Positions 1-64,000 of a DNA stretch of 64,000 bases are shown here, piece by piece; positions within the stretch are counted from its first letter, which is position 1; each line of letters opens with the position of its first letter. The notes below the pieces were generated by a model. That model did not search any database. It saw only the letters and a list, made by a program, of their open reading frames with translations, and was not told the origin of the DNA. The stretch covers positions 62,001 through 126,000 of the forward strand of contig DATNQI010000096.1 of assembly GCA_036704125.1 (NCBI GenBank), read 5' to 3'. A program made the position numbers and the translations under genes. The stretch is from Pantanalinema sp. GTDB taxonomy: Bacteria; Cyanobacteriota; Sericytochromatia; S15B-MN24; UBA4093.

Positions 1-1098
1 GGCGTGCTCGCCAAGATTCTCCACCAGGCAGGCGAGGACGTGCCGGTGGGCGAGGTCATCGCGATCATCGCCCAGCCCGGCGAGAAGGTCGAGGCTCCGG
101 CCGGCAAGGCGCAGGCTCCTGCGGCCAAGGCGGAGGCCGCTGCGGCGCCCGTGGCGCAGGCCACCGAGTACCCCGAAGGCCCCAGCCTCACGTATCCCAC
201 CGCGGCCCCCGTGCGCGAGGGCCGGCTCAAGTCGTCGCCCCTGGCGCGCAAGGTTGCGGCCGAGCGTCACCTCGATCTGGCCCAGATCCCGGGGACCGGC
301 CCCGGCGGCCGCATCGTGCGCAAAGACGTCGAGGCTGCGTCCTCTAGAGCCGCAGGCGCGCTCGCTCCGGCAGCGGCCGTCCGGGCCGCCGCCCCGGTGG
401 CGGTCGCTCGCGAGGACCGTCCCGTCACCCTGACGCGGATGCGCCAGGCGATCGCGCGCCGTCTCACCGAGAGCAAGGTGGCGGCTCCTCACTTCTACGT
501 GACCACCGCCGTCGACATGACCGAGGCGGTCGCGTTCCGGACCCAGTTCAACGCGGCGGTCTCGGCCGAGGAGAAGGCGTCCTACAACGACATGATCGTC
601 AAGGCCGTCGCCAAGGCCGCCCTCAAGTTCCCGGCGGTGAACGCCTCCTGGAACGAGACCGAGATCGTCGAGCGCGGCGCGGTCAACGTGGGGGTCGCGG
701 TGGCGCTGCCCGAGGGGCTCGTGGTCCCGGTGCTGCACGGGGCGGGCGACAAGTCGCTGCCTGCGATCGCCAGCGAGACCAAGGAGATCATCGCCCGGGC
801 CAAGGCCAACAAGCTCAAGCCCGAGGAGATGGGCGGCGGCACGATCACGGTGAGCAACCTCGGCTCGTTCGACGTCGAGAGCTTCACGGCGATCATCAAC
901 CCGCCCGAGTCGGCCATCCTCGCCATCGGCTCCATCAAGAAGGAGCCCGTGGTGGACGCCAAGGACCAGCTCCAGATCCGTTCGATCATGCGCATCACCA
1001 TGTCGAGCGACCACCGGGTCATCGACGGGGCGCTGGCCGCGCAGTTCCTCGCCGAGGTCAAGCGCCTGCTCCAGACCCCGATGCTGCTGCTCATCTAA
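1..1098 (+). CDS. pdhC: Dihydrolipoamide acetyltransferase (E2) of pyruvate dehydrogenase, 5' end missing
   Basis: E2 core of a 2-oxo acid dehydrogenase complex; it transfers acetyl groups from lipoyl arms to CoA in the cytoplasm. The gene is open from the first base, so the true start and the lipoylated lysine lie upstream of the window. The visible protein holds the tail of a lipoyl domain (about residues 1-30), an Ala/Pro-rich linker, an E1/E3-binding domain (about 76-112, SSPLARKVA then GTGPGGRI) and the acyltransferase domain. The catalytic motif HRVIDG has His338 and Asp342. lpdA follows after 18 nt, which supports pyruvate (acetoin less likely) as substrate. The substrate is inferred from this context, because the E1 genes are outside. 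Confidence 0.93.
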   Translation, partial: GVLAKILHQAGEDVPVGEVIAIIAQPGEKVEAPAGKAQAPAAKAEAAAAPVAQATEYPEGPSLTYPTAAPVREGRLKSSPLARKVAAERHLDLAQIPGTGPGGRIVRKDVEAASSRAAGALAPAAAVRAAAPVAVAREDRPVTLTRMRQAIARRLTESKVAAPHFYVTTAVDMTEAVAFRTQFNAAVSAEEKASYNDMIVKAVAKAALKFPAVNASWNETEIVERGAVNVGVAVALPEGLVVPVLHGAGDKSLPAIASETKEIIARAKANKLKPEEMGGGTITVSNLGSFDVESFTAIINPPESAILAIGSIKKEPVVDAKDQLQIRSIMRITMSSDHRVIDGALAAQFLAEVKRLLQTPMLLLI

Positions 1099-1116
1099 GC
1101 GACGAGGAAATACGAC

Positions 1117-2499
<1,383 letters not shown>

Positions 2500-2523
2500 C
2501 GCGCCTCCTGGTGAATTGAGCGG

Positions 2524-2552
2524 CCCGCACCCCGAGGGGTGCGGGTTTTTTT
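2524..2552 (+). terminator. Rho-independent terminator of the pdh operon
   Basis: A perfect 10-bp stem CCCGCACCCC/GGGGTGCGGG with a 2-nt GA loop is followed directly by seven T residues. It lies 25 nt after the lpdA stop, in the sense direction. Confidence 0.93.
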
Positions 2553-2635
2553 CATGGGCCGCATGAGCGGGTGTTTCAGGATGGCCACCAAGCGGGCATA
2601 TTGCACTTGGATGACTGGGCGGAGGGGGGATCAGG

Positions 2636-3817
2636 ATGCGAGCGAGGCGCTTGAGCTGGTGGGGGGCCATGACCCCCCTGATGCTTGCGATCGCGGCATG
2701 TGCCGGGCAGGGGCCGACGGCGGGCGTCGGCACGAGCATCGCGAACGGTTACAGCCGCAAGCCGACCGCCATCGCCACCCCCACCCTCTCGAACGGCAAG
2801 AACTCGGGAAGCACCGGCGGCAGCGGCACCTACAGCCGGGGGAGCGGCTCCGGCGGTGGCGGAACCGGCGTGATCGCGACGCCCACTCCGCGCCCCATCG
2901 CCCCGCTGCGCGCGCGGGTCACCCTCACCAGCGCCTCGGCCCCCCCCGGTCAATGGGCCAACAGGGGCATGCTCAATCCGCCCGTGCGCGTCTACCTGAC
3001 GCCGAACGACGAGCGCCTCCCCCCCGACTTCGTCTACATGAACTCGGAAGGGGTGATGGAGTACCCTGATCTGCCTGCGGGCTCCTATCACCTCGTCTAC
3101 AACGACGGCCAGCTCGATAGCTACGGCCTGCCCGATGCCATGGGGCGCAGCCGCCTCGACATGGTGGGCTTCTACGTCTCGGAGGTCGTGCGCATCGACG
3201 AGTTCTCGCGCCCGGCCAACGATCGCTTCGAGTTCAAGACCGACCTCCACTGGGAGACTCAGGCATTTCCCTTCCACTGGGATCTGCGGACGAGCGTCGA
3301 AGGCCACAACCCCGGTGAGTTCATCTCCTATCAGGATCGCTTCAACGTCAAGGCGCGCGAGTACGCGGGCCTCGATGCGGGCGCGGTGCCGGACGCCGGC
3401 AAGCGCGCCATGTACCGCTTCGTGGTCTTCCAGTACGACTCGAGCCGCAAGCCCCTCTGGTATTCCGCCTGGACCGAGCCGGACGCGAACACGGGCATGG
3501 TCTCGGTCCCATGGAACGGCTACACCAGCGACGGGAGCGGCCCCGCGAACATGCCGGACGAGAACGATTCGCGCAATTCCCGCCTGAGGGAGGGGGCGTA
3601 CTACTTCGCCGTCCAGTTCTGCCAGAAGGGCCCGAACGGCGTCATGCGCTTTCCCGAGTACACCACCAACATCCGCGCCCACGACAGGCAGGGCAGCAAG
3701 TTCATCAACAACTTCTACGGCGCCTCGCAGTTCTACGCCTTCACCCTCAAGCAAGGCGTCAAGCCCTCGGCGTCGCCATCCCCTTCCCCCACCGCCTCGC
3801 CCTCGGCGACGCCCTGA
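2636..3817 (+). CDS. Lipoprotein of unknown function with Ser/Pro-rich tail
   Basis: Not recognised. The 393 aa begin with a lipoprotein signal peptide (MRARRLSWWGAM, hydrophobic core, lipobox AIAAC), so the mature protein is probably lipidated and outside the inner membrane. A Gly/Ser-rich linker (about residues 45-85) leads into a globular part rich in Tyr, Phe and Asp. The C-terminus ends in a low-complexity Ser/Pro/Thr/Ala run typical of a surface linker. The ATG has a GGAGGGG purine run about 10 nt upstream. It sits between the pdh terminator and the glycolate oxidase operon, and nothing links it to either. No catalytic motif was seen. Confidence 0.75.
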   Translation: MRARRLSWWGAMTPLMLAIAACAGQGPTAGVGTSIANGYSRKPTAIATPTLSNGKNSGSTGGSGTYSRGSGSGGGGTGVIATPTPRPIAPLRARVTLTSASAPPGQWANRGMLNPPVRVYLTPNDERLPPDFVYMNSEGVMEYPDLPAGSYHLVYNDGQLDSYGLPDAMGRSRLDMVGFYVSEVVRIDEFSRPANDRFEFKTDLHWETQAFPFHWDLRTSVEGHNPGEFISYQDRFNVKAREYAGLDAGAVPDAGKRAMYRFVVFQYDSSRKPLWYSAWTEPDANTGMVSVPWNGYTSDGSGPANMPDENDSRNSRLREGAYYFAVQFCQKGPNGVMRFPEYTTNIRAHDRQGSKFINNFYGASQFYAFTLKQGVKPSASPSPSPTASPSATP

Positions 3818-3832
3818 CGGGGCAATCTGCGC

Positions 3833-3838
3833 TAGAAT
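3833..3838 (+). promoter_or_regulatory. -10 box for a likely leaderless glc transcript
   Basis: TAGAAT ends 6 nt before the ATG of the 42-aa gene, so a start point 6-7 nt downstream of the box would fall on the ATG itself. No Shine-Dalgarno lies between them. No convincing -35 box was seen. It is similar in layout to the boxes before 26508, 51889 and 61239. Confidence 0.5.
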
Positions 3839-3844
3839 AGGCTC

Positions 3845-3973
3845 ATGGACACCCTCTTGAAATTCTCGCTCTGGGCGCTGTACGCCATCGCCCCTCTTGG
3901 AGCCATCTCGGCGATCGTGGTCGGAGTCGGCCTGGTGCGCGGGCACCTTGACGCCAAGCGAGACGGCGCGTGA
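3845..3973 (+). CDS. 42-aa single-pass membrane peptide coupled to glcD
   Basis: A short gene whose product has one hydrophobic segment (about residues 8-31, FSLWALYAIAPLGAISAIVV) and a charged tail ending KRDGA. Its TGA stop overlaps the GTG start of glcD in the string GTGA, which suggests translational coupling. There is no ribosome site, but a -10 box sits 6 nt upstream of the ATG, so it may be read from a leaderless mRNA and serve to deliver ribosomes to glcD. It could also anchor the peripheral glycolate oxidase to the membrane. Both roles are inference, and no homologue is recognised. Confidence 0.55.
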   Translation: MDTLLKFSLWALYAIAPLGAISAIVVGVGLVRGHLDAKRDGA

Positions 3974-5403
3974 CGCGCGACGCGCTCGTCGCCTCGCTGG
4001 TCGCCATCTGCGGCCGCGACGCGGTCCTGCACCGGCCCGAGGAGCTACTGGCCTACGATTGCGATGCCTTCACCCTCGAGCGCAGCGCTCCCGGGGTGGT
4101 GGTGCTGCCGATCTCGACCGAGCAGGTCGCAGGAGTCGTCAGGCTCTGCCACGCCCGGGGGATCCCCTTCGTCCCGCGCGGGGCGGGCACCGGGCTCTCC
4201 GGAGGGTGTCTCTCGAGCCCGGGCGGCGTGATGATCGCCCTGACCCGCATGACGCGGATCATGGACCTGGACTTGCGCAACCGCCGCGCCACGGTCGAGG
4301 CGGGGCTGGTCAACCTTCGCCTCACCCAGGCGAGCACCCCCGACGGCCTCTGCTATGCGCCCGATCCGAGCAGCCAGATGGCCTGTACCATCGGCGGCAA
4401 CGTGGCCGAGAACTCGGGCGGCCCGCACACCCTCAAGTACGGGGTCACGACCAACCACGTCCTGGGGCTGGAGGTGGTCCTGCCCGACGGTGAAGTCGTC
4501 TGGCTCGGCGGCCAGACCGATGACGCGGCGGGGTACGACCTGCGCGGGCTGATGGTCGGCTCCGAGGGCACCTTCGGGGTCGTGACCCAGGCGGTCGTGC
4601 GCCTGGTGCCCATCGCGCCCGGCGTGCGGACGATGCTCGCGGTCTTCGGCACGGTCGAGGCGGCCTCCGAGGCGGTGAGCGCGCTGATCGCGGCGGGAGT
4701 CTTGCCAGCGGCCCTCGAGATGATGGACCGGATGATCATCCAGGCGGTCGAGGCCGCCTTCGGCCTGGGGCTGCCGCAAGACGCGGAGGCGGTCCTCATC
4801 GTGGAGCTCGACGGCCTTGAGGCGGGCCTCGAACGCGCGGCGCACGAGGCGGTCGCGATCCTGAACGCTCACGGCGCGCGCGAGGTTCGCCTCGCTCAGG
4901 ACGAGGCGGAGCGGTCGCGCCTCTGGCTGGCCCGCAAGAAGGCCGTCGGCTGCGTCGGGCGCCTCGCGCCGAGCAAGGTGACGCAGGACGGGGTGATCCC
5001 GCGATCGCAGCTGCCCCCGGTGTTGCGACGAATCGCGGAGATCGCCATGCGTCACCGGGTGCGGATCGCGAACGTCTTCCATGCGGGCGACGGCAACCTG
5101 CATCCCATCATCCTCTTCGACGAGAAGGATCCCGACCAGGTGCGCCGGGTCTGGGCGGCGGGCCAGGAGATCCTCGAGGCCTGCCTCGACGTCGGGGGAT
5201 CCATCACCGGAGAGCACGGGATCGGGGTCGAGAAGCGCGACATGATGCCGCGCATGTTCACCGAGGCCGACCTGGACCTGATGCGCCGCGTCCGGGACGT
5301 CTTCAATCCGGAAGGGCTCTGCAACCCGGGCAAGCTCTTGCCTACGGCCAAGAGCTGCGTCGAGACGACCCGGCGCGGGCGCTCCAGCGAGGCCACCCGA
5401 TGA
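3970..5403 (+). CDS. glcD: Glycolate oxidase subunit GlcD (FAD-linked)
   Basis: Catalytic flavin subunit of the GlcDEF glycolate dehydrogenase, which oxidises glycolate (and often D-lactate) to glyoxylate and passes electrons to the respiratory chain. The 477-aa protein has the VAO-type FAD domain (PRGAGTGLSGG near residue 70, then CTIGGNVAENSGG) and the FAD-linked oxidase C-terminal domain with HAGDGNLHP and GSITGEHGIGVEK. The GTG start overlaps the stop of the small membrane gene. The stop overlaps the glcE start in ATGA. The order D-E-F is that of known glycolate oxidase operons. Its product glyoxylate could feed the malate synthase gene at 37 kb. Confidence 0.95.
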   Translation: MTRDALVASLVAICGRDAVLHRPEELLAYDCDAFTLERSAPGVVVLPISTEQVAGVVRLCHARGIPFVPRGAGTGLSGGCLSSPGGVMIALTRMTRIMDLDLRNRRATVEAGLVNLRLTQASTPDGLCYAPDPSSQMACTIGGNVAENSGGPHTLKYGVTTNHVLGLEVVLPDGEVVWLGGQTDDAAGYDLRGLMVGSEGTFGVVTQAVVRLVPIAPGVRTMLAVFGTVEAASEAVSALIAAGVLPAALEMMDRMIIQAVEAAFGLGLPQDAEAVLIVELDGLEAGLERAAHEAVAILNAHGAREVRLAQDEAERSRLWLARKKAVGCVGRLAPSKVTQDGVIPRSQLPPVLRRIAEIAMRHRVRIANVFHAGDGNLHPIILFDEKDPDQVRRVWAAGQEILEACLDVGGSITGEHGIGVEKRDMMPRMFTEADLDLMRRVRDVFNPEGLCNPGKLLPTAKSCVETTRRGRSSEATR

Positions 5404-6581
5404 CGCGCCTCATCGTCCCCGAGGACCTCTTCGCGCTCGCCGAGGCCATGCGCGAGGCTTCCGGCGAGGCGGCGGCCGTCGAGATCGCGGGCCTCGGCGA
5501 GCGCGCGACCTGGGGCAACCCACTGCCCGAGGACCGGATCGCCATTTCGACCGCGCGTCTGACGGGGGTAGTGGACTACGCCCCCGACGACATGGTGGTG
5601 AGCGCCGAGGCGGGGCTCTCGCTTGCCGCGCTGAACGACCTGCTCTCGGCCCGGGGGCAGGTGTTGCCCCTCGAGGTCCCCTTCCCGGAGCGAACCACGC
5701 TCGGCGGGCTCGTCGCCGCGGCCCCGGTGCCGCTCGCTCGCTCCGGCTACGGGCTGGTGAGGGACTGGCTGCTCGGGCTCGAGGTGGCCACGAGCGAAGG
5801 AGCGCTCGTCAAGAGCGGTGCGCGGGTGGTCAAGAGCGTCGCGGGCTACGACCTGTGCAAGCTGTACGCGGGTAGCCTGGGGACGCTGGGCGCGATCGCC
5901 CGCGTGACCTTCAGGGTCCGCCCCGTCCCCGAGACCCATTCCCTGCTTTCCGCGCGCTGGACGGATGCCGCCGGGGCCGAAACGGCCCTCGCCGCCATCC
6001 AGACGACCGCCCTCGATCCTGCCCTTGCGATCCTGCGCTGCGGCCGGGGCGGCTTCGAGCTCGTCGTCGGCTTCGACGGCAGCCACGAGACGGTGGCCTG
6101 GCAATGCGCCGAGGCGGCTCGCCTGCTAGGGGCCCTGGGCGGTGCGATCAGCGAGCCGCAAGCGGGTGAGGGGGCCGCGAGCCGGCGCGCTGCGCTGCGC
6201 GACGCCCTCGCCGGCTCACCCGAAGCCTCTCTCGTGGCGCGAGTCTCGGTCCTTCCCTCCGAGCTGCTCCGATTCGCCTGCGAGGCGCGGGCCGAGGGCG
6301 AGGCTCTCGGCGTCTGGTGCGAGGCGATCGCGCAGGCGCAGCAGGGGACCCTCTGGCTCTCGGCCGAGGGCGGCGACTGGCTCGGCTGGGTCGAGGCCCA
6401 GAGGACCCGGGCGCACGCGCTTGGCGGGAGCCTGGTCATCGAGCGCAGCCCTGCACCCGAGCGCCTCGACGCCCTCGGACTCGACGGCACACCGCTTGCG
6501 CTGATGCGCCGCCTCAAGGCCAGCCTGGACCCCTCGGGGTGCCTGGCCCCCGGCCGCCTCTGGCCCCTGAGCGTGGAGTGA
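5400..6581 (+). CDS. glcE: Glycolate oxidase FAD-binding subunit GlcE
   Basis: Second flavin-binding subunit of glycolate dehydrogenase; 393 aa, close to the usual size. It carries a PCMH-type FAD-binding domain (VVDYAPDDMVVSAEAGLSLA, then TLGGLVAAAPVP) and the motif VKSVAGYDLCKLYAGSLGTL typical of GlcE. The start is fixed by the 4-nt ATGA overlap with glcD. The complex is inactive without this subunit in characterised bacteria. The C-terminal half is Ala/Leu-rich and less conserved. Confidence 0.92.
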   Translation: MTRLIVPEDLFALAEAMREASGEAAAVEIAGLGERATWGNPLPEDRIAISTARLTGVVDYAPDDMVVSAEAGLSLAALNDLLSARGQVLPLEVPFPERTTLGGLVAAAPVPLARSGYGLVRDWLLGLEVATSEGALVKSGARVVKSVAGYDLCKLYAGSLGTLGAIARVTFRVRPVPETHSLLSARWTDAAGAETALAAIQTTALDPALAILRCGRGGFELVVGFDGSHETVAWQCAEAARLLGALGGAISEPQAGEGAASRRAALRDALAGSPEASLVARVSVLPSELLRFACEARAEGEALGVWCEAIAQAQQGTLWLSAEGGDWLGWVEAQRTRAHALGGSLVIERSPAPERLDALGLDGTPLALMRRLKASLDPSGCLAPGRLWPLSVE

Positions 6582-6585
6582 CCCC

Positions 6586-7824
6586 ATGGACCATGCCGAT
6601 CTCAAGCACGAGCTCACCCTGCTCACGGAGGCGTGCATCCACTGCGGCCTCTGCCTCGAGTCGTGCCCGACCTACGCCCTCAAGAAGAGCGAGCCCGACT
6701 CCCCGCGCGGCCGGATCCACCTGATGAAGGCCCTCCTGGACGGCGGCCTGGACCCGGCCGCCGACGTTTACGGTCCCCTGGACCGTTGCCTGGGCTGCCG
6801 CGCCTGCGAGACCGCTTGCCCGTCGAGCGTGAAATACGGCCACCTGTTGGAGGCCGTGCGCGCCGACTTCGAGGCGCCGCATCGCGCCAGGAGCGGCGCA
6901 CGCCGCGCCTGGGGCTTCATGCTCGACCATGTCCTGCCGTACGCCCGACGGATCTCGTTCCTGACGCTCCCGTTGCGCCTGGCTCCGGGGGCAGTGCGGG
7001 CACTGCGCCCCCTGCTCCCGGCGATGCTGGGTCGCCAGCTTGATCTGCTCGGGACCCCCATGAGGCAGGGGGATCCCATCCCCGAGTGGACCCCCGCGCG
7101 CGGGCAGCGAAGGGGCAAGGTCGCCTTCCTCGCCGGGTGCGTGATGGATGCGCTGTACCGTCCGGCCAACCGCGCCACGGTCCGCATGCTGGCTCGCGCG
7201 GGCTACGACGTCTGGGTCCCCCCCGATCAAGGCTGCTGCGGCGCCCTGCACATGCACGAAGGCGATCGCGCCCGGGCGATCGCCTTCGCGCGCCACAACG
7301 TGGACGCCTTCTCGGCAGTGCCCGAGCTGACGGCGGTGATCGCGAACTCGGCCGGCTGCGGGGCGGCCATGAAGGAGTACGGCAGCTGGCTGAGCGAGGC
7401 CAGCGCGTTCGCGGCCAGGGTCAAGGACGTGAGCGAGTTCCTGGCCGAGGTGGGGATCCCTGCGCCCACGCGGGCGGTCGCCTCGCGTGCCGCCTACCAC
7501 GAGCCGTGCCACCTGACCCACGGCCAGCGGATCAAGGACGCCCCGCGCCGCCTGCTCGAGCAGGTGCCGGGCCTCACCCTCGTGCCGCTCGCCGAATCCG
7601 ACTGGTGCTGTGGCGGGGCGGGATCCTACACGGTCCTCCAGCCCGAGAGTTCCGATCGGTTGCTCGCGCGCAAGCTGGACCACCTGGAGGCCTCGGGCGC
7701 CGAGCTCATCGTGACCGGCAACCCCTCGTGCCTCATGCAGCTCGACATGGGCCTGCGGCAGCGGAAGAAAACGACCCCCATGCTGCACACCGTCGAGGTC
7801 CTGGACCGCGCCTATGAAAGCTAG
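6586..7824 (+). CDS. glcF: Glycolate oxidase iron-sulfur subunit GlcF
   Basis: Electron-transfer subunit of glycolate dehydrogenase, 412 aa. Two 4Fe-4S motifs lie near the N-terminus: CIHCGLCLESCP from Cys17 and CLGCRACETACP from Cys68. Two CCG-type cysteine-rich domains follow (GCCGALHMH, then YHEPCHLTH with SDWCCGGAG). These domains are shared with heterodisulfide reductase-type proteins. The ATG follows the glcE stop by 4 nt, with GGAG inside the glcE end as ribosome site. No terminator is obvious before the next gene. Confidence 0.95.
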   Translation: MDHADLKHELTLLTEACIHCGLCLESCPTYALKKSEPDSPRGRIHLMKALLDGGLDPAADVYGPLDRCLGCRACETACPSSVKYGHLLEAVRADFEAPHRARSGARRAWGFMLDHVLPYARRISFLTLPLRLAPGAVRALRPLLPAMLGRQLDLLGTPMRQGDPIPEWTPARGQRRGKVAFLAGCVMDALYRPANRATVRMLARAGYDVWVPPDQGCCGALHMHEGDRARAIAFARHNVDAFSAVPELTAVIANSAGCGAAMKEYGSWLSEASAFAARVKDVSEFLAEVGIPAPTRAVASRAAYHEPCHLTHGQRIKDAPRRLLEQVPGLTLVPLAESDWCCGGAGSYTVLQPESSDRLLARKLDHLEASGAELIVTGNPSCLMQLDMGLRQRKKTTPMLHTVEVLDRAYES

Positions 7825-7913
7825 CCGCCCTCGACCACCGTTAAGGAGTCGAACAAGCGTGGTACTTTACCATTAGCGCTTATTTGTCGGTCCGCTGCAA
7901 CGGAGGTCTCGCG

Positions 7914-9410
7914 ATGACGATGAACGGTGTCGGTCCACGGTTTGCCGACGCACTACCGAACAGGTATGCTGCCACCACCAATGCAGCCACCCAGCCCGTC
8001 GCATCCGAGCAGGTTGCCCCGCAAGGCAAGCCCGCCGCGAAGGCGGATGCCGTTGACTCCGACCTTGCACAGGCCAAGGAGCAAGGAACCAAGAAGACCG
8101 CCGAGCAAGAGGCGCTCATCCAGGAGATGTTCCAGAAGGCCGACAAGAGTGCCGATGGGAAGGTCGATCTCAGCGAGTTCAACCAGATGGTGCAGAACTT
8201 CGCCAGCAAAGAGGGGATTCCCTTATCCGACGAGAAGACGTCCTCCAAGAACTTGAAGGCGAGCTTCGACACCCTCGACGCGAACGGCGACGGCAATCTC
8301 AACAAGGATGAGTTCGAGGTCCTGGTCACCAAGCAGCTCAAGCTCGAGCAAATCGCAAAGCCGCAGCAGGAGTCCGCCAGTGCCAAGACCGTCACCATCA
8401 AGGCAGGTGATACCCTCGCCAAGGTCGCCAGGGAAAATGGCCTCTCGCTTGACGAGCTGCGCGCGGCCAATCCCGACCTGTTCCAGAAGGGCAAGGATTC
8501 GGCCGGAAAGCTGCGCACTGCGGGTGGCGACCTGATCTATCCGGGCGACGCGATCAAGATCCCCGGCAAGGCCAAGCCTGCCGCCGAAGCGAAGCCCGCC
8601 GCCGAAACGAAGCCTGCGACCGAGCAGAAGCCGGACACCGGAGTGAAACCCGCAACCGAGCAGGATCCCGCCGTGAAGGCCGACGGCACCGAGAAGGCGC
8701 CTGAGGAGCCCGCGAAGCCCGTCCTCTCCGAGCAGGCCAGGAACGGTCGATCGCTGCTCGACGAGGCCGCCAAGGATCCCTCGTTCGTGCGGAAGTGGAC
8801 CGTCCAGGAGAAGGCCGACGTGCTTGCCTTCGCGCGGGACACGGCCATCGTCGGGATGGACAAGGCCTTCGACGAGAAGACCCCGCCCGCCGAGGCCGCC
8901 AAGGCCGTCAAGGGGATCGCAACGGCCATCGACGAGGTCAAGAAATTCGCCCAGCAGCACGGCATGTTCGACCTCGAGGGCGACGTCCGCGACATCGAGC
9001 AGCAGATCAAGCCCGATGCGCTGATGAAGCAAGCCGTCGACGGGGTGCAGGCCGACCTCGAGGCGCGCCTGGCCGCCAAGACGGGCAAGAAGGACTTCAA
9101 GATCGACTTCCTCGACGACATGAGCGACGACGACAAGCTCAAGCAGTTCGCCCTGATCGATTCCCTGCTCTCGGATTCCAGCTACGACGCCACCTGGAAG
9201 AAGTTCGACTCGATCGGCATCGACGTCTACGAGTCCAAGCGCGACGGCGCCAAGGACAACCTCAAGGGCTACGTCGAGGTCGAGGGCGGCATGCTCAAGC
9301 TCAACAACCCCGGCAACGGCTGGGGCGGGGACGACGGCCTCAAGGACGTCGAGGTGGACAAGCAGCGCCGGGCGATGCAGCACCTGCGCGACACCGGCGA
9401 ACAGCCGTAA
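7914..9410 (+). CDS. EF-hand pair plus LysM protein, unknown role
   Basis: A 498-aa protein joining two canonical EF-hand loops (residues 77-88, starting DKSADGKVD, and 122-133, starting DANGDGNLN; all Ca2+ ligand positions are filled) with a LysM domain (about 157-218, AGDTLAKVARENGLS). A Lys/Ala/Pro/Glu repeat linker (about 222-255) and an acidic, Lys-rich C-terminal domain follow. LysM normally binds peptidoglycan, but no signal peptide or membrane segment is seen, so export by another route or a cytoplasmic role are both open. The start chosen is the ATG 7 nt after GGAGG; an upstream in-frame TTG is not favoured. A strong hairpin follows the gene. Confidence 0.8.
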   Translation: MTMNGVGPRFADALPNRYAATTNAATQPVASEQVAPQGKPAAKADAVDSDLAQAKEQGTKKTAEQEALIQEMFQKADKSADGKVDLSEFNQMVQNFASKEGIPLSDEKTSSKNLKASFDTLDANGDGNLNKDEFEVLVTKQLKLEQIAKPQQESASAKTVTIKAGDTLAKVARENGLSLDELRAANPDLFQKGKDSAGKLRTAGGDLIYPGDAIKIPGKAKPAAEAKPAAETKPATEQKPDTGVKPATEQDPAVKADGTEKAPEEPAKPVLSEQARNGRSLLDEAAKDPSFVRKWTVQEKADVLAFARDTAIVGMDKAFDEKTPPAEAAKAVKGIATAIDEVKKFAQQHGMFDLEGDVRDIEQQIKPDALMKQAVDGVQADLEARLAAKTGKKDFKIDFLDDMSDDDKLKQFALIDSLLSDSSYDATWKKFDSIGIDVYESKRDGAKDNLKGYVEVEGGMLKLNNPGNGWGGDDGLKDVEVDKQRRAMQHLRDTGEQP

Positions 9411-9425
9411 AACCAGCAAAGACGA

Positions 9426-9457
9426 GAAGGGGGCGGTTCGTTCGAACCGCCCCCTTC
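9426..9457 (+). terminator. Bidirectional hairpin between convergent genes
   Basis: A perfect 14-bp stem GAAGGGGGCGGTTC/GAACCGCCCCCTTC with a 4-nt loop lies in the 53 nt between two converging stops. It has no long T run on either side, so its efficiency is uncertain. Its position suggests it ends both transcripts. Confidence 0.7.
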
Positions 9458-9463
9458 GTCGCT

Positions 9464-10369
9464 TCAGTTCAGTGAGAAGCGCTCGGTGTAGTACTTGTTC
9501 AGCATCGAGAGCGCGAGGGTCATGGCGAACAGCGCCATGCCGATGGCGCTCGCGTAGCCCATGTTCAGGTTCTCGAAGGCCTGCTGGTACAGGTAGTAGA
9601 CCATGGTCGTGGTCGAGTCCAGGGGACCGCCCTTGGTCAGCACCCAGATCTCGGCGAACACCTTGAGGGCGTTGATGCACGAGATGATGCCCACCAGGCC
9701 CATCTGAGGCAGCATGAGCGGCAGGGTGAGGTACAGGTGGCGCTGGAAGCGCCCGGCGCCGTCCAGGTCCGCCGATTCGTAGATGTCGCGCGGGATCCCC
9801 TGGAGTCCCGCCAGGTAGATGACCATGTAGTAGCCGAGCCCCTTCCAGATCGTCACCGCCATCACCGCGCCCAGGGCGGTCTCGGGCAGGCTCAGCCAAG
9901 GCACCGGGTGCTGGAGCAGCCAGGGGAAGAGGGCCTCTGCGACGTAGTTGACGAGGCCGTTCTCGGCGTAGAGCCACTTCCAGGTGAGGCCGACCACCAC
10001 GATGGGGATGACGACCGGAAGGTAGTAGGCCGCCCGGAAGAAGCCGATGCCCCGCATGGGCACGTTGACCAGGATCGCGAGCAGCAGGGGCAGCACGACC
10101 AAGGGCGGCACCACGCCGAGCAGGTAGATCCAGGAGTTGACGAAGGCCTTGAGGAACAAGGGGTCGCGCGCGAGCGCCAGGTAGTTGTCCAGCCCGATCC
10201 ACCGGAACTGGGAGAGCAGGTCCGTGCTGGAGCCGAGGCTCACGTGGGTGAAGGAGGTCAGCACCGCCATCAGGGCGGGCAGGAACCAGAACACCCCCAG
10301 GATGAGCCCGGCCGGCGCGAGGAAGAGGAAGGGCGTCAGCTTCGCCCGGGATGAGGTGCGCGTGCTCAT
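9464..10369 (-). CDS. ABC sugar transporter permease (MalF/UgpA type)
   Basis: Inner-membrane channel subunit of a carbohydrate-uptake ABC transporter. The 301 aa have about six membrane segments, beginning TPFLFLAPAGLILGVFWFLP. The cytoplasmic EAA loop that contacts the ATPase reads YESADLDGAGRFQRHLYLTL. The ATG overlaps the stop of the binding-protein gene in ATGA, so the two are co-translated. An in-frame ATG 8 codons upstream lies inside the previous gene and is not needed. The partner MalG-type permease and the ATPase are not adjacent; transcription ends here at a hairpin. Confidence 0.92.
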   Translation of the reverse strand: MSTRTSSRAKLTPFLFLAPAGLILGVFWFLPALMAVLTSFTHVSLGSSTDLLSQFRWIGLDNYLALARDPLFLKAFVNSWIYLLGVVPPLVVLPLLLAILVNVPMRGIGFFRAAYYLPVVIPIVVVGLTWKWLYAENGLVNYVAEALFPWLLQHPVPWLSLPETALGAVMAVTIWKGLGYYMVIYLAGLQGIPRDIYESADLDGAGRFQRHLYLTLPLMLPQMGLVGIISCINALKVFAEIWVLTKGGPLDSTTTMVYYLYQQAFENLNMGYASAIGMALFAMTLALSMLNKYYTERFSLN

Positions 10370-11637
10370 GGCGTGGCGAGGATCCGATCCCACTCGGCGG
10401 CTGCCTGCTTGAGGGCCTCATCCGAGCCGAGCTGGCCGAGGGCGGCCCGCTGGAGGGCGTCGTTCATGGCCTTCTTGAGCTCGCTCTGGTGGGGCATGGG
10501 GGGCACCAGGAGCTCCGCGCGCTTGAGCTGCTCGGCGGCGATCTTGCGGGCCCGGTCCTCGACCGAGGCCGTCGCGCCCAGGGGGGTGAAGAAGGGATCG
10601 TCGGCGGCCTCGCGCGACGAGGGCAGGATGGCCGCGAGCTTGCAGAAGGCGAGCTGGTTGGCGGCGTTGGTCACGTGGGTCGCCAGCGCGATCGCATCCT
10701 CCTGGTTGCGGCTGGTGGTGGGCACCACCAGGTTCATGACCCCGACGCCCACCTTGCCGCTCTTGCCGGCGAGCTGCGGGGCCACGTCGACCTTCTCGTA
10801 CAGCTGGGGGGCGTTCTCGCGCACCTGCTTGAGGAACTGAGGGCCGGCGGGCAGGACGGCGGACTGGCCGGACTGGAAGCGATCGACGATCTCGCGGTTG
10901 TCGAGGCTAAGGGCCTCCTTGGGAAGGGTGCCCCTGGTGAACAGCCCGGTCCAGAAGGCGAAGGTGTCACGGCCCTCGGGGGTGTCGAAGGCGGCGTGCT
11001 TCTTGTCGGCGCTCAGGAGGGGGACCCCGTCGAGGGCGAAGAGCTCGAGGATGCGGTTGCCGTCGCCCAGGTTGGGGATGAACGGGAGCGCGCCCGCGGC
11101 CTTGAAGGCCGGGGCCTGCTCGGCGAGGGCGCGGTAGGTGCCGGGCAGGGTCTTGAGGCCGGCCTTGGCGAGCAGGTCCTTGTTGTAGATCGCCACCTGG
11201 GTCGAGAGGTACCAGGGCAGGCCGATCAGCTTGCCGTCGACGGTGGAGGCGTCGATCGCATACGGGAAGTAGCTGCGCTGCACGTCCTTGGGTACCTGCT
11301 TGGAGAGGTCCAGGAGAGCTCCCTTGCTCGCGAGGCGCTGGGCGAAGTCGGGGTTCAAGTTGACGAGATCCGGCGGGGTGCCGCCGCTGACCGACGAGAG
11401 GGTCTTGTCCTCGATGGCGTTGCCCGGCACGTCCACCCATTCGACCTTGACCCCCGGGTTCTGCTGCTCGAAGTCGGCGATGACGCCTTCGAGGTAGCCC
11501 GTGAAGGTGGGCTTGAGCGCCATGGTCCAGAATTCGACCTTGCGCCCGCCGTCGGAGGCCGGCTTGGAGCAGGCCGAGAGCGAAAAGGACAACGAGAGGG
11601 TGAGCGCGAGCGTCGCGGCGATCCGGGTTCGGGACAT
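10366..11637 (-). CDS. ABC sugar transporter substrate-binding lipoprotein
   Basis: Family 1 extracellular solute-binding protein of 423 aa that captures a sugar or oligosaccharide for the permease encoded next. The lipoprotein signal (MSRTRIAATLALTLSLSFSL, then the lipobox Cys in SACSKP) places it outside the inner membrane. The mature part opens with VEFWTMALKPTFTGYLEGV and GVKVEWVDVPG, typical of the UgpB/MalE group. The ATG has AGGAG 8 nt upstream and lies 5 nt after the stop of the PSP1 gene. The sugar cannot be told from the sequence. Confidence 0.9.
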   Translation of the reverse strand: MSRTRIAATLALTLSLSFSLSACSKPASDGGRKVEFWTMALKPTFTGYLEGVIADFEQQNPGVKVEWVDVPGNAIEDKTLSSVSGGTPPDLVNLNPDFAQRLASKGALLDLSKQVPKDVQRSYFPYAIDASTVDGKLIGLPWYLSTQVAIYNKDLLAKAGLKTLPGTYRALAEQAPAFKAAGALPFIPNLGDGNRILELFALDGVPLLSADKKHAAFDTPEGRDTFAFWTGLFTRGTLPKEALSLDNREIVDRFQSGQSAVLPAGPQFLKQVRENAPQLYEKVDVAPQLAGKSGKVGVGVMNLVVPTTSRNQEDAIALATHVTNAANQLAFCKLAAILPSSREAADDPFFTPLGATASVEDRARKIAAEQLKRAELLVPPMPHQSELKKAMNDALQRAALGQLGSDEALKQAAAEWDRILATP

Positions 11638-11642
11638 GTTGC

Positions 11643-12452
11643 TTACTCCTGCTGCGTCTTGGGGTGATCGCGTAGCTTCGAGACGGGGACCTCGACGACG
11701 AGGTCGTCGTTGATCTCGACCTTGACGGCCTCCTTCAGGACCACCTGCTCGATCACGTAGCCGGTGCCCTCGTCGGTGCGGACGCGGCTGCCGACCATCG
11801 GCAGCTCTTCCTTGATCTCGAGGTACATCTCGTGCTCGTACGACAGGCAGCACATCAGGCGGCCGCAAAGGCCGCTGATCTTGCTCGGGTTGAGGGGGAG
11901 GTTCTGGTCCTTGGCGAGCTTGATGGTGATGGGCGCGAACTCCTTGAGGAAGGTCGAGCAGCAGAGCTCGCGGCCGCAGGGGCCGACCCCGCCCATCAGG
12001 CCCGCCGCGTTGCGCACGCCGATCTGGCGCAGCTCGATGCGGGTGCGGCGGAAGGTGGTGGTGAGGTCCTTGAGCAGGGCCCTGAAGTCCACCCGGTTGT
12101 CGGCCGTGTAGAAGAAGGTCAGGCGGCTGTAGTCGAGCGTGTAGACGGTCTCGACGAGCTTCATGGGCAGGCCGTGGGCGGCGATCTTCTCGATGCCGAT
12201 CCCATGGGCGCGGACTTCCTCGCTCCACTTGCTGTCGAGCTGGAGCATGTCCTGGTCGGTCGCAAGGCGGATGAAGCGCACCGTCGGCATGGCGCCGTGC
12301 TCGTGGCGCACGGCGCTCGGCACCCCGATCACCGGCGAGCAGTCGAGGCCACGCTCGGTCTCGTACACCACGAAATCACCCCGGCTCAGCGAGTCGTCGG
12401 CCGGGGAGAGAAGGTGCAGATCGCCCGTTCGGGTACGGATCGCCGCGATCAA
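11643..12452 (-). CDS. ricT: PSP1-domain protein, RicT (YaaT) family
   Basis: A 269-aa protein of the PSP1 family. In Bacillus, RicT is part of a Y-complex with RicA and RicF that binds 4Fe-4S clusters and stimulates RNase Y cleavage and sporulation phosphorelay events. The conserved cysteine pattern is present: PCGRELCCSTFLKEF followed by GLCGRLMCCLSYE. The TTG start has AAGGA 9 nt upstream. It lies 30 nt after the DNA polymerase III delta' gene, the same neighbour order (holB then PSP1 gene) seen in Firmicutes. Whether ricA or ricF exist here is unknown. Confidence 0.85.
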   Translation of the reverse strand: MIAAIRTRTGDLHLLSPADDSLSRGDFVVYETERGLDCSPVIGVPSAVRHEHGAMPTVRFIRLATDQDMLQLDSKWSEEVRAHGIGIEKIAAHGLPMKLVETVYTLDYSRLTFFYTADNRVDFRALLKDLTTTFRRTRIELRQIGVRNAAGLMGGVGPCGRELCCSTFLKEFAPITIKLAKDQNLPLNPSKISGLCGRLMCCLSYEHEMYLEIKEELPMVGSRVRTDEGTGYVIEQVVLKEAVKVEINDDLVVEVPVSKLRDHPKTQQE

Positions 12453-12482
12453 GGCGCTTGGTCCTTTCTGTGATGACCCGGG

Positions 12483-13475
12483 CTAGCGGCCCGATCGCTC
12501 GAGGGCCGTCGGTTGAAGGTCGCCCGCGAGCACGGTCCAGAGGAGCTTGCCGTTGGCGTGACCCATCAGCTGGCGACGGGCGGCCTCGAGGCGCTTGATC
12601 ACCCGCAGCCAGTACCCGAGCGGAAGGTGTCGGTTGGTTGCGCGCGAGGCCTGCTCGGGTCGCGCGATCCAGTCGGGACGCCCAGTCTGCTGGTAGACCA
12701 TGATATCACGAACCTGGGCGATGAGGGCCTCGACGGCGAGCAGCTGGGTCTCGGCCTCCTCGCCGGCGAGGCGCTCGGCCTCCTGGATCGCGGCGGCGTA
12801 GGTGTCGGCGGCGAGCAGGGCGGGCTCGGGGAGGTCGCCGGACTTGGAAACGGCGAGCGCCCAGCCGATCCGGCCGTCCGAGATCCTCGCCAGGTGCTGG
12901 GCGCGATCGGGGGAGACCCCGTGCTCGGCCGTAAGCCACGGAGCGATCGCCTCGGGGGCGACCGGCCCGAAGAAGACGGGCTGGCAGCGCGAGACCAGGG
13001 TCGGCAGCACGTGGTCGAGGCTGGTGGCGACGAGGATCAGGACGGTGCCTGGCTGGGGCTCCTCGATGGTCTTGAGCAGGGTGTTGGCGCCCTGCACGTT
13101 GAGCAGCTCGGTGGGGATGACGTAGACCTTGTGGCGGGCACGGTAGGCCTTCCAGCCCGCCTCCTCGACCAGCTTGCGGACGTCCTCGACCGCGAAGACC
13201 TTCTTGCCCTCGCTGGGCCGCACGAAGCGCACGTCGGGGTGGTTGGAGTTGGCGATGGAGCGGCACTCGACGCAGGCGCCGCAGGCGTCACCGGCCTGGG
13301 GCTCGGTGCAGTTGAGGGCCTGGGCGAAGGCCAGGGCCGTGGCCGTCTTGCCCACCTGGGGTGGGCCGACGAAGAGGTAGGCGTGCGAAGGCTGGGCGAG
13401 GGCCGCGCGCAGCATGCGCACGGCCCTCGCCTGACCGACGATCCGGCTTAGGCTTCCGTCTCTTCCCGGTAGAAT
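12483..13475 (-). CDS. holB: DNA polymerase III subunit delta'
   Basis: Clamp-loader subunit that loads the sliding clamp at replication forks. Motifs: IVGQARAVRMLRAAL near the N-terminus, P-loop GPPQVGKTATA, the zinc-binding set CGACVEC, VYVIPTELLNVQGANTLLK and the sensor-1 SRC. The start is the odd point. No ATG, GTG or TTG lies upstream of the conserved IVGQ in this frame before the reading frame merges into the previous gene. An ATT at 13475-13473 follows a perfect AGGAGGAGG by 6 nt and would give 330 aa, the usual length. The next normal starts, GTG 13421 and ATG 13415, would delete IVGQ. The proposed start overlaps the end of the GGDEF-like gene by 28 nt. Confidence 0.85.
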   Translation of the reverse strand: MLPGRDGSLSRIVGQARAVRMLRAALAQPSHAYLFVGPPQVGKTATALAFAQALNCTEPQAGDACGACVECRSIANSNHPDVRFVRPSEGKKVFAVEDVRKLVEEAGWKAYRARHKVYVIPTELLNVQGANTLLKTIEEPQPGTVLILVATSLDHVLPTLVSRCQPVFFGPVAPEAIAPWLTAEHGVSPDRAQHLARISDGRIGWALAVSKSGDLPEPALLAADTYAAAIQEAERLAGEEAETQLLAVEALIAQVRDIMVYQQTGRPDWIARPEQASRATNRHLPLGYWLRVIKRLEAARRQLMGHANGKLLWTVLAGDLQPTALERSGR

Positions 13476-14404
13476 TGGAGGCCTCCTCCTGGGGTGGCGA
13501 AGCAGATGACGCGGCGGTTGCCGTCCTTGCGGGCGAGGTCCAGGCGGCGGGTCGCGAGCTGGACCAGGGCCCGGGGGCTGGTGGTCTCGAGGGTCGAGCT
13601 GACGCCCGAGATGGGCTCGAGGATGGGCGAGGTCGTGACCATCTTGCGGGTGAAGCGCTTGAGGACCTCGACGGCCGCCTCGGCCGAGGTGGACGGGAAG
13701 TAGAAGAGCAGGTCGAAGTTGTCCCAGCGCACGCCCCAGTCCGTCTGGCGGATCACCTGGCGAACGGCCTGACCGACCTCGGCGAAGAGCGCGTTCTGGT
13801 CCTCGGGGGCCATGGTGCGCGCGAGGGCCGCGAAGTTGTCGAGGCTGACGATGGCGACGGCACCCGTCTCCTTGGAGCGCACGAGGCGCTCGCACTCTTC
13901 GCGGAAGCGCTCGTTGAAGTACTGGCGGTTCCACAGACCGGTCAGCTTGTCGGTGGAGGTGCGCTTGGAGACCTCGTCGCCCAGCTGGACGGCGAGGGCC
14001 GCGAGGCCGAGCGGCGGGGCGATGACGCCCGAGAGGTGACGCAGGAAGTCCTCGCGGGAGCGATCGCCCGCGATCAGGAGCTGGCCGAAGGTCTGGCGAT
14101 TGGCCACGATGGCCTGGCGGTAGCCGGGCGGGATCATGGTGAACTCGGCGGGCTCGCGGGCGTAGTCCTCGACGTCGTGATCCGTGACGAAAGAGGAGAA
14201 CACCGCCTGGGCGTTGGCCGTGAGTGGCACCAGCCCGTCGGGGCTCGGCAGCCAGACCGCCGCGTCGACGCCCGGGGCGTTTGCCGCGAGCACGTCGCGC
14301 AGCGTCGTCTTGAGGAAGTCCCAGTTGGTGGTGGGGGGAATCCGGGTCGCGACCGCGACGAGATTTTGAAGGTCTTCTTGCGACAGGGGGGCCAGTGTTT
14401 CCAT
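13448..14404 (-). CDS. GAF-like sensor with degenerate GGDEF domain
   Basis: A 318-aa cytoplasmic protein. The first half (about residues 1-150) looks like a GAF-type sensor; the second half (about 160-318) is a GGDEF fold beginning TDKLTGLWNRQYFNERF. The catalytic signature is replaced by WDNFD, so it is unlikely to make cyclic-di-GMP and may instead bind a nucleotide or a partner. The ATG has GGAGGAG about 8 nt upstream. It is the first gene of an operon with holB, ricT and a sugar ABC transporter, behind a strong promoter. Confidence 0.8.
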   Translation of the reverse strand: METLAPLSQEDLQNLVAVATRIPPTTNWDFLKTTLRDVLAANAPGVDAAVWLPSPDGLVPLTANAQAVFSSFVTDHDVEDYAREPAEFTMIPPGYRQAIVANRQTFGQLLIAGDRSREDFLRHLSGVIAPPLGLAALAVQLGDEVSKRTSTDKLTGLWNRQYFNERFREECERLVRSKETGAVAIVSLDNFAALARTMAPEDQNALFAEVGQAVRQVIRQTDWGVRWDNFDLLFYFPSTSAEAAVEVLKRFTRKMVTTSPILEPISGVSSTLETTSPRALVQLATRRLDLARKDGNRRVICFATPGGGLQFYREETEA

Positions 14405-14526
14405 ATCCCTACTCCTCCAACTCGGCGGTCGTGTGCAAGGCGTTGATGTGATGCTACGGGACTGACCTGGTGGTGGTTGTGGACGGGTCACCAAATGATT
14501 AACAAAAGGATTCCCGGGTTGTGAGC

Positions 14527-14555
14527 ATATTAACTTACTTTGCGCGCCGTTTCAA
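14527..14555 (-). promoter_or_regulatory. Sigma-70-type promoter for the GGDEF-holB-ricT-ABC operon
   Basis: On the minus strand a TTGAAA box (14555-14550), a 17-nt spacer and TAATAT (14532-14527) form a near-consensus promoter. The leader to the ATG is about 115 nt. Confidence 0.8.
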
Positions 14556-14581
14556 GCAAGCTCGAGGTCCCGCCGCCCGCT

Positions 14582-14611
14582 CTGGCACCCGCCCGCAACG
14601 GGTGTTAAACT
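14582..14611 (+). promoter_or_regulatory. Possible murI promoter
   Basis: CTGGCA, an 18-nt spacer and TAAACT lie about 45 nt upstream of the murI start. The match to consensus is moderate. The divergent minus-strand promoter is 30-80 nt away. Confidence 0.45.
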
Positions 14612-14654
14612 GGTTCTACCTCCGCCCACTTGATCTCCACGAGGATTCACGCGC

Positions 14655-15470
14655 TTGTTGACCGCCGCACCCATTGGCCTCTACGATTCAGGGCTCGGCG
14701 GCCTGAGCGTCGCGCGCGAGGTCTTCAGGCAGCTGCCCCACGAGACGATCGCCTACATCGGGGACACGGCGCGCGTGCCCTACGGGGGGCGCTCGCCCGA
14801 GGAGCTCCTCGATTTCAACCGGGAGATCCTCGGGCTGCTCCTGGCGCAGGGGGTCAAGGCGGTGGTCGTCGCCTGCAACACCAGCTCGGCGATTGCCCTG
14901 CCGGTCCTGGACGCCGAGTGCCCGGTGCCCATCCTCGGCCTGATCGAAGCGGGAGCCCGCGCGGCCGCCTCCGGGGGCCGCCGGATCGGGATCATCGCCA
15001 CCGAGGCGACCATCCGCAGCCGCGCCCACCTGCGCGCCATCGAGGCCCTGGAGCAGCCCTGCGAGGTTTTCCCGCTCGCCTGCCCCAACCTGGTGCCCAT
15101 GATCGAGGCGGGCGTCTGGGAAGGCCCCGAGGCCGAGGCGACGGTCTTCGAGAGCCTCGCGCCCCTGCTCGACGCGAAGCTCGACACCTTGATCCTCGGC
15201 TGCACCCACTACCCCTTCGTGCGCGAGGTCATTCAGGGGATCCTGGGCGCCGGCGTCCGGCTGGTGGACCCGGCCGAGGAGGCCGTCCGCGCGCTGGGCG
15301 AGATTCTCGCGGCGAACGACCTGCTTTCGAGCGAGCGCCGCGGCCCCCACCGGATCATGGCCAGCGGCGATCCGGCCGACTTCGGCCACTCGGCAACGCG
15401 CCTGTTGGGCGACGTCATCGACCGGGTCGAGGGCATCCGGGTCAAGGAAGCCCTTCCGCTCGCCCGTTGA
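14655..15470 (+). CDS. murI: Glutamate racemase
   Basis: Makes D-glutamate for peptidoglycan from L-glutamate. The 271-aa protein has the two catalytic cysteines in VVACNTSSA (Cys74) and ILGCTHYP (Cys183), plus the N-terminal IGLYDSGLGGLSV and YIGDTARVPYG. The start is a TTG (followed by a second TTG) with GAGGAT about 9 nt upstream. It is a single-gene unit: divergent from the GGDEF operon and convergent with the NHL gene, whose stop lies only 6 nt away, leaving no room for a separate terminator. Confidence 0.95.
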   Translation: MLTAAPIGLYDSGLGGLSVAREVFRQLPHETIAYIGDTARVPYGGRSPEELLDFNREILGLLLAQGVKAVVVACNTSSAIALPVLDAECPVPILGLIEAGARAAASGGRRIGIIATEATIRSRAHLRAIEALEQPCEVFPLACPNLVPMIEAGVWEGPEAEATVFESLAPLLDAKLDTLILGCTHYPFVREVIQGILGAGVRLVDPAEEAVRALGEILAANDLLSSERRGPHRIMASGDPADFGHSATRLLGDVIDRVEGIRVKEALPLAR

Positions 15471-15476
15471 CCTGAC

Positions 15477-18400
15477 TCAGCGCACGCCGCGGATCCGGTT
15501 ATTTTCCGAGTCCGCCACCAGCAGCCGCCCCTGGCCGGGATCCGCCAGGATCGCCCCGGGTCCGCAGAGCATCGCCGCCCTCGCTGCCCCCCCGTCGTTG
15601 CCGAATCCACCTTGCTCGGGGAGGCCCGCCACGGTCCGGATGACGCCCGCCGAATCGATCGCTCGGATGCAGTGATTGCCGCTGTCCGCAACGTAGAGGG
15701 TCGAGCCGTCATACGAGAGCTTGGCAGGCATGGCAAGCCGTCCCTGATAGGCAGGTCCTTCGTCGCCGCCGTACCCCGATCCGAATCCCCCGGCGACCGT
15801 CCAGATCGTGCCGTCCGCTTCGATCCGGCGGATGGCGTGGTTCTGCTGGTCCGAAAGGTACAGCCGCCCTTCGGCGTCGCAGGCGAGGCCCGCAGGGGTC
15901 CCGATCCCGGTCGCGGTGGCCAGGCCCCCTTCGCCGTAGTAGCCTGCGTCGCCGTTGCCGGCGATCGTGCTGACGCGCTGGTCGGGTCCGATCCTTCGGA
16001 TCCGCCTGCCGTCGCTCTCGGCGACGAAGAGGGTGCCGCCTGGATCCAGGCAGAGCGCGACGGGTCGCGCGAGCTGGGCATCGACGGCCGGGCCTCCGTC
16101 GCCGCCCTGGCCCGGGTTCCCGTTGCCGATGACCGCCCTCAGCGTGCCGTCCGGATCCACGCGCCAGACCCGGTGAGAGTCGGCGCAGGCGACGTAGAGG
16201 CCGAGGCTGCCGACGGCCACGTCCGTCGTGCGGCCGAGCGATGCCTCGATTGCGGGCATGCCGTCGTGGGCGGGGCCATCGCTCGTGCCGTTGCCGGCGA
16301 CGGTGGTGATGATGCCGCTCGGGCTGATCTTGCGCACGCGGTTGTTGTAGCTGTCGGCGACGTAGAGATTGCCCGAGGCGTCCTTGGCGAGCCCGTCGGG
16401 GTGAAACAGCCGGGCCTGCTTGGCTTGAATGCCGTCCCCGCCGAAGTCGGTCGTCTCGTTCCCGATGGCGACCCTGAGGGCGTCGGTCGAAGGTCCCCAC
16501 TTCAGCGTGCGAATGCTCTCGACGGCGAAGACCCCCCCGTCGGGGGAGACCGCGACCTGTTCCGGACAGAAGTTCGAGAGCACCCCGGCCACGCCGCGTG
16601 CATCCAGATAGGCCATGCCGTTTTGGACCCTGCTCGATATCATCCCGGTCGAAAGATCGAGGGTCCGCAGGCGGTAGTTCTGCTGGCCGGAGAACCAGAA
16701 ATCCGCGAAGTAGAGCACCCCGTTTGGCCCGAGCGCCAGTCCCAGTGGGGTCACCGGGGTGCTGCCTGCCGGCCCGTCGCAGCCGTTCGAGGCGATGCCG
16801 TTGCCGGCGACGGTGGTGATCACCCCGTTCGCGTCGATGCGACGGATCCGGTGGTTGGCGAAATCCGAGACGTAGATCGCTCCTTGAGGATCGACGGCTA
16901 GCGCCCGGGGATCGTACAGCGTCGCCTGGTCCGCGGGACCTCCGTCCCCCAGATATCCGCTGCCCGGGCCTGCGACGGTGGCGACGAGGCCGCTGGGGTC
17001 GATCTTGCGGATCCTCGCGTTGTCGATGAAGTAGACGTCTCCCAGGTGATCGACGGCCAGGCCCTTCAGGTAGGAGATTCCCGCAAGGGGGGCCGATCCA
17101 CCGTCACCGGAAGTGGTCCCGCCGCCGTTGCCCGCGACATGGCTCAGCCCTTCGCCAGGGGCGTATCGATAGATACGGCTCATCGTGCCGATGTAGAGTC
17201 GACCCTGTTCATCGCAGGCGAGGCGGCGCAGGATGCCATTGTCCAGCTCCGCGGCGCTGACCAGCATGGTCGCTACCCCATCGGGCGTCACCATGACCAC
17301 CCCGTGGACCGTGGCGAGGTACTGAGCGCCCGATGGGGAGATGGCGATGTCGCTCCCCATGAGGGGCCAGTTATTGGCCTGCACGGCACCCACGAGCCGG
17401 TTGGTGCCCGCGATCGTCTCGATGAGGGCGTTCGCGAAGGGAGGCCCTTGGCCGGCGAGGGTGAAGCTCAGGTCGCTCGCGGCATGCGTGCCATTGACGA
17501 TGACCTCGATCGGCCCGCTCATGGCTCCCGGTGGGACGGTGACGGCGAGGCCGCCGGGCTGGGGGGTCGCGTTGAGCCCCGGGATCCCCCCGAAGTTCAC
17601 CTGGTTTTGGGCGGGGACCGTGTGAAAGCCGGTGCCGACGAGGGTGACGGTCTCGCCGGGGGCGCCACTCGCGGGGCTGAAGCCCGTGAGGCGAAGGGTG
17701 GGGTAGAAGGTGTCCTCGCTCTCGGCGCTGCTGCCCAGGACCGAGACTGTGAGGGGCCCGGCGAGCGCGTCGGTCGGAACGGTGACGACGAGGTGGGTCG
17801 GAGTCACCTCGGTGACGGTGCCGGGCGATCCGCCGAACCAGACCTCGTTGTGCGACAGGGTGGAGGGATCGAAGCCCGTGCCGCTCACCGTCAAGCTGGT
17901 GCCCGCATCCCCTTCCAGGCGCGAGAGCCCCTGGATCCTGACGGGCACCGTGAACAGGGGGCCGAGCGCTATCACGCTGCCGATCTGGAGGGTGGTCTGG
18001 CCCGAGGTGGCCCCGGCGGGGACGGTGACCTCCGCGGCGACGGCGCTCAGGCTGCTCGCGGTCTGGGGGGTGCCGTTGAAGCGCGCGACAGCAGTGTCCC
18101 CGGGGATGAACCCCTGCCCCGTGAAGCTCACCTGGGTGCCGGGATCGGCGCTCGGGGGAACGATGGCGGAGACGATCATGGGCATGCTGGCTCCGGTGCG
18201 CTCCCACGATCCGGTCGCGGTGTTGAAGCCCACGCTCGCGAGCGGATCCCGGCGCTCGGCGAGGCACGCCGCGACGATGCCCTTCACGCTCTCGAAGTCC
18301 GCGCCCGAGAGGCCCTCGACCGGAGCATAGGCGCTCCCCGATAGGCTTCCGAGCAACGCATCGAGTGAGAGGGTGCGCCCGGCATCTCGAAGCAGCGCCG

Positions 18401-18902
18401 CCCCGATGGCGAGCGCAGTCGAGGCGGGGCTCAGCCGGATCCCGCCGTTCGGCAAGTTGCTGCTGAGCGTGACCCAGCCGCCGCTTCGATACTTCGCGAT
18501 CGTCCGGATCCGAACGGCGGGATTCCCTGGCAAGTTGCCGCCGATGCCCTTCACCGCCTCCAGGTAATAGACCGCCGTCGGGTCGGGCCTGAAGCCGCGG
18601 GGCATCGCGAGCGCGAAGTTGCCGAGCGTGTCGGTCAGGCCCGTGACGGCCGTCTGGTTGCTGCCGGTGTTGATCAGCGAGACGGTCGCCCCCACGGCCA
18701 CCTCCTCGAGCGCTCCCTGCGCGCTGCGCGTCGCGAAGCTCACGCTGCCGTGAAGCCCCGGAGCCGGGCCCCCAACGTGTCCGAGCAGGTCAGGGGTGCC
18801 GCCGGGGGCGCTTCTGTTGCCGGTGCGGGGGAAGAGGAGGCCGGGCGGAAGGCACCCGGAAAGGAGCAAGCAGCAGGCAAGCAAGAGGGCGATGCGTCGC
18901 AT
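15477..18902 (-). CDS. Large IPT/TIG and NHL-repeat lipoprotein
   Basis: An 1141-aa surface protein. It starts with a lipoprotein signal (MRRIALLLACCLLLSGC). A Carboxypeptidase-regulatory-like region (about residues 50-150) is followed by three IPT/TIG beta-sandwich repeats (motifs such as VSFTGQGFIPGD, LTVSGTGFDP, VTLVGTGFHT), then about twelve NHL repeats of the form LYVADSYNNRVRKI, enough for two six-bladed propellers. Such proteins act in binding or adhesion; no catalytic residues were seen. The ATG has AAGGAGG about 9 nt upstream. The AT-rich 100 nt upstream, unlike the rest of the window, may hold its promoter. It is transcribed alone after the alaS terminator. Confidence 0.85.
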   Translation of the reverse strand: MRRIALLLACCLLLSGCLPPGLLFPRTGNRSAPGGTPDLLGHVGGPAPGLHGSVSFATRSAQGALEEVAVGATVSLINTGSNQTAVTGLTDTLGNFALAMPRGFRPDPTAVYYLEAVKGIGGNLPGNPAVRIRTIAKYRSGGWVTLSSNLPNGGIRLSPASTALAIGAALLRDAGRTLSLDALLGSLSGSAYAPVEGLSGADFESVKGIVAACLAERRDPLASVGFNTATGSWERTGASMPMIVSAIVPPSADPGTQVSFTGQGFIPGDTAVARFNGTPQTASSLSAVAAEVTVPAGATSGQTTLQIGSVIALGPLFTVPVRIQGLSRLEGDAGTSLTVSGTGFDPSTLSHNEVWFGGSPGTVTEVTPTHLVVTVPTDALAGPLTVSVLGSSAESEDTFYPTLRLTGFSPASGAPGETVTLVGTGFHTVPAQNQVNFGGIPGLNATPQPGGLAVTVPPGAMSGPIEVIVNGTHAASDLSFTLAGQGPPFANALIETIAGTNRLVGAVQANNWPLMGSDIAISPSGAQYLATVHGVVMVTPDGVATMLVSAAELDNGILRRLACDEQGRLYIGTMSRIYRYAPGEGLSHVAGNGGGTTSGDGGSAPLAGISYLKGLAVDHLGDVYFIDNARIRKIDPSGLVATVAGPGSGYLGDGGPADQATLYDPRALAVDPQGAIYVSDFANHRIRRIDANGVITTVAGNGIASNGCDGPAGSTPVTPLGLALGPNGVLYFADFWFSGQQNYRLRTLDLSTGMISSRVQNGMAYLDARGVAGVLSNFCPEQVAVSPDGGVFAVESIRTLKWGPSTDALRVAIGNETTDFGGDGIQAKQARLFHPDGLAKDASGNLYVADSYNNRVRKISPSGIITTVAGNGTSDGPAHDGMPAIEASLGRTTDVAVGSLGLYVACADSHRVWRVDPDGTLRAVIGNGNPGQGGDGGPAVDAQLARPVALCLDPGGTLFVAESDGRRIRRIGPDQRVSTIAGNGDAGYYGEGGLATATGIGTPAGLACDAEGRLYLSDQQNHAIRRIEADGTIWTVAGGFGSGYGGDEGPAYQGRLAMPAKLSYDGSTLYVADSGNHCIRAIDSAGVIRTVAGLPEQGGFGNDGGAARAAMLCGPGAILADPGQGRLLVADSENNRIRGVR

Positions 18903-19003
18903 GGCGGCAGTCCTCCTTCGTGTATCTATCAGTTAACGATATATCATTTTGAAATCAATAAGCTCCTTCTACCCTCTTCGATCCGAAAGATCACCCACGC
19001 CAA

Positions 19004-19031
19004 ACGGCCCCCCTCGCAGGAGGGGGGCCGT
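19004..19031 (-). terminator. Terminator downstream of alaS
   Basis: An 11-bp perfect stem ACGGCCCCCCT/AGGGGGGCCGT with a 6-nt loop starts 16 nt after the alaS stop. Only three T residues follow on the minus strand. Confidence 0.75.
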
Positions 19032-19046
19032 GGCGCGAAAAAGGAC

Positions 19047-21641
19047 CTACGCGTTGACCGGGATCTGCTGGGCGACGAGTGCGCTGACCTGGGCGATCGC
19101 CTCGTTCAGCTTGCCGGGCTCGCCGCCGCCGCCCTGGGCGATCTGGGGCTTGCCGCCCCCCTTGCCGCCCACCAGGCCCATCAGGGAGCCGATGAGCTTG
19201 CCGGCATGGGCGCCTTCCTTGACCAGGTCGTCCGAGGCCGCCGCCACCATGGCGAGCTTGCCGTCCTCGACCGAGCCCAGGACCACCACCCCCGACTTGA
19301 GCTTGTCGCGCAGGTGCTCGACCGCGCCCTTGATCGCGTCGGGGGCCATGTTGGGCACCACCGCGGCGATCAGGCGGTAGGATCCCACGGCGATCGCGCC
19401 TTCCAGGAGCGATTCGGTCTGGGCGATCGCAAGGCGGCTCTTGAGGGCCCTGACCTCGGCCTCGGTGGCCTTGACCCTGTCCTGGAGCTTCTCGATGCGC
19501 TCGGGCAGATCCTCGGCCGAGGCCTTGAGCAGGGTGCCGGCCGCGGCGATCGCCTCGGCCTGGCTCCGGAAGTAGGCGAGGGCTGCGGTGCCCGCCACCG
19601 CGGTGACGCGGCGGATACCCGCGGCGATCCCCTCCTCGCGCACGACCTTGAAGGTGCCGATGGTGCCGGTGGCGCGCACGTGGGTGCCGCCGCACAGCTC
19701 CTTGCTGAAGCCGGGCACGTCGATGACGCGGACCGTCTCGCCGTACTTCTCGCCGAACAGCGCCATGGCCCCGGATGCCTGGGCGTCGGCGAGGCTCATC
19801 TCGATGTGGGCGACCGTGCGGTTGGCGAAGACCTCGGCGTTGACGAGATCCTCGACCTTCGCGATCTCCTCGGGGGTCATGGCCCGGGCGAAGGTGAAGT
19901 CGAAGCGAAGCTCCTCGGGGCCGACAAGCGAGCCCGCCTGGTTGACCTGGGGGCCGAGCACCTGCTTGAGGGCCGCGTGCAGGAGGTGGGTCGCGGTGTG
20001 GTGCCGCATGGTCGCCTCGCGCAGGGCGAGATCCACCTTGGCCTCGACGCGATCGCCGACCGACGGCGCCTCGCTGCCCGCCTCGAGCAGGTGAACGATG
20101 GTCGGGCCCATCTTCTGGGTGTCGACGACCCGGGTCGTGCCGAGCACGCCCTGGTCGCCCACCTGGCCGCCCGATTCGGCGTAGAAGGGGGTATGGTCGA
20201 GCACCACCCCGGTGCGGCCGCTCTTGTCGGTGAAGACCTCGCGGACCTCGGCCGACTCCTGGGTGGAGGCGTAGCCCTTGAAGGGGGTGGCCTCCTTGGT
20301 CTTGAGATCCACGGCCGAGAAGGTCACGCCCGCCTCCTCGCGCGCCTTGCGGGCCCGCTCGCGCTGCAGCTCCATGGCCGCGTGGAAGCCGGTCTCGTCG
20401 ACCGAGAAGCCCTTCTCGGCGGCGAGCTCGACGGTCAGCTCGAACGGGAAGCCGTAGGTGTCGTACAGCTCGAAGGCGGTCTCGCCGGGGATGACCTTGT
20501 TGTCGGCCCCGAAGGTGTCGAAGGCGTTGGCCAAGAGCTGCGAGCCGCGGTCGATGGTCTGGCTGAAGCGGGTCTCCTCGGCCGAGAGGCTTTGGAGGAT
20601 GAACTCCTTCTGGGCGCTCAGCTCGGGGTAGTAGGCGTAGTGCGAGATGATCAGCTCGCCGAGCTCCGCGAGGAAGGGGCGCTGCATGCCGAGCAGCTTG
20701 GCGTGGCGGATGGCCCGGCGCATGATGCGGCGCAGGACGTAGCCGCGGCCCTCGTTGGAGGGGACGACCCCGTCGCCGATCAGGAAGACCGCGCCGCGGA
20801 TGTGGTCGGCGATGACCTTGAGCGAGACGTCCTTCTCCTTGTCGGCGCCGTAGGTGACGCCTGCGAGCTCGGCCGCCTTGAGGATGATGGGCTTGACCAG
20901 GTCGGTGTCGTAGTTGGTCGGCACCCCCTGGATCACCGAGGCGATGCGCTCGAGGCCCATGCCGGTGTCGATGTTCTGGGCGGGCAGGGGAGTCAGGGTG
21001 CCGGTTTCGTCGCGGTTGTACTGCATGAAGACCAGGTTCCAGATCTCGAGGTAGCGGTCGTCGTCCTCGCCGAGGATGGCATCCGGGTTGCCGTTGCCGG
21101 CGCTCACGCCCTGGTCGAAGTAGATCTCCGAGCACGGGCCGCAGGGGCCGGTGGGGCCCGCCGCCCAGAAGTTGTCCTCCTCGCCCATGCGCACGATGCG
21201 ATCGGCGGGCACGCCGATCGTGTCGCGCCAGATGGCGAGCGCCTCGTCGTCGGTCTCGAACACCGAGACCCAGAGCCGGTCCTTGGGGAGCGCGAGGTCG
21301 ACGGTGAGGAACTCCCAGGCGTAGGCGATCGCCTCGGCCTTGAAGTAGTCGCCGAACGAGAAGTTGCCGAGCATCTGGAAGAAGGTGTGGTGCCGTGCGG
21401 TGCGCCCCACGTTGTCCAGGTCGGTGGTGCGGAAGCACTTCTGCACCGTCACCGCCTTGGGCGGGTTGGGGGCGGCCTCGACGCCCATGAAGATGGGCTT
21501 GAACTGCAGCATGCCTGCCGTGGTCAGCAGGACGGTCGGGTCGTTCTTGGGCACCAGCGAGGAGCTGGGCAGGTGCGCGTGGCCCTTGCGCTTGAAGAAT
21601 TCGATGTACTTGGCCCGGATCTCGTGACCGCTGAGTGACAA
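19047..21641 (-). CDS. alaS: Alanyl-tRNA synthetase
   Basis: Charges tRNA-Ala. The 864 aa are close to the family's usual 870-880. The N-terminal class II catalytic core opens with YIEFFKRKGHAHLPSSSLVP, followed by the tRNA-recognition domain. The editing domain holds the zinc-binding pair HHTATHLLH and CGGTHVRATG. The C-terminal C-Ala domain ends in a Gly-rich stretch. The start is TTG with AAGGGA 7 nt upstream. A -10 box and a large hairpin region precede it, so it is probably transcribed separately from the YtxH genes. Confidence 0.96.
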   Translation of the reverse strand: MSLSGHEIRAKYIEFFKRKGHAHLPSSSLVPKNDPTVLLTTAGMLQFKPIFMGVEAAPNPPKAVTVQKCFRTTDLDNVGRTARHHTFFQMLGNFSFGDYFKAEAIAYAWEFLTVDLALPKDRLWVSVFETDDEALAIWRDTIGVPADRIVRMGEEDNFWAAGPTGPCGPCSEIYFDQGVSAGNGNPDAILGEDDDRYLEIWNLVFMQYNRDETGTLTPLPAQNIDTGMGLERIASVIQGVPTNYDTDLVKPIILKAAELAGVTYGADKEKDVSLKVIADHIRGAVFLIGDGVVPSNEGRGYVLRRIMRRAIRHAKLLGMQRPFLAELGELIISHYAYYPELSAQKEFILQSLSAEETRFSQTIDRGSQLLANAFDTFGADNKVIPGETAFELYDTYGFPFELTVELAAEKGFSVDETGFHAAMELQRERARKAREEAGVTFSAVDLKTKEATPFKGYASTQESAEVREVFTDKSGRTGVVLDHTPFYAESGGQVGDQGVLGTTRVVDTQKMGPTIVHLLEAGSEAPSVGDRVEAKVDLALREATMRHHTATHLLHAALKQVLGPQVNQAGSLVGPEELRFDFTFARAMTPEEIAKVEDLVNAEVFANRTVAHIEMSLADAQASGAMALFGEKYGETVRVIDVPGFSKELCGGTHVRATGTIGTFKVVREEGIAAGIRRVTAVAGTAALAYFRSQAEAIAAAGTLLKASAEDLPERIEKLQDRVKATEAEVRALKSRLAIAQTESLLEGAIAVGSYRLIAAVVPNMAPDAIKGAVEHLRDKLKSGVVVLGSVEDGKLAMVAAASDDLVKEGAHAGKLIGSLMGLVGGKGGGKPQIAQGGGGEPGKLNEAIAQVSALVAQQIPVNA

Positions 21642-21686
21642 GGCGATGTCCCTTTCTCGAAACGTGGGCTGGAGACTTTTCCTACG

Positions 21687-21692
21687 ATTCTA
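21687..21692 (-). promoter_or_regulatory. Extended -10 promoter of alaS
   Basis: Minus-strand TGCTAGAAT, a TG-n extended -10 box, lies about 45 nt upstream of the TTG start. No good -35 box is seen; the region where it should lie is the upstream terminator stem. Confidence 0.5.
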
Positions 21693-21699
21693 GCACGAC

Positions 21700-21732
21700 G
21701 AAGCCGCCCCGAGCGTGGCCCGGGGCGGCTTC
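21700..21732 (-). terminator. GC-rich hairpin upstream of alaS
   Basis: A perfect 12-bp stem GAAGCCGCCCCG/CGGGGCGGCTTC with a 9-nt loop. It lies between the YtxH genes and alaS and probably ends the YtxH transcript, but lacks a T run. Confidence 0.55.
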
Positions 21733-21747
21733 AAGAGGAACGGGGCG

Positions 21748-21825
21748 AGAGCATCCAACAAAACCAGGCATTTGTCGCCCCGGGCCGCAGGGGGCGGCTT
21801 GAAGGATATTTTTGTTAGACGCTCT
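21748..21825 (-). repeat. Nested inverted repeat in the 3' UTR after ytxH
   Basis: A 16-nt outer pair (21748-21763 with 21810-21825) encloses an inner CGCCCC/GGGGCG stem (21776-21781 with 21791-21796). The two outer mismatches become G-U wobbles only in minus-strand RNA, so the structure would be fully paired in the YtxH transcript. The outer arm includes two bases of the ytxH stop codon. See findings. Confidence 0.6.
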
Positions 21826-22096
21826 AGTCTTCCTTCTCGCGGTAGAGCTGGATGATGTTGGTCGGGCGCTTGCGCCTGGAAGCGATGAGATCGGGCGCGT
21901 TCCTGAGGACCTGGCGGCCCCTGAGGCGCAGGTCCTCCATCGAGGGGAACTGCTCGCTGATCTCGCCGGCCATCCGCTTGAGCTTCTTGCGGGTGTCCTC
22001 GCCCGACTTTGGCGCGAGCAAGAGGCCCGCGGCGGTGCCGAGGGCGGTCCCGATCAGGGCGGTGGCGTAGAACGTGAGGTTGCGCTTCGCGCTCAT
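21824..22096 (-). CDS. YtxH-domain small membrane protein
   Basis: A 90-aa protein with one N-terminal hydrophobic segment (FYATALIGTALGTAAGLLLA) followed by the YtxH signature APKSGEDTRKKLKRM and a basic, soluble tail. Members of this family are linked to general stress and to phage shock-like envelope responses, but no biochemical role is established. It is the second of two adjacent YtxH genes, 18 nt after the first. Together they form a short operon from the promoter near 22.5 kb. Confidence 0.8.
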   Translation of the reverse strand: MSAKRNLTFYATALIGTALGTAAGLLLAPKSGEDTRKKLKRMAGEISEQFPSMEDLRLRGRQVLRNAPDLIASRRKRPTNIIQLYREKED

Positions 22097-22114
22097 GGGA
22101 GTCTCCTGGGCTGT

Positions 22115-22447
22115 CTAAGCCTGTTCGGGGGAGGGGCCGTCGTTCTCGATCAACTCTTCGCGCTTGTAGGCAGCGGCCTTGCGCCCGGCCTCGACCGCCT
22201 CGCTGAGGAGGGTGAGCTTCTCCTCGATGGTGGTGCGGGTGGTGTTTAGAAGGCTCTCGGTGTTGCCCACGACGTTCTCGGCGAGCTCGTTGGCCCGAAG
22301 CGAGAGATCACCCAGGTTCTCGGCCACCTGCTCGCGGGTGCGGCTGCCGGACTGGGGAGCGAAAAGCATGCCGAGCATGAAGCCCCCGACGGCGCCAATC
22401 ACCAGGCTACCAAGCACCTCGAGCCCCGAAGCGGATCGACGTTCCAT
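22115..22447 (-). CDS. YtxH-domain small membrane protein
   Basis: A 110-aa protein. The chosen ATG (protein start MERRSASGLEV) has TAGGAGGG 7 nt upstream; an upstream in-frame TTG is inside the leader and not favoured. One membrane segment (LGSLVIGAVGGFMLGMLFAP) is followed by APQSGSRTREQVAENL and a long amphipathic helix that could form a coiled coil. It is the first gene of the YtxH pair, behind a near-consensus promoter. The role is unknown; stress-related by family. Confidence 0.8.
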   Translation of the reverse strand: MERRSASGLEVLGSLVIGAVGGFMLGMLFAPQSGSRTREQVAENLGDLSLRANELAENVVGNTESLLNTTRTTIEEKLTLLSEAVEAGRKAAAYKREELIENDGPSPEQA

Positions 22448-22500
22448 TTGGACCCTCCTACACACGACGTCGGCAAGCTTTGCCGAATCTCCCAACCTGC

Positions 22501-22530
22501 ATTATAGGCGGCGCCGTCTGTGCCTGTAAA
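22501..22530 (-). promoter_or_regulatory. Near-consensus promoter of the YtxH operon
   Basis: Minus-strand TTTACA (22530-22525), 18-nt spacer, TATAAT (22506-22501): a perfect -10 box. The leader to the ATG is about 50 nt. Confidence 0.85.
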
Positions 22531-22582
22531 GCCGATGAGGCCTCGGATCTCGGCGCTCGGGCCGGTAGAGCGCCCCGAGGTC

Positions 22583-22614
22583 GGAAGGCCGCCCCGAACT
22601 CGGGGCGGCCTTCC
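22583..22614 (-). terminator. Hairpin after the KGG gene
   Basis: A perfect 14-bp stem GGAAGGCCGCCCCG/CGGGGCGGCCTTCC with a 4-nt loop begins 10 nt after the KGG gene stop. There is no T run. Confidence 0.65.
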
Positions 22615-22624
22615 GTTGGACCGA

Positions 22625-22912
22625 TTATTTGACGACCTTGCGCCGGCCTGCCCTCGAGGTCGATCCGCCCTTGCGGCCGATGCTCGAGTAGAACTCGACG
22701 CCTCGCTCTTTCTTGACGGCCTCGCCGCCCTTGCGGCCGATGCTCGAGAAGAACTCGGGGCCGTACTTGGCCTTGGTGGCCTGTCCGCCCTTCTTGCCGA
22801 TCTGCTGGAAGAATTCGCGACCGCGCTCTTCCTTGACGGTCTGACCGCCGCGGCGTCCCGCTTCGACCATGCGGGGATCGCCCTTGGCCGGTCCTGGCTT
22901 GTTTCCAACCAT
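22625..22912 (-). CDS. KGG-repeat stress protein (GsiB-like)
   Basis: A 95-aa, highly charged, hydrophilic protein with about four repeats of the KGG type (AGRRGGQTVKEERG, IGKKGGQATKAKYG, IGRKGGEAVKKERG, IGRKGGSTS). Such repeats occur in stress-induced, hydrophilin-like proteins such as Bacillus GsiB. The ATG is chosen because AAGGAG is 10 nt upstream; the GTG three codons earlier would be only 1 nt from the ribosome site. The repeats are also visible as near-direct DNA repeats. It has its own promoter and a leader of about 140 nt. Confidence 0.85.
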   Translation of the reverse strand: MVGNKPGPAKGDPRMVEAGRRGGQTVKEERGREFFQQIGKKGGQATKAKYGPEFFSSIGRKGGEAVKKERGVEFYSSIGRKGGSTSRAGRRKVVK

Positions 22913-23218
22913 GGTTGACACGCTCCTTTCCGATGCCGAGGGTAAGCGCGGTTGGCCGCGCGACGGCGATGCTGGAGTCGTTCAACAAGGCTGGTTGCGG
23001 AAATGCCGGAGCTGTGCGGGGTTGTAGCCAATGCACCCAGGCTTATGAAGTTTTATGAAGGGAGCTTAGCATACCCCATGCCCCCTGGCAATATCCATCG
23101 GCCCTTTCCTCGTGAAATCCGCGCAACTTTGTCGGTATCGAGCAGGCGCATGGCCTGGGGCTTAGAGGAAGTAACCAAAGGCCCCTCATCATCGCGTTAG
23201 GTCCGCACCGAACCAAAA
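22913..23218. other. Intergenic region upstream of the KGG gene
   Basis: No convincing gene was found. The right half is less GC-rich than its surroundings and holds the KGG promoter. The transcribed leader of about 140 nt contains a nearly repeated CTTCATAA motif, with no recognised riboswitch. An 82-codon plus-strand open frame here lacks a ribosome site and is rejected. Confidence 0.5.
23063..23091 (-). promoter_or_regulatory. Promoter of the KGG gene
   Basis: Minus-strand TTGCCA (23091-23086), a 17-nt spacer, and TAAGCT (23068-23063) preceded by TGC, an extended -10. Confidence 0.65.
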
Positions 23219-23246
23219 GGGGGCGCGCCCGACCGGGCGCGCCCCC
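23219..23246 (-). terminator. Terminator of the trpE-DUF47-pit operon
   Basis: A perfect 12-bp stem GGGGGCGCGCCC/GGGCGCGCCCCC with a 4-nt loop is followed on the minus strand by TTTT. It starts 20 nt after the pit stop. Confidence 0.85.
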
Positions 23247-23266
23247 TCGTGCCGAAGCCGCGCGAG

Positions 23267-24283
23267 CTAGTGCAGGTGCAGGACCGACATGAGGAACCAG
23301 TAGAAGATGTAGGCGAGGGTGGCGGTGATGGGGATGGTCACGATCCAGGCCGTGACCATGTTTCCGGCCACCCCCCAGCGCACCGCGCTGAACCGGCGCG
23401 TGGCCCCCACGCCCATGATCGAGCCCGCCGCCACGTGGGTGGTGCTGACGGGCAGGCCGAAGTGCGAGGCGAGGGTGATGACGAAGGCCGAGGTCATGTC
23501 GGCACCGAAGCCCTGGATGGGCGTCAGCTTCACGATCTTGGTGCCCATGGTCTTGATGATCTTGGTGCCGCCCGAGGCGGTGCCGATCCCCATGGCGGTG
23601 GCGCAGGCCACCATGACCCAGGTGGGCACGGTGAACTCCTTGAGCAAGCCGGCCGAGATCATGGCCATGGTGATGATGCCCATGGCCTTCTGGGCGTCGT
23701 TGGAGCCGTGACTGAAGCTGATGAACGCCGCGGCGAAGATCTGCCCCACCCGGAAGGTGTCGCGGACCTGGTGCGGCAGGAACCGCCGGAAGATCCAGTA
23801 CAGCCCGACCAGCAGCGCGAAGGCGATGCCGAAGCCCATGACCGGCGAGATGACCAGGCTCTGGACGATGTTGGAGAAGCTCTTGGGCCCGAGCCAGTGG
23901 ATGGATCCGAAGCCGTGGCCCGCGATGCCGGCGCCCACGATGCCGCCGATCAGCGCGTGGGACGAGCTGGAGGGAAGGCCCCAGTACCAGGTCACCAGGT
24001 TCCAGAAGATGGCGGCCAACAGGGCGGCCACCACCAGGGGCTGGGTCACGTAGACCGGATCGATGATGCCCTTGCCGATGGTCTTGGCGACCGCCGTGCC
24101 GATGGTGACGGCCCCCAGGAAGTTGAGGATCGCCGCCATGAGGATGGCGCGGCGCGGGCTGAGCACGCCGGTGGAGACTGACGCCGCGATGGCGTTGGCG
24201 GTGTCGTGGAAGCCGTTGATGAAGTCGAAGGCGAGCGCGAGGAAGATGACCAGGACCAGGAGCGCGATCGTGACCTCAGGCAT
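23267..24283 (-). CDS. pit: Low-affinity inorganic phosphate transporter, Pit family
   Basis: Inner-membrane symporter for phosphate, probably as metal-phosphate with H+ (or Na+). The 338 aa have about ten membrane segments. The family's duplicated signatures are present: DFINGFHDTANAIA near the N-terminus and SHGSNDAQKAMGI in the second half, together with GLPSSSSHALIGG and GLPVSTTHVAAG. The ATG lies 8 nt inside the DUF47 gene, so translation is coupled. Pit plus a DUF47 partner is a common bacterial pair; here it sits behind trpE. Confidence 0.93.
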   Translation of the reverse strand: MPEVTIALLVLVIFLALAFDFINGFHDTANAIAASVSTGVLSPRRAILMAAILNFLGAVTIGTAVAKTIGKGIIDPVYVTQPLVVAALLAAIFWNLVTWYWGLPSSSSHALIGGIVGAGIAGHGFGSIHWLGPKSFSNIVQSLVISPVMGFGIAFALLVGLYWIFRRFLPHQVRDTFRVGQIFAAAFISFSHGSNDAQKAMGIITMAMISAGLLKEFTVPTWVMVACATAMGIGTASGGTKIIKTMGTKIVKLTPIQGFGADMTSAFVITLASHFGLPVSTTHVAAGSIMGVGATRRFSAVRWGVAGNMVTAWIVTIPITATLAYIFYWFLMSVLHLH

Positions 24284-24911
24284 TTTTGATCACGACTCCG
24301 TGCAGGCGGTCCGCCACGTCCTCGGTGAAGTCGATGGCTTCTTCCAGGACGTCGTAGAGCTCCTTCCACTTGATCACGTCCAGGACCGCGGCCGGGGTAT
24401 CGCCCGGCTGATCGAAGAGGCGCTCGAGGGCCGCGCGCGAGAGCTGATCGCCCTCGTTCTCGAGGCGGTTGATCTCGATGGTGTGGTCGAGGATCTCCTT
24501 GATCCGCTTGGGGGTGCGCAAGAGGCCCATGGCGGAGTGGATCTCCTCGCAGCAGCGCACCAGGATGCGAACCAGCGAGATGGTCATGCCCGTGGGCTTC
24601 TCGATCTTGTAGAGCAGGAAGCGATCGGCGATCAGCTCGATCGAGTCGACGATGTCGTCGAGGGCGAACGCCAGCGAGTGGATGTCCTCGCGGTCGATGG
24701 GGGTGATGAAGGTCCGGTTGAGCTTGTCCATGATCTGATGGGTGATCCGGTCACCCGCATGTTCGCTGTCGCGGATCTTCTGGAAGCGTTCGGGGAGGTT
24801 GCGGTAGTCCTCCACCATGTCGCGCAGCAGGCGCGCGGTGTCGATGACGTTCTTGGCCGAGGCCTCGAGGAGGTCGAAGAAGCTCTCCTCGCGAGGGATG
24901 AGGCTAAACAT
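24276..24911 (-). CDS. DUF47 family, PhoU-like phosphate transport regulator
   Basis: A 211-aa, all-helical cytoplasmic protein with the PhoU-like DUF47 pattern: FFDLLEASAKNVIDTARLL, GDRITHQIMDKLNRTFITPI, DREDIHSLAFALDDIVDSIE, then a second repeat with NEGDQLSRAALE. Relatives sit next to Pit genes and are thought to regulate the transporter or bind metal. The gene begins 17 nt after trpE; the AAGGAG in this gap overlaps the trpE stop and is rather far (about 14 nt) from the ATG. It overlaps pit by 8 nt. Confidence 0.9.
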   Translation of the reverse strand: MFSLIPREESFFDLLEASAKNVIDTARLLRDMVEDYRNLPERFQKIRDSEHAGDRITHQIMDKLNRTFITPIDREDIHSLAFALDDIVDSIELIADRFLLYKIEKPTGMTISLVRILVRCCEEIHSAMGLLRTPKRIKEILDHTIEINRLENEGDQLSRAALERLFDQPGDTPAAVLDVIKWKELYDVLEEAIDFTEDVADRLHGVVIKNA

Positions 24912-24928
24912 TGGACCTGTGTGGCTCC

Positions 24929-26362
24929 TTATGGTGAGGGGATCGGGGCGAGCTGCAGCGCCTGCAGCAGCGCCTGCGCCTTGTTCAGCGTTTCCTGGTA
25001 CTCGTTCTCCGGGATCGAATCGGCGACGATGCCGGCCCCCGCCTGAACGTGAACCCGGCCGTCTCGCACCACCATGGTGCGGATCGTGATGCCGGTGTTG
25101 ATCGAGCCGTCGTACCCGAGTACGCCGACGGCCCCCGCGTAGGGGCCGCGCTTGAACGGTTCGAGTTCGTTGATGAGTTGCATGGCCCGGATCTTGGGGG
25201 CCCCCGAGACGGTGCCCGCCGGGAAGCAGGCAGCGAGCAGGTCGAGGCCGTCGAGGCCGTCAGCAAGCTCGCCCGTCACGGTCGAGGTCATGTGCAGCAC
25301 GTGACTGAAGCGCTCGAGCGTCATCAGGTCGGTCACCTCGACCGAGCCCGGCTTGCAGACGCGTCCCAGGTCGTTGCGGCCGAGATCGACCAGCATGACG
25401 TGCTCGGATCGCTCCTTGGGGTCGGCCTTGAGGTCCTCGCCGAGGGCCTCGTCGCTCGCCCCCCCCCGACGTCGCGTCCCCGCGATGGGCCGGACGGTGG
25501 CGGTGCGGCCGTCCAGCCGTACCATGACCTCGGGGCTCGAGCCGACGAGCTGGAAGTCGCCCCAGTCGACGAAAAACATGTACGGGCTGGGGTTGACGGT
25601 CCTCAGGGTGCGGTAGAGGTCGAAGGGCTCGCCCGGAAAAGGTGCGCTCAGGCGCTGAGAACCCACCAGCTGGAAGACGTCGCCGGCCAGGATGTGCTCC
25701 TTGGCGCGCTCGACCATCGCGCAGAACGCGTCGCGCGTCATAGTCGAGGTGAAGGCGAGGGGCTCGGCACGATGGTCGAGCGAGAGGGGCTCGGCCGAGA
25801 GCGGCGCGCGCAGGCGCTCGATCCACGCGTGGATCCGCTCGCAGCCTTCGTGGTAAGCGGTCTCGGGCGCGTCGCCGGGCCGGACGTGCGTCATGATCCG
25901 GATGGTCCGTCTGGCATGGTCGAAGGCCAGGAGGGTCCGGGTGAGCATGAAGGCGGCCTCGGGCAGACCCAGGTCATCCGGCGGTGCTTCGCCGACGGCA
26001 GGCTCCAGGTGGCGCACGGTCTCGAAACCCCAGAATCCGACGGCCCCGCCCGCGAAGGGGGGGAGGTCCGGAGCAGCGGCCAGCCGAGAGGAGCGCATGA
26101 GGAGCTTGAGGGCATGGTACGGGTCGGTCTCGGGGCCGAAGCGCAGGACCTCCTCCGGATCGCACCCGAGGTAGGAGTAGCGGCCGAGGCGATCGCCCTG
26201 CTCGACGCTCTCCAGCAGGAACGCCGGGGTCCGCGTGCTCGCCACCTTCAGGTAGGCCGAGACGGGGGTCTCCAAGTCGGCGCTGATCTCGGCGTAGAGC
26301 ACGTGACGCTCGGCCTGGCGGGCCGTCGTCTTGAAGTGGTCGAGAGGGGGGAAGACCTTCAT
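24929..26362 (-). CDS. trpE: Anthranilate synthase component I
   Basis: Converts chorismate to anthranilate, the first step of tryptophan synthesis, using ammonia from a TrpG partner. The 477 aa are close to the TrpE norm. Motifs: the Trp feedback region FLLESVEQGDRLGRYSYLG, the catalytic PIAGTRRRG, GRNDLGRVCKPGSV, FPAGTVSGAPKIRAM and GAGIVADSIPENEYQET. The LLES motif and length favour TrpE over PabB. No other trp gene is adjacent, so trpG must lie elsewhere. The ATG has no clear ribosome site. A five-codon frame starting ATGTTCGACC ends at a TGA that overlaps this ATG and may couple translation. Confidence 0.93.
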   Translation of the reverse strand: MKVFPPLDHFKTTARQAERHVLYAEISADLETPVSAYLKVASTRTPAFLLESVEQGDRLGRYSYLGCDPEEVLRFGPETDPYHALKLLMRSSRLAAAPDLPPFAGGAVGFWGFETVRHLEPAVGEAPPDDLGLPEAAFMLTRTLLAFDHARRTIRIMTHVRPGDAPETAYHEGCERIHAWIERLRAPLSAEPLSLDHRAEPLAFTSTMTRDAFCAMVERAKEHILAGDVFQLVGSQRLSAPFPGEPFDLYRTLRTVNPSPYMFFVDWGDFQLVGSSPEVMVRLDGRTATVRPIAGTRRRGGASDEALGEDLKADPKERSEHVMLVDLGRNDLGRVCKPGSVEVTDLMTLERFSHVLHMTSTVTGELADGLDGLDLLAACFPAGTVSGAPKIRAMQLINELEPFKRGPYAGAVGVLGYDGSINTGITIRTMVVRDGRVHVQAGAGIVADSIPENEYQETLNKAQALLQALQLAPIPSP

Positions 26363-26401
26363 GGCGGGTCGAACATGCCTCGCTTTCTCGGGCGCTCTTG
26401 T

Positions 26402-26429
26402 AGTTTAGCACCCCGCTTCAGCCTAGCAA
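26402..26429 (-). promoter_or_regulatory. Promoter of the trpE-DUF47-pit operon
   Basis: Minus-strand TTGCTA (26429-26424), 16-nt spacer, TAAACT (26407-26402) preceded by TGC (extended -10). The leader is about 33 nt. It has no Trp codons, so no classical trp attenuator is indicated. Confidence 0.7.
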
Positions 26430-26494
26430 GCGGTTTTTCGCCATTTTTGGCTTCACAATCCTTAGTATTGGAGGCCCGGCATCCTCGCTTCCGG

Positions 26495-26500
26495 TACAAT
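26495..26500 (+). promoter_or_regulatory. -10 box for a likely leaderless lipid kinase mRNA
   Basis: TACAAT ends 7 nt before the ATG of the next gene and no ribosome site is present, so transcription would start at or next to the ATG. Confidence 0.6.
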
Positions 26501-26507
26501 TCCAGAT

Positions 26508-27407
26508 ATGCATGCCGCCCCGCTTCTCGCGATCGTCCTGAACCCCGTCTCCGGCCCCACGCGCACCCGCGGGGCCGAATGGGAGTGGCTGGAGGGGCTG
26601 GCAAGAGAGAGCGGCTGGGAGCCCCGCCTGTTCATGAGTGAGGGCGAGGGCCACATCGAGGCCCTCGTGCGCGAGGCGATCGCCCTGGGGGCGCGCCGCG
26701 TCGTGGTGGCGGGCGGCGACGGCTCGATCAACGAGGCCCTCCAGGGCCTGGCCAACACCGACGTCGAGCTCGGGATCATCCCGGCCGGCACCAGCAACAT
26801 CCTCGCCAACGAGCTCTCGCTGCCCGCGGACTTTCAGGCGGCCGCCCGGGTCGCCTTCCACGGCGCCGCGCTGGCCATCGACGTGGGGCGCGCAAATGGG
26901 CGCTACTTCGCCTTGATGGTGGGCATCGGCTACGACGCGGTGACCGTCATCTCCATGTGGCCCCAGCTCAAGCGCCTGGCGGGTCAGATGGCCTACACCC
27001 TCGCGGGGATCCAGGCTTTCGTCAGCCACCGCGCCACCCGGATGACCATCCGGATCGACGGGGGCAAGCGCCTGCGCCGCCTGGTCTACATGCTGGTGGT
27101 GGCCAATACCCGCCTGTACGGGCGATCCAACGCCTCGGTCGCCGAGCATGCGGATGTGCGCGACGGCTACTTCGACCTCTGCGTGTTCCGCACCCGGTCC
27201 TGGTACCACGTGATCTTCGGCCTCATCCGGGTGCTCTTGCGGGTACCCACCCGCTTCTCCCGCATCGAGACGCACCCCTGCCGCCAGATCGAGATCCGCT
27301 CGGCGCGGCCCGTGCCCTACCAGCTCGACGGAGACCTGCGCGGCGTCTTGCCCTTGACGGTCGAGATGTGCCCTCGGGCCCTCAAGGTCGTCATGGCGGA
27401 TTCTTGA
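26508..27407 (+). CDS. Diacylglycerol/lipid kinase, YegS/BmrU type
   Basis: Soluble or membrane-peripheral kinase that phosphorylates diacylglycerol or a related lipid with ATP. The 299 aa carry the DAGK catalytic motifs: LAIVLNPVSGPTR at the N-terminus, the nucleotide-binding VVAGGDGSINEALQGL and LGIIPAGTSNILANEL, and a C-terminal beta-rich domain ending near QLDGDLRGVLP. The ATG is chosen because it lies 7 nt from a -10 box and no ribosome site exists, suggesting a leaderless message. It is divergent from trpE. The exact lipid substrate cannot be told. Confidence 0.88.
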   Translation: MHAAPLLAIVLNPVSGPTRTRGAEWEWLEGLARESGWEPRLFMSEGEGHIEALVREAIALGARRVVVAGGDGSINEALQGLANTDVELGIIPAGTSNILANELSLPADFQAAARVAFHGAALAIDVGRANGRYFALMVGIGYDAVTVISMWPQLKRLAGQMAYTLAGIQAFVSHRATRMTIRIDGGKRLRRLVYMLVVANTRLYGRSNASVAEHADVRDGYFDLCVFRTRSWYHVIFGLIRVLLRVPTRFSRIETHPCRQIEIRSARPVPYQLDGDLRGVLPLTVEMCPRALKVVMADS

Positions 27408-27448
27408 ATCGTTTCAAACCTTAGCGGCGGCTTACCCTCGCTCGGTGT

Positions 27449-27454
27449 TATCAT
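27449..27454 (+). promoter_or_regulatory. Extended -10 promoter of the nucleoside kinase gene
   Basis: TGTTATCAT, an extended -10 element, about 47 nt upstream of the chosen start. No good -35 box was seen. Confidence 0.5.
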
Positions 27455-27500
27455 GGGAGCCGTCCGTCCCATGCCGTCATTCGCTTCGAGAGGGTCCCCC

Positions 27501-28181
27501 ATGCAGGTCGAATCCAAGCCCAAGGTCATCGTGATCGCGGGGAACATCGGCTGCGGCAAGTCCTCGCTGTCCAAGTGGCTCGCCGACAAGCTCAACTACG
27601 TGCCGTGGTACGAGTCGGTCGACGACAACCCCTACCTCGACGACTTCTACGGCGACATGCGGCAGTGGAGCTTCCACCTGCAGGTCTACTTCCTCTCGAC
27701 CCGCATCGAGACTTACCGCCGCGTGGTCACCAGCGGCCGGCCGGCGATCCTGGATCGCTCGATCTTCGAGGATGCCGCGATCTTCGCGAAGAACGCCTTC
27801 CAGACGGGCCTGATGAACGACCGGGACTTCAACACCTACCTGCGGATCTACGACGGCATCATCCCGTCGTGCCCCCCGCCCGACCTGCTGATCTACCTCC
27901 AGGCCTCGGTGCCGACGCTGCTGCGCCGGATCGCCAAGCGTGGCCGGGACTACGAGGCCAGCATCCCGAGGGAGTACCTGGAGCAGCTCAACGTGCTGTA
28001 CGAGGACTGGATTCAGGCGTTCGACCTCTGCCCCAAGCTGATCCTGCCCGCCGACGACCTGGACTTCGTGAACTCCTACCACGACTTCGGCTACATCCTC
28101 GACATGATCGAGGCCATGCGGGTCGCGCCCGAGCAGCCCCTGCTGCCGGGGCTCGGCCTGCGTGGTGCGGTCCCGGTCTAA
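27501..28181 (+). CDS. Deoxynucleoside kinase (dGK/dCK family)
   Basis: Salvage kinase that phosphorylates a deoxynucleoside with ATP. The 226-aa protein has the P-loop GNIGCGKSS (residues 14-22), the substrate region LDRSIFEDAAIF with the catalytic acidic/Arg pair, and the lid RRIAKRGRDYE. These fit the deoxyguanosine/deoxyadenosine kinase group found in Bacilli. The ATG at MQVESKPK is preferred: AGAGGG lies 7-8 nt upstream, and the upstream in-frame ATGs fall in or next to the promoter. A very strong 26-bp hairpin follows. Whether it prefers dA, dG or dC is open. Confidence 0.85.
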   Translation: MQVESKPKVIVIAGNIGCGKSSLSKWLADKLNYVPWYESVDDNPYLDDFYGDMRQWSFHLQVYFLSTRIETYRRVVTSGRPAILDRSIFEDAAIFAKNAFQTGLMNDRDFNTYLRIYDGIIPSCPPPDLLIYLQASVPTLLRRIAKRGRDYEASIPREYLEQLNVLYEDWIQAFDLCPKLILPADDLDFVNSYHDFGYILDMIEAMRVAPEQPLLPGLGLRGAVPV

Positions 28182-28188
28182 ACGGAAC

Positions 28189-28244
28189 ACGGGTTCAAGC
28201 AGAAGGGACGGCGGCTTACCGCCGTCCCTTCTGCTTGAACCCGT
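28189..28244 (+). terminator. Perfect 26-bp hairpin after the nucleoside kinase gene
   Basis: Two 26-nt arms, perfectly complementary, enclose the loop CTTA, starting 7 nt after the stop. The left arm begins ACGGGTTCAAGC. It has no T run. It lies between convergent genes and could act in both directions. Confidence 0.75.
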
Positions 28245-28250
28245 CGACAG

Positions 28251-28284
28251 CGAAGCGCGCCAGGCAATTGCCTGGCGCGCTTCG
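28251..28284. repeat. Perfect 34-nt palindrome with no loop
   Basis: CGAAGCGCGCCAGGCAA is followed immediately by its exact reverse complement. It starts 6 nt after the previous hairpin and ends 15 nt before the stop of the 40-aa minus-strand gene. It probably terminates the minus-strand transcript; a protein-binding or mobile-repeat origin is possible. Confidence 0.7.
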
Positions 28285-28299
28285 AGAGTGATTGGCCGG

Positions 28300-28422
28300 T
28301 TAGGGGGCGTAGCTCATGACGATGGCGATGATCGTCGAGAGCGCGACGGTCCCGAGCACGACGAGCCAGATGTCGCGGTTGACGTTGGGCTCGGGGCTGA
28401 AGGGCGTGTCGGGCCGGGTCAT
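28300..28422 (-). CDS. 40-aa single-pass membrane protein
   Basis: Not recognised. The product begins MTRPDTPFSPEPNVNRD and then has one membrane segment (IWLVVLGTVALSTIIAIVMS), an N-in or N-out tail-anchored layout. Its ATG shares one base with the TAA of the 64-aa gene before it (TAATG), so the two are co-translated. The palindrome pair follows. Small paired genes of this kind often encode membrane-peptide partners, but no function can be assigned. Confidence 0.65.
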   Translation of the reverse strand: MTRPDTPFSPEPNVNRDIWLVVLGTVALSTIIAIVMSYAP

Positions 28423-28616
28423 TAAGCCTTGACCTTGGGAGCCCGGGGGCGGCGGTAGCGAGTGTCGGTCATCCCGTGGAGCTCGCCGGCACCGAAGAGG
28501 GCGTAGTCGGGGCGATAGGCCTCCGAGGAAACGGCCGCGTTGGGGTTGCTGGCCTGCCACATGGCGATAGCCTTGTTGACGGTGAGGCCGGTGGGCAGCG
28601 TAGCGGTAGTTTCCAT
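28422..28616 (-). CDS. 64-aa protein of unknown function
   Basis: Not recognised. A soluble 64-aa protein (starts METTATLPTGLTVNKA, ends RRPRAPKVKA) with a basic tail and no membrane segment. The ATG has GGAGGATC 8 nt upstream, a strong ribosome site. It is first in a two-gene unit with the 40-aa membrane protein, behind an extended -10 promoter and a leader of about 64 nt. The strong site and own promoter argue that it is a real gene. Confidence 0.65.
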   Translation of the reverse strand: METTATLPTGLTVNKAIAMWQASNPNAAVSSEAYRPDYALFGAGELHGMTDTRYRRPRAPKVKA

Positions 28617-28686
28617 CTGTAGATCCTCCAGTCAAGGGGAGCGACGACGACTAAACCAAGGCCCAGAGAATGACTCTGTTAAATCC

Positions 28687-28692
28687 ATATTA
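28687..28692 (-). promoter_or_regulatory. Extended -10 promoter of the small gene pair
   Basis: Minus-strand TGCTAATAT with a TG-n extension. A weak TGTACG sits 16 nt upstream as a possible -35. Confidence 0.55.
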
Positions 28693-28758
28693 GCACGATT
28701 TTGGGATTCGTACAGGGGGTCGTTAACTCTTTTTTTGAGCGCCTGGCGCTGCGGCACC

Positions 28759-29382
28759 TCAGATGATCCCGTACTGCTGGCAAAGGATGACCGCCTGGGT
28801 CCGGTTGGAGACCTTGAGCTTCTCGTAGATTCGCGTCAGGTGGTTCTTCACCGTCTTCTCGCTCAGGACGAGGCGCTCGGCGATCTCGCGGTTGTCGATG
28901 CCTTGGGCGAGCAGGGCGATGATCTCGACCTCGCGACAGCTCAGGGGCTCGACGTGCGAGGGCACCGACAGCGGCCCGGTCTGGCGCGGGTGAGCCCTGG
29001 AACGCTTGTGGGCGAAGGCCCTGTCGATGGCTTCGTTCAGGTTGCCAAGGTCACGCAGGGGCTTCTGGAGGAAGTCGAAAGCCCGGCCTTCGCGCAGGGC
29101 CTCGATGGCGTCCTGCATGGTGCCGCGTCCCGTCAGGAAGATGACCTCGAGGGTCGGATCGTGGGACTTGAGAAGCCCCAGCAACTCGAGGCCGTTGACC
29201 CCCGGCAATTGAAGATCGGTCACCGCCACGTCGACGCGCACGCGGCGAATCAGATCCAGCGCGCGCCCGGCGTCGGGGGCTATCTCGGTGCGGTAGCCGC
29301 TGTACCGGAGCCACTCGGCGAGGGTTTCGAGCAACTCTTCCTGATCGTCGATCAGCAGGATGCAGGGCATGGTTTCGGGCAT
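28759..29382 (-). CDS. NarL/FixJ-type response regulator
   Basis: A 207-aa two-component regulator. Receiver domain: ILLIDDQEEL, phospho-acceptor Asp56 in TDLQLPG, and the switch FLTGRGT and QKP. The C-terminal LuxR-type DNA-binding domain holds LSCREVEIIALLAQG and SEKTVKNHLTRIYEKL. The start is uncertain, as no ribosome site precedes any candidate. I use the ATG of MPETMPC; the ATG four codons later, or others 13 and 39 codons earlier, are possible. It is divergent from the histidine kinase at 29620, its likely partner. Confidence 0.9.
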   Translation of the reverse strand: MPETMPCILLIDDQEELLETLAEWLRYSGYRTEIAPDAGRALDLIRRVRVDVAVTDLQLPGVNGLELLGLLKSHDPTLEVIFLTGRGTMQDAIEALREGRAFDFLQKPLRDLGNLNEAIDRAFAHKRSRAHPRQTGPLSVPSHVEPLSCREVEIIALLAQGIDNREIAERLVLSEKTVKNHLTRIYEKLKVSNRTQAVILCQQYGII

Positions 29383-29560
29383 TGGGGAACGCAACTGCTC
29401 GCTTCCGTGCAAAACACGCATTGAAGGGGCGAAACAAATGTTAATGAGTCGGTCGATGGCATTAAAAGGAGCAATATTGGGAAATATAAACCGGATCATA
29501 CCACTTGCGATCCCTTATGGCGCGAACGGGGCTGTATTCTTGAGTAAGTCTTCGATGAGG

Positions 29561-29588
29561 TTGTGTTCATATCCGCAGTCGATAGTAT
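29561..29588 (+). promoter_or_regulatory. Possible promoter of the histidine kinase gene
   Basis: TTGTGT, a 16-nt spacer and TAGTAT. A start point near 29595 would exclude the upstream GTG at 29563 and leave TTG 29596 (nearly leaderless) or ATG 29620 as start. Confidence 0.45.
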
Positions 29589-29619
29589 TGGTCGCTTGCC
29601 AGTCGGGAATTCGCCGCTG

Positions 29620-31668
29620 ATGGCCGTTGCCTTCGAAGCCAGCCAGGATGAGCGTCCAGGGGTGAGCTGTGGCCTGCCCCCGCAGGAGCAGCGGCAGAAC
29701 CTCGCGCGCGTCGCGCGCACCGTGTCGCGCCTTCTTGGGGGGGGCTGGGCCTACTTCTGCGTCGGGGATCCCGCGTCCCCTTGCGTCATCGCGGGCGACG
29801 GCGCGGGCGAGGCGAGTCTCGCTGCGCTCTTCGACTTCTTGACCATCGCTGCGCAGCAGGATGCGCCGCTGCTGGTGCCAGATGCCGTGGCCGACCCCCG
29901 GTTCCAGCGTTCCGAGGCGGTCGCGGCGCTCGGTGTGCGCATGGTCGTGGCTTATCCCCTTCTCGACGACGACGGTGGCCGGATCGGCTTTCTGTGCGCC
30001 CTGGCTCAAGAACCTCGATCGTTCTCGAACGGCGATCGCGAGGCCCTGGACGACCTGGTGGGCCTTGCGATCCTGGCCTTGCGCAAGTGGCGCAAAGAAA
30101 GGCTCCTCGCTCGCGCCGAGCAGGCGCTGAGGTCCTTCCAGCAGGGCCTGGCCTCCGACCAGAAGGGCGATCACCTCGGGATGCAGGCAGCGTTCATGGC
30201 CCAGACTCTCGCGCTGGACGGGGTGGTGATCGCGGAGTTCGCCGACAAGGGGCGCACGCGCATGAGGACGGTCTCGCGCTACTGGCGCGGCGCGTTCCTG
30301 CCCGAGCTGGAGTTCGCGGTGGCGGGCACCCCGGTCGAGACCTTCTGCTCAAAGGGTCAGCGCACCTGGCGCCAGGGGCTGCCCTCGCTCTTCCCCGGGG
30401 CCCGGCCCCTCCTGGACGGGGTGGAGGGGTGTATTCTCATCCCGCTGCGGGACGCGAGCGCGGAGGTGTACGGGGTCATGATGGTCTTTGGGGCGTCCCC
30501 GTTCGAGGACACCCCGCTGATAGAAGCTCTGCTGCCGGTGGTCGCCGCCGGAGTCGAGGCGCGCTACAAGGCCCGGCGCGCCGAGCACGAGCTTCGAATG
30601 CGCGAGGCCGAGATCCGGGCCATGTACGACCACACCACGGACCTGATCTTCATCCTGGACCGCGATTTTCGCTACATCAACGTCAATCCTGCCTACGCCG
30701 CGGCGCTTGGCCAGCCGATCGAGGCGATTCTGGGGCAACGCTCGGGGTACTCCCTGCCGCCGCATGCCATGGATCGCGCCATCGAAACCAATGCGTGGAT
30801 CCTGGAGACAGGGCAGCCGGTGGTGTATGACATCGTGATGGAATGCGCGCTGGGCATGCGGAGTTTCTCGGTCCTCAAGTTCCCGTACCGGGACCAGGAG
30901 GGCGCGATCGCCGGGGTGAGCGGCATCGCCCGGGACATCAGCGACCGCAAGGCGCTGGAGCGTCAGAAGAGCGCGTTCGTGACGGCCCTGAGTCACGAGA
31001 TTCGAACGCCGCTCTTCGCCATCCAGAACGCGCTTCACCTGCTCTCGGCGGGGTGCTGCGAGCCGGGCTCGCAGAAGGGCCGGCGCATGCTGAGCATCGC
31101 CGAGCGCAACGCCGAGCGCCTCGTGCGCCTGGCGCACGACGTGCTCCTGCTGGAAGGCCTGGAGGCGGGCGCGATTCCCTTCGTGGCCGAGGAGTGCGAC
31201 GCCGTGGCCCTCATGGAAGAAGCCGCCGCCTACCTCGAGGGGCTCGCCGAGCAAGCAGGGCTCTCCTTCTCGATCACGGCGCCCCCGTTGCGCTTCGAGG
31301 CCTCTGCCGAGCGGATCATGCAGGTGCTCGTCAACCTGCTGAGCAATGCCATCAAGTTCTCGCCGGCAGGCGCGCAGGTGAGCCTGGAGGCCACCGAGGA
31401 CGGCGAGGAGATCCGCTTCGCCGTCCGGGATCGAGGGCGCGGCATTCCCGGCGAGGACCTCTACCGCGTGTTCGATCCCTTCCACCAGGTCCAGACCGAC
31501 GATGGCGGGCATGGGGGGATCGGGATGGGGCTGCCCATCAGCCGCGAGATCGTGCTGGCCCACGGCGGGCGGATCTGGGTCGAGAGCGAGCTGGGCAGGG
31601 GCAGCGCCTTCTACGTGGCCCTGCCGTTCAGGACGCGCTTGCGGCTCAAGGAGACCCGGCCGCGCTGA
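29620..31668 (+). CDS. GAF-GAF-PAS sensor histidine kinase
   Basis: A soluble 682-aa kinase with no membrane segment. Two GAF-like regions fill about residues 20-320, then a PAS domain (about 325-445, [16 protein letters not shown]). HisKA has His459 in [16 protein letters not shown]. The ATPase domain has [11 protein letters not shown] (Asn576), [11 protein letters not shown] and [13 protein letters not shown]. It should phosphorylate the divergent NarL-type regulator. The start is uncertain: GTG 29563 and TTG 29596 are also in frame, but the promoter favours a later start. Its last 58 nt overlap the end of tex on the other strand. Confidence 0.88.
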
Positions 31669-33788
31669 CGGTCCACCTCGAGCACCTCGACCTCGACCAC
31701 GTCACCGACGCCGACGACCTCGAGGGGGTTGCGCACGAAGCGATCCGAGAGTTCCGAGACGTGCACCAGCCCGTCGTTCTTGACGCCGATGTCCACGAAG
31801 GCCCCGAAGTCCACCACGTTGCGCACCGTGCCCATCAGGCGCATGCCGGGCTGGAGGTCCTCCACCTTCAGCACGTCCTGGCGCAGGTGAGGCGGGGCAA
31901 GGTCCTCGCGCGGGTCGCGGCCGGGCTTCTCGAGATTGGCCAGGATGTCGCGCAGGGTGGGCTCGCCGACTCCCAGCGCGCTGGCCAGGCGCGGGGCGTC
32001 GGCCCGCACCCCCTGGATCAGGGGGGCCAGCGCCTTGTCGCTGGCCGAGAGGCCGAGCCGCTCGAGCAGCTGCCGGGTCGCCGCGTAGGACTCGGGGTGG
32101 ATGGCGGTGTTGTCGAGGGGCTCGGCCCCGCCCGGGATCCTCAGGAAGCCCGCGCACTGCTCGAAGGTGCGATCGCCGAGGCCCTTGACCTTCTTGAGGT
32201 CCGCCCGGCGGCGAAAAGCGCCGGTGGTCTGCCGCTGCTTGACGATGGCGGCGGCGACCTTCTTGTTGAGGCCCGCCACGTGGGTCAAGAGGGCCGCCGA
32301 GGCGGTGTTGAGGTCGACGCCGACGTGGTTGACCGCGTCCTCGACCACCCCTGAAAGCGCGGAGCCGAGCGCCTTCTGGTCCAGGTCGTGCTGGTAGAGC
32401 CCCACCCCGATGGCCTGAGGGTCGATCTTGACCAGCTCGGCGAGCGGGTCCTGCAGGCGCCTGGCGATGGAGATGGTGCCGCGCTGGGTCGCGTCCAGCT
32501 CGGGGAACTCCTCGCGGGCCACCTCGGAGGCGGAATAGACGCTCGCGCCCGCCTCCGAGACCAGCAGGTAGCGCGCGTCGGTGCCCCTGATGGCCTCGGC
32601 CACCACCTGCTCGGTCTCCCGGCTGGCGGTGCCGTTGCCGATGGCCACGACGTTCACGCCGTGCCTCGACACCAGGGTGCGAAGGGTGGCGATCGCCTCT
32701 TGCCGCTGGCGCTGGGGCTCGTGGGGATAGATGGCGAAGCCCGGCATGAGCGGGGTGCCCGTGGGGTCCACGACCACCACCTTGCAGCCGGTGCGGTAGC
32801 CCGGGTCGATCCCGAGCACCACCCGGCCGCGCAGGGGCGGCTGGAGCAGGAGGGATTTGAGGTTGGCCGCGAACACGGTGATGGCGTGGGCCTGGGCCTT
32901 CTCGGTGAGCGCGGCGCGCAGGTCGCGCTCCAGGGCCGGAGCGAGCAGGCGCTTGTAGCCGTCCGCCAGGGCGGCCTCGACCTCGGCGCGCCATGCCTCG
33001 GCTCGCACGCCGAAGTGCTCGTGCAGAAAGCCCAGGATCCGCGCGTCGGGCAGCTCTACGTTGACCTTGAGGACGCCTTCGGCCTCGCCGCGATCGCATG
33101 CGAGCACGCGGTGCGGCTGTAATCGCGGCAGACTCTCGCTGAAGGCGTAGTACTGGGAGTACTTGCCTTGAGGGTCCTCGGCCTTGGGGGCCTTCTTGGC
33201 CGTGAGCAGGGCGTCCGCGAGCGCCACGCGCCGGGCGCGGCCCCGGATGTCCGCGTCCTCGGCGGCCTCCTCCGCGAGGATGTCCCGCGCGCCCGAGAGG
33301 GCGTCCTCGGGGCTTGCGACGTCCTTGTCGGGCGAAACGAAGCGGCGAGCCGCCGAGAGGGGCGGCTCGGCCCCGGGGCGCTTCATGAGGTCGGCAAGAG
33401 GGCCAAGGCCCCGCTCGCGCGCCATCATGGCCCGGGTCCTGCGCTTGGGGCGATAGGGCAGGTACAGGTCCTCGAGGGCCGTGAGCTTGTCGGCCGCCTC
33501 GACCTTGCTTCGCAGCGCGTCGCTCAGCACCCCCTGCTCCGAGAGCGAGGCGATGATCGCCGCGCGCCGCTCCTCGAGGGCGCGACGCCGGGCGAGGGCC
33601 TCCTGCAGGGAGCGCAGCTGGGTCTCGTCGAGGCCGCCGGTCGCCTCCTTGCGGTAGCGCGCGAGGAACGGGATGGTGTTGCCCTCGTCCATAAGGGCGA
33701 TCGTCCTCTCGGTCTGGCCGGGCGGGATCGAAAGCTCCGCGGCGATGGCTCGGCTGAGTGCGGCGTCGTGTTCGATGTGCTTGGTCAT
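31611..33788 (-). CDS. tex: Tex family transcription accessory protein
   Basis: A 725-aa nucleic-acid-binding protein; the family is conserved and essential in some bacteria, and acts in transcription and tolerance to toxins. Domain order: helical N-terminal repeats (TIPFLARYRKEATGGLDETQL), a YqgF-type RNase H fold (VLGIDPGYRTGCKVVVVD), helix-hairpin-helix repeats (AGLNKKVAAAIV, LKKVKGLGDRTFEQ) and a C-terminal S1 domain (GTVRNVVDFGAFVDIGV). The chosen ATG starts MTKHIEHD, with a weak AGAGGC upstream. The start is 23 nt after rtcB, so the two may be co-transcribed. It overlaps the histidine kinase tail to tail. Confidence 0.93.
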   Translation of the reverse strand: MTKHIEHDAALSRAIAAELSIPPGQTERTIALMDEGNTIPFLARYRKEATGGLDETQLRSLQEALARRRALEERRAAIIASLSEQGVLSDALRSKVEAADKLTALEDLYLPYRPKRRTRAMMARERGLGPLADLMKRPGAEPPLSAARRFVSPDKDVASPEDALSGARDILAEEAAEDADIRGRARRVALADALLTAKKAPKAEDPQGKYSQYYAFSESLPRLQPHRVLACDRGEAEGVLKVNVELPDARILGFLHEHFGVRAEAWRAEVEAALADGYKRLLAPALERDLRAALTEKAQAHAITVFAANLKSLLLQPPLRGRVVLGIDPGYRTGCKVVVVDPTGTPLMPGFAIYPHEPQRQRQEAIATLRTLVSRHGVNVVAIGNGTASRETEQVVAEAIRGTDARYLLVSEAGASVYSASEVAREEFPELDATQRGTISIARRLQDPLAELVKIDPQAIGVGLYQHDLDQKALGSALSGVVEDAVNHVGVDLNTASAALLTHVAGLNKKVAAAIVKQRQTTGAFRRRADLKKVKGLGDRTFEQCAGFLRIPGGAEPLDNTAIHPESYAATRQLLERLGLSASDKALAPLIQGVRADAPRLASALGVGEPTLRDILANLEKPGRDPREDLAPPHLRQDVLKVEDLQPGMRLMGTVRNVVDFGAFVDIGVKNDGLVHVSELSDRFVRNPLEVVGVGDVVEVEVLEVDRQRGRVSLSRKRVLNGRAT

Positions 33789-33811
33789 GCCTCTAGCATG
33801 CCACAGGATGC

Positions 33812-35272
33812 TCAGCCTTTCACCACCCCCATGGGGCGCAGGCGCGCGACGCGCTTGGCGAGGCCTGCCCCCTCCACCACCCGCACGACCTCGCTCACGT
33901 CCTTGTAGACGTCGGGGGCCTCCTCGGTGATGCCCGAGCGCGACGCCGCCCGGGCGATCACGCCGCGGGCCGCCAGGTCGGCCTCGACCTGGTAGAAGTT
34001 CTGCCGGCTGCGCGCGGCCGTGCGGCTCATGACCCGGCCCGCGCCGTGGCAGCAGCTGCCGAAGCTGCGATCCATCGAACCCGAAAGCCCCGCCAGGACG
34101 TAGGAGTGGCGCCCCATGTCCCCCGGGATGAAGACGGGCTGGCCAACCGCGAGGTGGGCCCCGGTCAGGGCGGGGTGCCCGGGGGGGAAGGCACGGGTCG
34201 CCCCCTTGCGGTGCACCAGCACCCGTCGCTCCGCCCCCTCGATCCGGTGGGTCTCCAGCTTGGCGATGTTGTGGGCCACGTCGTAGACCTGATCGAGCCG
34301 CGCCTCGGGGAAGAGGCGCGAGAAGACCTCGCGGACGCGGTGGACGATCACCTGCCGGTTGGCCCAGGCGAAGTTGCAGGCGGCCGCCATGGCACCGAGG
34401 TAGGCCCTGCCCTCGGGCGAGGCGATGGGGGCGCACGCCAGCTGCCGGTCGACCAGCGAGATGCCCGCGCGCCGCATGGCGGGCCCCATCTTCCGGATGT
34501 GGTCCGTCGCGACCTGGTGCCCGAGCCCGCGCGAGCCGCAGTGGATCATCACGAGCACCTGATCCCGCCTGAGGCCGAACGCCTCGGCGGCCGCCTCGTC
34601 GAGCACCTCTTCGACCCACTGGAGCTCGAGGAAGTGGTTGCCTGCCCCGAGCGTCCCGAGCTGGCCCTTCCCCCGCTGCTTGGCCTGCTCGCTCACCTGG
34701 CCGGGCTCGGCCTGGGGCAGGTAGCCGCCCTCCTCGCAGTGAACGAGGTCCGCCGGGAGGGCGAGGCCTTGCGCGAGGGTCCAGCCCATTCCCTCGCGCA
34801 GGACCCTTTCGAGATCTGCCGGCGAGAGGTGCAGCTCGCCCTGCCTGCCCGCTCCCGAGGGGACCCGCTCGGCCAGCGAGCGGATCAGCGCCTCCAGGTG
34901 GGGCCGCACCTCCCTCTCGGACAGGGTGGTCGCGAGCAGGCGCACGCCGCAGTTGATGTCGAAGCCCACCCCGCCGGGCGAGACGACCCCCTCGTCGAGG
35001 TCCATGGCGGCGACCCCGCCGATGGGAAAGCCGTAGCCCTGGTGGATGTCCGGCATGGCCAGCGAGGCGACCTGGATGCCTGGAAGGGTCGCGACGTTGG
35101 CGCACTGCTCCAGCGACAGGTCGTCGTGCAGGCCGGCGAGCAGGGCATCGCTCGCGAACACCCTGGCCTCGACGCGCATGTCGGTGCGAAAGCGCTTCGG
35201 CAGCCGCCAGCAATAGGCATCGATGCGCTCCAGGGCGCTGGCTGCGCTAGATGTCGAAGTAGACCCGTCCAT
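33812..35272 (-). CDS. rtcB: RNA-splicing ligase RtcB
   Basis: GTP- and Mn2+-dependent RNA ligase that joins 2',3'-cyclic phosphate (or 3'-phosphate) to 5'-OH ends; in bacteria it repairs RNA damage. The 486 aa contain MPDIHQGYGFPIGG, the metal-binding Cys of GVGFDINCGVRLL, GAGNHFLE, HCGSRGLGHQ and the guanylate-accepting His in CCHGAGRVMSR. The ATG with GGAGG 5 nt upstream lies inside the last 26 nt of the archease gene. Archease is its activating partner, so the overlap suits matched production. Confidence 0.95.
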   Translation of the reverse strand: MDGSTSTSSAASALERIDAYCWRLPKRFRTDMRVEARVFASDALLAGLHDDLSLEQCANVATLPGIQVASLAMPDIHQGYGFPIGGVAAMDLDEGVVSPGGVGFDINCGVRLLATTLSEREVRPHLEALIRSLAERVPSGAGRQGELHLSPADLERVLREGMGWTLAQGLALPADLVHCEEGGYLPQAEPGQVSEQAKQRGKGQLGTLGAGNHFLELQWVEEVLDEAAAEAFGLRRDQVLVMIHCGSRGLGHQVATDHIRKMGPAMRRAGISLVDRQLACAPIASPEGRAYLGAMAAACNFAWANRQVIVHRVREVFSRLFPEARLDQVYDVAHNIAKLETHRIEGAERRVLVHRKGATRAFPPGHPALTGAHLAVGQPVFIPGDMGRHSYVLAGLSGSMDRSFGSCCHGAGRVMSRTAARSRQNFYQVEADLAARGVIARAASRSGITEEAPDVYKDVSEVVRVVEGAGLAKRVARLRPMGVVKG

Positions 35273-35681
35273 CCCAACCTCCCGGGCCCGGTTCCAGGGC
35301 CATCTGGTGAAAGGTCACGGCTTTGACGTAGTAGGGAACGCTCATGCCGGCAGGGTCGAAAACGGCGCAGCGCAGCCGGGCCGAAACAAAGCGATCGTTC
35401 GCGGAAATTACCTCGCAGCCGACCACCAGGGTCGCGTCGGCGTCGAAGCGGTAAAGGATCTCGCTCAGCCATGCGTACAGGAGATCCAGCCGGTCCTCGC
35501 CCGTCACCGAGACCTGCAGCTCGAACGACGCCGGCAGCTCGCCCGGCCCGCTCAGCAGGAAGGTGAGCCCCCGCGCCGCCGCGCACAGGGCGTCGGCGAG
35601 CGTGCCTCCCCAGAAGCGAAGGCCGATGTCGGCCGGATGCGGGAGAACCTCGAAGCCGTCGATCGGCGCCGCGCCATCCAT
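35247..35681 (-). CDS. Archease, RtcB activator
   Basis: A 144-aa protein that helps RtcB form its guanylate intermediate and turn over. The family motifs are present: HPADIGLRFWG near the N-terminus (metal-binding Asp), an acidic AWLSEILYRFD, and the C-terminal KAVTFHQMAL. The start ATG is preceded by a purine-rich GGGGGAG. It is first in the archease-rtcB unit and overlaps rtcB by 26 nt. No promoter was clear in the 93-nt gap upstream. Confidence 0.92.
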   Translation of the reverse strand: MDGAAPIDGFEVLPHPADIGLRFWGGTLADALCAAARGLTFLLSGPGELPASFELQVSVTGEDRLDLLYAWLSEILYRFDADATLVVGCEVISANDRFVSARLRCAVFDPAGMSVPYYVKAVTFHQMALEPGPGGWDGRVYFDI

Positions 35682-35774
35682 GCGGCTCCCCCTTTCGCGC
35701 CCGCGCGCTGCGCGGCGAAGGGATCACTCGCCGACGCTAGCGCGCCGCGACCCGAAGGGCCATGTCCGAGATGC

Positions 35775-36104
35775 TCAATTAAGGCCGGAGAGATCCGCGA
35801 CCAGGACGCCCGTCGCGCGGACGGCCTCCGGCAGGAAGGCGAGGCTGTCGTCGAAGGCGGCGACCGCCTGAAGGCAGCGCTCGAGTTGCCGGGCGAGCGC
35901 GATGGCTTCCTCGCGCGTCGATACCTGCCACCATGCGTGGGCCTTCGACTCGAAGGCCCCGTTCTTGTAAAGCACGACGATCCAGCGCTCGTGCTCGCCC
36001 TGCACCGTGATGTCGGCGAAATCCCCCTGCAGGTACAGGGCGATGCGCTTCAGTTCGGTGCGCGGCGAGGTCGTGATCAAGTCGGTGCGGTCGATGAAGG
36101 TCAT
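35775..36104 (-). CDS. Hypothetical 109-aa protein
   Basis: Not recognised. A soluble protein, beginning MTFIDRTDLITTSPRTELKR, with a beta-rich first half (ADITVQGEHERWIVVLYKNG) and a helical second half (STREEAIALARQLERCLQAV). The ATG has GAGGAG 7 nt upstream. A near-consensus promoter overlaps the end of the methyltransferase gene before it, so it is expressed on its own. The sequence looks like a real, compact single domain; no function is suggested by the motifs. Confidence 0.75.
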   Translation of the reverse strand: MTFIDRTDLITTSPRTELKRIALYLQGDFADITVQGEHERWIVVLYKNGAFESKAHAWWQVSTREEAIALARQLERCLQAVAAFDDSLAFLPEAVRATGVLVADLSGLN

Positions 36105-36122
36105 GAAAGGCTCCTCTGGCCG

Positions 36123-36151
36123 ATCATACCCGGGGCGCTCGGCCCTGTCAC
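36123..36151 (-). promoter_or_regulatory. Promoter of the 109-aa gene
   Basis: Minus-strand GTGACA (36151-36146), 17-nt spacer, TATGAT (36128-36123). It overlaps the stop codon of the methyltransferase gene. Confidence 0.75.
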
Positions 36152-36741
36152 CTGCGCCTCCAGAGCATGAGGCGCTCGTTGAGCGCGCGGGGCTTGATGG
36201 AATCGAATGGCAGCTCGGATCGCTCCAAGGTGAAGGCCGCGCCGAAGAGGGCTTCGACCTCGTCGAGCCTCACCGGGAAGGGCGGGCCATCCTCTTCCTG
36301 CCTGTCGAGCGGGAAGAACAGCCCGAACAGCAAGCCGCCGGGCCGGATCAGCCGCTCCATCCGGTCGCGGTAGGCCGGGCGCATGGCAGGGTCGATGGCG
36401 CAGAAGAAGGTGTATTCCAGCACGGCGTCGAAGGGCGCGTCGGGCGAAAAGGTGAAGAAGTCGGCCGTGAGGACCTCGATCGCGACGCCGGCCGCCTCGG
36501 CCTCGGCGCGCAGCTCGGCGCAGGCCGTGGGCGAGACGTCCACCGTCGTGACCGAGAAGCCGGCCCGGGCGAAGGCGATGGCGTCGTGGCCCCGGCCGGC
36601 ACCCGGGATCAAGAGCCTTCCGGCCGGCACCGCAGCCTCCGAGATCAGGCGAGCGAAGACCGGCGTCGGGCCGCCGAGGTCCCAGGGGGTCCGCTTTTCC
36701 AGGTAGGACGTTTCCCAGTAGGACGGATCGGGGCCTGACAT
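36148..36741 (-). CDS. SAM-dependent methyltransferase, TPMT family
   Basis: A 197-aa cytoplasmic methyltransferase. The N-terminus WETSYLEKRTPWDLGGPTPV fits the thiopurine methyltransferase family, which methylates thiols and related small molecules. The SAM-binding motif LLIPGAGRGHDAIAFARAG is followed by TTVDVSP. The ATG beginning MSGPDPSY has GAGGAGG upstream, which decides it over an in-frame ATG 12 codons earlier. It is divergent from the malate synthase gene. The substrate is unknown; tellurite or thiol detoxification is possible for this family. Confidence 0.85.
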   Translation of the reverse strand: MSGPDPSYWETSYLEKRTPWDLGGPTPVFARLISEAAVPAGRLLIPGAGRGHDAIAFARAGFSVTTVDVSPTACAELRAEAEAAGVAIEVLTADFFTFSPDAPFDAVLEYTFFCAIDPAMRPAYRDRMERLIRPGGLLFGLFFPLDRQEEDGPPFPVRLDEVEALFGAAFTLERSELPFDSIKPRALNERLMLWRRR

Positions 36742-36998
36742 TCGGAACCTCCTCGGTCGCTGAAACACGGGTGCCATGGTAGGCCGACATGCGTCGGCGT
36801 GCAACCGTGCAAGCGAACGATACCGACGATGCCGGGTCGCTTTTTCGCTTTGAAGTTCGGCAGAAGTGCACAATCCCCCCGGTCCACGGCCTTGATACGA
36901 TGCCCGAACCCTGGTTTTCGGCGCCGGGTGGCGCGCATCGAACGGATTGGATGCGTCGCTCGACCGTGGCGCCTTGCGAGGAGGCGAGGAGGCACGGC

Positions 36999-38576
<1,578 letters not shown>

Positions 38577-38649
38577 ACGGCCGTTCGCGCGCCGTACCAT
38601 CACCCCGTGGGTTCGTTCCCCCGTTGGATGACAAAGGAAAGGAAGAGGC

Positions 38650-39948
<1,299 letters not shown>

Positions 39949-40035
39949 GCACCTGGCATGTTCCGGAAAGGGAGAGGATCCCGTAAGATCGAGCGACCAA
40001 TGCCGAGACCCATGGCTCCCTTGCTCGAGGACCGA

Positions 40036-40491
40036 ATGAAGTACGACGTCTTTGCCCTGCCCGTTCTCTTCGCCGCCATCGCGCTCGCTTTCACGTTCTG
40101 GCTCGTCCGCAGCCGGCGCGTCACGCCGCTCGATCTGTCGGACCTGCTCTCGGAGGGCCTCGGCCTCACGTCCAAGGTCCTCACCCCCGGCGACGGCCCG
40201 ATCGCGAACCAGGGCGATCGGGTCGTCGTCCATTACGTGGGCTGGCTCGAGAGCGGCAGGAAATTCGACAGCTCGCGCGATCGCGGCCGTCCTTTCGCGT
40301 TCTGGCTCGGTCGCGGCGACGTGATCAAGGGCTGGGACGCGATCGTCTCGCGCATGAGGGTGGGCGAGAAGCGCCTGGTGCGGATCCCGCCGGATCTCGC
40401 CTACGGGGACCGCCGGGCGGGGATCATCCCGCCCGGCTCGCCCTTGGTCTTCGAGATCGAGCTTCTCTCCATCGAGGACCTGCGCGCCTAA
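40036..40491 (+). CDS. Membrane-anchored FKBP-type peptidyl-prolyl isomerase
   Basis: Proline isomerase and folding helper, 151 aa. One N-terminal membrane anchor (VFALPVLFAAIALAFTFWLV) is followed by a single FKBP domain (GDRVVVHYVGWLESGRKFDS, then LGRGDVIKGWDAIVSRMRVG and LAYGDRRAGIIPPGSPLVFE), so the enzyme faces the outside of the inner membrane. The ATG before KYDVF has GAGGA 6-7 nt upstream and is preferred over in-frame ATGs at 39958, 40000 and 40012. It precedes the envelope operon by 49 nt without a terminator and may be its first gene. Confidence 0.85.
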   Translation: MKYDVFALPVLFAAIALAFTFWLVRSRRVTPLDLSDLLSEGLGLTSKVLTPGDGPIANQGDRVVVHYVGWLESGRKFDSSRDRGRPFAFWLGRGDVIKGWDAIVSRMRVGEKRLVRIPPDLAYGDRRAGIIPPGSPLVFEIELLSIEDLRA

Positions 40492-40540
40492 GCGATCGTC
40501 GCCTCGATCCCGGCCCCTTCGCACAACAGGAGACGTGGCC

Positions 40541-41989
40541 ATGCATCCTAGACAAATCGCCGTCGTGCTGTGGATCTTCACCGTGCTGGTCGCGCTCGGG
40601 ATCGTGGCTCACGCCTGGTACCGCGAACGCCTGCAGGCCACGCCGCGCGCCGCGACGCCCCGCGCGCTCGCCTGGGCCTGCGCCGCCGTGCTCGCGGGAA
40701 TGGGCGTCGCCGCCTTCGCGGTGGCGCCCACCCCCCTCAAGGGCTGGCATGCGCTCGGTGGCCTGCTGGTGGGCGGCGGCCTCGGGCTCGCATGGGCCTA
40801 CGCGCCGCTGCTGGCAGGGGCGGGCGACGCGACCCGCGACACGCTGCTTCGCTTTTCGATCGCGCTCGTGCCCTTCGTCCTGGCCGACGTCGGGGTGAGC
40901 GACCCGGTTCTGCTCTCGTACGCCCTCTTCGGGGGCGTCCTTGGCCTGGCTGCGACCGTGCTGATCCAGTCGCTCGACCAGGCGCCGCGCGCCGCGGAGC
41001 TGGCGCTCGCCCTCGCGCTCGTCGGGGCCCTGGCGGCGGCCATGGTGTGGGGCGATCGCGCCGCGCCGCAGCATTCGATCGGCACCTCGCGCGCGCTCGC
41101 CTGGGCGGCTCTGGCCCTCGGGTGCCGGTACGCGACCCTTTCGCTGCCCGGGGCCTGGGGGGCGCCTGCGGGCGGCCTGCTGCTCGCGGGGCTCGCGCTG
41201 CCCGCGGGGCTGTGGGGGCTTCGCCTCGATCCGCGCTTCCTCTGGGCGGCGCTTGCCGGCGTCGTGGCGGCGCTCGTGCTCGGGGCCATGGCGCGAATGG
41301 CCGCGCGGGCGGAGGCCGCGCGGGCGATCGCGGCACTCGGGGTGGCGCTGGTGGCGGGCGGGGCCCTGCTCCTGTGCAACCGCTTCTTCGGCATCCACGG
41401 GGTGGCGATCGCGGGGGTGGGGGCCGGGCTCTTTCTGGCGGATCGCGGCCTCGCGTTCTCGGCGGCGGGCCTGCTTGCATCGAGCTTCGCGGGCCGGGCC
41501 CTGCTGCAGCTCTTCCTGGATCGGACCTACCTGCGCCAGGTGGGGGTCGATCTGACCCACCCCTACACCGCGCTCGGCCTGGCGGCCGCCCTGCTCGTGC
41601 CCTTCGCCCTCCAGGCCCTGTGCCGTCACTTCTCGCTGAAGGGGATCTTGCTCGGAATCGCCGCCTTCCTCACCCTGTCGCTGCCGCTCGGCATGGGCTA
41701 CTTCGTCCACATCGAGCCGCTCGCCACCTACGTCATGGGCCTGGTCCTCCTCGGCCTGACCTTCGCCCTCGCGCGCCCCGAGAGCGGCACGCCGCAGCTG
41801 GGGATCCTCTTGCCGCCCGTGCTGCTCGGGGCCTCGGCCCTCTCGCTGCTTTCGGCCCCCTGGCTCATCTCGGTCATGAACACCCCGCGCCCGATGCGCG
41901 CCGCCGTCTTCGCGGCCCTCTCGATCGTGCTCTTCGGGTACGGCCTCGCCCTGGTCCGCCGCCGCCTCGATCCGACGGTCGCGACATGA
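40541..41989 (+). CDS. Polytopic membrane protein, first gene of the macroglobulin operon
   Basis: Not recognised. A 482-aa, Ala/Leu-rich protein with about twelve membrane segments and short loops. The only longer hydrophilic region is near LQLFLDRTYLRQVGVDLTHPY. No transporter or transferase signature was found. The ATG has AGGAGA 8 nt upstream; a GTG two codons earlier is too close to it. The stop overlaps the next start in ATGA. In this setting it could be a flippase or an anchor for the periplasmic proteins encoded downstream; that is inference only. Confidence 0.8.
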   Translation: MHPRQIAVVLWIFTVLVALGIVAHAWYRERLQATPRAATPRALAWACAAVLAGMGVAAFAVAPTPLKGWHALGGLLVGGGLGLAWAYAPLLAGAGDATRDTLLRFSIALVPFVLADVGVSDPVLLSYALFGGVLGLAATVLIQSLDQAPRAAELALALALVGALAAAMVWGDRAAPQHSIGTSRALAWAALALGCRYATLSLPGAWGAPAGGLLLAGLALPAGLWGLRLDPRFLWAALAGVVAALVLGAMARMAARAEAARAIAALGVALVAGGALLLCNRFFGIHGVAIAGVGAGLFLADRGLAFSAAGLLASSFAGRALLQLFLDRTYLRQVGVDLTHPYTALGLAAALLVPFALQALCRHFSLKGILLGIAAFLTLSLPLGMGYFVHIEPLATYVMGLVLLGLTFALARPESGTPQLGILLPPVLLGASALSLLSAPWLISVMNTPRPMRAAVFAALSIVLFGYGLALVRRRLDPTVAT

Positions 41990-42888
41990 CGAGGCTGCTG
42001 CTCGCGGCGCTGCTGGTCCTGGGCGCGAGCGCCCAGGCCAAGGCCAGCTCGCTCCAGCAGGTCGCCACCGAGGCGCTCGGCTCGCGCGAGGGCTGCATCG
42101 TCGCGCTGGATCCGCGTGACGGCACCCTTCTGGCGCTGGTCAACCCCAGGGTGGCGGCAGGTGGGACCTACCCCGTCGGCTCGATCGCAAAGCTGGTGAC
42201 GGGGCTCGCGAGCCTGGAGGCGGGCCTGACGGATCCCGCGCGCCGCTTGAGGTGCGACGGCCGCTACGGAGCCCACCGCTGCTGGAGGCGCCACGGGAAG
42301 CTCGATCTCGAGGAGGCGATCGCCCAGTCGTGTTCGACCTACTTCTACGCCCAGGGCGAGGCGCTCGGATCGGCCCGCCTCAGAGCGGCCTTCCTCCAGG
42401 CGGGCTTCGGCGTGCGCACCGGCATCGGCTTGCCGTACGAGAGCGCCGGGCGCTTGGGCACGCTCACGACGCGCGAACAGGTGCTCGATCTGGCCTACGG
42501 CGACACGCCGTTGCTGCTTGCGACCCCCTTGCAGGTGGCCTCTTTCACGGCGGCCCTCGCGTCGGGCGGGGTGCGTCGTCGCCCCCACTGGCCGGGCGAG
42601 CCCGGCCGCGTCCTCGGCGCCGTGCCGGGCGGCGAGAGCCTGGAGGCCGTGCGCGCCGGCATGCGGCGCGCGGTCCTTTCGGGCACGGCGCAGCCGGCCA
42701 ACGTCCCGGGCCTTGCCCTCTTCGGCAAGACCGGCAGCGCCACCCAGCTTGCGGCCCCCCACCTGCGCCACGGCTGGTTCGCGGGCTTCAGCCCGACGCT
42801 CGCCGTCGTGGTCTTCGTCAAGCACGGGACGGGCTTCGAGGCGGCCGCCCCCATCGCGCGGCGGGTCTTCGAGGGGGCGCGCTCGTGA
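41986..42888 (+). CDS. Transpeptidase-only penicillin-binding protein, minimal
   Basis: A secreted or signal-anchored (MTRLLLAALLVLGASAQAKA) 300-aa serine acyltransferase that should crosslink or trim peptidoglycan. All three penicillin-binding motifs are present: SIAK (Ser66, Lys69), SCS (115-117, the SxN position) and KTG (248-250). It has no glycosyltransferase or dimerisation domain, so it equals only the transpeptidase part of a class B PBP. Macroglobulins of other bacteria often pair with PbpC, a bifunctional PBP; here this small form may replace it. It overlaps both neighbours by 4 nt. Confidence 0.85.
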   Translation: MTRLLLAALLVLGASAQAKASSLQQVATEALGSREGCIVALDPRDGTLLALVNPRVAAGGTYPVGSIAKLVTGLASLEAGLTDPARRLRCDGRYGAHRCWRRHGKLDLEEAIAQSCSTYFYAQGEALGSARLRAAFLQAGFGVRTGIGLPYESAGRLGTLTTREQVLDLAYGDTPLLLATPLQVASFTAALASGGVRRRPHWPGEPGRVLGAVPGGESLEAVRAGMRRAVLSGTAQPANVPGLALFGKTGSATQLAAPHLRHGWFAGFSPTLAVVVFVKHGTGFEAAAPIARRVFEGARS

Positions 42889-43970
42889 GGCGCCTCGCCC
42901 TCGCTTGCCTCTTGCTCGCCGGCCTTGCCCAGCCCGCCCTGGCGCAGCCTGCGCCAGGCTGGGTGGAGGTCCGGGTCCTCGAGCGGCGCCTGCGCGACAC
43001 CCTGGAGCTCGCTGGGACGCCTCCTGGCGTGGCGCCACACGGCCCTTGCGTCGTCGAGGCGAAGGGCGCCTCCCTTCGCCTCGACGGCCGGCCCTCGCCC
43101 GAGCGGGTCCTTTTGATCGGTGATCGGCCGGACGGCGTGGTGGAGCTGCGCGTCGGCTCCGAGCGCCGGCGCTACCCCGGCCGCGTGCGCCTCTTCGCCG
43201 AAGCTGGCCGCCTGGTCGTCGTCAACGAGGTCCCCATCGAGCGCTACGTGGCGGGGGTGGTCAGCGCCGAGATGCCCGCCGACTGGCCCTTGCAGGCGAA
43301 GATGGCCCAGGCGGTGCTCGCCCGTACCCTCGCGGTGCGCGGCGGCGCGCATCCCGGCCACGCTCTCTGCGACCTCACCCATTGCCAGGCGTACGCGGGC
43401 CTTGCGACCGGTGAGGCGGTGCGCGCCGCCGAGGCGACGCGCGGCCGCATCCTGAGCGATCGCGGCGCGCCGATCCGCGTCCTGTACCATTCGACCTGCG
43501 CGGGCCAAGGCGCGGACAGCCGTGCGGTCTTTGGGGGGCCGCCGGTCTCGTATCTGCTCGCTCAGCCCGACCCCTACTGCGCCGCTTCCCCGTTCGCTGC
43601 TCCCTGGCGCGTCCGGATCGCAGCCTCCCGGGTGGCCGCCGCCCTCGGCCGGGATGAAATCGACGCCGTCTCGGTGCGCGATCGCGCGCCGGGCGGCTGG
43701 GTGGGCGGCGTCGAGGTGGATGGCACGGCCATGACGGGCTACCGTTTCTGGCAGGCGCTCGGACGTCACTTGGGCTGGGGTCTGGTCAAGAGCCTCAATT
43801 TCGACGTCCGGCGCGAGGGCGCCTCCTTCGTCTTCGTCGGCAAGGGCCTGGGGCACGGGGTGGGGCTCTGCCAGTGGGGAGCGCGCGCTCGCGCGCGCGC
43901 CGGCTGGGACTGGCGGCGGATCCTTTCGGCCTACTACCCCGGGACCCGGGTGGTGGGAGTGGCGCCGTGA
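42885..43970 (+). CDS. SpoIID/LytB-domain protein
   Basis: A 361-aa secreted protein (signal RRLALACLLLAGLAQPALAQ) of the SpoIID family. SpoIID is a lytic transglycosylase that cuts denuded glycan strands, and LytB is an amidase enhancer. The conserved segment reads VPIERYVAGVVSAEMPADWP with the probable catalytic Glu129, followed by CDLTHCQAYAG, YHSTCAGQGADSRAVFGG and GLGHGVGLCQWGARARA. The start is GTG, fixed by its GTGA overlap with the PBP stop. Outside sporulating bacteria the family acts in general wall turnover, which suits its place next to a transpeptidase. Confidence 0.9.
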   Translation: MRRLALACLLLAGLAQPALAQPAPGWVEVRVLERRLRDTLELAGTPPGVAPHGPCVVEAKGASLRLDGRPSPERVLLIGDRPDGVVELRVGSERRRYPGRVRLFAEAGRLVVVNEVPIERYVAGVVSAEMPADWPLQAKMAQAVLARTLAVRGGAHPGHALCDLTHCQAYAGLATGEAVRAAEATRGRILSDRGAPIRVLYHSTCAGQGADSRAVFGGPPVSYLLAQPDPYCAASPFAAPWRVRIAASRVAAALGRDEIDAVSVRDRAPGGWVGGVEVDGTAMTGYRFWQALGRHLGWGLVKSLNFDVRREGASFVFVGKGLGHGVGLCQWGARARARAGWDWRRILSAYYPGTRVVGVAP

Positions 43971-44584
43971 GGAGGGTCGCGTGCGCCCTGGGGCTCGTGC
44001 TGTGCCTGGCGAGCGCCGCCACGGCGCTGCCCCTCGAGGCCTACCGGCACGATCGGGCCCTCGCGCGCGAGGTGCGCGCGATCGCCCATGCGGCCGTCCG
44101 CGTCTACCTGAAGGACGGCGCCTTGCCGGGTGCCGCGCCGCGCGGCGTCGACAGGCGCTTGCTGGTACCGGGGGGCGCCTTCGTCACCTACGCGCGCTCG
44201 GGCGCGACCCGGGGGTGCTGGGGGACGGTCTACCCGCAGCAGCCGACGCTCTACGAGGCCATCGGGGTGGCGGCCGTCAAGGCCCTGCGCTTCGACTACC
44301 GGCACGCGCCCATCTCGAGGCACGAGTGGGAGCGCCTCGACATGTTCGTCTCGCTGGTCGGCCCGCTGACGCCCGCTTCCCATCCCGCAGAGCTCTTTCC
44401 CATGCGCGAGGGGCTCTTCGTCACGGCGCGGGGCCGCGGGGCGATCCTCTTGCCGGGCGAGGCCAGAAGCGCCCGCCACCAGATCGCCGAGTGCCGCCGG
44501 AAGGCGGGCCTCAAGCCCCACGAGCCCCTTCTCATGTTCCGCTTTCCCACCGTCGTCTATGGTCCAGAGAGCGAGGCCCCATGA
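43967..44584 (+). CDS. Secreted AMMECR1-domain protein
   Basis: A 205-aa protein with a signal peptide (RRVACALGLVLCLASAATA) and an AMMECR1 fold. The normally conserved LRGCIGT appears as TRGCWGTVYPQQPTLYEAI, and the later part VKALRFDYRHAPIS and LDMFVSLVGPL also fits. AMMECR1 proteins are normally cytoplasmic and of unknown activity, so an exported one inside an envelope operon is unusual. The GTG start overlaps the SpoIID stop, and the stop overlaps the macroglobulin start. It may process or chaperone the macroglobulin, but this is inference. Confidence 0.78.
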   Translation: MRRVACALGLVLCLASAATALPLEAYRHDRALAREVRAIAHAAVRVYLKDGALPGAAPRGVDRRLLVPGGAFVTYARSGATRGCWGTVYPQQPTLYEAIGVAAVKALRFDYRHAPISRHEWERLDMFVSLVGPLTPASHPAELFPMREGLFVTARGRGAILLPGEARSARHQIAECRRKAGLKPHEPLLMFRFPTVVYGPESEAP

Positions 44585-47500
44585 ATCTCCGTCGCGTCTT
44601 GACTTGGCTTGTGATCCTGGTCGTCGGCCTCTTCGGGGCGACCGGGGTCGGGATCATCGCGAGCGAAGCCCCCGCGGGATCGGTGACCGGGGTGGTCCGC
44701 GACGCGGCGGGCAAGGCCCTGCCGAATGCGCGGATCCACTTCATGGGGCCCATCATCCGGACGGCGATCGCGCAGGCGGACGGGACCTTCCGGATGGATC
44801 GCCTGCCCGTCGGGCAGTACAACGTCCAGGCGCGTGCCAGGGGCTTCGACAGCCAGTGGTCCAGCCCTGCGATCCAGGTCGAGGAGGACCGCACCGTCGA
44901 AAATGTTCGCTTCGCCCTTGCTCCGCGCGATCCGAACGTCTACTTCGCCCACCACCAGCGCGTCTTCACCCCAAAGGAAAAGGTCCGCCTCGGCCTGCGC
45001 GGCACCCTCCTGGACAGGCTCCACCTGAAGCTCTACCGGATCGACCTGGCGCGCCTCTCGACCAGCTCCAACGCGCTCTCGCACCTCAGCGACGCGTCAC
45101 CTGCCGCCCTCGGCGCCTCGGCCACCCTGGTGCGCGAGTGGGACCGCACCGTCAAGCCGCAGGCGAGTGACGAGGACGACTGGTTCTATCGCGCGATCGA
45201 GGTGAGCGACATTTCCCGCGGCGCCTACATGCTCGCGGTGGAAGGCTCGGGCGTGGTCCGGGGCGTGCCGGCCAGGCGCAGCGACACTTACTGGTTCGAG
45301 GTGACGAACCTGTCGCTGGTCACCAAGCGCTCGGCCGACTCGGTGCTGGTCTACGCGGTCGATCTCCTGACCAACAAGCCGCTCTCGGGGGTACCGGTCC
45401 GGGCCTACGACGACCGGGGCCTGCGCTGGAGCGCGGCGACCGACGCCGAGGGCCTCATCCGGCGCTCCTACCGGGGCGCCGAGACCCTCCTGCTCATGGG
45501 CGAGCTCTCGGGCGCGCCGGCCCACGCCCAGTCGTACTACTACGGCGCCGGGGAGCAGTACCGTGCCCAGGTCTTCACCGACCGCCCCATCTACCGGCCC
45601 AGCCAGGAGGTCGCCTACAAGGCCATCATCCGGCGCGCGATGGGCGGCGAGAACCTCAACTTGCCGGCGTTGCCCGTGACGGTCCAGGTGATCGATCCCC
45701 AGGAGAACGTGGTCCATCAGGTCGCCACGCGCACCGACGCGCTGGGTGCGCTCGACGGCCGCCTGACCCTTGCCGAGGAGCCCCTGCTCGGGGATTACCG
45801 GGTGATCGTCCTGGTCGGGGGCGAGCGGCACGAGGCGGGCTTCAAGGTGCAGGAGTACCGCAAGCCCGAGTTCAAGCTGGACGTGCGCCCCGAGCGCGCG
45901 CGCCACTACCCGGGAGAGACCGCCAAGGCGGTGGTCGCCGCCTCCTACTACTTCGGCGCCCCGGTCGTGGGCGCCAAGGTCCACTACAACGTCTTTTCGA
46001 GCTCCTACTACCCATGGGCGAGCGAGGATGACGCCTTCTACTCGGGCTTCGAGGGCGCGGAGGGTTACGACTGGGGCTACCGAAATCTCGTGAGCCAGGG
46101 CGAAGCCGTCACGGACGCGGCGGGGCACGTGACCCTCAGCGTCCCGGCCGAGCTGGGCCGGGGCGAGGACGGCCCCTCTGATCAGCGCTACACGGTGGAG
46201 CTCGAGGCGGTGGACGCGAGTCGTCAGGTCGTGCGCGGATCCGGCACCTTCCTGGTCACCCAGGGCGCCCTGACCCTCGAGCTGACGCCCGATCGCTACG
46301 TCTACTCTCCGGGGGCCTCGGCCAGCGTCTCGGTGAGGGCCCTGGACCTGGACGGCAAGCCCGCGCGGACCAAGGCGAGCGTGCGCTTGGAGCGGGTCGA
46401 GACCCTCACCCGCGACGAGGGGCGCACCTACGAGACCAAGCGCACCCCGGCGGGGAGCTGGCAGGTTTCGACCGACGCGCGAGGTGAGGCTCGGCTCTCG
46501 GTGCCGATCCCGGATCGCTCGGGTGATTATCGCCTCGTCGTGACGGCGGCCGACCGTGAAGGCCGCGTCGTCACTGCGACGACCTCCATGTGGGTGGCGG
46601 GCGAGAGCTGGGAAGGGGAAAGCTACCGACAGGGCCTCATCCGGCTGACCTTCGATCGGAAGCGGTACCGGGTGGGCGAGGTGGCGAAGGTCCTCGTGCA
46701 ACTGCCGCGCGGCGACGTCTACGCGCTCTTGAGCGTCGAGGGCCAGCGCCTCTACCACGCCGAGGTGCTGGGTGCCGGCCAGGCGGCGCGGATCGTCTCG
46801 ATTCCCATCACGAAGGACTATCGCCCCAACGCCTTCGTCTGCGCGGCGGTGGTGGACGGCAAGGCCTTCCTCCAGGCGGAGCGCTCGCTCAACGTGAGCC
46901 CTGACGCCTCCTTCCTCGCAGTGACGGTCAAGCCGGGCAAGGAGCGCTACCTGCCCGGCGAGGAGGCGCGCCTCGACGTGGAGACCCGCACCCTCGCGGG
47001 CCGGCCGGTCGCCGCCGAGGTGGCCCTCGGCGTGGTGGACGAGGCCATCTACGCGCTTTCCCCCGACCCCACCCCCGACATCCGCCGGACGTTCCACGGC
47101 CCCTCGTGGAACCGGGTGACGACCGGCTACTCCTTCGTCGAGGACTACTCGGGCGGCCCGGGCAAGGACACCGAGGAGCCGCGCATCCGCAAGAACCTGA
47201 AGGACACCGCCGCCTGGTTCCCCAGGATCCGCACCGGCGCCGACGGCAAGGCCACGGTGCGCTTCCTGTTGCCCGACAATCTCACCACCTGGGTGGTCAA
47301 GGCCCAGGCGTACACGGCGAGCACCCAGGTGGGCGTGACGCGAGAGAAGTTCATCGCGACCAAGGACCTTCTGGTGCGCCTCGCCATGCCGCGCTTCCTG
47401 GTCATGGGCGATCGCATCACCATCGCGGCCCTGGTCCACAACTACACCCCAGAGGACCAGACCGTGCGCCTGGCGCTCGCGGCGTCGAACCTCAAGGTGG

Positions 47501-49317
47501 CGAGCACCTGGCCCGAGCGGCTCTCGGTCGCGCGCAACGGCCTGTCGCGCCTGGACCTCTCGGTGGAGCCCGTGGCGCCGGGGACGGCGAGCCTCACCTT
47601 CAAGGCGGTGGGCACGGGCGCGAGCGACGCGCTCGCGCTCGGCGTGCCGGTGCTGGCGCACGGCACCCCAGAGCGCCTGGCCTTCACCGGCTTCACCGAG
47701 GCCGCGAGCCCCTCGTCAATCGAACTGGTGGTGCCACCGGACGCCGTCCCCGAGACGCTTCGCTTTGATCTGTCGCTCACCCCGACCCCGCTCGCGGCGA
47801 TCGGCCCCGCCCTCTCCTACCTCAGGCGCTACCCCTACGGCTGCCTCGAGCAGACCACCAGCCGCTTCGTCCCCGAGCTCCGCGCCTCGCGGGTCCTTTC
47901 CCGGCTCGGCCTGGACGGCTTCGGCCTCGGAGCGCAGGGGCGCAAGCAGGCCGAGGAGGGCATCGCCCGGATCGTGCGCTTCCAGCATGCGGACGGAGGC
48001 TGGGGATGGTTCGGCCCCGACGAGAGCGAGGTGGACCTTACGGCATACGCCCTCTTCGGCCTGCGCGAGGCGAGCCTCTCGGGCTTCGAGGTGCCGGCCG
48101 AGCCCGTGCGGCAGGCCCTCGCTTACCTCGAGCGGCAGGGCGAGCGCCTCGGGAAGGACCTGGTGACCAGGCACGAGGTGCGGCGCGGGGCGGGCGCCGA
48201 TGCCCTCGCCTCGGCCGTCTGGGCCCTCGGCGCCTGGGATCGAAGCGCGCCCGGGCTGCGCGACAAGCTCTACGCCAGCCGAGCGGATCTCTCGAACTAC
48301 GGCCGCGCCCTGGCGACGCTCGCCTTCGCGGAGTCGGGCGATGAGGGGCGGGCCCGCACCTTCTGGACGGAGCTTGCGGGTCGCGCCGTGCGCACCGGCA
48401 CCCTGACCCACTGGGAGAGCGGGGCGGCCGCCTACTCCTGGTACGACGGGGCCACCGAGACGACGGCGTATGCCGTGCGAGCGGGGCTTGCCGTCGCCCC
48501 CGGCTCGCCCGAGGTGCAGGAGGCCGTTCGCTGGCTGCTGACGACCCGCCAGGGCGATCGCTGGCAGAGCACCAAGGACACGGGAGCCATCGTGATGGCC
48601 CTCTCCGACGCCGTTCGGACGGGAGCAGCCGAGGGCTTGCCCGAGGCCTGCGAGGTGCTCGTCGACGGATCGCCGGTGGAGCGCCTGTCGCTCGCCGCCG
48701 AGCGACGTTACACGGGAGCGACCCTTTCGCTCGACGCGGCACGGCTGGCACCTGGCCGCCACGTCGTCACCCTGAGGCCCCAAGGCAAGGGGAGCCTGCC
48801 CTACGCGGCGCTGCTTTCGTTCGACGCGCGGCGCGAGGACATCCCGGCCAAGGCCGGATCGGACGTCGCGGTCCGCCGGGATTACTTCCAGCTCGACGAC
48901 AAGACCTTCGCCGGGTGGCAGGCTAACGGTGCATTGGCCGGTTCGAGCTTCGACCCCAAGCAGGTGGCCAAGCTCTCGCCGATCGGCGGAAGGGTGAAGT
49001 CGCAGGCCAAGGTCCTCGTGCGCCTGACGCTCGAGGCGCGCGCGCCGCTGCGCTACATGCTCGTCGAGGACCCGCTGATCGCGGGGGCCGAGGTGGTGAC
49101 GCCCCAGGGGACCGCCGGGTGGAGCGGCATGGCCGTGAGGGACGACAGGGTCGTCTTCTTCGAGCGGGAGCTGGCCTCGGGATCCCATGCGCTGTACTAC
49201 GTGCTGCGGCCCGAGCTGCCGGGGGATTACCACGTGCTGCCCACGGTGGCCGAGGGGATGTACGCACCCGAGGTGCGGGCCCGCGCCGCCGAGACGCGCC
49301 TGGAGATCGCGGAGTGA
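44581..49317 (+). CDS. Alpha-2-macroglobulin family protein with thioester
   Basis: A 1578-aa bacterial macroglobulin. In this family a protease cuts a bait region, and the protein then traps it covalently through a Cys-Gln thioester. Layout: N-terminal membrane anchor or signal (WLVILVVGLFGATGVGIIA, no lipobox), a carboxypeptidase-regulatory-like domain (about residues 32-115), repeated MG domains (FTDRPIYRPSQEVAYKAIIR is typical), the region AWFPRIRTGADGKATVRF, and an alpha/alpha thioester domain with Cys1088-Gln1091 in YGCLEQTTSRF. A C-terminal receptor-like domain follows. The ATG overlaps the AMMECR1 stop. Intact thioester residues suggest an active trap. Confidence 0.93.
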   Translation: MNLRRVLTWLVILVVGLFGATGVGIIASEAPAGSVTGVVRDAAGKALPNARIHFMGPIIRTAIAQADGTFRMDRLPVGQYNVQARARGFDSQWSSPAIQVEEDRTVENVRFALAPRDPNVYFAHHQRVFTPKEKVRLGLRGTLLDRLHLKLYRIDLARLSTSSNALSHLSDASPAALGASATLVREWDRTVKPQASDEDDWFYRAIEVSDISRGAYMLAVEGSGVVRGVPARRSDTYWFEVTNLSLVTKRSADSVLVYAVDLLTNKPLSGVPVRAYDDRGLRWSAATDAEGLIRRSYRGAETLLLMGELSGAPAHAQSYYYGAGEQYRAQVFTDRPIYRPSQEVAYKAIIRRAMGGENLNLPALPVTVQVIDPQENVVHQVATRTDALGALDGRLTLAEEPLLGDYRVIVLVGGERHEAGFKVQEYRKPEFKLDVRPERARHYPGETAKAVVAASYYFGAPVVGAKVHYNVFSSSYYPWASEDDAFYSGFEGAEGYDWGYRNLVSQGEAVTDAAGHVTLSVPAELGRGEDGPSDQRYTVELEAVDASRQVVRGSGTFLVTQGALTLELTPDRYVYSPGASASVSVRALDLDGKPARTKASVRLERVETLTRDEGRTYETKRTPAGSWQVSTDARGEARLSVPIPDRSGDYRLVVTAADREGRVVTATTSMWVAGESWEGESYRQGLIRLTFDRKRYRVGEVAKVLVQLPRGDVYALLSVEGQRLYHAEVLGAGQAARIVSIPITKDYRPNAFVCAAVVDGKAFLQAERSLNVSPDASFLAVTVKPGKERYLPGEEARLDVETRTLAGRPVAAEVALGVVDEAIYALSPDPTPDIRRTFHGPSWNRVTTGYSFVEDYSGGPGKDTEEPRIRKNLKDTAAWFPRIRTGADGKATVRFLLPDNLTTWVVKAQAYTASTQVGVTREKFIATKDLLVRLAMPRFLVMGDRITIAALVHNYTPEDQTVRLALAASNLKVASTWPERLSVARNGLSRLDLSVEPVAPGTASLTFKAVGTGASDALALGVPVLAHGTPERLAFTGFTEAASPSSIELVVPPDAVPETLRFDLSLTPTPLAAIGPALSYLRRYPYGCLEQTTSRFVPELRASRVLSRLGLDGFGLGAQGRKQAEEGIARIVRFQHADGGWGWFGPDESEVDLTAYALFGLREASLSGFEVPAEPVRQALAYLERQGERLGKDLVTRHEVRRGAGADALASAVWALGAWDRSAPGLRDKLYASRADLSNYGRALATLAFAESGDEGRARTFWTELAGRAVRTGTLTHWESGAAAYSWYDGATETTAYAVRAGLAVAPGSPEVQEAVRWLLTTRQGDRWQSTKDTGAIVMALSDAVRTGAAEGLPEACEVLVDGSPVERLSLAAERRYTGATLSLDAARLAPGRHVVTLRPQGKGSLPYAALLSFDARREDIPAKAGSDVAVRRDYFQLDDKTFAGWQANGALAGSSFDPKQVAKLSPIGGRVKSQAKVLVRLTLEARAPLRYMLVEDPLIAGAEVVTPQGTAGWSGMAVRDDRVVFFERELASGSHALYYVLRPELPGDYHVLPTVAEGMYAPEVRARAAETRLEIAE

Positions 49318-49982
49318 GGCCCCGCCTCTGGGCTCTGGTTCCGCTCTTGGTCCTCGCACTCGGGCTCGGCCTGTGGACGAGGCGCCCCTTCCAGGCGGAG
49401 CTGGGGGCGTTTCGCTCCGGGCTCTTCGAGCGCAGCGAGGCGCAGCGGGCGAACATCGCGCGGGCCGCGGCGGCCATCGACGGGGCGGTCATCGAGCCGG
49501 GCGAGGTCTGGTCGTTCAACGCGCGGGTCGGCCCCCGCACCCCGGAGCGGGGCTACCGGCTCGCGCCCGCCTACCTGGAGCGCGACCTGACCAGCAGCGT
49601 CGGCGGCGGCATCTGCCAGGTGTCCTCGACCCTCTACAACGCCGCCGCGCTGGGGGGGCTTGCGATCGTCGAGCGCCACCCCCACCTGCGCCGGGTGCGC
49701 TCGGTGCCGCCCGGCCGCGACGCCACCGTGTGGTACGGGCGCGCGGACCTGCGCCTGCGCAACGCCGGCGTCGCGCCCGTGCGCCTCGAGGCGCGCCTGG
49801 TGGACGAGGCCCTCTGGGTTCGCGTGAAGGGGGATGCCTCTGGCACCAGGCGCATCCGGCTGGAGACGACCCCTTCCACCGCGAGCCGCCCGGGAGGCGG
49901 CACCTACCGCACGGTGCGGCACGTCACGGGCGAGGGAGCCCCGCGCGCCGAGATCTTGTCGCTCGATTCCTATCTCGACTAG
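49314..49982 (+). CDS. VanW-family protein
   Basis: A 222-aa protein with an N-terminal membrane anchor (LWALVPLLVLALGLGLW) and a VanW domain: IEPGEVWSFNARVGPRTPERGY and the family hallmark SSVGGGICQVSSTLYNAA. VanW is an accessory of some vancomycin-resistance clusters and is often fused to wall-binding domains; its activity is unknown. The GTG start is fixed by the GTGA overlap with the macroglobulin stop. It is the last gene of the six-gene unit; a new promoter follows downstream. Confidence 0.88.
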   Translation: MRPRLWALVPLLVLALGLGLWTRRPFQAELGAFRSGLFERSEAQRANIARAAAAIDGAVIEPGEVWSFNARVGPRTPERGYRLAPAYLERDLTSSVGGGICQVSSTLYNAAALGGLAIVERHPHLRRVRSVPPGRDATVWYGRADLRLRNAGVAPVRLEARLVDEALWVRVKGDASGTRRIRLETTPSTASRPGGGTYRTVRHVTGEGAPRAEILSLDSYLD

Positions 49983-50003
49983 TGCAAAACCCACCCCCCG
50001 GCG

Positions 50004-50031
50004 TGGACCACTGAGGACGAGCGGGTATAAC
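50004..50031 (+). promoter_or_regulatory. Possible promoter of the glutaredoxin-like gene
   Basis: TGGACC, 16-nt spacer, TATAAC, about 45 nt upstream of the start. The -10 box is good and the -35 box weak. It would separate the next genes from the macroglobulin operon. Confidence 0.5.
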
Positions 50032-50075
50032 CACCCTGTTCGCCTTGTTTCCGCTCGATTGACCCAGGAGTCCCC

Positions 50076-50363
50076 ATGCCGCGCCTGACGCTCTATTCCG
50101 GACCGGGTTGCTGTCTTTGCGACCAGGCCAAGGCCCTGCTCGACAAGGTCGCTGCCGATCAGCCCTTTCAGCTCGACATCGTCGACATCCACTCGGACGC
50201 CGCCCTCTACGAGCGCTTCCGCTACGCGATCCCGGTCATCGCGGTGGACGGTGAGGTCGTGATGGCCGGAAAGGTGACCGAGTTCTGGATCCGCAAGGCC
50301 TTGCGGGGCGAGCCTCTGGGCCGCGAGGCCCGCACGGCGCTCGCCTCGAGCGCACGAGGCTAG
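50076..50363 (+). CDS. Glutaredoxin-like protein (DUF836 type)
   Basis: A 95-aa thioredoxin-fold protein. The redox motif CCLC (Cys12, Cys15) lies after the first strand, and the cis-proline is in YAIPVIAVDGEVV. It resembles the small glutaredoxin-like DUF836 group rather than true glutaredoxins, so its reductant is unknown. The ATG has AGGAG 6-7 nt upstream. The stop is 4 nt before the start of the HPt gene, so the two are probably co-transcribed. Confidence 0.85.
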   Translation: MPRLTLYSGPGCCLCDQAKALLDKVAADQPFQLDIVDIHSDAALYERFRYAIPVIAVDGEVVMAGKVTEFWIRKALRGEPLGREARTALASSARG

Positions 50364-50367
50364 GGCC

Positions 50368-50685
50368 TTGGCCGCATATTCTCGGCCCGGCTACGTTGCC
50401 ACCGTGCGTCAAGCGCTCGCCTCCTTGATCCCGCTCTTCATGGAGAACCGCCAGCTCGACGTGCAGACCCTGCGCGTCGCTCTGGCCAAGCACGATCTGG
50501 CCACCGTCAGGCGGGTGGGCCACAACCTTGCAGGCATGGGCAGCACCTTCGGCTTCCCGGCGATCACGGACTGCGGGCGCTCGCTCGAGCGGGCCGCGAA
50601 GGCCTCGGACGCAGCGGAGCTTTCGCGGCTCATTTCGGTGCTCGAGGATTACATCGCGCGCGTGGAGATCCGTTACATCCCGTAG
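50368..50685 (+). CDS. Stand-alone histidine phosphotransfer (HPt) protein
   Basis: A 105-aa four-helix HPt domain that passes phosphate between hybrid kinases and response regulators. The phospho-acceptor His52 lies in VRRVGHNLAGMGSTFGF. The start is taken as TTG with GAGG about 10 nt upstream; a GTG 12 codons later is possible. No kinase or regulator gene is next to it, so its phosphorelay partners are elsewhere. The two sensor kinases in this window lack receiver domains and are not obvious partners. Confidence 0.85.
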   Translation: MAAYSRPGYVATVRQALASLIPLFMENRQLDVQTLRVALAKHDLATVRRVGHNLAGMGSTFGFPAITDCGRSLERAAKASDAAELSRLISVLEDYIARVEIRYIP

Positions 50686-50690
50686 CGCGC

Positions 50691-50719
50691 TTGCGGCCCT
50701 TTCTGGGATGCGGTAGTAT
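50691..50719 (+). promoter_or_regulatory. Promoter of the 148-aa membrane protein gene
   Basis: TTGCGG, 17-nt spacer, TAGTAT. It begins 5 nt after the HPt stop. The leader is about 28 nt. Confidence 0.65.
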
Positions 50720-50753
50720 CCATCGGCTCAATCCCATAGAAAGGTTGCTAATT

Positions 50754-51200
50754 ATGTATCCGATGGTACTTGGTATTCATAACTTGCTGCGCTGGCTGGT
50801 CATCGTCTTGGCTGCGCTCGCGCTGGTGATGGCTTTCACCGGCTGGCTCGGCAAGAAGGAGTGGAAGGAGGGCGATCGCCGGTACGGGGTGATGTTCACC
50901 GGGGCCCTGGACCTGCAGCTCCTGATCGGGCTCGTTCTCTACTTCGCGTTGAGCCCCGTGACCCGGGGCGCGCTGTCGAACATGAAGGCCGCCATGAAGG
51001 AGCCATCGGTTCGCTTCTTCGCGGTCGAGCATAGCTTCTTGATGCTGGTCGCCGTCGTCCTCGCCCACGTGGGTAGCGTCATGGTCAAGAAGGCGAGCAA
51101 CGATTCCAAGTTCCGCACCGCGGCCATCTGGTACACCCTCTCGACGCTCGCGATCCTGTTCGCCATCCCCTGGTGGCGGCCCCTCATGCCCGGGTTCTAG
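50754..51200 (+). CDS. Four-helix membrane protein, possibly b-type cytochrome-like
   Basis: A 148-aa protein with four membrane helices (IHNLLRWLVIVLAALALVMA; LDLQLLIGLVLYFAL; HSFLMLVAVVLAHVGSVMV; AAIWYTLSTLAILFAI). Histidines near helix ends in the first and third helices (HNLLRW, VEHSFLM, LAHVG) could bind heme, as in small cytochrome b-like families, but this is not certain. The ATG beginning MYPMVLG is chosen from its position behind the promoter, with a weak AAAGG upstream. The stop overlaps the converging 87-aa gene by 4 nt. Confidence 0.7.
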   Translation: MYPMVLGIHNLLRWLVIVLAALALVMAFTGWLGKKEWKEGDRRYGVMFTGALDLQLLIGLVLYFALSPVTRGALSNMKAAMKEPSVRFFAVEHSFLMLVAVVLAHVGSVMVKKASNDSKFRTAAIWYTLSTLAILFAIPWWRPLMPGF

Positions 51201-51460
51201 GCTTCGGGCGAAGTCTGGGCCAGCAAGGCGCGACCCCGGCTCGAAACGGGGTCGTTGAGCATCAGCCAGAGGTTCCCCTGGGGCGTCTTGGCCCGGTAGA
51301 TCCAGTGATCACCGTGCCAGGACGCCTCCAGGTCGCCCCAGTCGATCCCCGACGGGATCATGCGGCCCGGGCCGAAGCCGGCCCGGACCAGGTCCTCGAA
51401 GTGGTAGCTTCGCTTGCTGCCGCTGGGCGATGAAACCGCCGGGATCCGGATCGTGTGCAC
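51197..51460 (-). CDS. Hypothetical 87-aa protein
   Basis: Not recognised. A small soluble protein (starts MHTIRIPAVSSPSGSKRSY) rich in Trp (SGIDWGDLEASWHGDHWIYR). It begins with a GTG about 1 nt after the stop of the 86-aa gene, so the two form an operon. Its end overlaps the stop of the converging membrane-protein gene by 4 nt. No motif suggests a function. Confidence 0.6.
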   Translation of the reverse strand: MHTIRIPAVSSPSGSKRSYHFEDLVRAGFGPGRMIPSGIDWGDLEASWHGDHWIYRAKTPQGNLWLMLNDPVSSRGRALLAQTSPEA

Positions 51461-51461
51461 G

Positions 51462-51722
51462 TCAGGTGATGACCTCCCAGAGCCGCTCCACTTCGGGGCG
51501 GCTCAGTTCATTGCCGTGGACGTCGAGCCACCGCTCGGCATCCTTGTAGAGATAGAACAAGTGTCCCAGATCGTGGTGCGCCGCGCGATCCCAGATGTCG
51601 GCGGCGCTGTCGGACTGGCCGTTGTGTTTGTGGACGGCCGCCACGATCTCGCTCATCTGCCTGCCCCCGAGGTGTCCCCGCTCGTGGATCGTCTCCAGCA
51701 GGTCCTTGGTCGTCCTGGGCAT
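51462..51722 (-). CDS. Hypothetical 86-aa protein
   Basis: Not recognised. An 86-aa soluble, helical protein with several His residues (TIHERGHLGG, VHKHNGQSD, RAAHHDLGHLFYLYKDAERW) that might bind a metal. The ATG has AAGGAGG about 6 nt upstream. It is the first of a two-gene unit with the 87-aa protein and has its own likely promoter upstream. Confidence 0.65.
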   Translation of the reverse strand: MPRTTKDLLETIHERGHLGGRQMSEIVAAVHKHNGQSDSAADIWDRAAHHDLGHLFYLYKDAERWLDVHGNELSRPEVERLWEVIT

Positions 51723-51754
51723 GGCTGCCTCCTTGGTCGAACGCTATCCTTCCC

Positions 51755-51785
51755 ATTATCATCTCATCGCCACCGAGCGGGTCAA
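51755..51785 (-). promoter_or_regulatory. Possible promoter of the 86/87-aa gene pair
   Basis: Minus-strand TTGACC and GATAAT, 19 nt apart (18 if read as TGATAA). The boxes are good and the spacing is long. Confidence 0.5.
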
Positions 51786-51875
51786 GGTGGCGAGGTGCCC
51801 AAACGAACGGAGTCCGCTTGATTGCGCCGGGGTCATGGGTGTCTGATGGCCTGGTGGCGCGGCTTTGAGCTCTGA

Positions 51876-51881
51876 TATACT
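51876..51881 (+). promoter_or_regulatory. -10 box for a likely leaderless EamA mRNA
   Basis: TATACT ends 7 nt before the ATG, and no ribosome site lies between. No clear -35 box was seen. Confidence 0.6.
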
Positions 51882-51888
51882 CCTCGAC

Positions 51889-52785
51889 ATGAACAAACAC
51901 CTTCCGCTCCTCCTGGCGATAAGCCTCATCTGGGGATCCCAGTTCTTCTTCAACGCGATCGCCCTGAATACCCTGCCGCCGCTCACCATCGCGCTGCTAC
52001 GCTCGGGGATCGCGGCCCTGACCCTGGCCCTGATCTTCCATTTCTCGCGCGAGCGCCGCGCGACGCCGGTCGAAGCCCGCAAGATCCCCTTTTCGACCTA
52101 CTTCGGGATCGCCGTGGTGGATGCGACCCTGCCCTTCTTCTTGATGACCTGGGGCCAGCGCCAGCTCGAGAGCGGCACCGCCGCCATCCTGAACGGGACC
52201 ATCCCCCTCTTCGCCCTGATCCTGACGCCGCTCTTGATCGCAGGGACGCGTCTGACGCTCGGCAACTTCCTGAGCATCGGGCTCGGCTTCTTCAGCGTGC
52301 TGGTGCTCAACGCGGCGAGCCTCCAGCATGGCCTCGGCGGGAGCACGCTGCCCATGGTCGCGATGCTCGGCGGATCGGCTTGCTTCGCGGCCGGGCTCGT
52401 GCTGATCAAGCGCCTCGACTCGCCGACCTTCATCACCACGGCCCGCAACATCCTCTTCGCCTCGACGCTCCAGTTGCTGCCGCTCGCGCTGTGGGTGGAC
52501 CGCCCCTGGACGCTCCCCTGGAGCCTCGAGGCGCTGGGGGCCTTGCTCTTCCTCGGCGCGGTGAACGCAGGGCTTGCCTACTTGCTGTACGTGGTGCTGA
52601 TCGCCAAGGCGGGGCCGACCTTCGCGTCGCTGAGCAACTACATGGTGCCCATGGTCGGGATGATGCTCGGGATCTTCTTGCTGGGAGAGCCCTTCCACCC
52701 CATCAGCATCGTGGCGCTCCTGATCCTCTTCGCGGCGCTCTCGCTCAACGGCTGGACGCCGCGCAAGAAGCGCCAACCAGCGTAA
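51889..52785 (+). CDS. EamA-family (DMT) transporter
   Basis: A 298-aa inner-membrane protein with ten predicted helices in two EamA repeats; the N-terminus LPLLLAISLIWGSQFFFNAI is typical, and the second repeat starts near VAMLGGSACFAAGLVL. The family exports amino acids, metabolites or drugs; no substrate can be named. The ATG is chosen because it lies 7 nt after a -10 box and lacks a ribosome site. An in-frame TTG eight codons earlier overlaps the promoter. The mRNA is probably leaderless. Confidence 0.88.
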   Translation: MNKHLPLLLAISLIWGSQFFFNAIALNTLPPLTIALLRSGIAALTLALIFHFSRERRATPVEARKIPFSTYFGIAVVDATLPFFLMTWGQRQLESGTAAILNGTIPLFALILTPLLIAGTRLTLGNFLSIGLGFFSVLVLNAASLQHGLGGSTLPMVAMLGGSACFAAGLVLIKRLDSPTFITTARNILFASTLQLLPLALWVDRPWTLPWSLEALGALLFLGAVNAGLAYLLYVVLIAKAGPTFASLSNYMVPMVGMMLGIFLLGEPFHPISIVALLILFAALSLNGWTPRKKRQPA

Positions 52786-52894
52786 GGACCGGCCTACTGC
52801 GCACCGACGGCGTCGAGTCGCACGACGACGGCACCAGACCTGTCACGATGGTAGAATATGAGCAGGGTTCTGATGCTCGTCGCGTCCGCGGCGA

Positions 52895-53149
52895 TCAGCT
52901 TCTCTGCTTGGCGAGCTTGGCCGTCATGTAGCGAGCCAGGCCGGCGTAGGTGGCGTCGTCCCAGTAGGTCATGTACTCTCGCAGGGCCTGGGTCAGGTCG
53001 GGCTCCGCGAAGCCGAGCTCCGTCAGGGCCTGAATGGCGGTCGCCATCCGGTGCCCTTCCAGGACGCGGGTCGGGTCGTAGGGAACGTCCCCGAACCGGC
53101 GCAGGTAGAGGGCGCGGACCAGGTGATCGGCTTGCTGGCGAGAGGTCAA
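52895..53149 (-). CDS. Hypothetical 84-aa protein
   Basis: Not recognised. A soluble, helical 84-aa protein (ATAIQALTELGFAEPDLTQA, then REYMTYWDDATYAGLARYM). The TTG start has a perfect AGGAGG 6 nt upstream, which decides it against upstream in-frame codons. It lies alone between the EamA and old yellow enzyme genes. Its DVPYDPTRVLEGH segment and regular helices look like a real domain, but no function is indicated. Confidence 0.65.
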   Translation of the reverse strand: MTSRQQADHLVRALYLRRFGDVPYDPTRVLEGHRMATAIQALTELGFAEPDLTQALREYMTYWDDATYAGLARYMTAKLAKQRS

Positions 53150-53190
53150 GGGTCCCTCCTGAGTGTGGCGGCGGCAGGACACCATGGTAG

Positions 53191-54309
<1,119 letters not shown>

Positions 54310-54361
54310 TAACGTCGCACCCAACACGCACAGGGGGCGCCCGCGCCCCAGGAGGTCCGGG

Positions 54362-56119
54362 ATGAACGTCGATTCAAAGGTCTCTCCCCAGCAGGCTGAT
54401 GCCGAACGCGACTTCTTCGCGTCCGACCGCAGCTTCAGGCGCCTGATGCAGCGGCGCTTGCCTCCTGAGCAGCGCGACCGGGGAATGGCCTGGCTCCAGG
54501 AGATGGGACGGATGGCCACCGACGTCATTCCGCCTCTGTCCGAGCTCGCCAACCAGCATCCGCCGACCCTCAAGGCCTACGACGCCTGGGGCGAGCGCAT
54601 CGACGCGGTCGAGTGCCATCCGAGCTACCGCGAGATGACCCGCCTGGCCTACGGGGCGGGCCTCGGCGGCATGTACCACGACCCGGCGCTTCGCGCTCGC
54701 GAGGGCGGGGTCTCGCACGTCCTGGCCTTCGGCCTCGGCTACGTCTTCGCCCAGGCCGAGCAGGGCCTCTACTGTCCCATCTGCATGACCGAGGGCGCAG
54801 CCCGCCTGGTCGCGGCCTTCGGGGACGAAGCCCTCAAGGCGCGCTACCTGCCGGGGCTGACCTCGCGGGATCCCGAAACGCTGCTGCAGGGGGCCATGTT
54901 CCTCACCGAGAAGCAGGGCGGCTCGGACGTGGGGGCGAACCTCGCCACCGCCCGGCAGGTCGGGGATCACTGGGAGCTCTTCGGCGACAAGTGGTTCTGC
55001 AGCAACGCCGGCGAGGCCGGCGTCATGATGGTCCTGGCGCGCCCCGAGGGGGCCCCGTCGGGCACCAGGGGCCTCGGCCTCTTCCTGATGCCCAGTACCT
55101 GGGTGGACGGATCCGCCAACCGCTACCGCATCAATCGCCTCAAGGACAAGCTGGGCACCCGATCCATGCCGAGCGCCGAGATCTCGCTCGAAGGCGCCCG
55201 CGCGTTCGCGGTGGGGGACCTGGGGCGCGGCTTCGCCTACATGACCGAGATGCTCAACCTGAGCCGCACCTACAACGCGGTGGCGTCGGTCGCCCTCATG
55301 CGGCGCGCCCTGTACGAGTGCCTGGGATACGCGCAAGAGCGCGCGGCCTTCGGCCACCTGATCGAGGCCTACCCCATGGTCCGGCGCCAGCTGGTGGAGA
55401 TGACCCTCGAGCAGGAGGCCTCCATGGCCCTGGTGTGGGAGACGATCGCCCTGCTGGACCGGCAGGACGACGGCCTGGCGACCCTTGAGCAGCGGAAGCT
55501 CTTGCGCCTCTTGACCCCTCAGATCAAGTATCACACGGCGCGCCAGGCCGTGGACTTCGCCTCGCAGGCGTGCGAGTTCCTGGGCGGCAACGGCTACGTC
55601 GAGACCTTCATCACCCCGCGGCTCTTGCGCGACGCCCAGGTGCTGCCCATCTGGGAGGGGACCACCAACATCCTGGTCCTGGACGTGGTGCGCTGCCTGG
55701 AGAAGGAGGGCGCCCACGAGGTCCTCTTCGAATCGCTGCGCGCGCGCCTCGGCGCCCTGCGTCAGCCCGAGTCGGCGCCGTATCGCGGCCAGGCCCTGGC
55801 AGCACTCGATCGCCTGGTGCAGGGCTTCCAGCAGCTGGCCTCGGCAGGTCAGGAACGGACCCTCTTCGCCAAGGAGTGGAGCGACTGGGCCATCCGCGTC
55901 TACCAGGCGACGCTGCTTTTGGAGTCGGCCGAGGAAGACGTGGCGCTCGGCGAGGGACGGATGCTCGCGATCGCCGCAAAGTTCATTCGTCGCCACTTCG
56001 AGCGCCAGGCCCCCGGCATGGGCGGGTGGGGAGCGGATCTCAGCGACCACACCCTGTTCGAAGCGATCGCGAGGCACGCCCCGCTGACGCCGGACCAAGC
56101 CGTCAGGGCCCTGGCCTGA
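54362..56119 (+). CDS. AidB-like acyl-CoA dehydrogenase family protein
   Basis: A 585-aa FAD protein of the AidB branch of acyl-CoA dehydrogenases. In E. coli AidB is part of the adaptive response to alkylation damage and binds DNA. Motifs: CPICMTEGAARLV, the FAD/substrate-binding TEKQGGSDVGAN, LKDKLGTRSMPSAE, FLGGNGYVETF and LPIWEGTTNILVLDVVR. The ATG has AGGAGG 6 nt upstream. It may instead be a true acyl-CoA dehydrogenase. The old yellow enzyme upstream suggests a shared role in detoxifying reactive compounds, which is inference. Confidence 0.88.
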   Translation: MNVDSKVSPQQADAERDFFASDRSFRRLMQRRLPPEQRDRGMAWLQEMGRMATDVIPPLSELANQHPPTLKAYDAWGERIDAVECHPSYREMTRLAYGAGLGGMYHDPALRAREGGVSHVLAFGLGYVFAQAEQGLYCPICMTEGAARLVAAFGDEALKARYLPGLTSRDPETLLQGAMFLTEKQGGSDVGANLATARQVGDHWELFGDKWFCSNAGEAGVMMVLARPEGAPSGTRGLGLFLMPSTWVDGSANRYRINRLKDKLGTRSMPSAEISLEGARAFAVGDLGRGFAYMTEMLNLSRTYNAVASVALMRRALYECLGYAQERAAFGHLIEAYPMVRRQLVEMTLEQEASMALVWETIALLDRQDDGLATLEQRKLLRLLTPQIKYHTARQAVDFASQACEFLGGNGYVETFITPRLLRDAQVLPIWEGTTNILVLDVVRCLEKEGAHEVLFESLRARLGALRQPESAPYRGQALAALDRLVQGFQQLASAGQERTLFAKEWSDWAIRVYQATLLLESAEEDVALGEGRMLAIAAKFIRRHFERQAPGMGGWGADLSDHTLFEAIARHAPLTPDQAVRALA

Positions 56120-56147
56120 GAAGGCCGGGGTTCTCTAGAACGCCCGA

Positions 56148-57425
56148 CTAGTACCGCTTCTTGAAGGCGAGGTGGTCCTGCCGGACCTGGGCCTGATAGG
56201 CGAGCGCGAAGTCGAGGATGCGCGAGACGAAGGCCTGCGCGTCGCCCATGTCGGCGAGCAGGTCGGCTCCGCGGCCGGAGCGGGCATGGGCGCGCGCGGC
56301 GACCAGGGCGACGGCAGGCATGTGCTTGGCGAAGTCCTTGGCGCCCTTGAGCTCGGCAAGCTCCACGCCGCTCTTGGCGGGCTGGAGCTCCCGGACCAGG
56401 TAGTCCAGGCCTTGAATGCGCGCCGTGCCGAGGAAGCGATCGGGGCTCGGCAGGAAGTAGCGATAGGCCGCAGCCACGCGCGCGGCCTCGTCCGAGACGG
56501 GGGCGGCAGCATAGGGGGCGGCGGTCGTCGGTCCTTCCTCCTTGAACTCCAGGATCACGTCGTCGCCGGGCGCTTCGCTCGCCCCTTCCAGCAGCGCCAC
56601 GTAGCGGTAGCGGCCGATGCTCGCCACGCCCGCAAGCCGCGCGGCCACGTCCTTGACCCGGTAGAACCGCGCGCTCTCGCCGCGCCCCGCGGCGTAGCGA
56701 TCGACGGCCACGCGCAGCCGCTCGCGGGTCCCTTCGTCGCAGGCCGAGAGCTTCTTGCCGAGCTTGAAGCTGCCATGGCTGGTCAGCTTGTCGATGAAGT
56801 CGGCGCGCGAGACCTTGCCGGCGCTTGCGATCGCATCGAGCGCGGGGCCGCGCAGCGCATCGGCGCCCAGGGGGCGCGACAGCTGCTGCGGGCTCTTCAC
56901 GAGCGTCTCGAGCTCGCCGCGGTAGCCTGAAACGAAGGCTTCGGCGAGCTCGCGGCCCTCGTGGCCCTTCAGTCCGGCCTCGTCGGCCGCAAGAAGGATG
57001 CTGGTCGCGCAGCGCGCCACGTCCCAGGTGTACGGCCCGACGAAGGCCTCGTCGAAGTCGTTGAGGTCGTAGGCGACGATCCCGTCGGCGCCCTGATAGG
57101 TCCCCAGGTTCTCCAGGTGCATGTCGCCCTGCAGGGGGATCTTCACGCGGGTGGCGAGCGACTTGTCCTGGGCCACGTCCGCGTAGAAGAGGTGGGCGCT
57201 GCCCCGGAAGAAGGCGAAGGCCGATTCGCTCATCAGGTCGTACTTCTTGGCGATGAGGTCCGGGTCGCGCTTGGTGAGCGGCGCGTAGTAAGCCTTGATG
57301 AGCGCCACCCCGTCGCGGCCCTTGGCGAAGGCGCGCACGCCCTGCGCGTCCGGCGCGAAGGGCGATGCGATCGAACAGGCGCTGAGCATCGGAAGGGCGA
57401 TCAGCAGAGGCAGCAGGCGTTTCAT
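56148..57425 (-). CDS. DUF2252 lipoprotein
   Basis: A 425-aa DUF2252 protein. The family has a kinase-like fold and no known activity; conserved parts here are FFRGSAHLFYAD, LQGDMHLENLGTYQG and VAYDLNDFDEAFVGPYTWD, which resemble the HGDxHxxN and DxD motifs of small-molecule kinases. Unusually it has a lipoprotein signal (MKRLLPLLIALPML, then the lipobox Cys in SACS), which would place it outside the cytoplasm where ATP is scarce. The ATG has GAGAGGG 6 nt upstream. It converges with the AidB-like gene and diverges from the permease gene. Confidence 0.85.
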   Translation of the reverse strand: MKRLLPLLIALPMLSACSIASPFAPDAQGVRAFAKGRDGVALIKAYYAPLTKRDPDLIAKKYDLMSESAFAFFRGSAHLFYADVAQDKSLATRVKIPLQGDMHLENLGTYQGADGIVAYDLNDFDEAFVGPYTWDVARCATSILLAADEAGLKGHEGRELAEAFVSGYRGELETLVKSPQQLSRPLGADALRGPALDAIASAGKVSRADFIDKLTSHGSFKLGKKLSACDEGTRERLRVAVDRYAAGRGESARFYRVKDVAARLAGVASIGRYRYVALLEGASEAPGDDVILEFKEEGPTTAAPYAAAPVSDEAARVAAAYRYFLPSPDRFLGTARIQGLDYLVRELQPAKSGVELAELKGAKDFAKHMPAVALVAARAHARSGRGADLLADMGDAQAFVSRILDFALAYQAQVRQDHLAFKKRY

Positions 57426-57531
57426 CGGACCCTCTCGAACATGAGGCGAGGCATAAAAGTTATCGTCCGAATCGGGCAAAGCGCTGTTATGATCCCGTTA
57501 AGCTTTGTCCAAATCTACGAGGAGTCGTCCC

Positions 57532-58851
57532 ATGACCTCAACCCCCACTGGGCGCCTGGGCCTGCCGAGCGCGGTGGGCCTCGCCGTCGCCACCATGATC
57601 GGCAGCGGGGTGTTCGTCACCAGCGGCCTGCTGGCCAGGGATCTCTCGCCGGCTGCGATCCTGCTGGAGTGGTTGCTGGGGGGCGTGCTCGCGGCGTGCG
57701 GCGCGAGCTGCTACGCGGCGGTGGCGGCCCATGTGCCGCGCAGCGGGGGCGAGTACCGCTTCCTTCACGACCTGTACCACCCCTTCGCCGGGTACGCGGC
57801 GGGGTGGGTCACCATCGTCTTCGGCTTCGCCGCCCCGATCGCCATGGCCGCGATGGCCGCCGGCGCTTACGCCGAGGCCCTCGGGGCCCGCGGGTTCGCC
57901 CTTCCAATCGCGCTCGCCCTGGTGATCGGGCTCGGGGCGGTCCAGGCCTCGGGCCTGAGGTGGGGCGTGGCGCTCCAGAACCTGGGGGTCGTCGTCAAGG
58001 TGGCGACGATCCTGCTCTTCGCGGGGGCGGCCCTCTTCTCGGGCATCCTCGATCCCGCGCGGGTCCTGCCGACGCCCGCCGTGCTCGCTGAGCTGTCCTC
58101 CATGCCCTTCGCGGTGGGCCAGATCTACGTCGGCTTCGCGTTCACCGGCTGGAGCGCGGCCGTCTACATGGCCAGCGAGGTCGAGGACCCCGCCCGGAAC
58201 GTGCCGCGCGCCATGTGGCTCGGGTGCGGCCTGGTCGCCGGGATCTACCTGCTGCTCAACTTCGTTTTCGTCAGCGCCCTCTCGAGCGCCGAGCTCGCGA
58301 CGGTGGCGCAGTCCCAGTCGTCGGCCCTGACCCTGGGGCACCTGGTGGCCGTGAGGCTGCTCGGCCCGGCGGGCGGCACGCTCGCCTCGGTCATGGTCCT
58401 GGCGGTGCTGGTGTCGAGCGTGGTGGCGATGAGCATGACCGGGCCTCGCGTCTGCGCCGCGATGGCCGAGGACGGCTACTTGCCGACCTGGATGCGCTGG
58501 GGGGAGGGCCGCTGGGGCGGCGCCGGCGCGGTCGGGCTCATGACGGCGCTTTCGGCGGTCATGACCGTCACCAACTCCTTCGAGGCGCTGCTCGGCGCGG
58601 TGGGAGTCACCCTCGCCGTCTTCGGCGCCCTGAGCGCCTGCGCGGTGCTGCGCATCGAGGGCCTGCGGCTGGGTCGCCGGCGAGGGGTCGCGCTCGCGGT
58701 TTACCTGCTCGGCGCGGGCTGGGGGGTGCTCAGCACCCTCGAGGCGTACCCGATGACCCTGGCATGGATGCTGTTGACCTTGCTGGCCGCGGCACTCGCC
58801 TATCGCCTCACCTCACGCGAGCTGCCCGAGCGGCGCCTCGGGATCCGCTAG
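57532..58851 (+). CDS. APC-family amino acid permease
   Basis: A 439-aa inner-membrane transporter with about twelve helices. The first helix motif [18 protein letters not shown] is the substrate-binding signature of amino acid/polyamine/organocation carriers, followed by [16 protein letters not shown]. The substrate amino acid is unknown. The ATG has GAGGAG 7 nt upstream; an upstream in-frame TTG is not favoured. Its last 39 nt overlap the 3' end of the sensor kinase gene on the other strand. Confidence 0.9.
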
Positions 58852-61239
58852 GCCGGAGGCGTTCTCGGGGGCGCGGGGCAGGCTGAACCAGAAGACGCTG
58901 CCCTCGTCGGGCGTGCTCTCGACGCCGATCCGGCCCGCGTGGGCTTCGACGAAGGCCTTGGCGATGGAGAGCCCGAGCCCGGTCCCGCCGTACTGGCGCG
59001 TGGTGCCGGTGTTGACCTGGAAGAATTTCTGGAAGAGGTGAGGCACGTGCTCGCGCGCGATCCCGATGCCCGTGTCCCTGACCTCCACGCGGGCCCCCTC
59101 GGGGGTTTCTCGCAGGGAGATCGTGACCTCGCCCCCTTCCGGGGTGAACTTGATGGCGTTGGCCATGAGGTTGAAGAGCACCTGCTCGATGCGCTGCGCG
59201 TCCAGGTCGAGCACCAGGGGCTCTGACGGCAGCTCTTCTGCCAGGGAAACCTGGACCGCGCGCGCCTGGGGCCTGAGGCCGTCGATCACGCCCCGGACCT
59301 TCTCCACCAGATCGATCGGCTCGAGCTGGATCGCGAGGGTCCCGGCCTCCACCCGCGCGAAATCCAGCAGGTCCTCCACCAGGCGCTGCAGGCGGCCCGC
59401 ACCGGCCTGGATCTGTCCGACGTAGGTCGCCTGGGTCTCGCTCAGCTCGCCTCCTAGCCCGTCCTCGAGGAACTCCGCGTAGCCCACGATCGAGGCGAGC
59501 GGCGTGCGCAGCTCGTGCGAGGCGGCGTTGAGGAAGTTGCTCTTGAGGCGGTCCAGCTCCTTGAGGTGATGGTTGGCCTCTTCGAGCTCCGCGTTGCGCG
59601 CCTGCAGCGCGCGGAACAGCTCGGCACTGCGCAGCGCGCCGGTCATCTGCTGGGCCAGGTTGTTCAGGAACAGGCCGTCGTGTTCGTCGTAGGCATACCC
59701 CGTCCTGCGAGGGCCGAGCTGGAGCGTCCCGATGCGACTTGCGCCCGAGCGCAAGGGAATGCTGATGCCCTCCTCGAGGCGCTCGGCCGCCGCGGGCTTG
59801 TCGGCCCTCAAGACCTTCAGGTCACCGAACGACCCTTCGAGCACCACCGCCAGGGCCCGCGGCTGCAGGGCGGCTTGGAGCCTGTCGGCGAAGAGGGACA
59901 CGATTTCCTGGGGATCGTGCAGCGACTTGAGGGCGTCGCCGAACTCGGCGGTGATGCGCTGGGGATCGTAGGACGCCCGGAAGAAGAGCCGCTCGAGCAC
60001 GCGCTGGGTCCACTGGTGCAGAGGGGCGAAGACCATCGTCAGGACGAGGATGGCGAGCACGCCGCCCGCGCGCGAGTGCGGTTCGAGGATGCGATCCGTC
60101 ACGTGCACGAGCGCGAAGTAGAGAACGGTCAGCACCATCGAGACGAACGCGTAGGTCATCGTTCGCTTGATGACCATGCGGATCCCGAACAGCCGGTGGC
60201 GCAGCATGGCGTAGGCGACCGTCACGGGGAAGATCGTGCAGAGCGCGTATGCCAGGTTGATCTGCCGCATCGAGAGCCGGTCCCCCTGGTTCATCACGAT
60301 CGGGATCACGTACGCCACCACGCTCGGCAGGTACCCCGCCACCGCCCCGATCAGGACGATCAAGCCCTGCTGGCGCGCCGTGCGGGACCTGCCGTTCGTC
60401 GCGACCAGCAGCAGGCGGGTGAGAAGGACCAGGAAGCCGAGGGCGCTCAGGATACCCCAGACGACGAGCGTGTTGCCGAAGTAGTGGGGGGGGGCCGAGG
60501 CGGCGATCCCGAAGGGGCGGTAGTCCAGCTGGTAGGCGATGGCGAGCAGCGCCGCCGGCAGGTACGCCAGGACGAGCAACCGGGGTTTGCGCGCGATCAG
60601 CGGCAAGGGGCGCGGAAAGGTCAGCGCCAGGTGCGCGCCGGTTGCGCCGAGGAAGCAGACGAGAAGGAGGTACAGGCGCGGGAACCACTGGGAAAACGAA
60701 AAGTCGATGCCGAGCGTCTGCAGGCCGACCCCGAGCGTGAGCGCGAGCAGAAGGTGCGCCCGCACCGCGGGGGAGGTGGGGTTGAGGAAGAAGGCCATGC
60801 TTCCGATCACGATGTGCAGCAGGCCGATGAGGAGCGTCGGGGCGAAGCCGATCACGACGTCGCGCCATTGCAACTGCTGGATTTTGACCGTGATGGCGAG
60901 TCTGCGCCCGTTGCGGTCCACCTCGTAGACGACGGGCGTGCCGGGGGCGCTACGGGCGATCAAGCGCTGGAGGTCCAGGGTCGTGCGCAGCGCGACGCCG
61001 TTGGCCGAGACGAGGCGATCGTAGGGTGCGAGGCCCTGTCGCGGCCCATTCCAGCTGGGTACGGTCTGGGGCGAGACGTTGAGGTTCGATTCGTAGCGGA
61101 AGCCCGCGAAGGGCCGTCCCACCTCGCTCACGACCTCGTAACACACCAGGCCCCACAGGAGCGCCCCGAGGAGGACCAGGCCCCGCATCATCCACGTCAC
61201 ATAAGTTGACGCATTTCTGGTCGCAGCTGAATTGAACAT
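58813..61239 (-). CDS. Membrane histidine kinase with PDZ-like sensor and GAF domain
   Basis: An 808-aa sensor kinase. One membrane helix (about residues 17-38) leads to a PDZ-like domain outside the membrane (about 55-120, with [16 protein letters not shown]). About eight more helices (130-385) and a cytoplasmic GAF domain (about 420-545) follow. HisKA holds His575 in [16 protein letters not shown]. The ATPase domain has [24 protein letters not shown] and [13 protein letters not shown]. No response regulator is adjacent. The ATG has no ribosome site but lies 7 nt from a -10 box, so the mRNA is probably leaderless. Confidence 0.9.
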
Positions 61240-61246
61240 GAAACTA

Positions 61247-61252
61247 ATCTTA
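61247..61252 (-). promoter_or_regulatory. -10 box for a likely leaderless kinase mRNA
   Basis: Minus-strand TAAGAT ends 7 nt before the kinase ATG, within a short AT-rich stretch. No ribosome site is present. Confidence 0.55.
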
Positions 61253-61298
61253 ATACTTTTTTAAAAAACCGGGGAGAGTGGGGCCTCCGTCTCGTGCC

Positions 61299-61706
61299 TC
61301 ACTGGGCGTCGGGGGCGATCTCCTCGGGCTTCGGGCGCTTGAAGTAGGCGATGCCGTTGTGGAGGCTGACGAGTTCCCAGCCGCGATCTCCCAGGTACTG
61401 GAGGGAGACGACGGTCCCGTGGATCCTGACGCCGTCGTCGATCACGGTGTTGACCAGGGCCGCGGCCGTGGCGGTGACGGGGTTCGCGAAGGGCGATGCG
61501 TCGAGCTTCGCGAGCGGGGCGCTGAGGTACTCCCACTTGGCGCCCGACCACGGGGGCAGGATCGACTGGCTCGCCGCGTCCACGTCCGCCTTGAAGGTCC
61601 TGAGCAGGGTGTTCTTGCCGGGCAGGGCGAGGCCTGCGGCATGAGCGGCGGGGGCGCTCGCGATGAGCAGGCTCACCGTCGCAAGGGCAAAAGCGAACGA
61701 TCGCAT
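61299..61706 (-). CDS. Secreted DUF4177-like small protein
   Basis: A 135-aa protein with a signal peptide (FAFALATVSLLIASAPAAHA). The mature part has the pattern KWEYLSAPL, then LQYLGDRGWELVSLHNGIAYFKRP, which matches the DUF4177 type (a short beta-sheet domain seen in many bacteria, function unknown). It ends in an acidic tail. It lies upstream of the sensor kinase, in the same direction and separated by an AT-rich 59 nt that holds the kinase promoter. Confidence 0.78.
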   Translation of the reverse strand: MRSFAFALATVSLLIASAPAAHAAGLALPGKNTLLRTFKADVDAASQSILPPWSGAKWEYLSAPLAKLDASPFANPVTATAAALVNTVIDDGVRIHGTVVSLQYLGDRGWELVSLHNGIAYFKRPKPEEIAPDAQ

Positions 61707-61820
61707 GGCTTCCTCTCGGCTGGGGCGGGTGACGCGGGGCGCATGGGCTGAGGGGAAATGCCGCCTCTGCCGCAGGACCCATGCGATATAACACGCGCGC
61801 GCTCTGGTAACAAGCGTGGG

Positions 61821-62381
61821 CTACGTTTCGAGGACCACCTCCACCGGTACCCCGTGGCTGACGATGTCGAAGACGGGCGAGCGGCTCTTCGCGATCGCGA
61901 CCAGCTCCTCGAGGGTCTCTTTGGGCGCGTCGGCGTCGATGTCGAAGCTCACCCGGATGTTCCGGTAGCCGTTGCGGACCTCGTCCGAGATGCCGAGGAA
62001 GCCGCGTACGTCCAGGTCGCCTTCCAGCTTCGAGGTGACCGAGCGCAGGGTGATGCCGCGGGCGGCCGCGTTCGCCACCAGGGACGTGGTGAGGCAAGCG
62101 GAGAGCGCGACCAGCACGTGCTCGACCGGGTTGGCCCCGATGTCGTGGCCGAGCAGGACGGGCGGCTCATCCGCTTCGATCGCCACGGGCTCACGCCGCG
62201 AATCGTCTTCCTTGCCCGCCCTGCAGAATTTCTCGATGCGGGCCGTGCTGTGAGTCCCCTCCTGCCAGGTGTTGGTCGCGCGGAACGTGAAGTCGGCGAG
62301 CTCCGGCTGTTCACGGAACATGGTGACCGTCGCCTCGAGGCGCTGCGTGTCGATCCCGTCAACGATTGCTTTCTCCGCCAT
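61821..62381 (-). CDS. OsmC/Ohr-family peroxiredoxin-like protein
   Basis: A 186-aa protein of the OsmC family, which reduces organic peroxides with two cysteines. Candidate redox cysteines are in EKFCRAGKEDD and ALSACLTTSL, with the family pattern NPVEHVLVALSACL. The ATG beginning MAEKAIVDG has AGG about 8 nt upstream; an upstream in-frame GTG is not favoured. Its long N-terminal part places it with the OsmC-like group rather than Ohr. It is a single gene between the DUF4177-like gene and the ABC exporter. Confidence 0.88.
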   Translation of the reverse strand: MAEKAIVDGIDTQRLEATVTMFREQPELADFTFRATNTWQEGTHSTARIEKFCRAGKEDDSRREPVAIEADEPPVLLGHDIGANPVEHVLVALSACLTTSLVANAAARGITLRSVTSKLEGDLDVRGFLGISDEVRNGYRNIRVSFDIDADAPKETLEELVAIAKSRSPVFDIVSHGVPVEVVLET

Positions 62382-62491
62382 GGGTTTTACCTGCCTTCTC
62401 GCGTGGAAAGCGTCCCCGACGCCGGATGGTGTCGTCGAGAGTGGTACCACACTCACGCGCGCTCACCAAGGCAGAAAGAAGCGTTGACGCG

Positions 62492-64000
62492 TCAGACCGG
62501 GCCAAGAGGGGGGTGGCCGAACTGCGTCCGGTACAGCTCCGCGTAGCGCCCGCCGAGCGCCATGAGCTCGGAGTGGGTGCCGCGCTCGGCGATGGCTCCG
62601 CCCGCGATGACCAGGATCTGGTCCGCGTTGCGGATGGTGCTCAGGCGGTGCGCGATGACGAGGCTGGTACGGCCCGAAAGCAGGCGATCGAGCGCTGCCT
62701 GGATGGTCGCCTCGGTCTTGGTGTCCACGTTGCTGGTCGCCTCGTCCAGGATGAGGATCGGCCGCTCCGAGAGCACCGCGCGGGCGATCGAGAGCAGCTG
62801 GCGCTGGCCCTGGCTGAGCTGAACCCCTGCCTGGCCGATACGCGTCCGGTAGCCCTCGGCGAGCCCCACGATGAAGCCGTGGGCGCCCACCTCGCGCGCG
62901 ACGCGCTCGATCTCGGCTTGATCGGCCTCCGGGCGCCCGAAGGCGAGGTTCTCGGCGATCGTCCCGCTGAACAGGAAGGCCTCCTGAGGCACGATGGCGA
63001 TCTGCCGGCGAAGGTCCGCGCGCCGCAGGGCGCGAAGGTCCACCCCGTCGAGGGTGACCCTGCCCGCGCTGACGTCGTAGAAGCGGGGGATGAGGCCCGC
63101 GATGGTGGTCTTGCCGGCGCCGGTGGGCCCGACCAGCGCGACCGTCTGCCCCGGCTCGATGGCGAACGAGATTTCCGAGAGCACCTGGCGGCCCGCGCCG
63201 TAGCCGAAAGAGACCCCATCGAAGGCGATGCGGCCCTGGACCGCGCCGAGTGCCGTCGCCTCGGGGGCGTCCGGGGTCTCGGGGGCCTCGTCGAGGATGG
63301 AGTAGATGCGCTCGGCCCCGGCCAGGGCGGACTGGGACTGGGCAGCGACCTGGGTGGCGAGCTGGATGGGGCGGAAGAACTGCTGGGCGTAGAGCAGGAA
63401 GGCCGCGACCAGCCCGACGGAGATCGTCCCGTGAAGCGCCAGGTACGAGCCGTAGCCGACGACCACGGCGTTGGTCAGCGCGGCGAGCAGCTCGATCGAA
63501 GGGGAGAAAGCCGAGCTCACCGCCGTCGCCGAGATGTTGGCGTCGCGGTTCCTGGCGTTGCGCGCGCGAAAGCGCGCGATGTTCGCCTCGGTGCGATTGA
63601 AGGCCTGCGACTCGCGAACGCCCTCGATCTCTTCCTGCAGGTCCGCCATGACCGCGCCGGTCGTCTCGCGGGTCGTCCGGTAGGCCTTGCGCGCTCGGCG
63701 CGCCAGCAGGGTGGTGGTCAGCAGCATGATCGGGATGACGGCCATGGTGGCGAGCGCGAGCGGAACGTTGAGCGCCAGCATGGCCACCAGGATGCCGCAC
63801 AGGCTGAGGATCGCCCCGATGACCTGGGTGAGCCCCTGGGCGAGCAGCTGGTTAAGGGTGTCGACGTCGCTGCTCACCCGGCTCATGAGATCGCCCTTGG
63901 CCTGCCTGTCGAAGAAGGCGATGGGCAGGCTCTGGAGCTTGTCGAACAGGCGATCGCGCAGGCTGGCGAGGATTCGCTGGCCGGTGCCGCCGATCTGGAT
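62492..64000 (-). CDS. ABC exporter, fused permease-ATPase, N-terminus outside window
   Basis: Half-size ABC exporter (MsbA/LmrA/MdlB type) that moves lipids, drugs or peptides outward. The frame is open to the window edge, so the first membrane helices are missing. The visible part (502 codons) has the end of the first membrane-domain half (RLFDKLQSLPIAFFDRQAKG), further helices, then the ATPase with Walker A GPTGAGKTT, Q-loop VPQEAFLFSG, signature LSQGQRQ, Walker B ILILDEATSN and the His of VIAHRLST. Exporters of this kind often come in pairs; a partner may lie upstream. Confidence 0.93.
   Translation of the reverse strand: MQIGGTGQRILASLRDRLFDKLQSLPIAFFDRQAKGDLMSRVSSDVDTLNQLLAQGLTQVIGAILSLCGILVAMLALNVPLALATMAVIPIMLLTTTLLARRARKAYRTTRETTGAVMADLQEEIEGVRESQAFNRTEANIARFRARNARNRDANISATAVSSAFSPSIELLAALTNAVVVGYGSYLALHGTISVGLVAAFLLYAQQFFRPIQLATQVAAQSQSALAGAERIYSILDEAPETPDAPEATALGAVQGRIAFDGVSFGYGAGRQVLSEISFAIEPGQTVALVGPTGAGKTTIAGLIPRFYDVSAGRVTLDGVDLRALRRADLRRQIAIVPQEAFLFSGTIAENLAFGRPEADQAEIERVAREVGAHGFIVGLAEGYRTRIGQAGVQLSQGQRQLLSIARAVLSERPILILDEATSNVDTKTEATIQAALDRLLSGRTSLVIAHRLSTIRNADQILVIAGGAIAERGTHSELMALGGRYAELYRTQFGHPPLGPV

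Follow-up and report, generated by a model that had tools for sequence, protein, structure and literature searches.

The intergenic region between ytxH and alaS in a Pantanalinema genome carries two hairpins in a row, and the question that it raises is whether these structures serve the regulation of alaS or came to lie there for some other reason. An earlier note on this DNA had described a nested 16-nt inverted repeat that holds an inner GC stem and starts at the ytxH stop codon, followed by a second hairpin just before the alaS -10 box. It had proposed selection on RNA, with an attenuator or a stabiliser of the 3' end as possible roles. The features concerned are given below, with positions counted in the window, that is, the whole stretch of 64,000 nucleotides that was analysed.

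21824..22096, minus strand: ytxH (PF12732), 90 aa, with the element at its 3' end
21824..21826, minus strand: ytxH stop codon TAG, with T from the flank and AG from the element
21748..21825, minus strand, 5' to 3' from 21825 to 21748: very probable mobile element copy of 78 nt (repeat family; absent at the orthologous site)
21810..21825, minus strand: left 16-nt terminal arm, AGAGCGTCTAACAAAA (arm pairing, covariation)
21784..21798, minus strand: inner stem P2, GCCGC / GCGGC in this copy (fold, covariation)
21748..21763, minus strand: right 16-nt terminal arm, TTTTGTTGGATGCTCT (arm pairing, covariation)
21700..21732, minus strand: second hairpin, most likely the ytxH terminator and separate from the element (fold, comparison with the relative G001)
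21687..21692, minus strand: TAGAAT (ATTCTA on the plus strand), likely the alaS -10 box, aligned with TAAAAT in G001
19047..21641, minus strand: alaS (PF01411), the downstream gene

The described geometry is real. The two terminal arms (21748-21763 and 21810-21825, 16 nt each) are 88% complementary, and their two mismatches, A·C on the plus strand, become G·U pairs on the minus strand only, just as the note had it. The inner GC stem is present as described. The first arm begins within the ytxH stop codon, in which T (21826) is flanking sequence and AG (21825-21824) is part of the element. The segment 21690-21830, taken as minus strand, folds at -69.4 kcal/mol, compared with a mean of -48.8 for its shuffled versions (z -5.7; none of 200 shuffles was equal); the plus strand, too, is more stable than when shuffled, but to a lesser degree (z -3.6; 0 of 200). 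The second hairpin has 15 bp with one G·U pair and a 3-nt loop (arms 21700-21714 and 21718-21732, 93% complementary), its basal 12 bp are perfect, and TAGAAT follows it. Nine perfect stems of at least 10 bp with loops of 3-8 nt occur in the window, and this might suggest that two unrelated hairpins simply arose by chance in a GC-rich intergenic region. However, the fold surpasses all 200 shuffles, and the repeat family and the covariation described below refute a chance origin of the first structure, so that the probability of this reading is close to nil.

With Rfam covariance models, no family, T-box included, reached the gathering score in 21500-22100, in agreement with the note, which had seen no T-box features; nothing reached that score at four loci with other copies of the element either. 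A simple terminator scan listed one terminator-like site, 21780-21766, which lies inside the element, against 0.5 expected.

The first structure recurs throughout the genome (3.51 Mb in 102 contigs, an assembly from which a partner element may be missing). A DNA search with 141 bases of this region gave at least 41 matches (40 of 86 candidates scored), nearly all of which cover query positions 5-83 or part of them, that is, the first structure alone. A covariance model built from 39 copies then detected at least 63 copies (E<=4.6e-7) among the 150 candidates that were scored out of 3426. These counts are lower bounds, as part of the candidates was scored in each search. All 63 copies were confirmed on fetched loci as 63 distinct places, and weaker and partial copies come in addition. 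Their length is 77-83 nt in 57 of the 63 and 92-101 nt in the other six, most of which have additional sequence following the left arm. In copy L068, another hairpin stands in place of the usual inner one. The flanks of the 63 copies are mostly unrelated, and the GC content of the element is 0.564 compared to 0.674 for the surrounding loci. Two pairs of copies in the same orientation lie only 61 and 38 bases apart (L003:1504-1723 and L091:1504-1700). Half copies, consisting of the left arm plus GTTCC, stand directly after stop codons at L089:2467-2533 and L090:2469-2547; at L089 the place of the other half is taken by a terminator-like hairpin that ends in TTTTGTT.

Beyond its own genome, the element had no match at E<=0.001 in 58 further genomes when stricter filters were used, and laxer filters gave one hit each (E 0.02-0.03) in two of 17 other members of the class. 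The hit in G001, a genome of the same family (L177:1501-1565; G001:C4:10787-10851), is a palindrome of 63 bases whose ends, GAGCGGCTAAC...GTTAGGCGCTC, are similar to those of the element and whose core is different; it is possibly a distant relative of the element. A search for an end pattern, which also picked up this palindrome, had matches in two of 59 genomes, the element's own and G001. One copy (L007) gave no match among 72,556 plasmid records or 50,697 phage records, and the viral contigs contained no instance of an exact 18-base pattern. Within the genomes and records searched, the element thus appears to be private to this lineage. No report of it was found in the open-licence papers searched, though one under another name may exist.

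AlaS was matched in all 18 genomes of the class, the element's own included, some of the matches being partial; among the 18 fetched loci, which reach up to 1.5 kb past the match and in several cases less, YtxH stands beside AlaS only in the element's own genome and in its closest relative, G001. There, the gene order is the same and the element is absent. When the 78 nt are removed, the intergenic region of the window aligns with that of G001 through the hairpin and the -10 box, whereas the alignment breaks when they are left in (MAFFT, judged by eye). As G001 lacks the element and the two regions align once the 78 nt are cut out, the element was most likely inserted at the 3' end of ytxH. 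A locus-specific attenuator or T-box was therefore rejected, given the absence of the element from the orthologous site and the lack of any Rfam match at the gathering score. At a second site, which holds two tandem copies, G001 has no model hit and aligns poorly; a stretch there, TTAACAAAACTT, is similar to a portion of the left arm, either by chance or as a remnant. At a third site (L008), only one flank is conserved in G001.

A second kind of empty site was found within the genome. A GC-rich repeat stands at the left flank of 15 of the 63 copies, 14 times in direct orientation, and an element-free form of it is present at C26:10397-10454; judged by eye, the element has two insertion points in this repeat. 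This GC-rich repeat is itself a second dispersed hairpin repeat, CCCCGCCCCCCGGTGGGGCGGGG...GGGGTGGGGGGAT (L034:1472-1610, L072:1470-1680, L176:898-955), and in several places an inverted copy of itself follows. The borders of the insert fall at AGAGC/GCTCT. As for a target-site duplication, similarity between the flanks was above chance in 16 of 81 correlated tests of length and offset (p<0.02) with no one length prominent, the best test giving 16 of 48 against 7.3 expected.

The position of the copies relative to genes, which were predicted by a simple rule based on reading frames and GC3, was compared for 58 of them, the remaining five of the 63 lying inside called reading frames. Both neighbouring genes have the direction of the element (sense) for 22 copies and the opposite direction (antisense) for 14; the neighbours are convergent for another 14 and divergent for six, and two copies have one flank only. 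Among the 35 genes that read into the left side of the element and end within 150 nt of it, nine share exactly two bases with it (T|AG) and three share one; among 28 right-side gene ends, seven overlap the element by one or two bases (both lists include the five copies inside reading frames). A T directly precedes the element in 31 of the 63 copies. In these cases the ends of the element thus complete stop codons, as at ytxH.

The pairing of the arms has been maintained among the copies. In the 39-copy alignment, 93.7% of the cells are paired, compared to 37-48% when the 3' arm is slid. Both sides have changed in 11 of the 23 stem pairs, a value as high being reached in none of 500 shuffles, and double-changed cells number 35 versus 10.3 +/- 2.8 in shuffles (0 of 500 reaching it), the copies having been treated without correction for relatedness. 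A candidate TGTT/AACA helix in the loop displays no covariation. Covariation, which the earlier note had proposed to look for in relatives, is present here among dispersed copies. On one strand, G·T and T·G pairs together number 71 and A·C and C·A pairs 16 (58 copies after dropping five with indels; column 6 was excluded, 48 of the 58 copies having G·T there). The ratio is 53:14 without compound copies (44 copies) and 26:5 after thinning of similar ones (20 copies), even though the polarity is not seen in every column (5:4 in column 7 and 0:2 in column 2). Of the two strands, the given one has the better fold in 44 of the 63 copies with RNA parameters and in 45 with DNA parameters.

Such observations could be taken to mean that the hairpin acts in cis as RNA, protecting, processing or ending the ytxH transcript or attenuating alaS, and that copies are kept for that purpose. 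The strong minus-strand fold, the stem covariation, the placement at gene 3' ends (22 of 58 copies between both-sense genes and 14 of 58 between convergent ones) and the single terminator-like site at 21780-21766 are all consistent with this notion, and ERIC and REP sequences are, in the accounts cited, reported or supposed to affect mRNA stability (PMC2229807, PMC3733652). However, the element is missing from the ytxH-alaS site of the closest relative, and the G·T:A·C ratio is similar whatever the direction of the neighbouring genes: 24:6 where both are in sense, 15:5 where both are antisense, 16:3 where they converge and 6:1 where they diverge. We therefore consider a cis-acting RNA unlikely. 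As the polarity does not follow gene direction, selection is to be placed at movement, or at parental copies, and not at the mRNA of each site. What is selected thus seems to be a single-stranded form that takes part in movement, and not alaS regulation; this form might be RNA or single-stranded DNA, both being equally compatible with the polarity data. Of the earlier proposal of selection on RNA, the part that stands is the folded single strand, which is borne out by the covariation and the G·T polarity across dispersed copies; it does not extend to orthologous alaS leaders. The attenuator itself is not supported: the element is absent at the relative's site, lies at other genes elsewhere, and shows a similar polarity beside antisense genes.

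A role at the 3' end, which the note had also suggested, is supported for the second hairpin. In G001, a hairpin of different sequence occupies the same place as 21700-21732, as is expected of a terminator; it has UUUU at the 3' end of its stem. Most likely, then, 21700-21732 is the intrinsic terminator of ytxH, even though no clear U-rich tract follows its stem (the tail reads GUCGUGCUAG) and the simple terminator scan, whose sole listed site is the one inside the element, does not list it. The inserted element might, in addition, stabilise the ytxH mRNA. At the other end of alaS, a perfect 12-bp GC hairpin lies just past the stop codon (19004-19031 of the window), with no clear U tract on the alaS strand; it is probably the alaS terminator. 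The segment 28189-28284 holds the longest of the nine perfect hairpins in the window, with 26 bp, and, six bases further on, a perfect 15-bp hairpin.

The question of what moves the element was approached by searching the genome for candidate enzymes. The hairpins are dispersed mostly between convergent or co-directional genes, as the source consulted reports for REP sequences (PMC3733652), and the element might accordingly be of the REP type, with a RAYT (Y1) transposase as its mover. However, Y1_Tnp (PF01797) has no match in the genome at E<=0.01, and the element is twice as long as a REP, which is a palindrome of 20-40 bp with an unpaired GTAG or CGTC tag at one end. No such unpaired tag is present, CGTC being found inside the left arm. 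A REP sequence is thus an improbable identity for this element.

A single integron attC site, or the remnant of a cassette array, was also considered. In the copy alignment, the inverted ends read RYYYAAC...GTTRRRY around a hairpin, which is the form of the attC consensus, and the core contains TCAAGCCG, as in some attC sites. Integrases cut attC at the G^TT of the R' box, but the borders of the element, AGAGC/GCTCT, fall outside that point. In addition, AAC/GTT is not invariant, some copies having the compensated GAC/GTC; the copies are dispersed and mostly single; and no integron integrase above the TIGR02249 family cut-off was found in the genome, where three places have weaker tyrosine-recombinase matches, of a sort that all 14 control genomes have as well. 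The element differs from attC in all these respects, and we regard this identity as highly improbable. In attC, extrahelical bases of the folded bottom strand are described as being recognised by IntI (PMC3053210).

A long element with the same ends was not recognised among 94 end-like sites, nearly all of which belong to copies. Those outside known copies are C21:15517, C24:15416, C33:5694 and C89:9868, and three of them (C21, C24 and C89; L089, L040 and L090) resemble partial copies. The 15 proteins encoded between four of the 11 copy pairs that lie 1-7.3 kb apart, and around the single ends at C21 and C89, include no transposase domain; four of the 15 have no Pfam match at all. A sub-threshold tyrosine-recombinase match is located about 1.5 kb from one of the longer copies (C40:14706 / C40:13111; L087 / L080, G000:C40:13111-15512) and is a possible lead to the moving enzyme.

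The repeat family, its presence here versus its absence at the relative's site, the maintained pairing and the strand polarity are directly observed, and it is very probable that 21748-21825 is a copy of a mobile repeat that is non-autonomous and MITE/ERIC-like, measures 77-101 nt, ends in inverted arms of 16 nt and has been amplified to at least 63 copies in this lineage. Most likely, one such copy entered the 3' end of ytxH, upstream of both the existing terminator (21700-21732) and the alaS promoter, and now supplies the AG of the ytxH stop codon. We further envisage that an enzyme provided in trans would move the element, with the folded or inverted ends as its recognition signal; that the G·T bias of one strand would reflect the single-stranded DNA or RNA form used in movement; and that the placement at gene 3' ends would mostly reflect tolerance of insertions there. 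From the tolerance of G·T pairs and the avoidance of A·C pairs on one strand, whatever the direction of transcription at the site, we tentatively raise the possibility that the element moves via a folded single-stranded intermediate (DNA or RNA). Since neither a Y1 transposase nor an integron integrase was found in the genome, its mover would then belong to a type that has so far not been connected with repeats like this one. What looked like an alaS regulator thereby becomes a well-sampled natural experiment, with at least 63 copies, covarying stems and a strand bias independent of gene orientation, which opens a direct way to study whether repeats of this sort are mobile as folded single strands. 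A further lesson is one of caution, as RNA-like covariation in a leader can stem from a mobile repeat.

How does this element compare with known repeats? Its dispersed hairpins lie mostly between co-directional and convergent genes, as described in the literature cited above for REP/BIME sequences of the GTAG and CGTC superfamilies, and its compound copies, in which the inverted GC-rich repeat follows, look BIME-like, although it is longer, carries no unpaired end tag and has no Y1 transposase match in its genome. ERIC (RU-1) and Correia (NEMIS) sequences are presented in the source cited as small palindromic repeats, roughly 100-200 bp in size, that adopt long stem-loop folds once transcribed (PMC2229807). 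The element belongs to the same class of small folding palindromic repeats, but is shorter (77-101 nt), and the TA ends and duplications reported for those families are not established for it. Prokaryotic MITEs are characterised, in the accounts consulted, by a size below 500 bp, inverted ends of 4-30 bp, many intergenic copies and a stable stem-loop (PMC10969869, PMC5896051); AT-richness is given as typical and not required, and target duplications are reported to wane with age. The element is likewise short, multi-copy and dispersed over 63 places, has inverted ends of 16 nt, and its insertion is seen against empty sites, namely the ytxH-alaS region of G001 and the element-free GC-rich repeat. 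It resembles MITEs such as QMITE2 of Coxiella burnetii in size, intergenic copies, stem-loop and insertion at gene 3' ends, the last of which is also reported for Coxiella QMITEs (PMC5896051). It differs from MITEs in that no related IS or clear target duplication was found, in being only relatively AT-rich (GC 0.564 in loci of 0.674), and in the strand-polar pairing of its stem. The element is, in sum, a lineage-specific family of a known kind that lies here beside an ordinary terminator, and its polarity, independent of gene direction, is its one unusual property.
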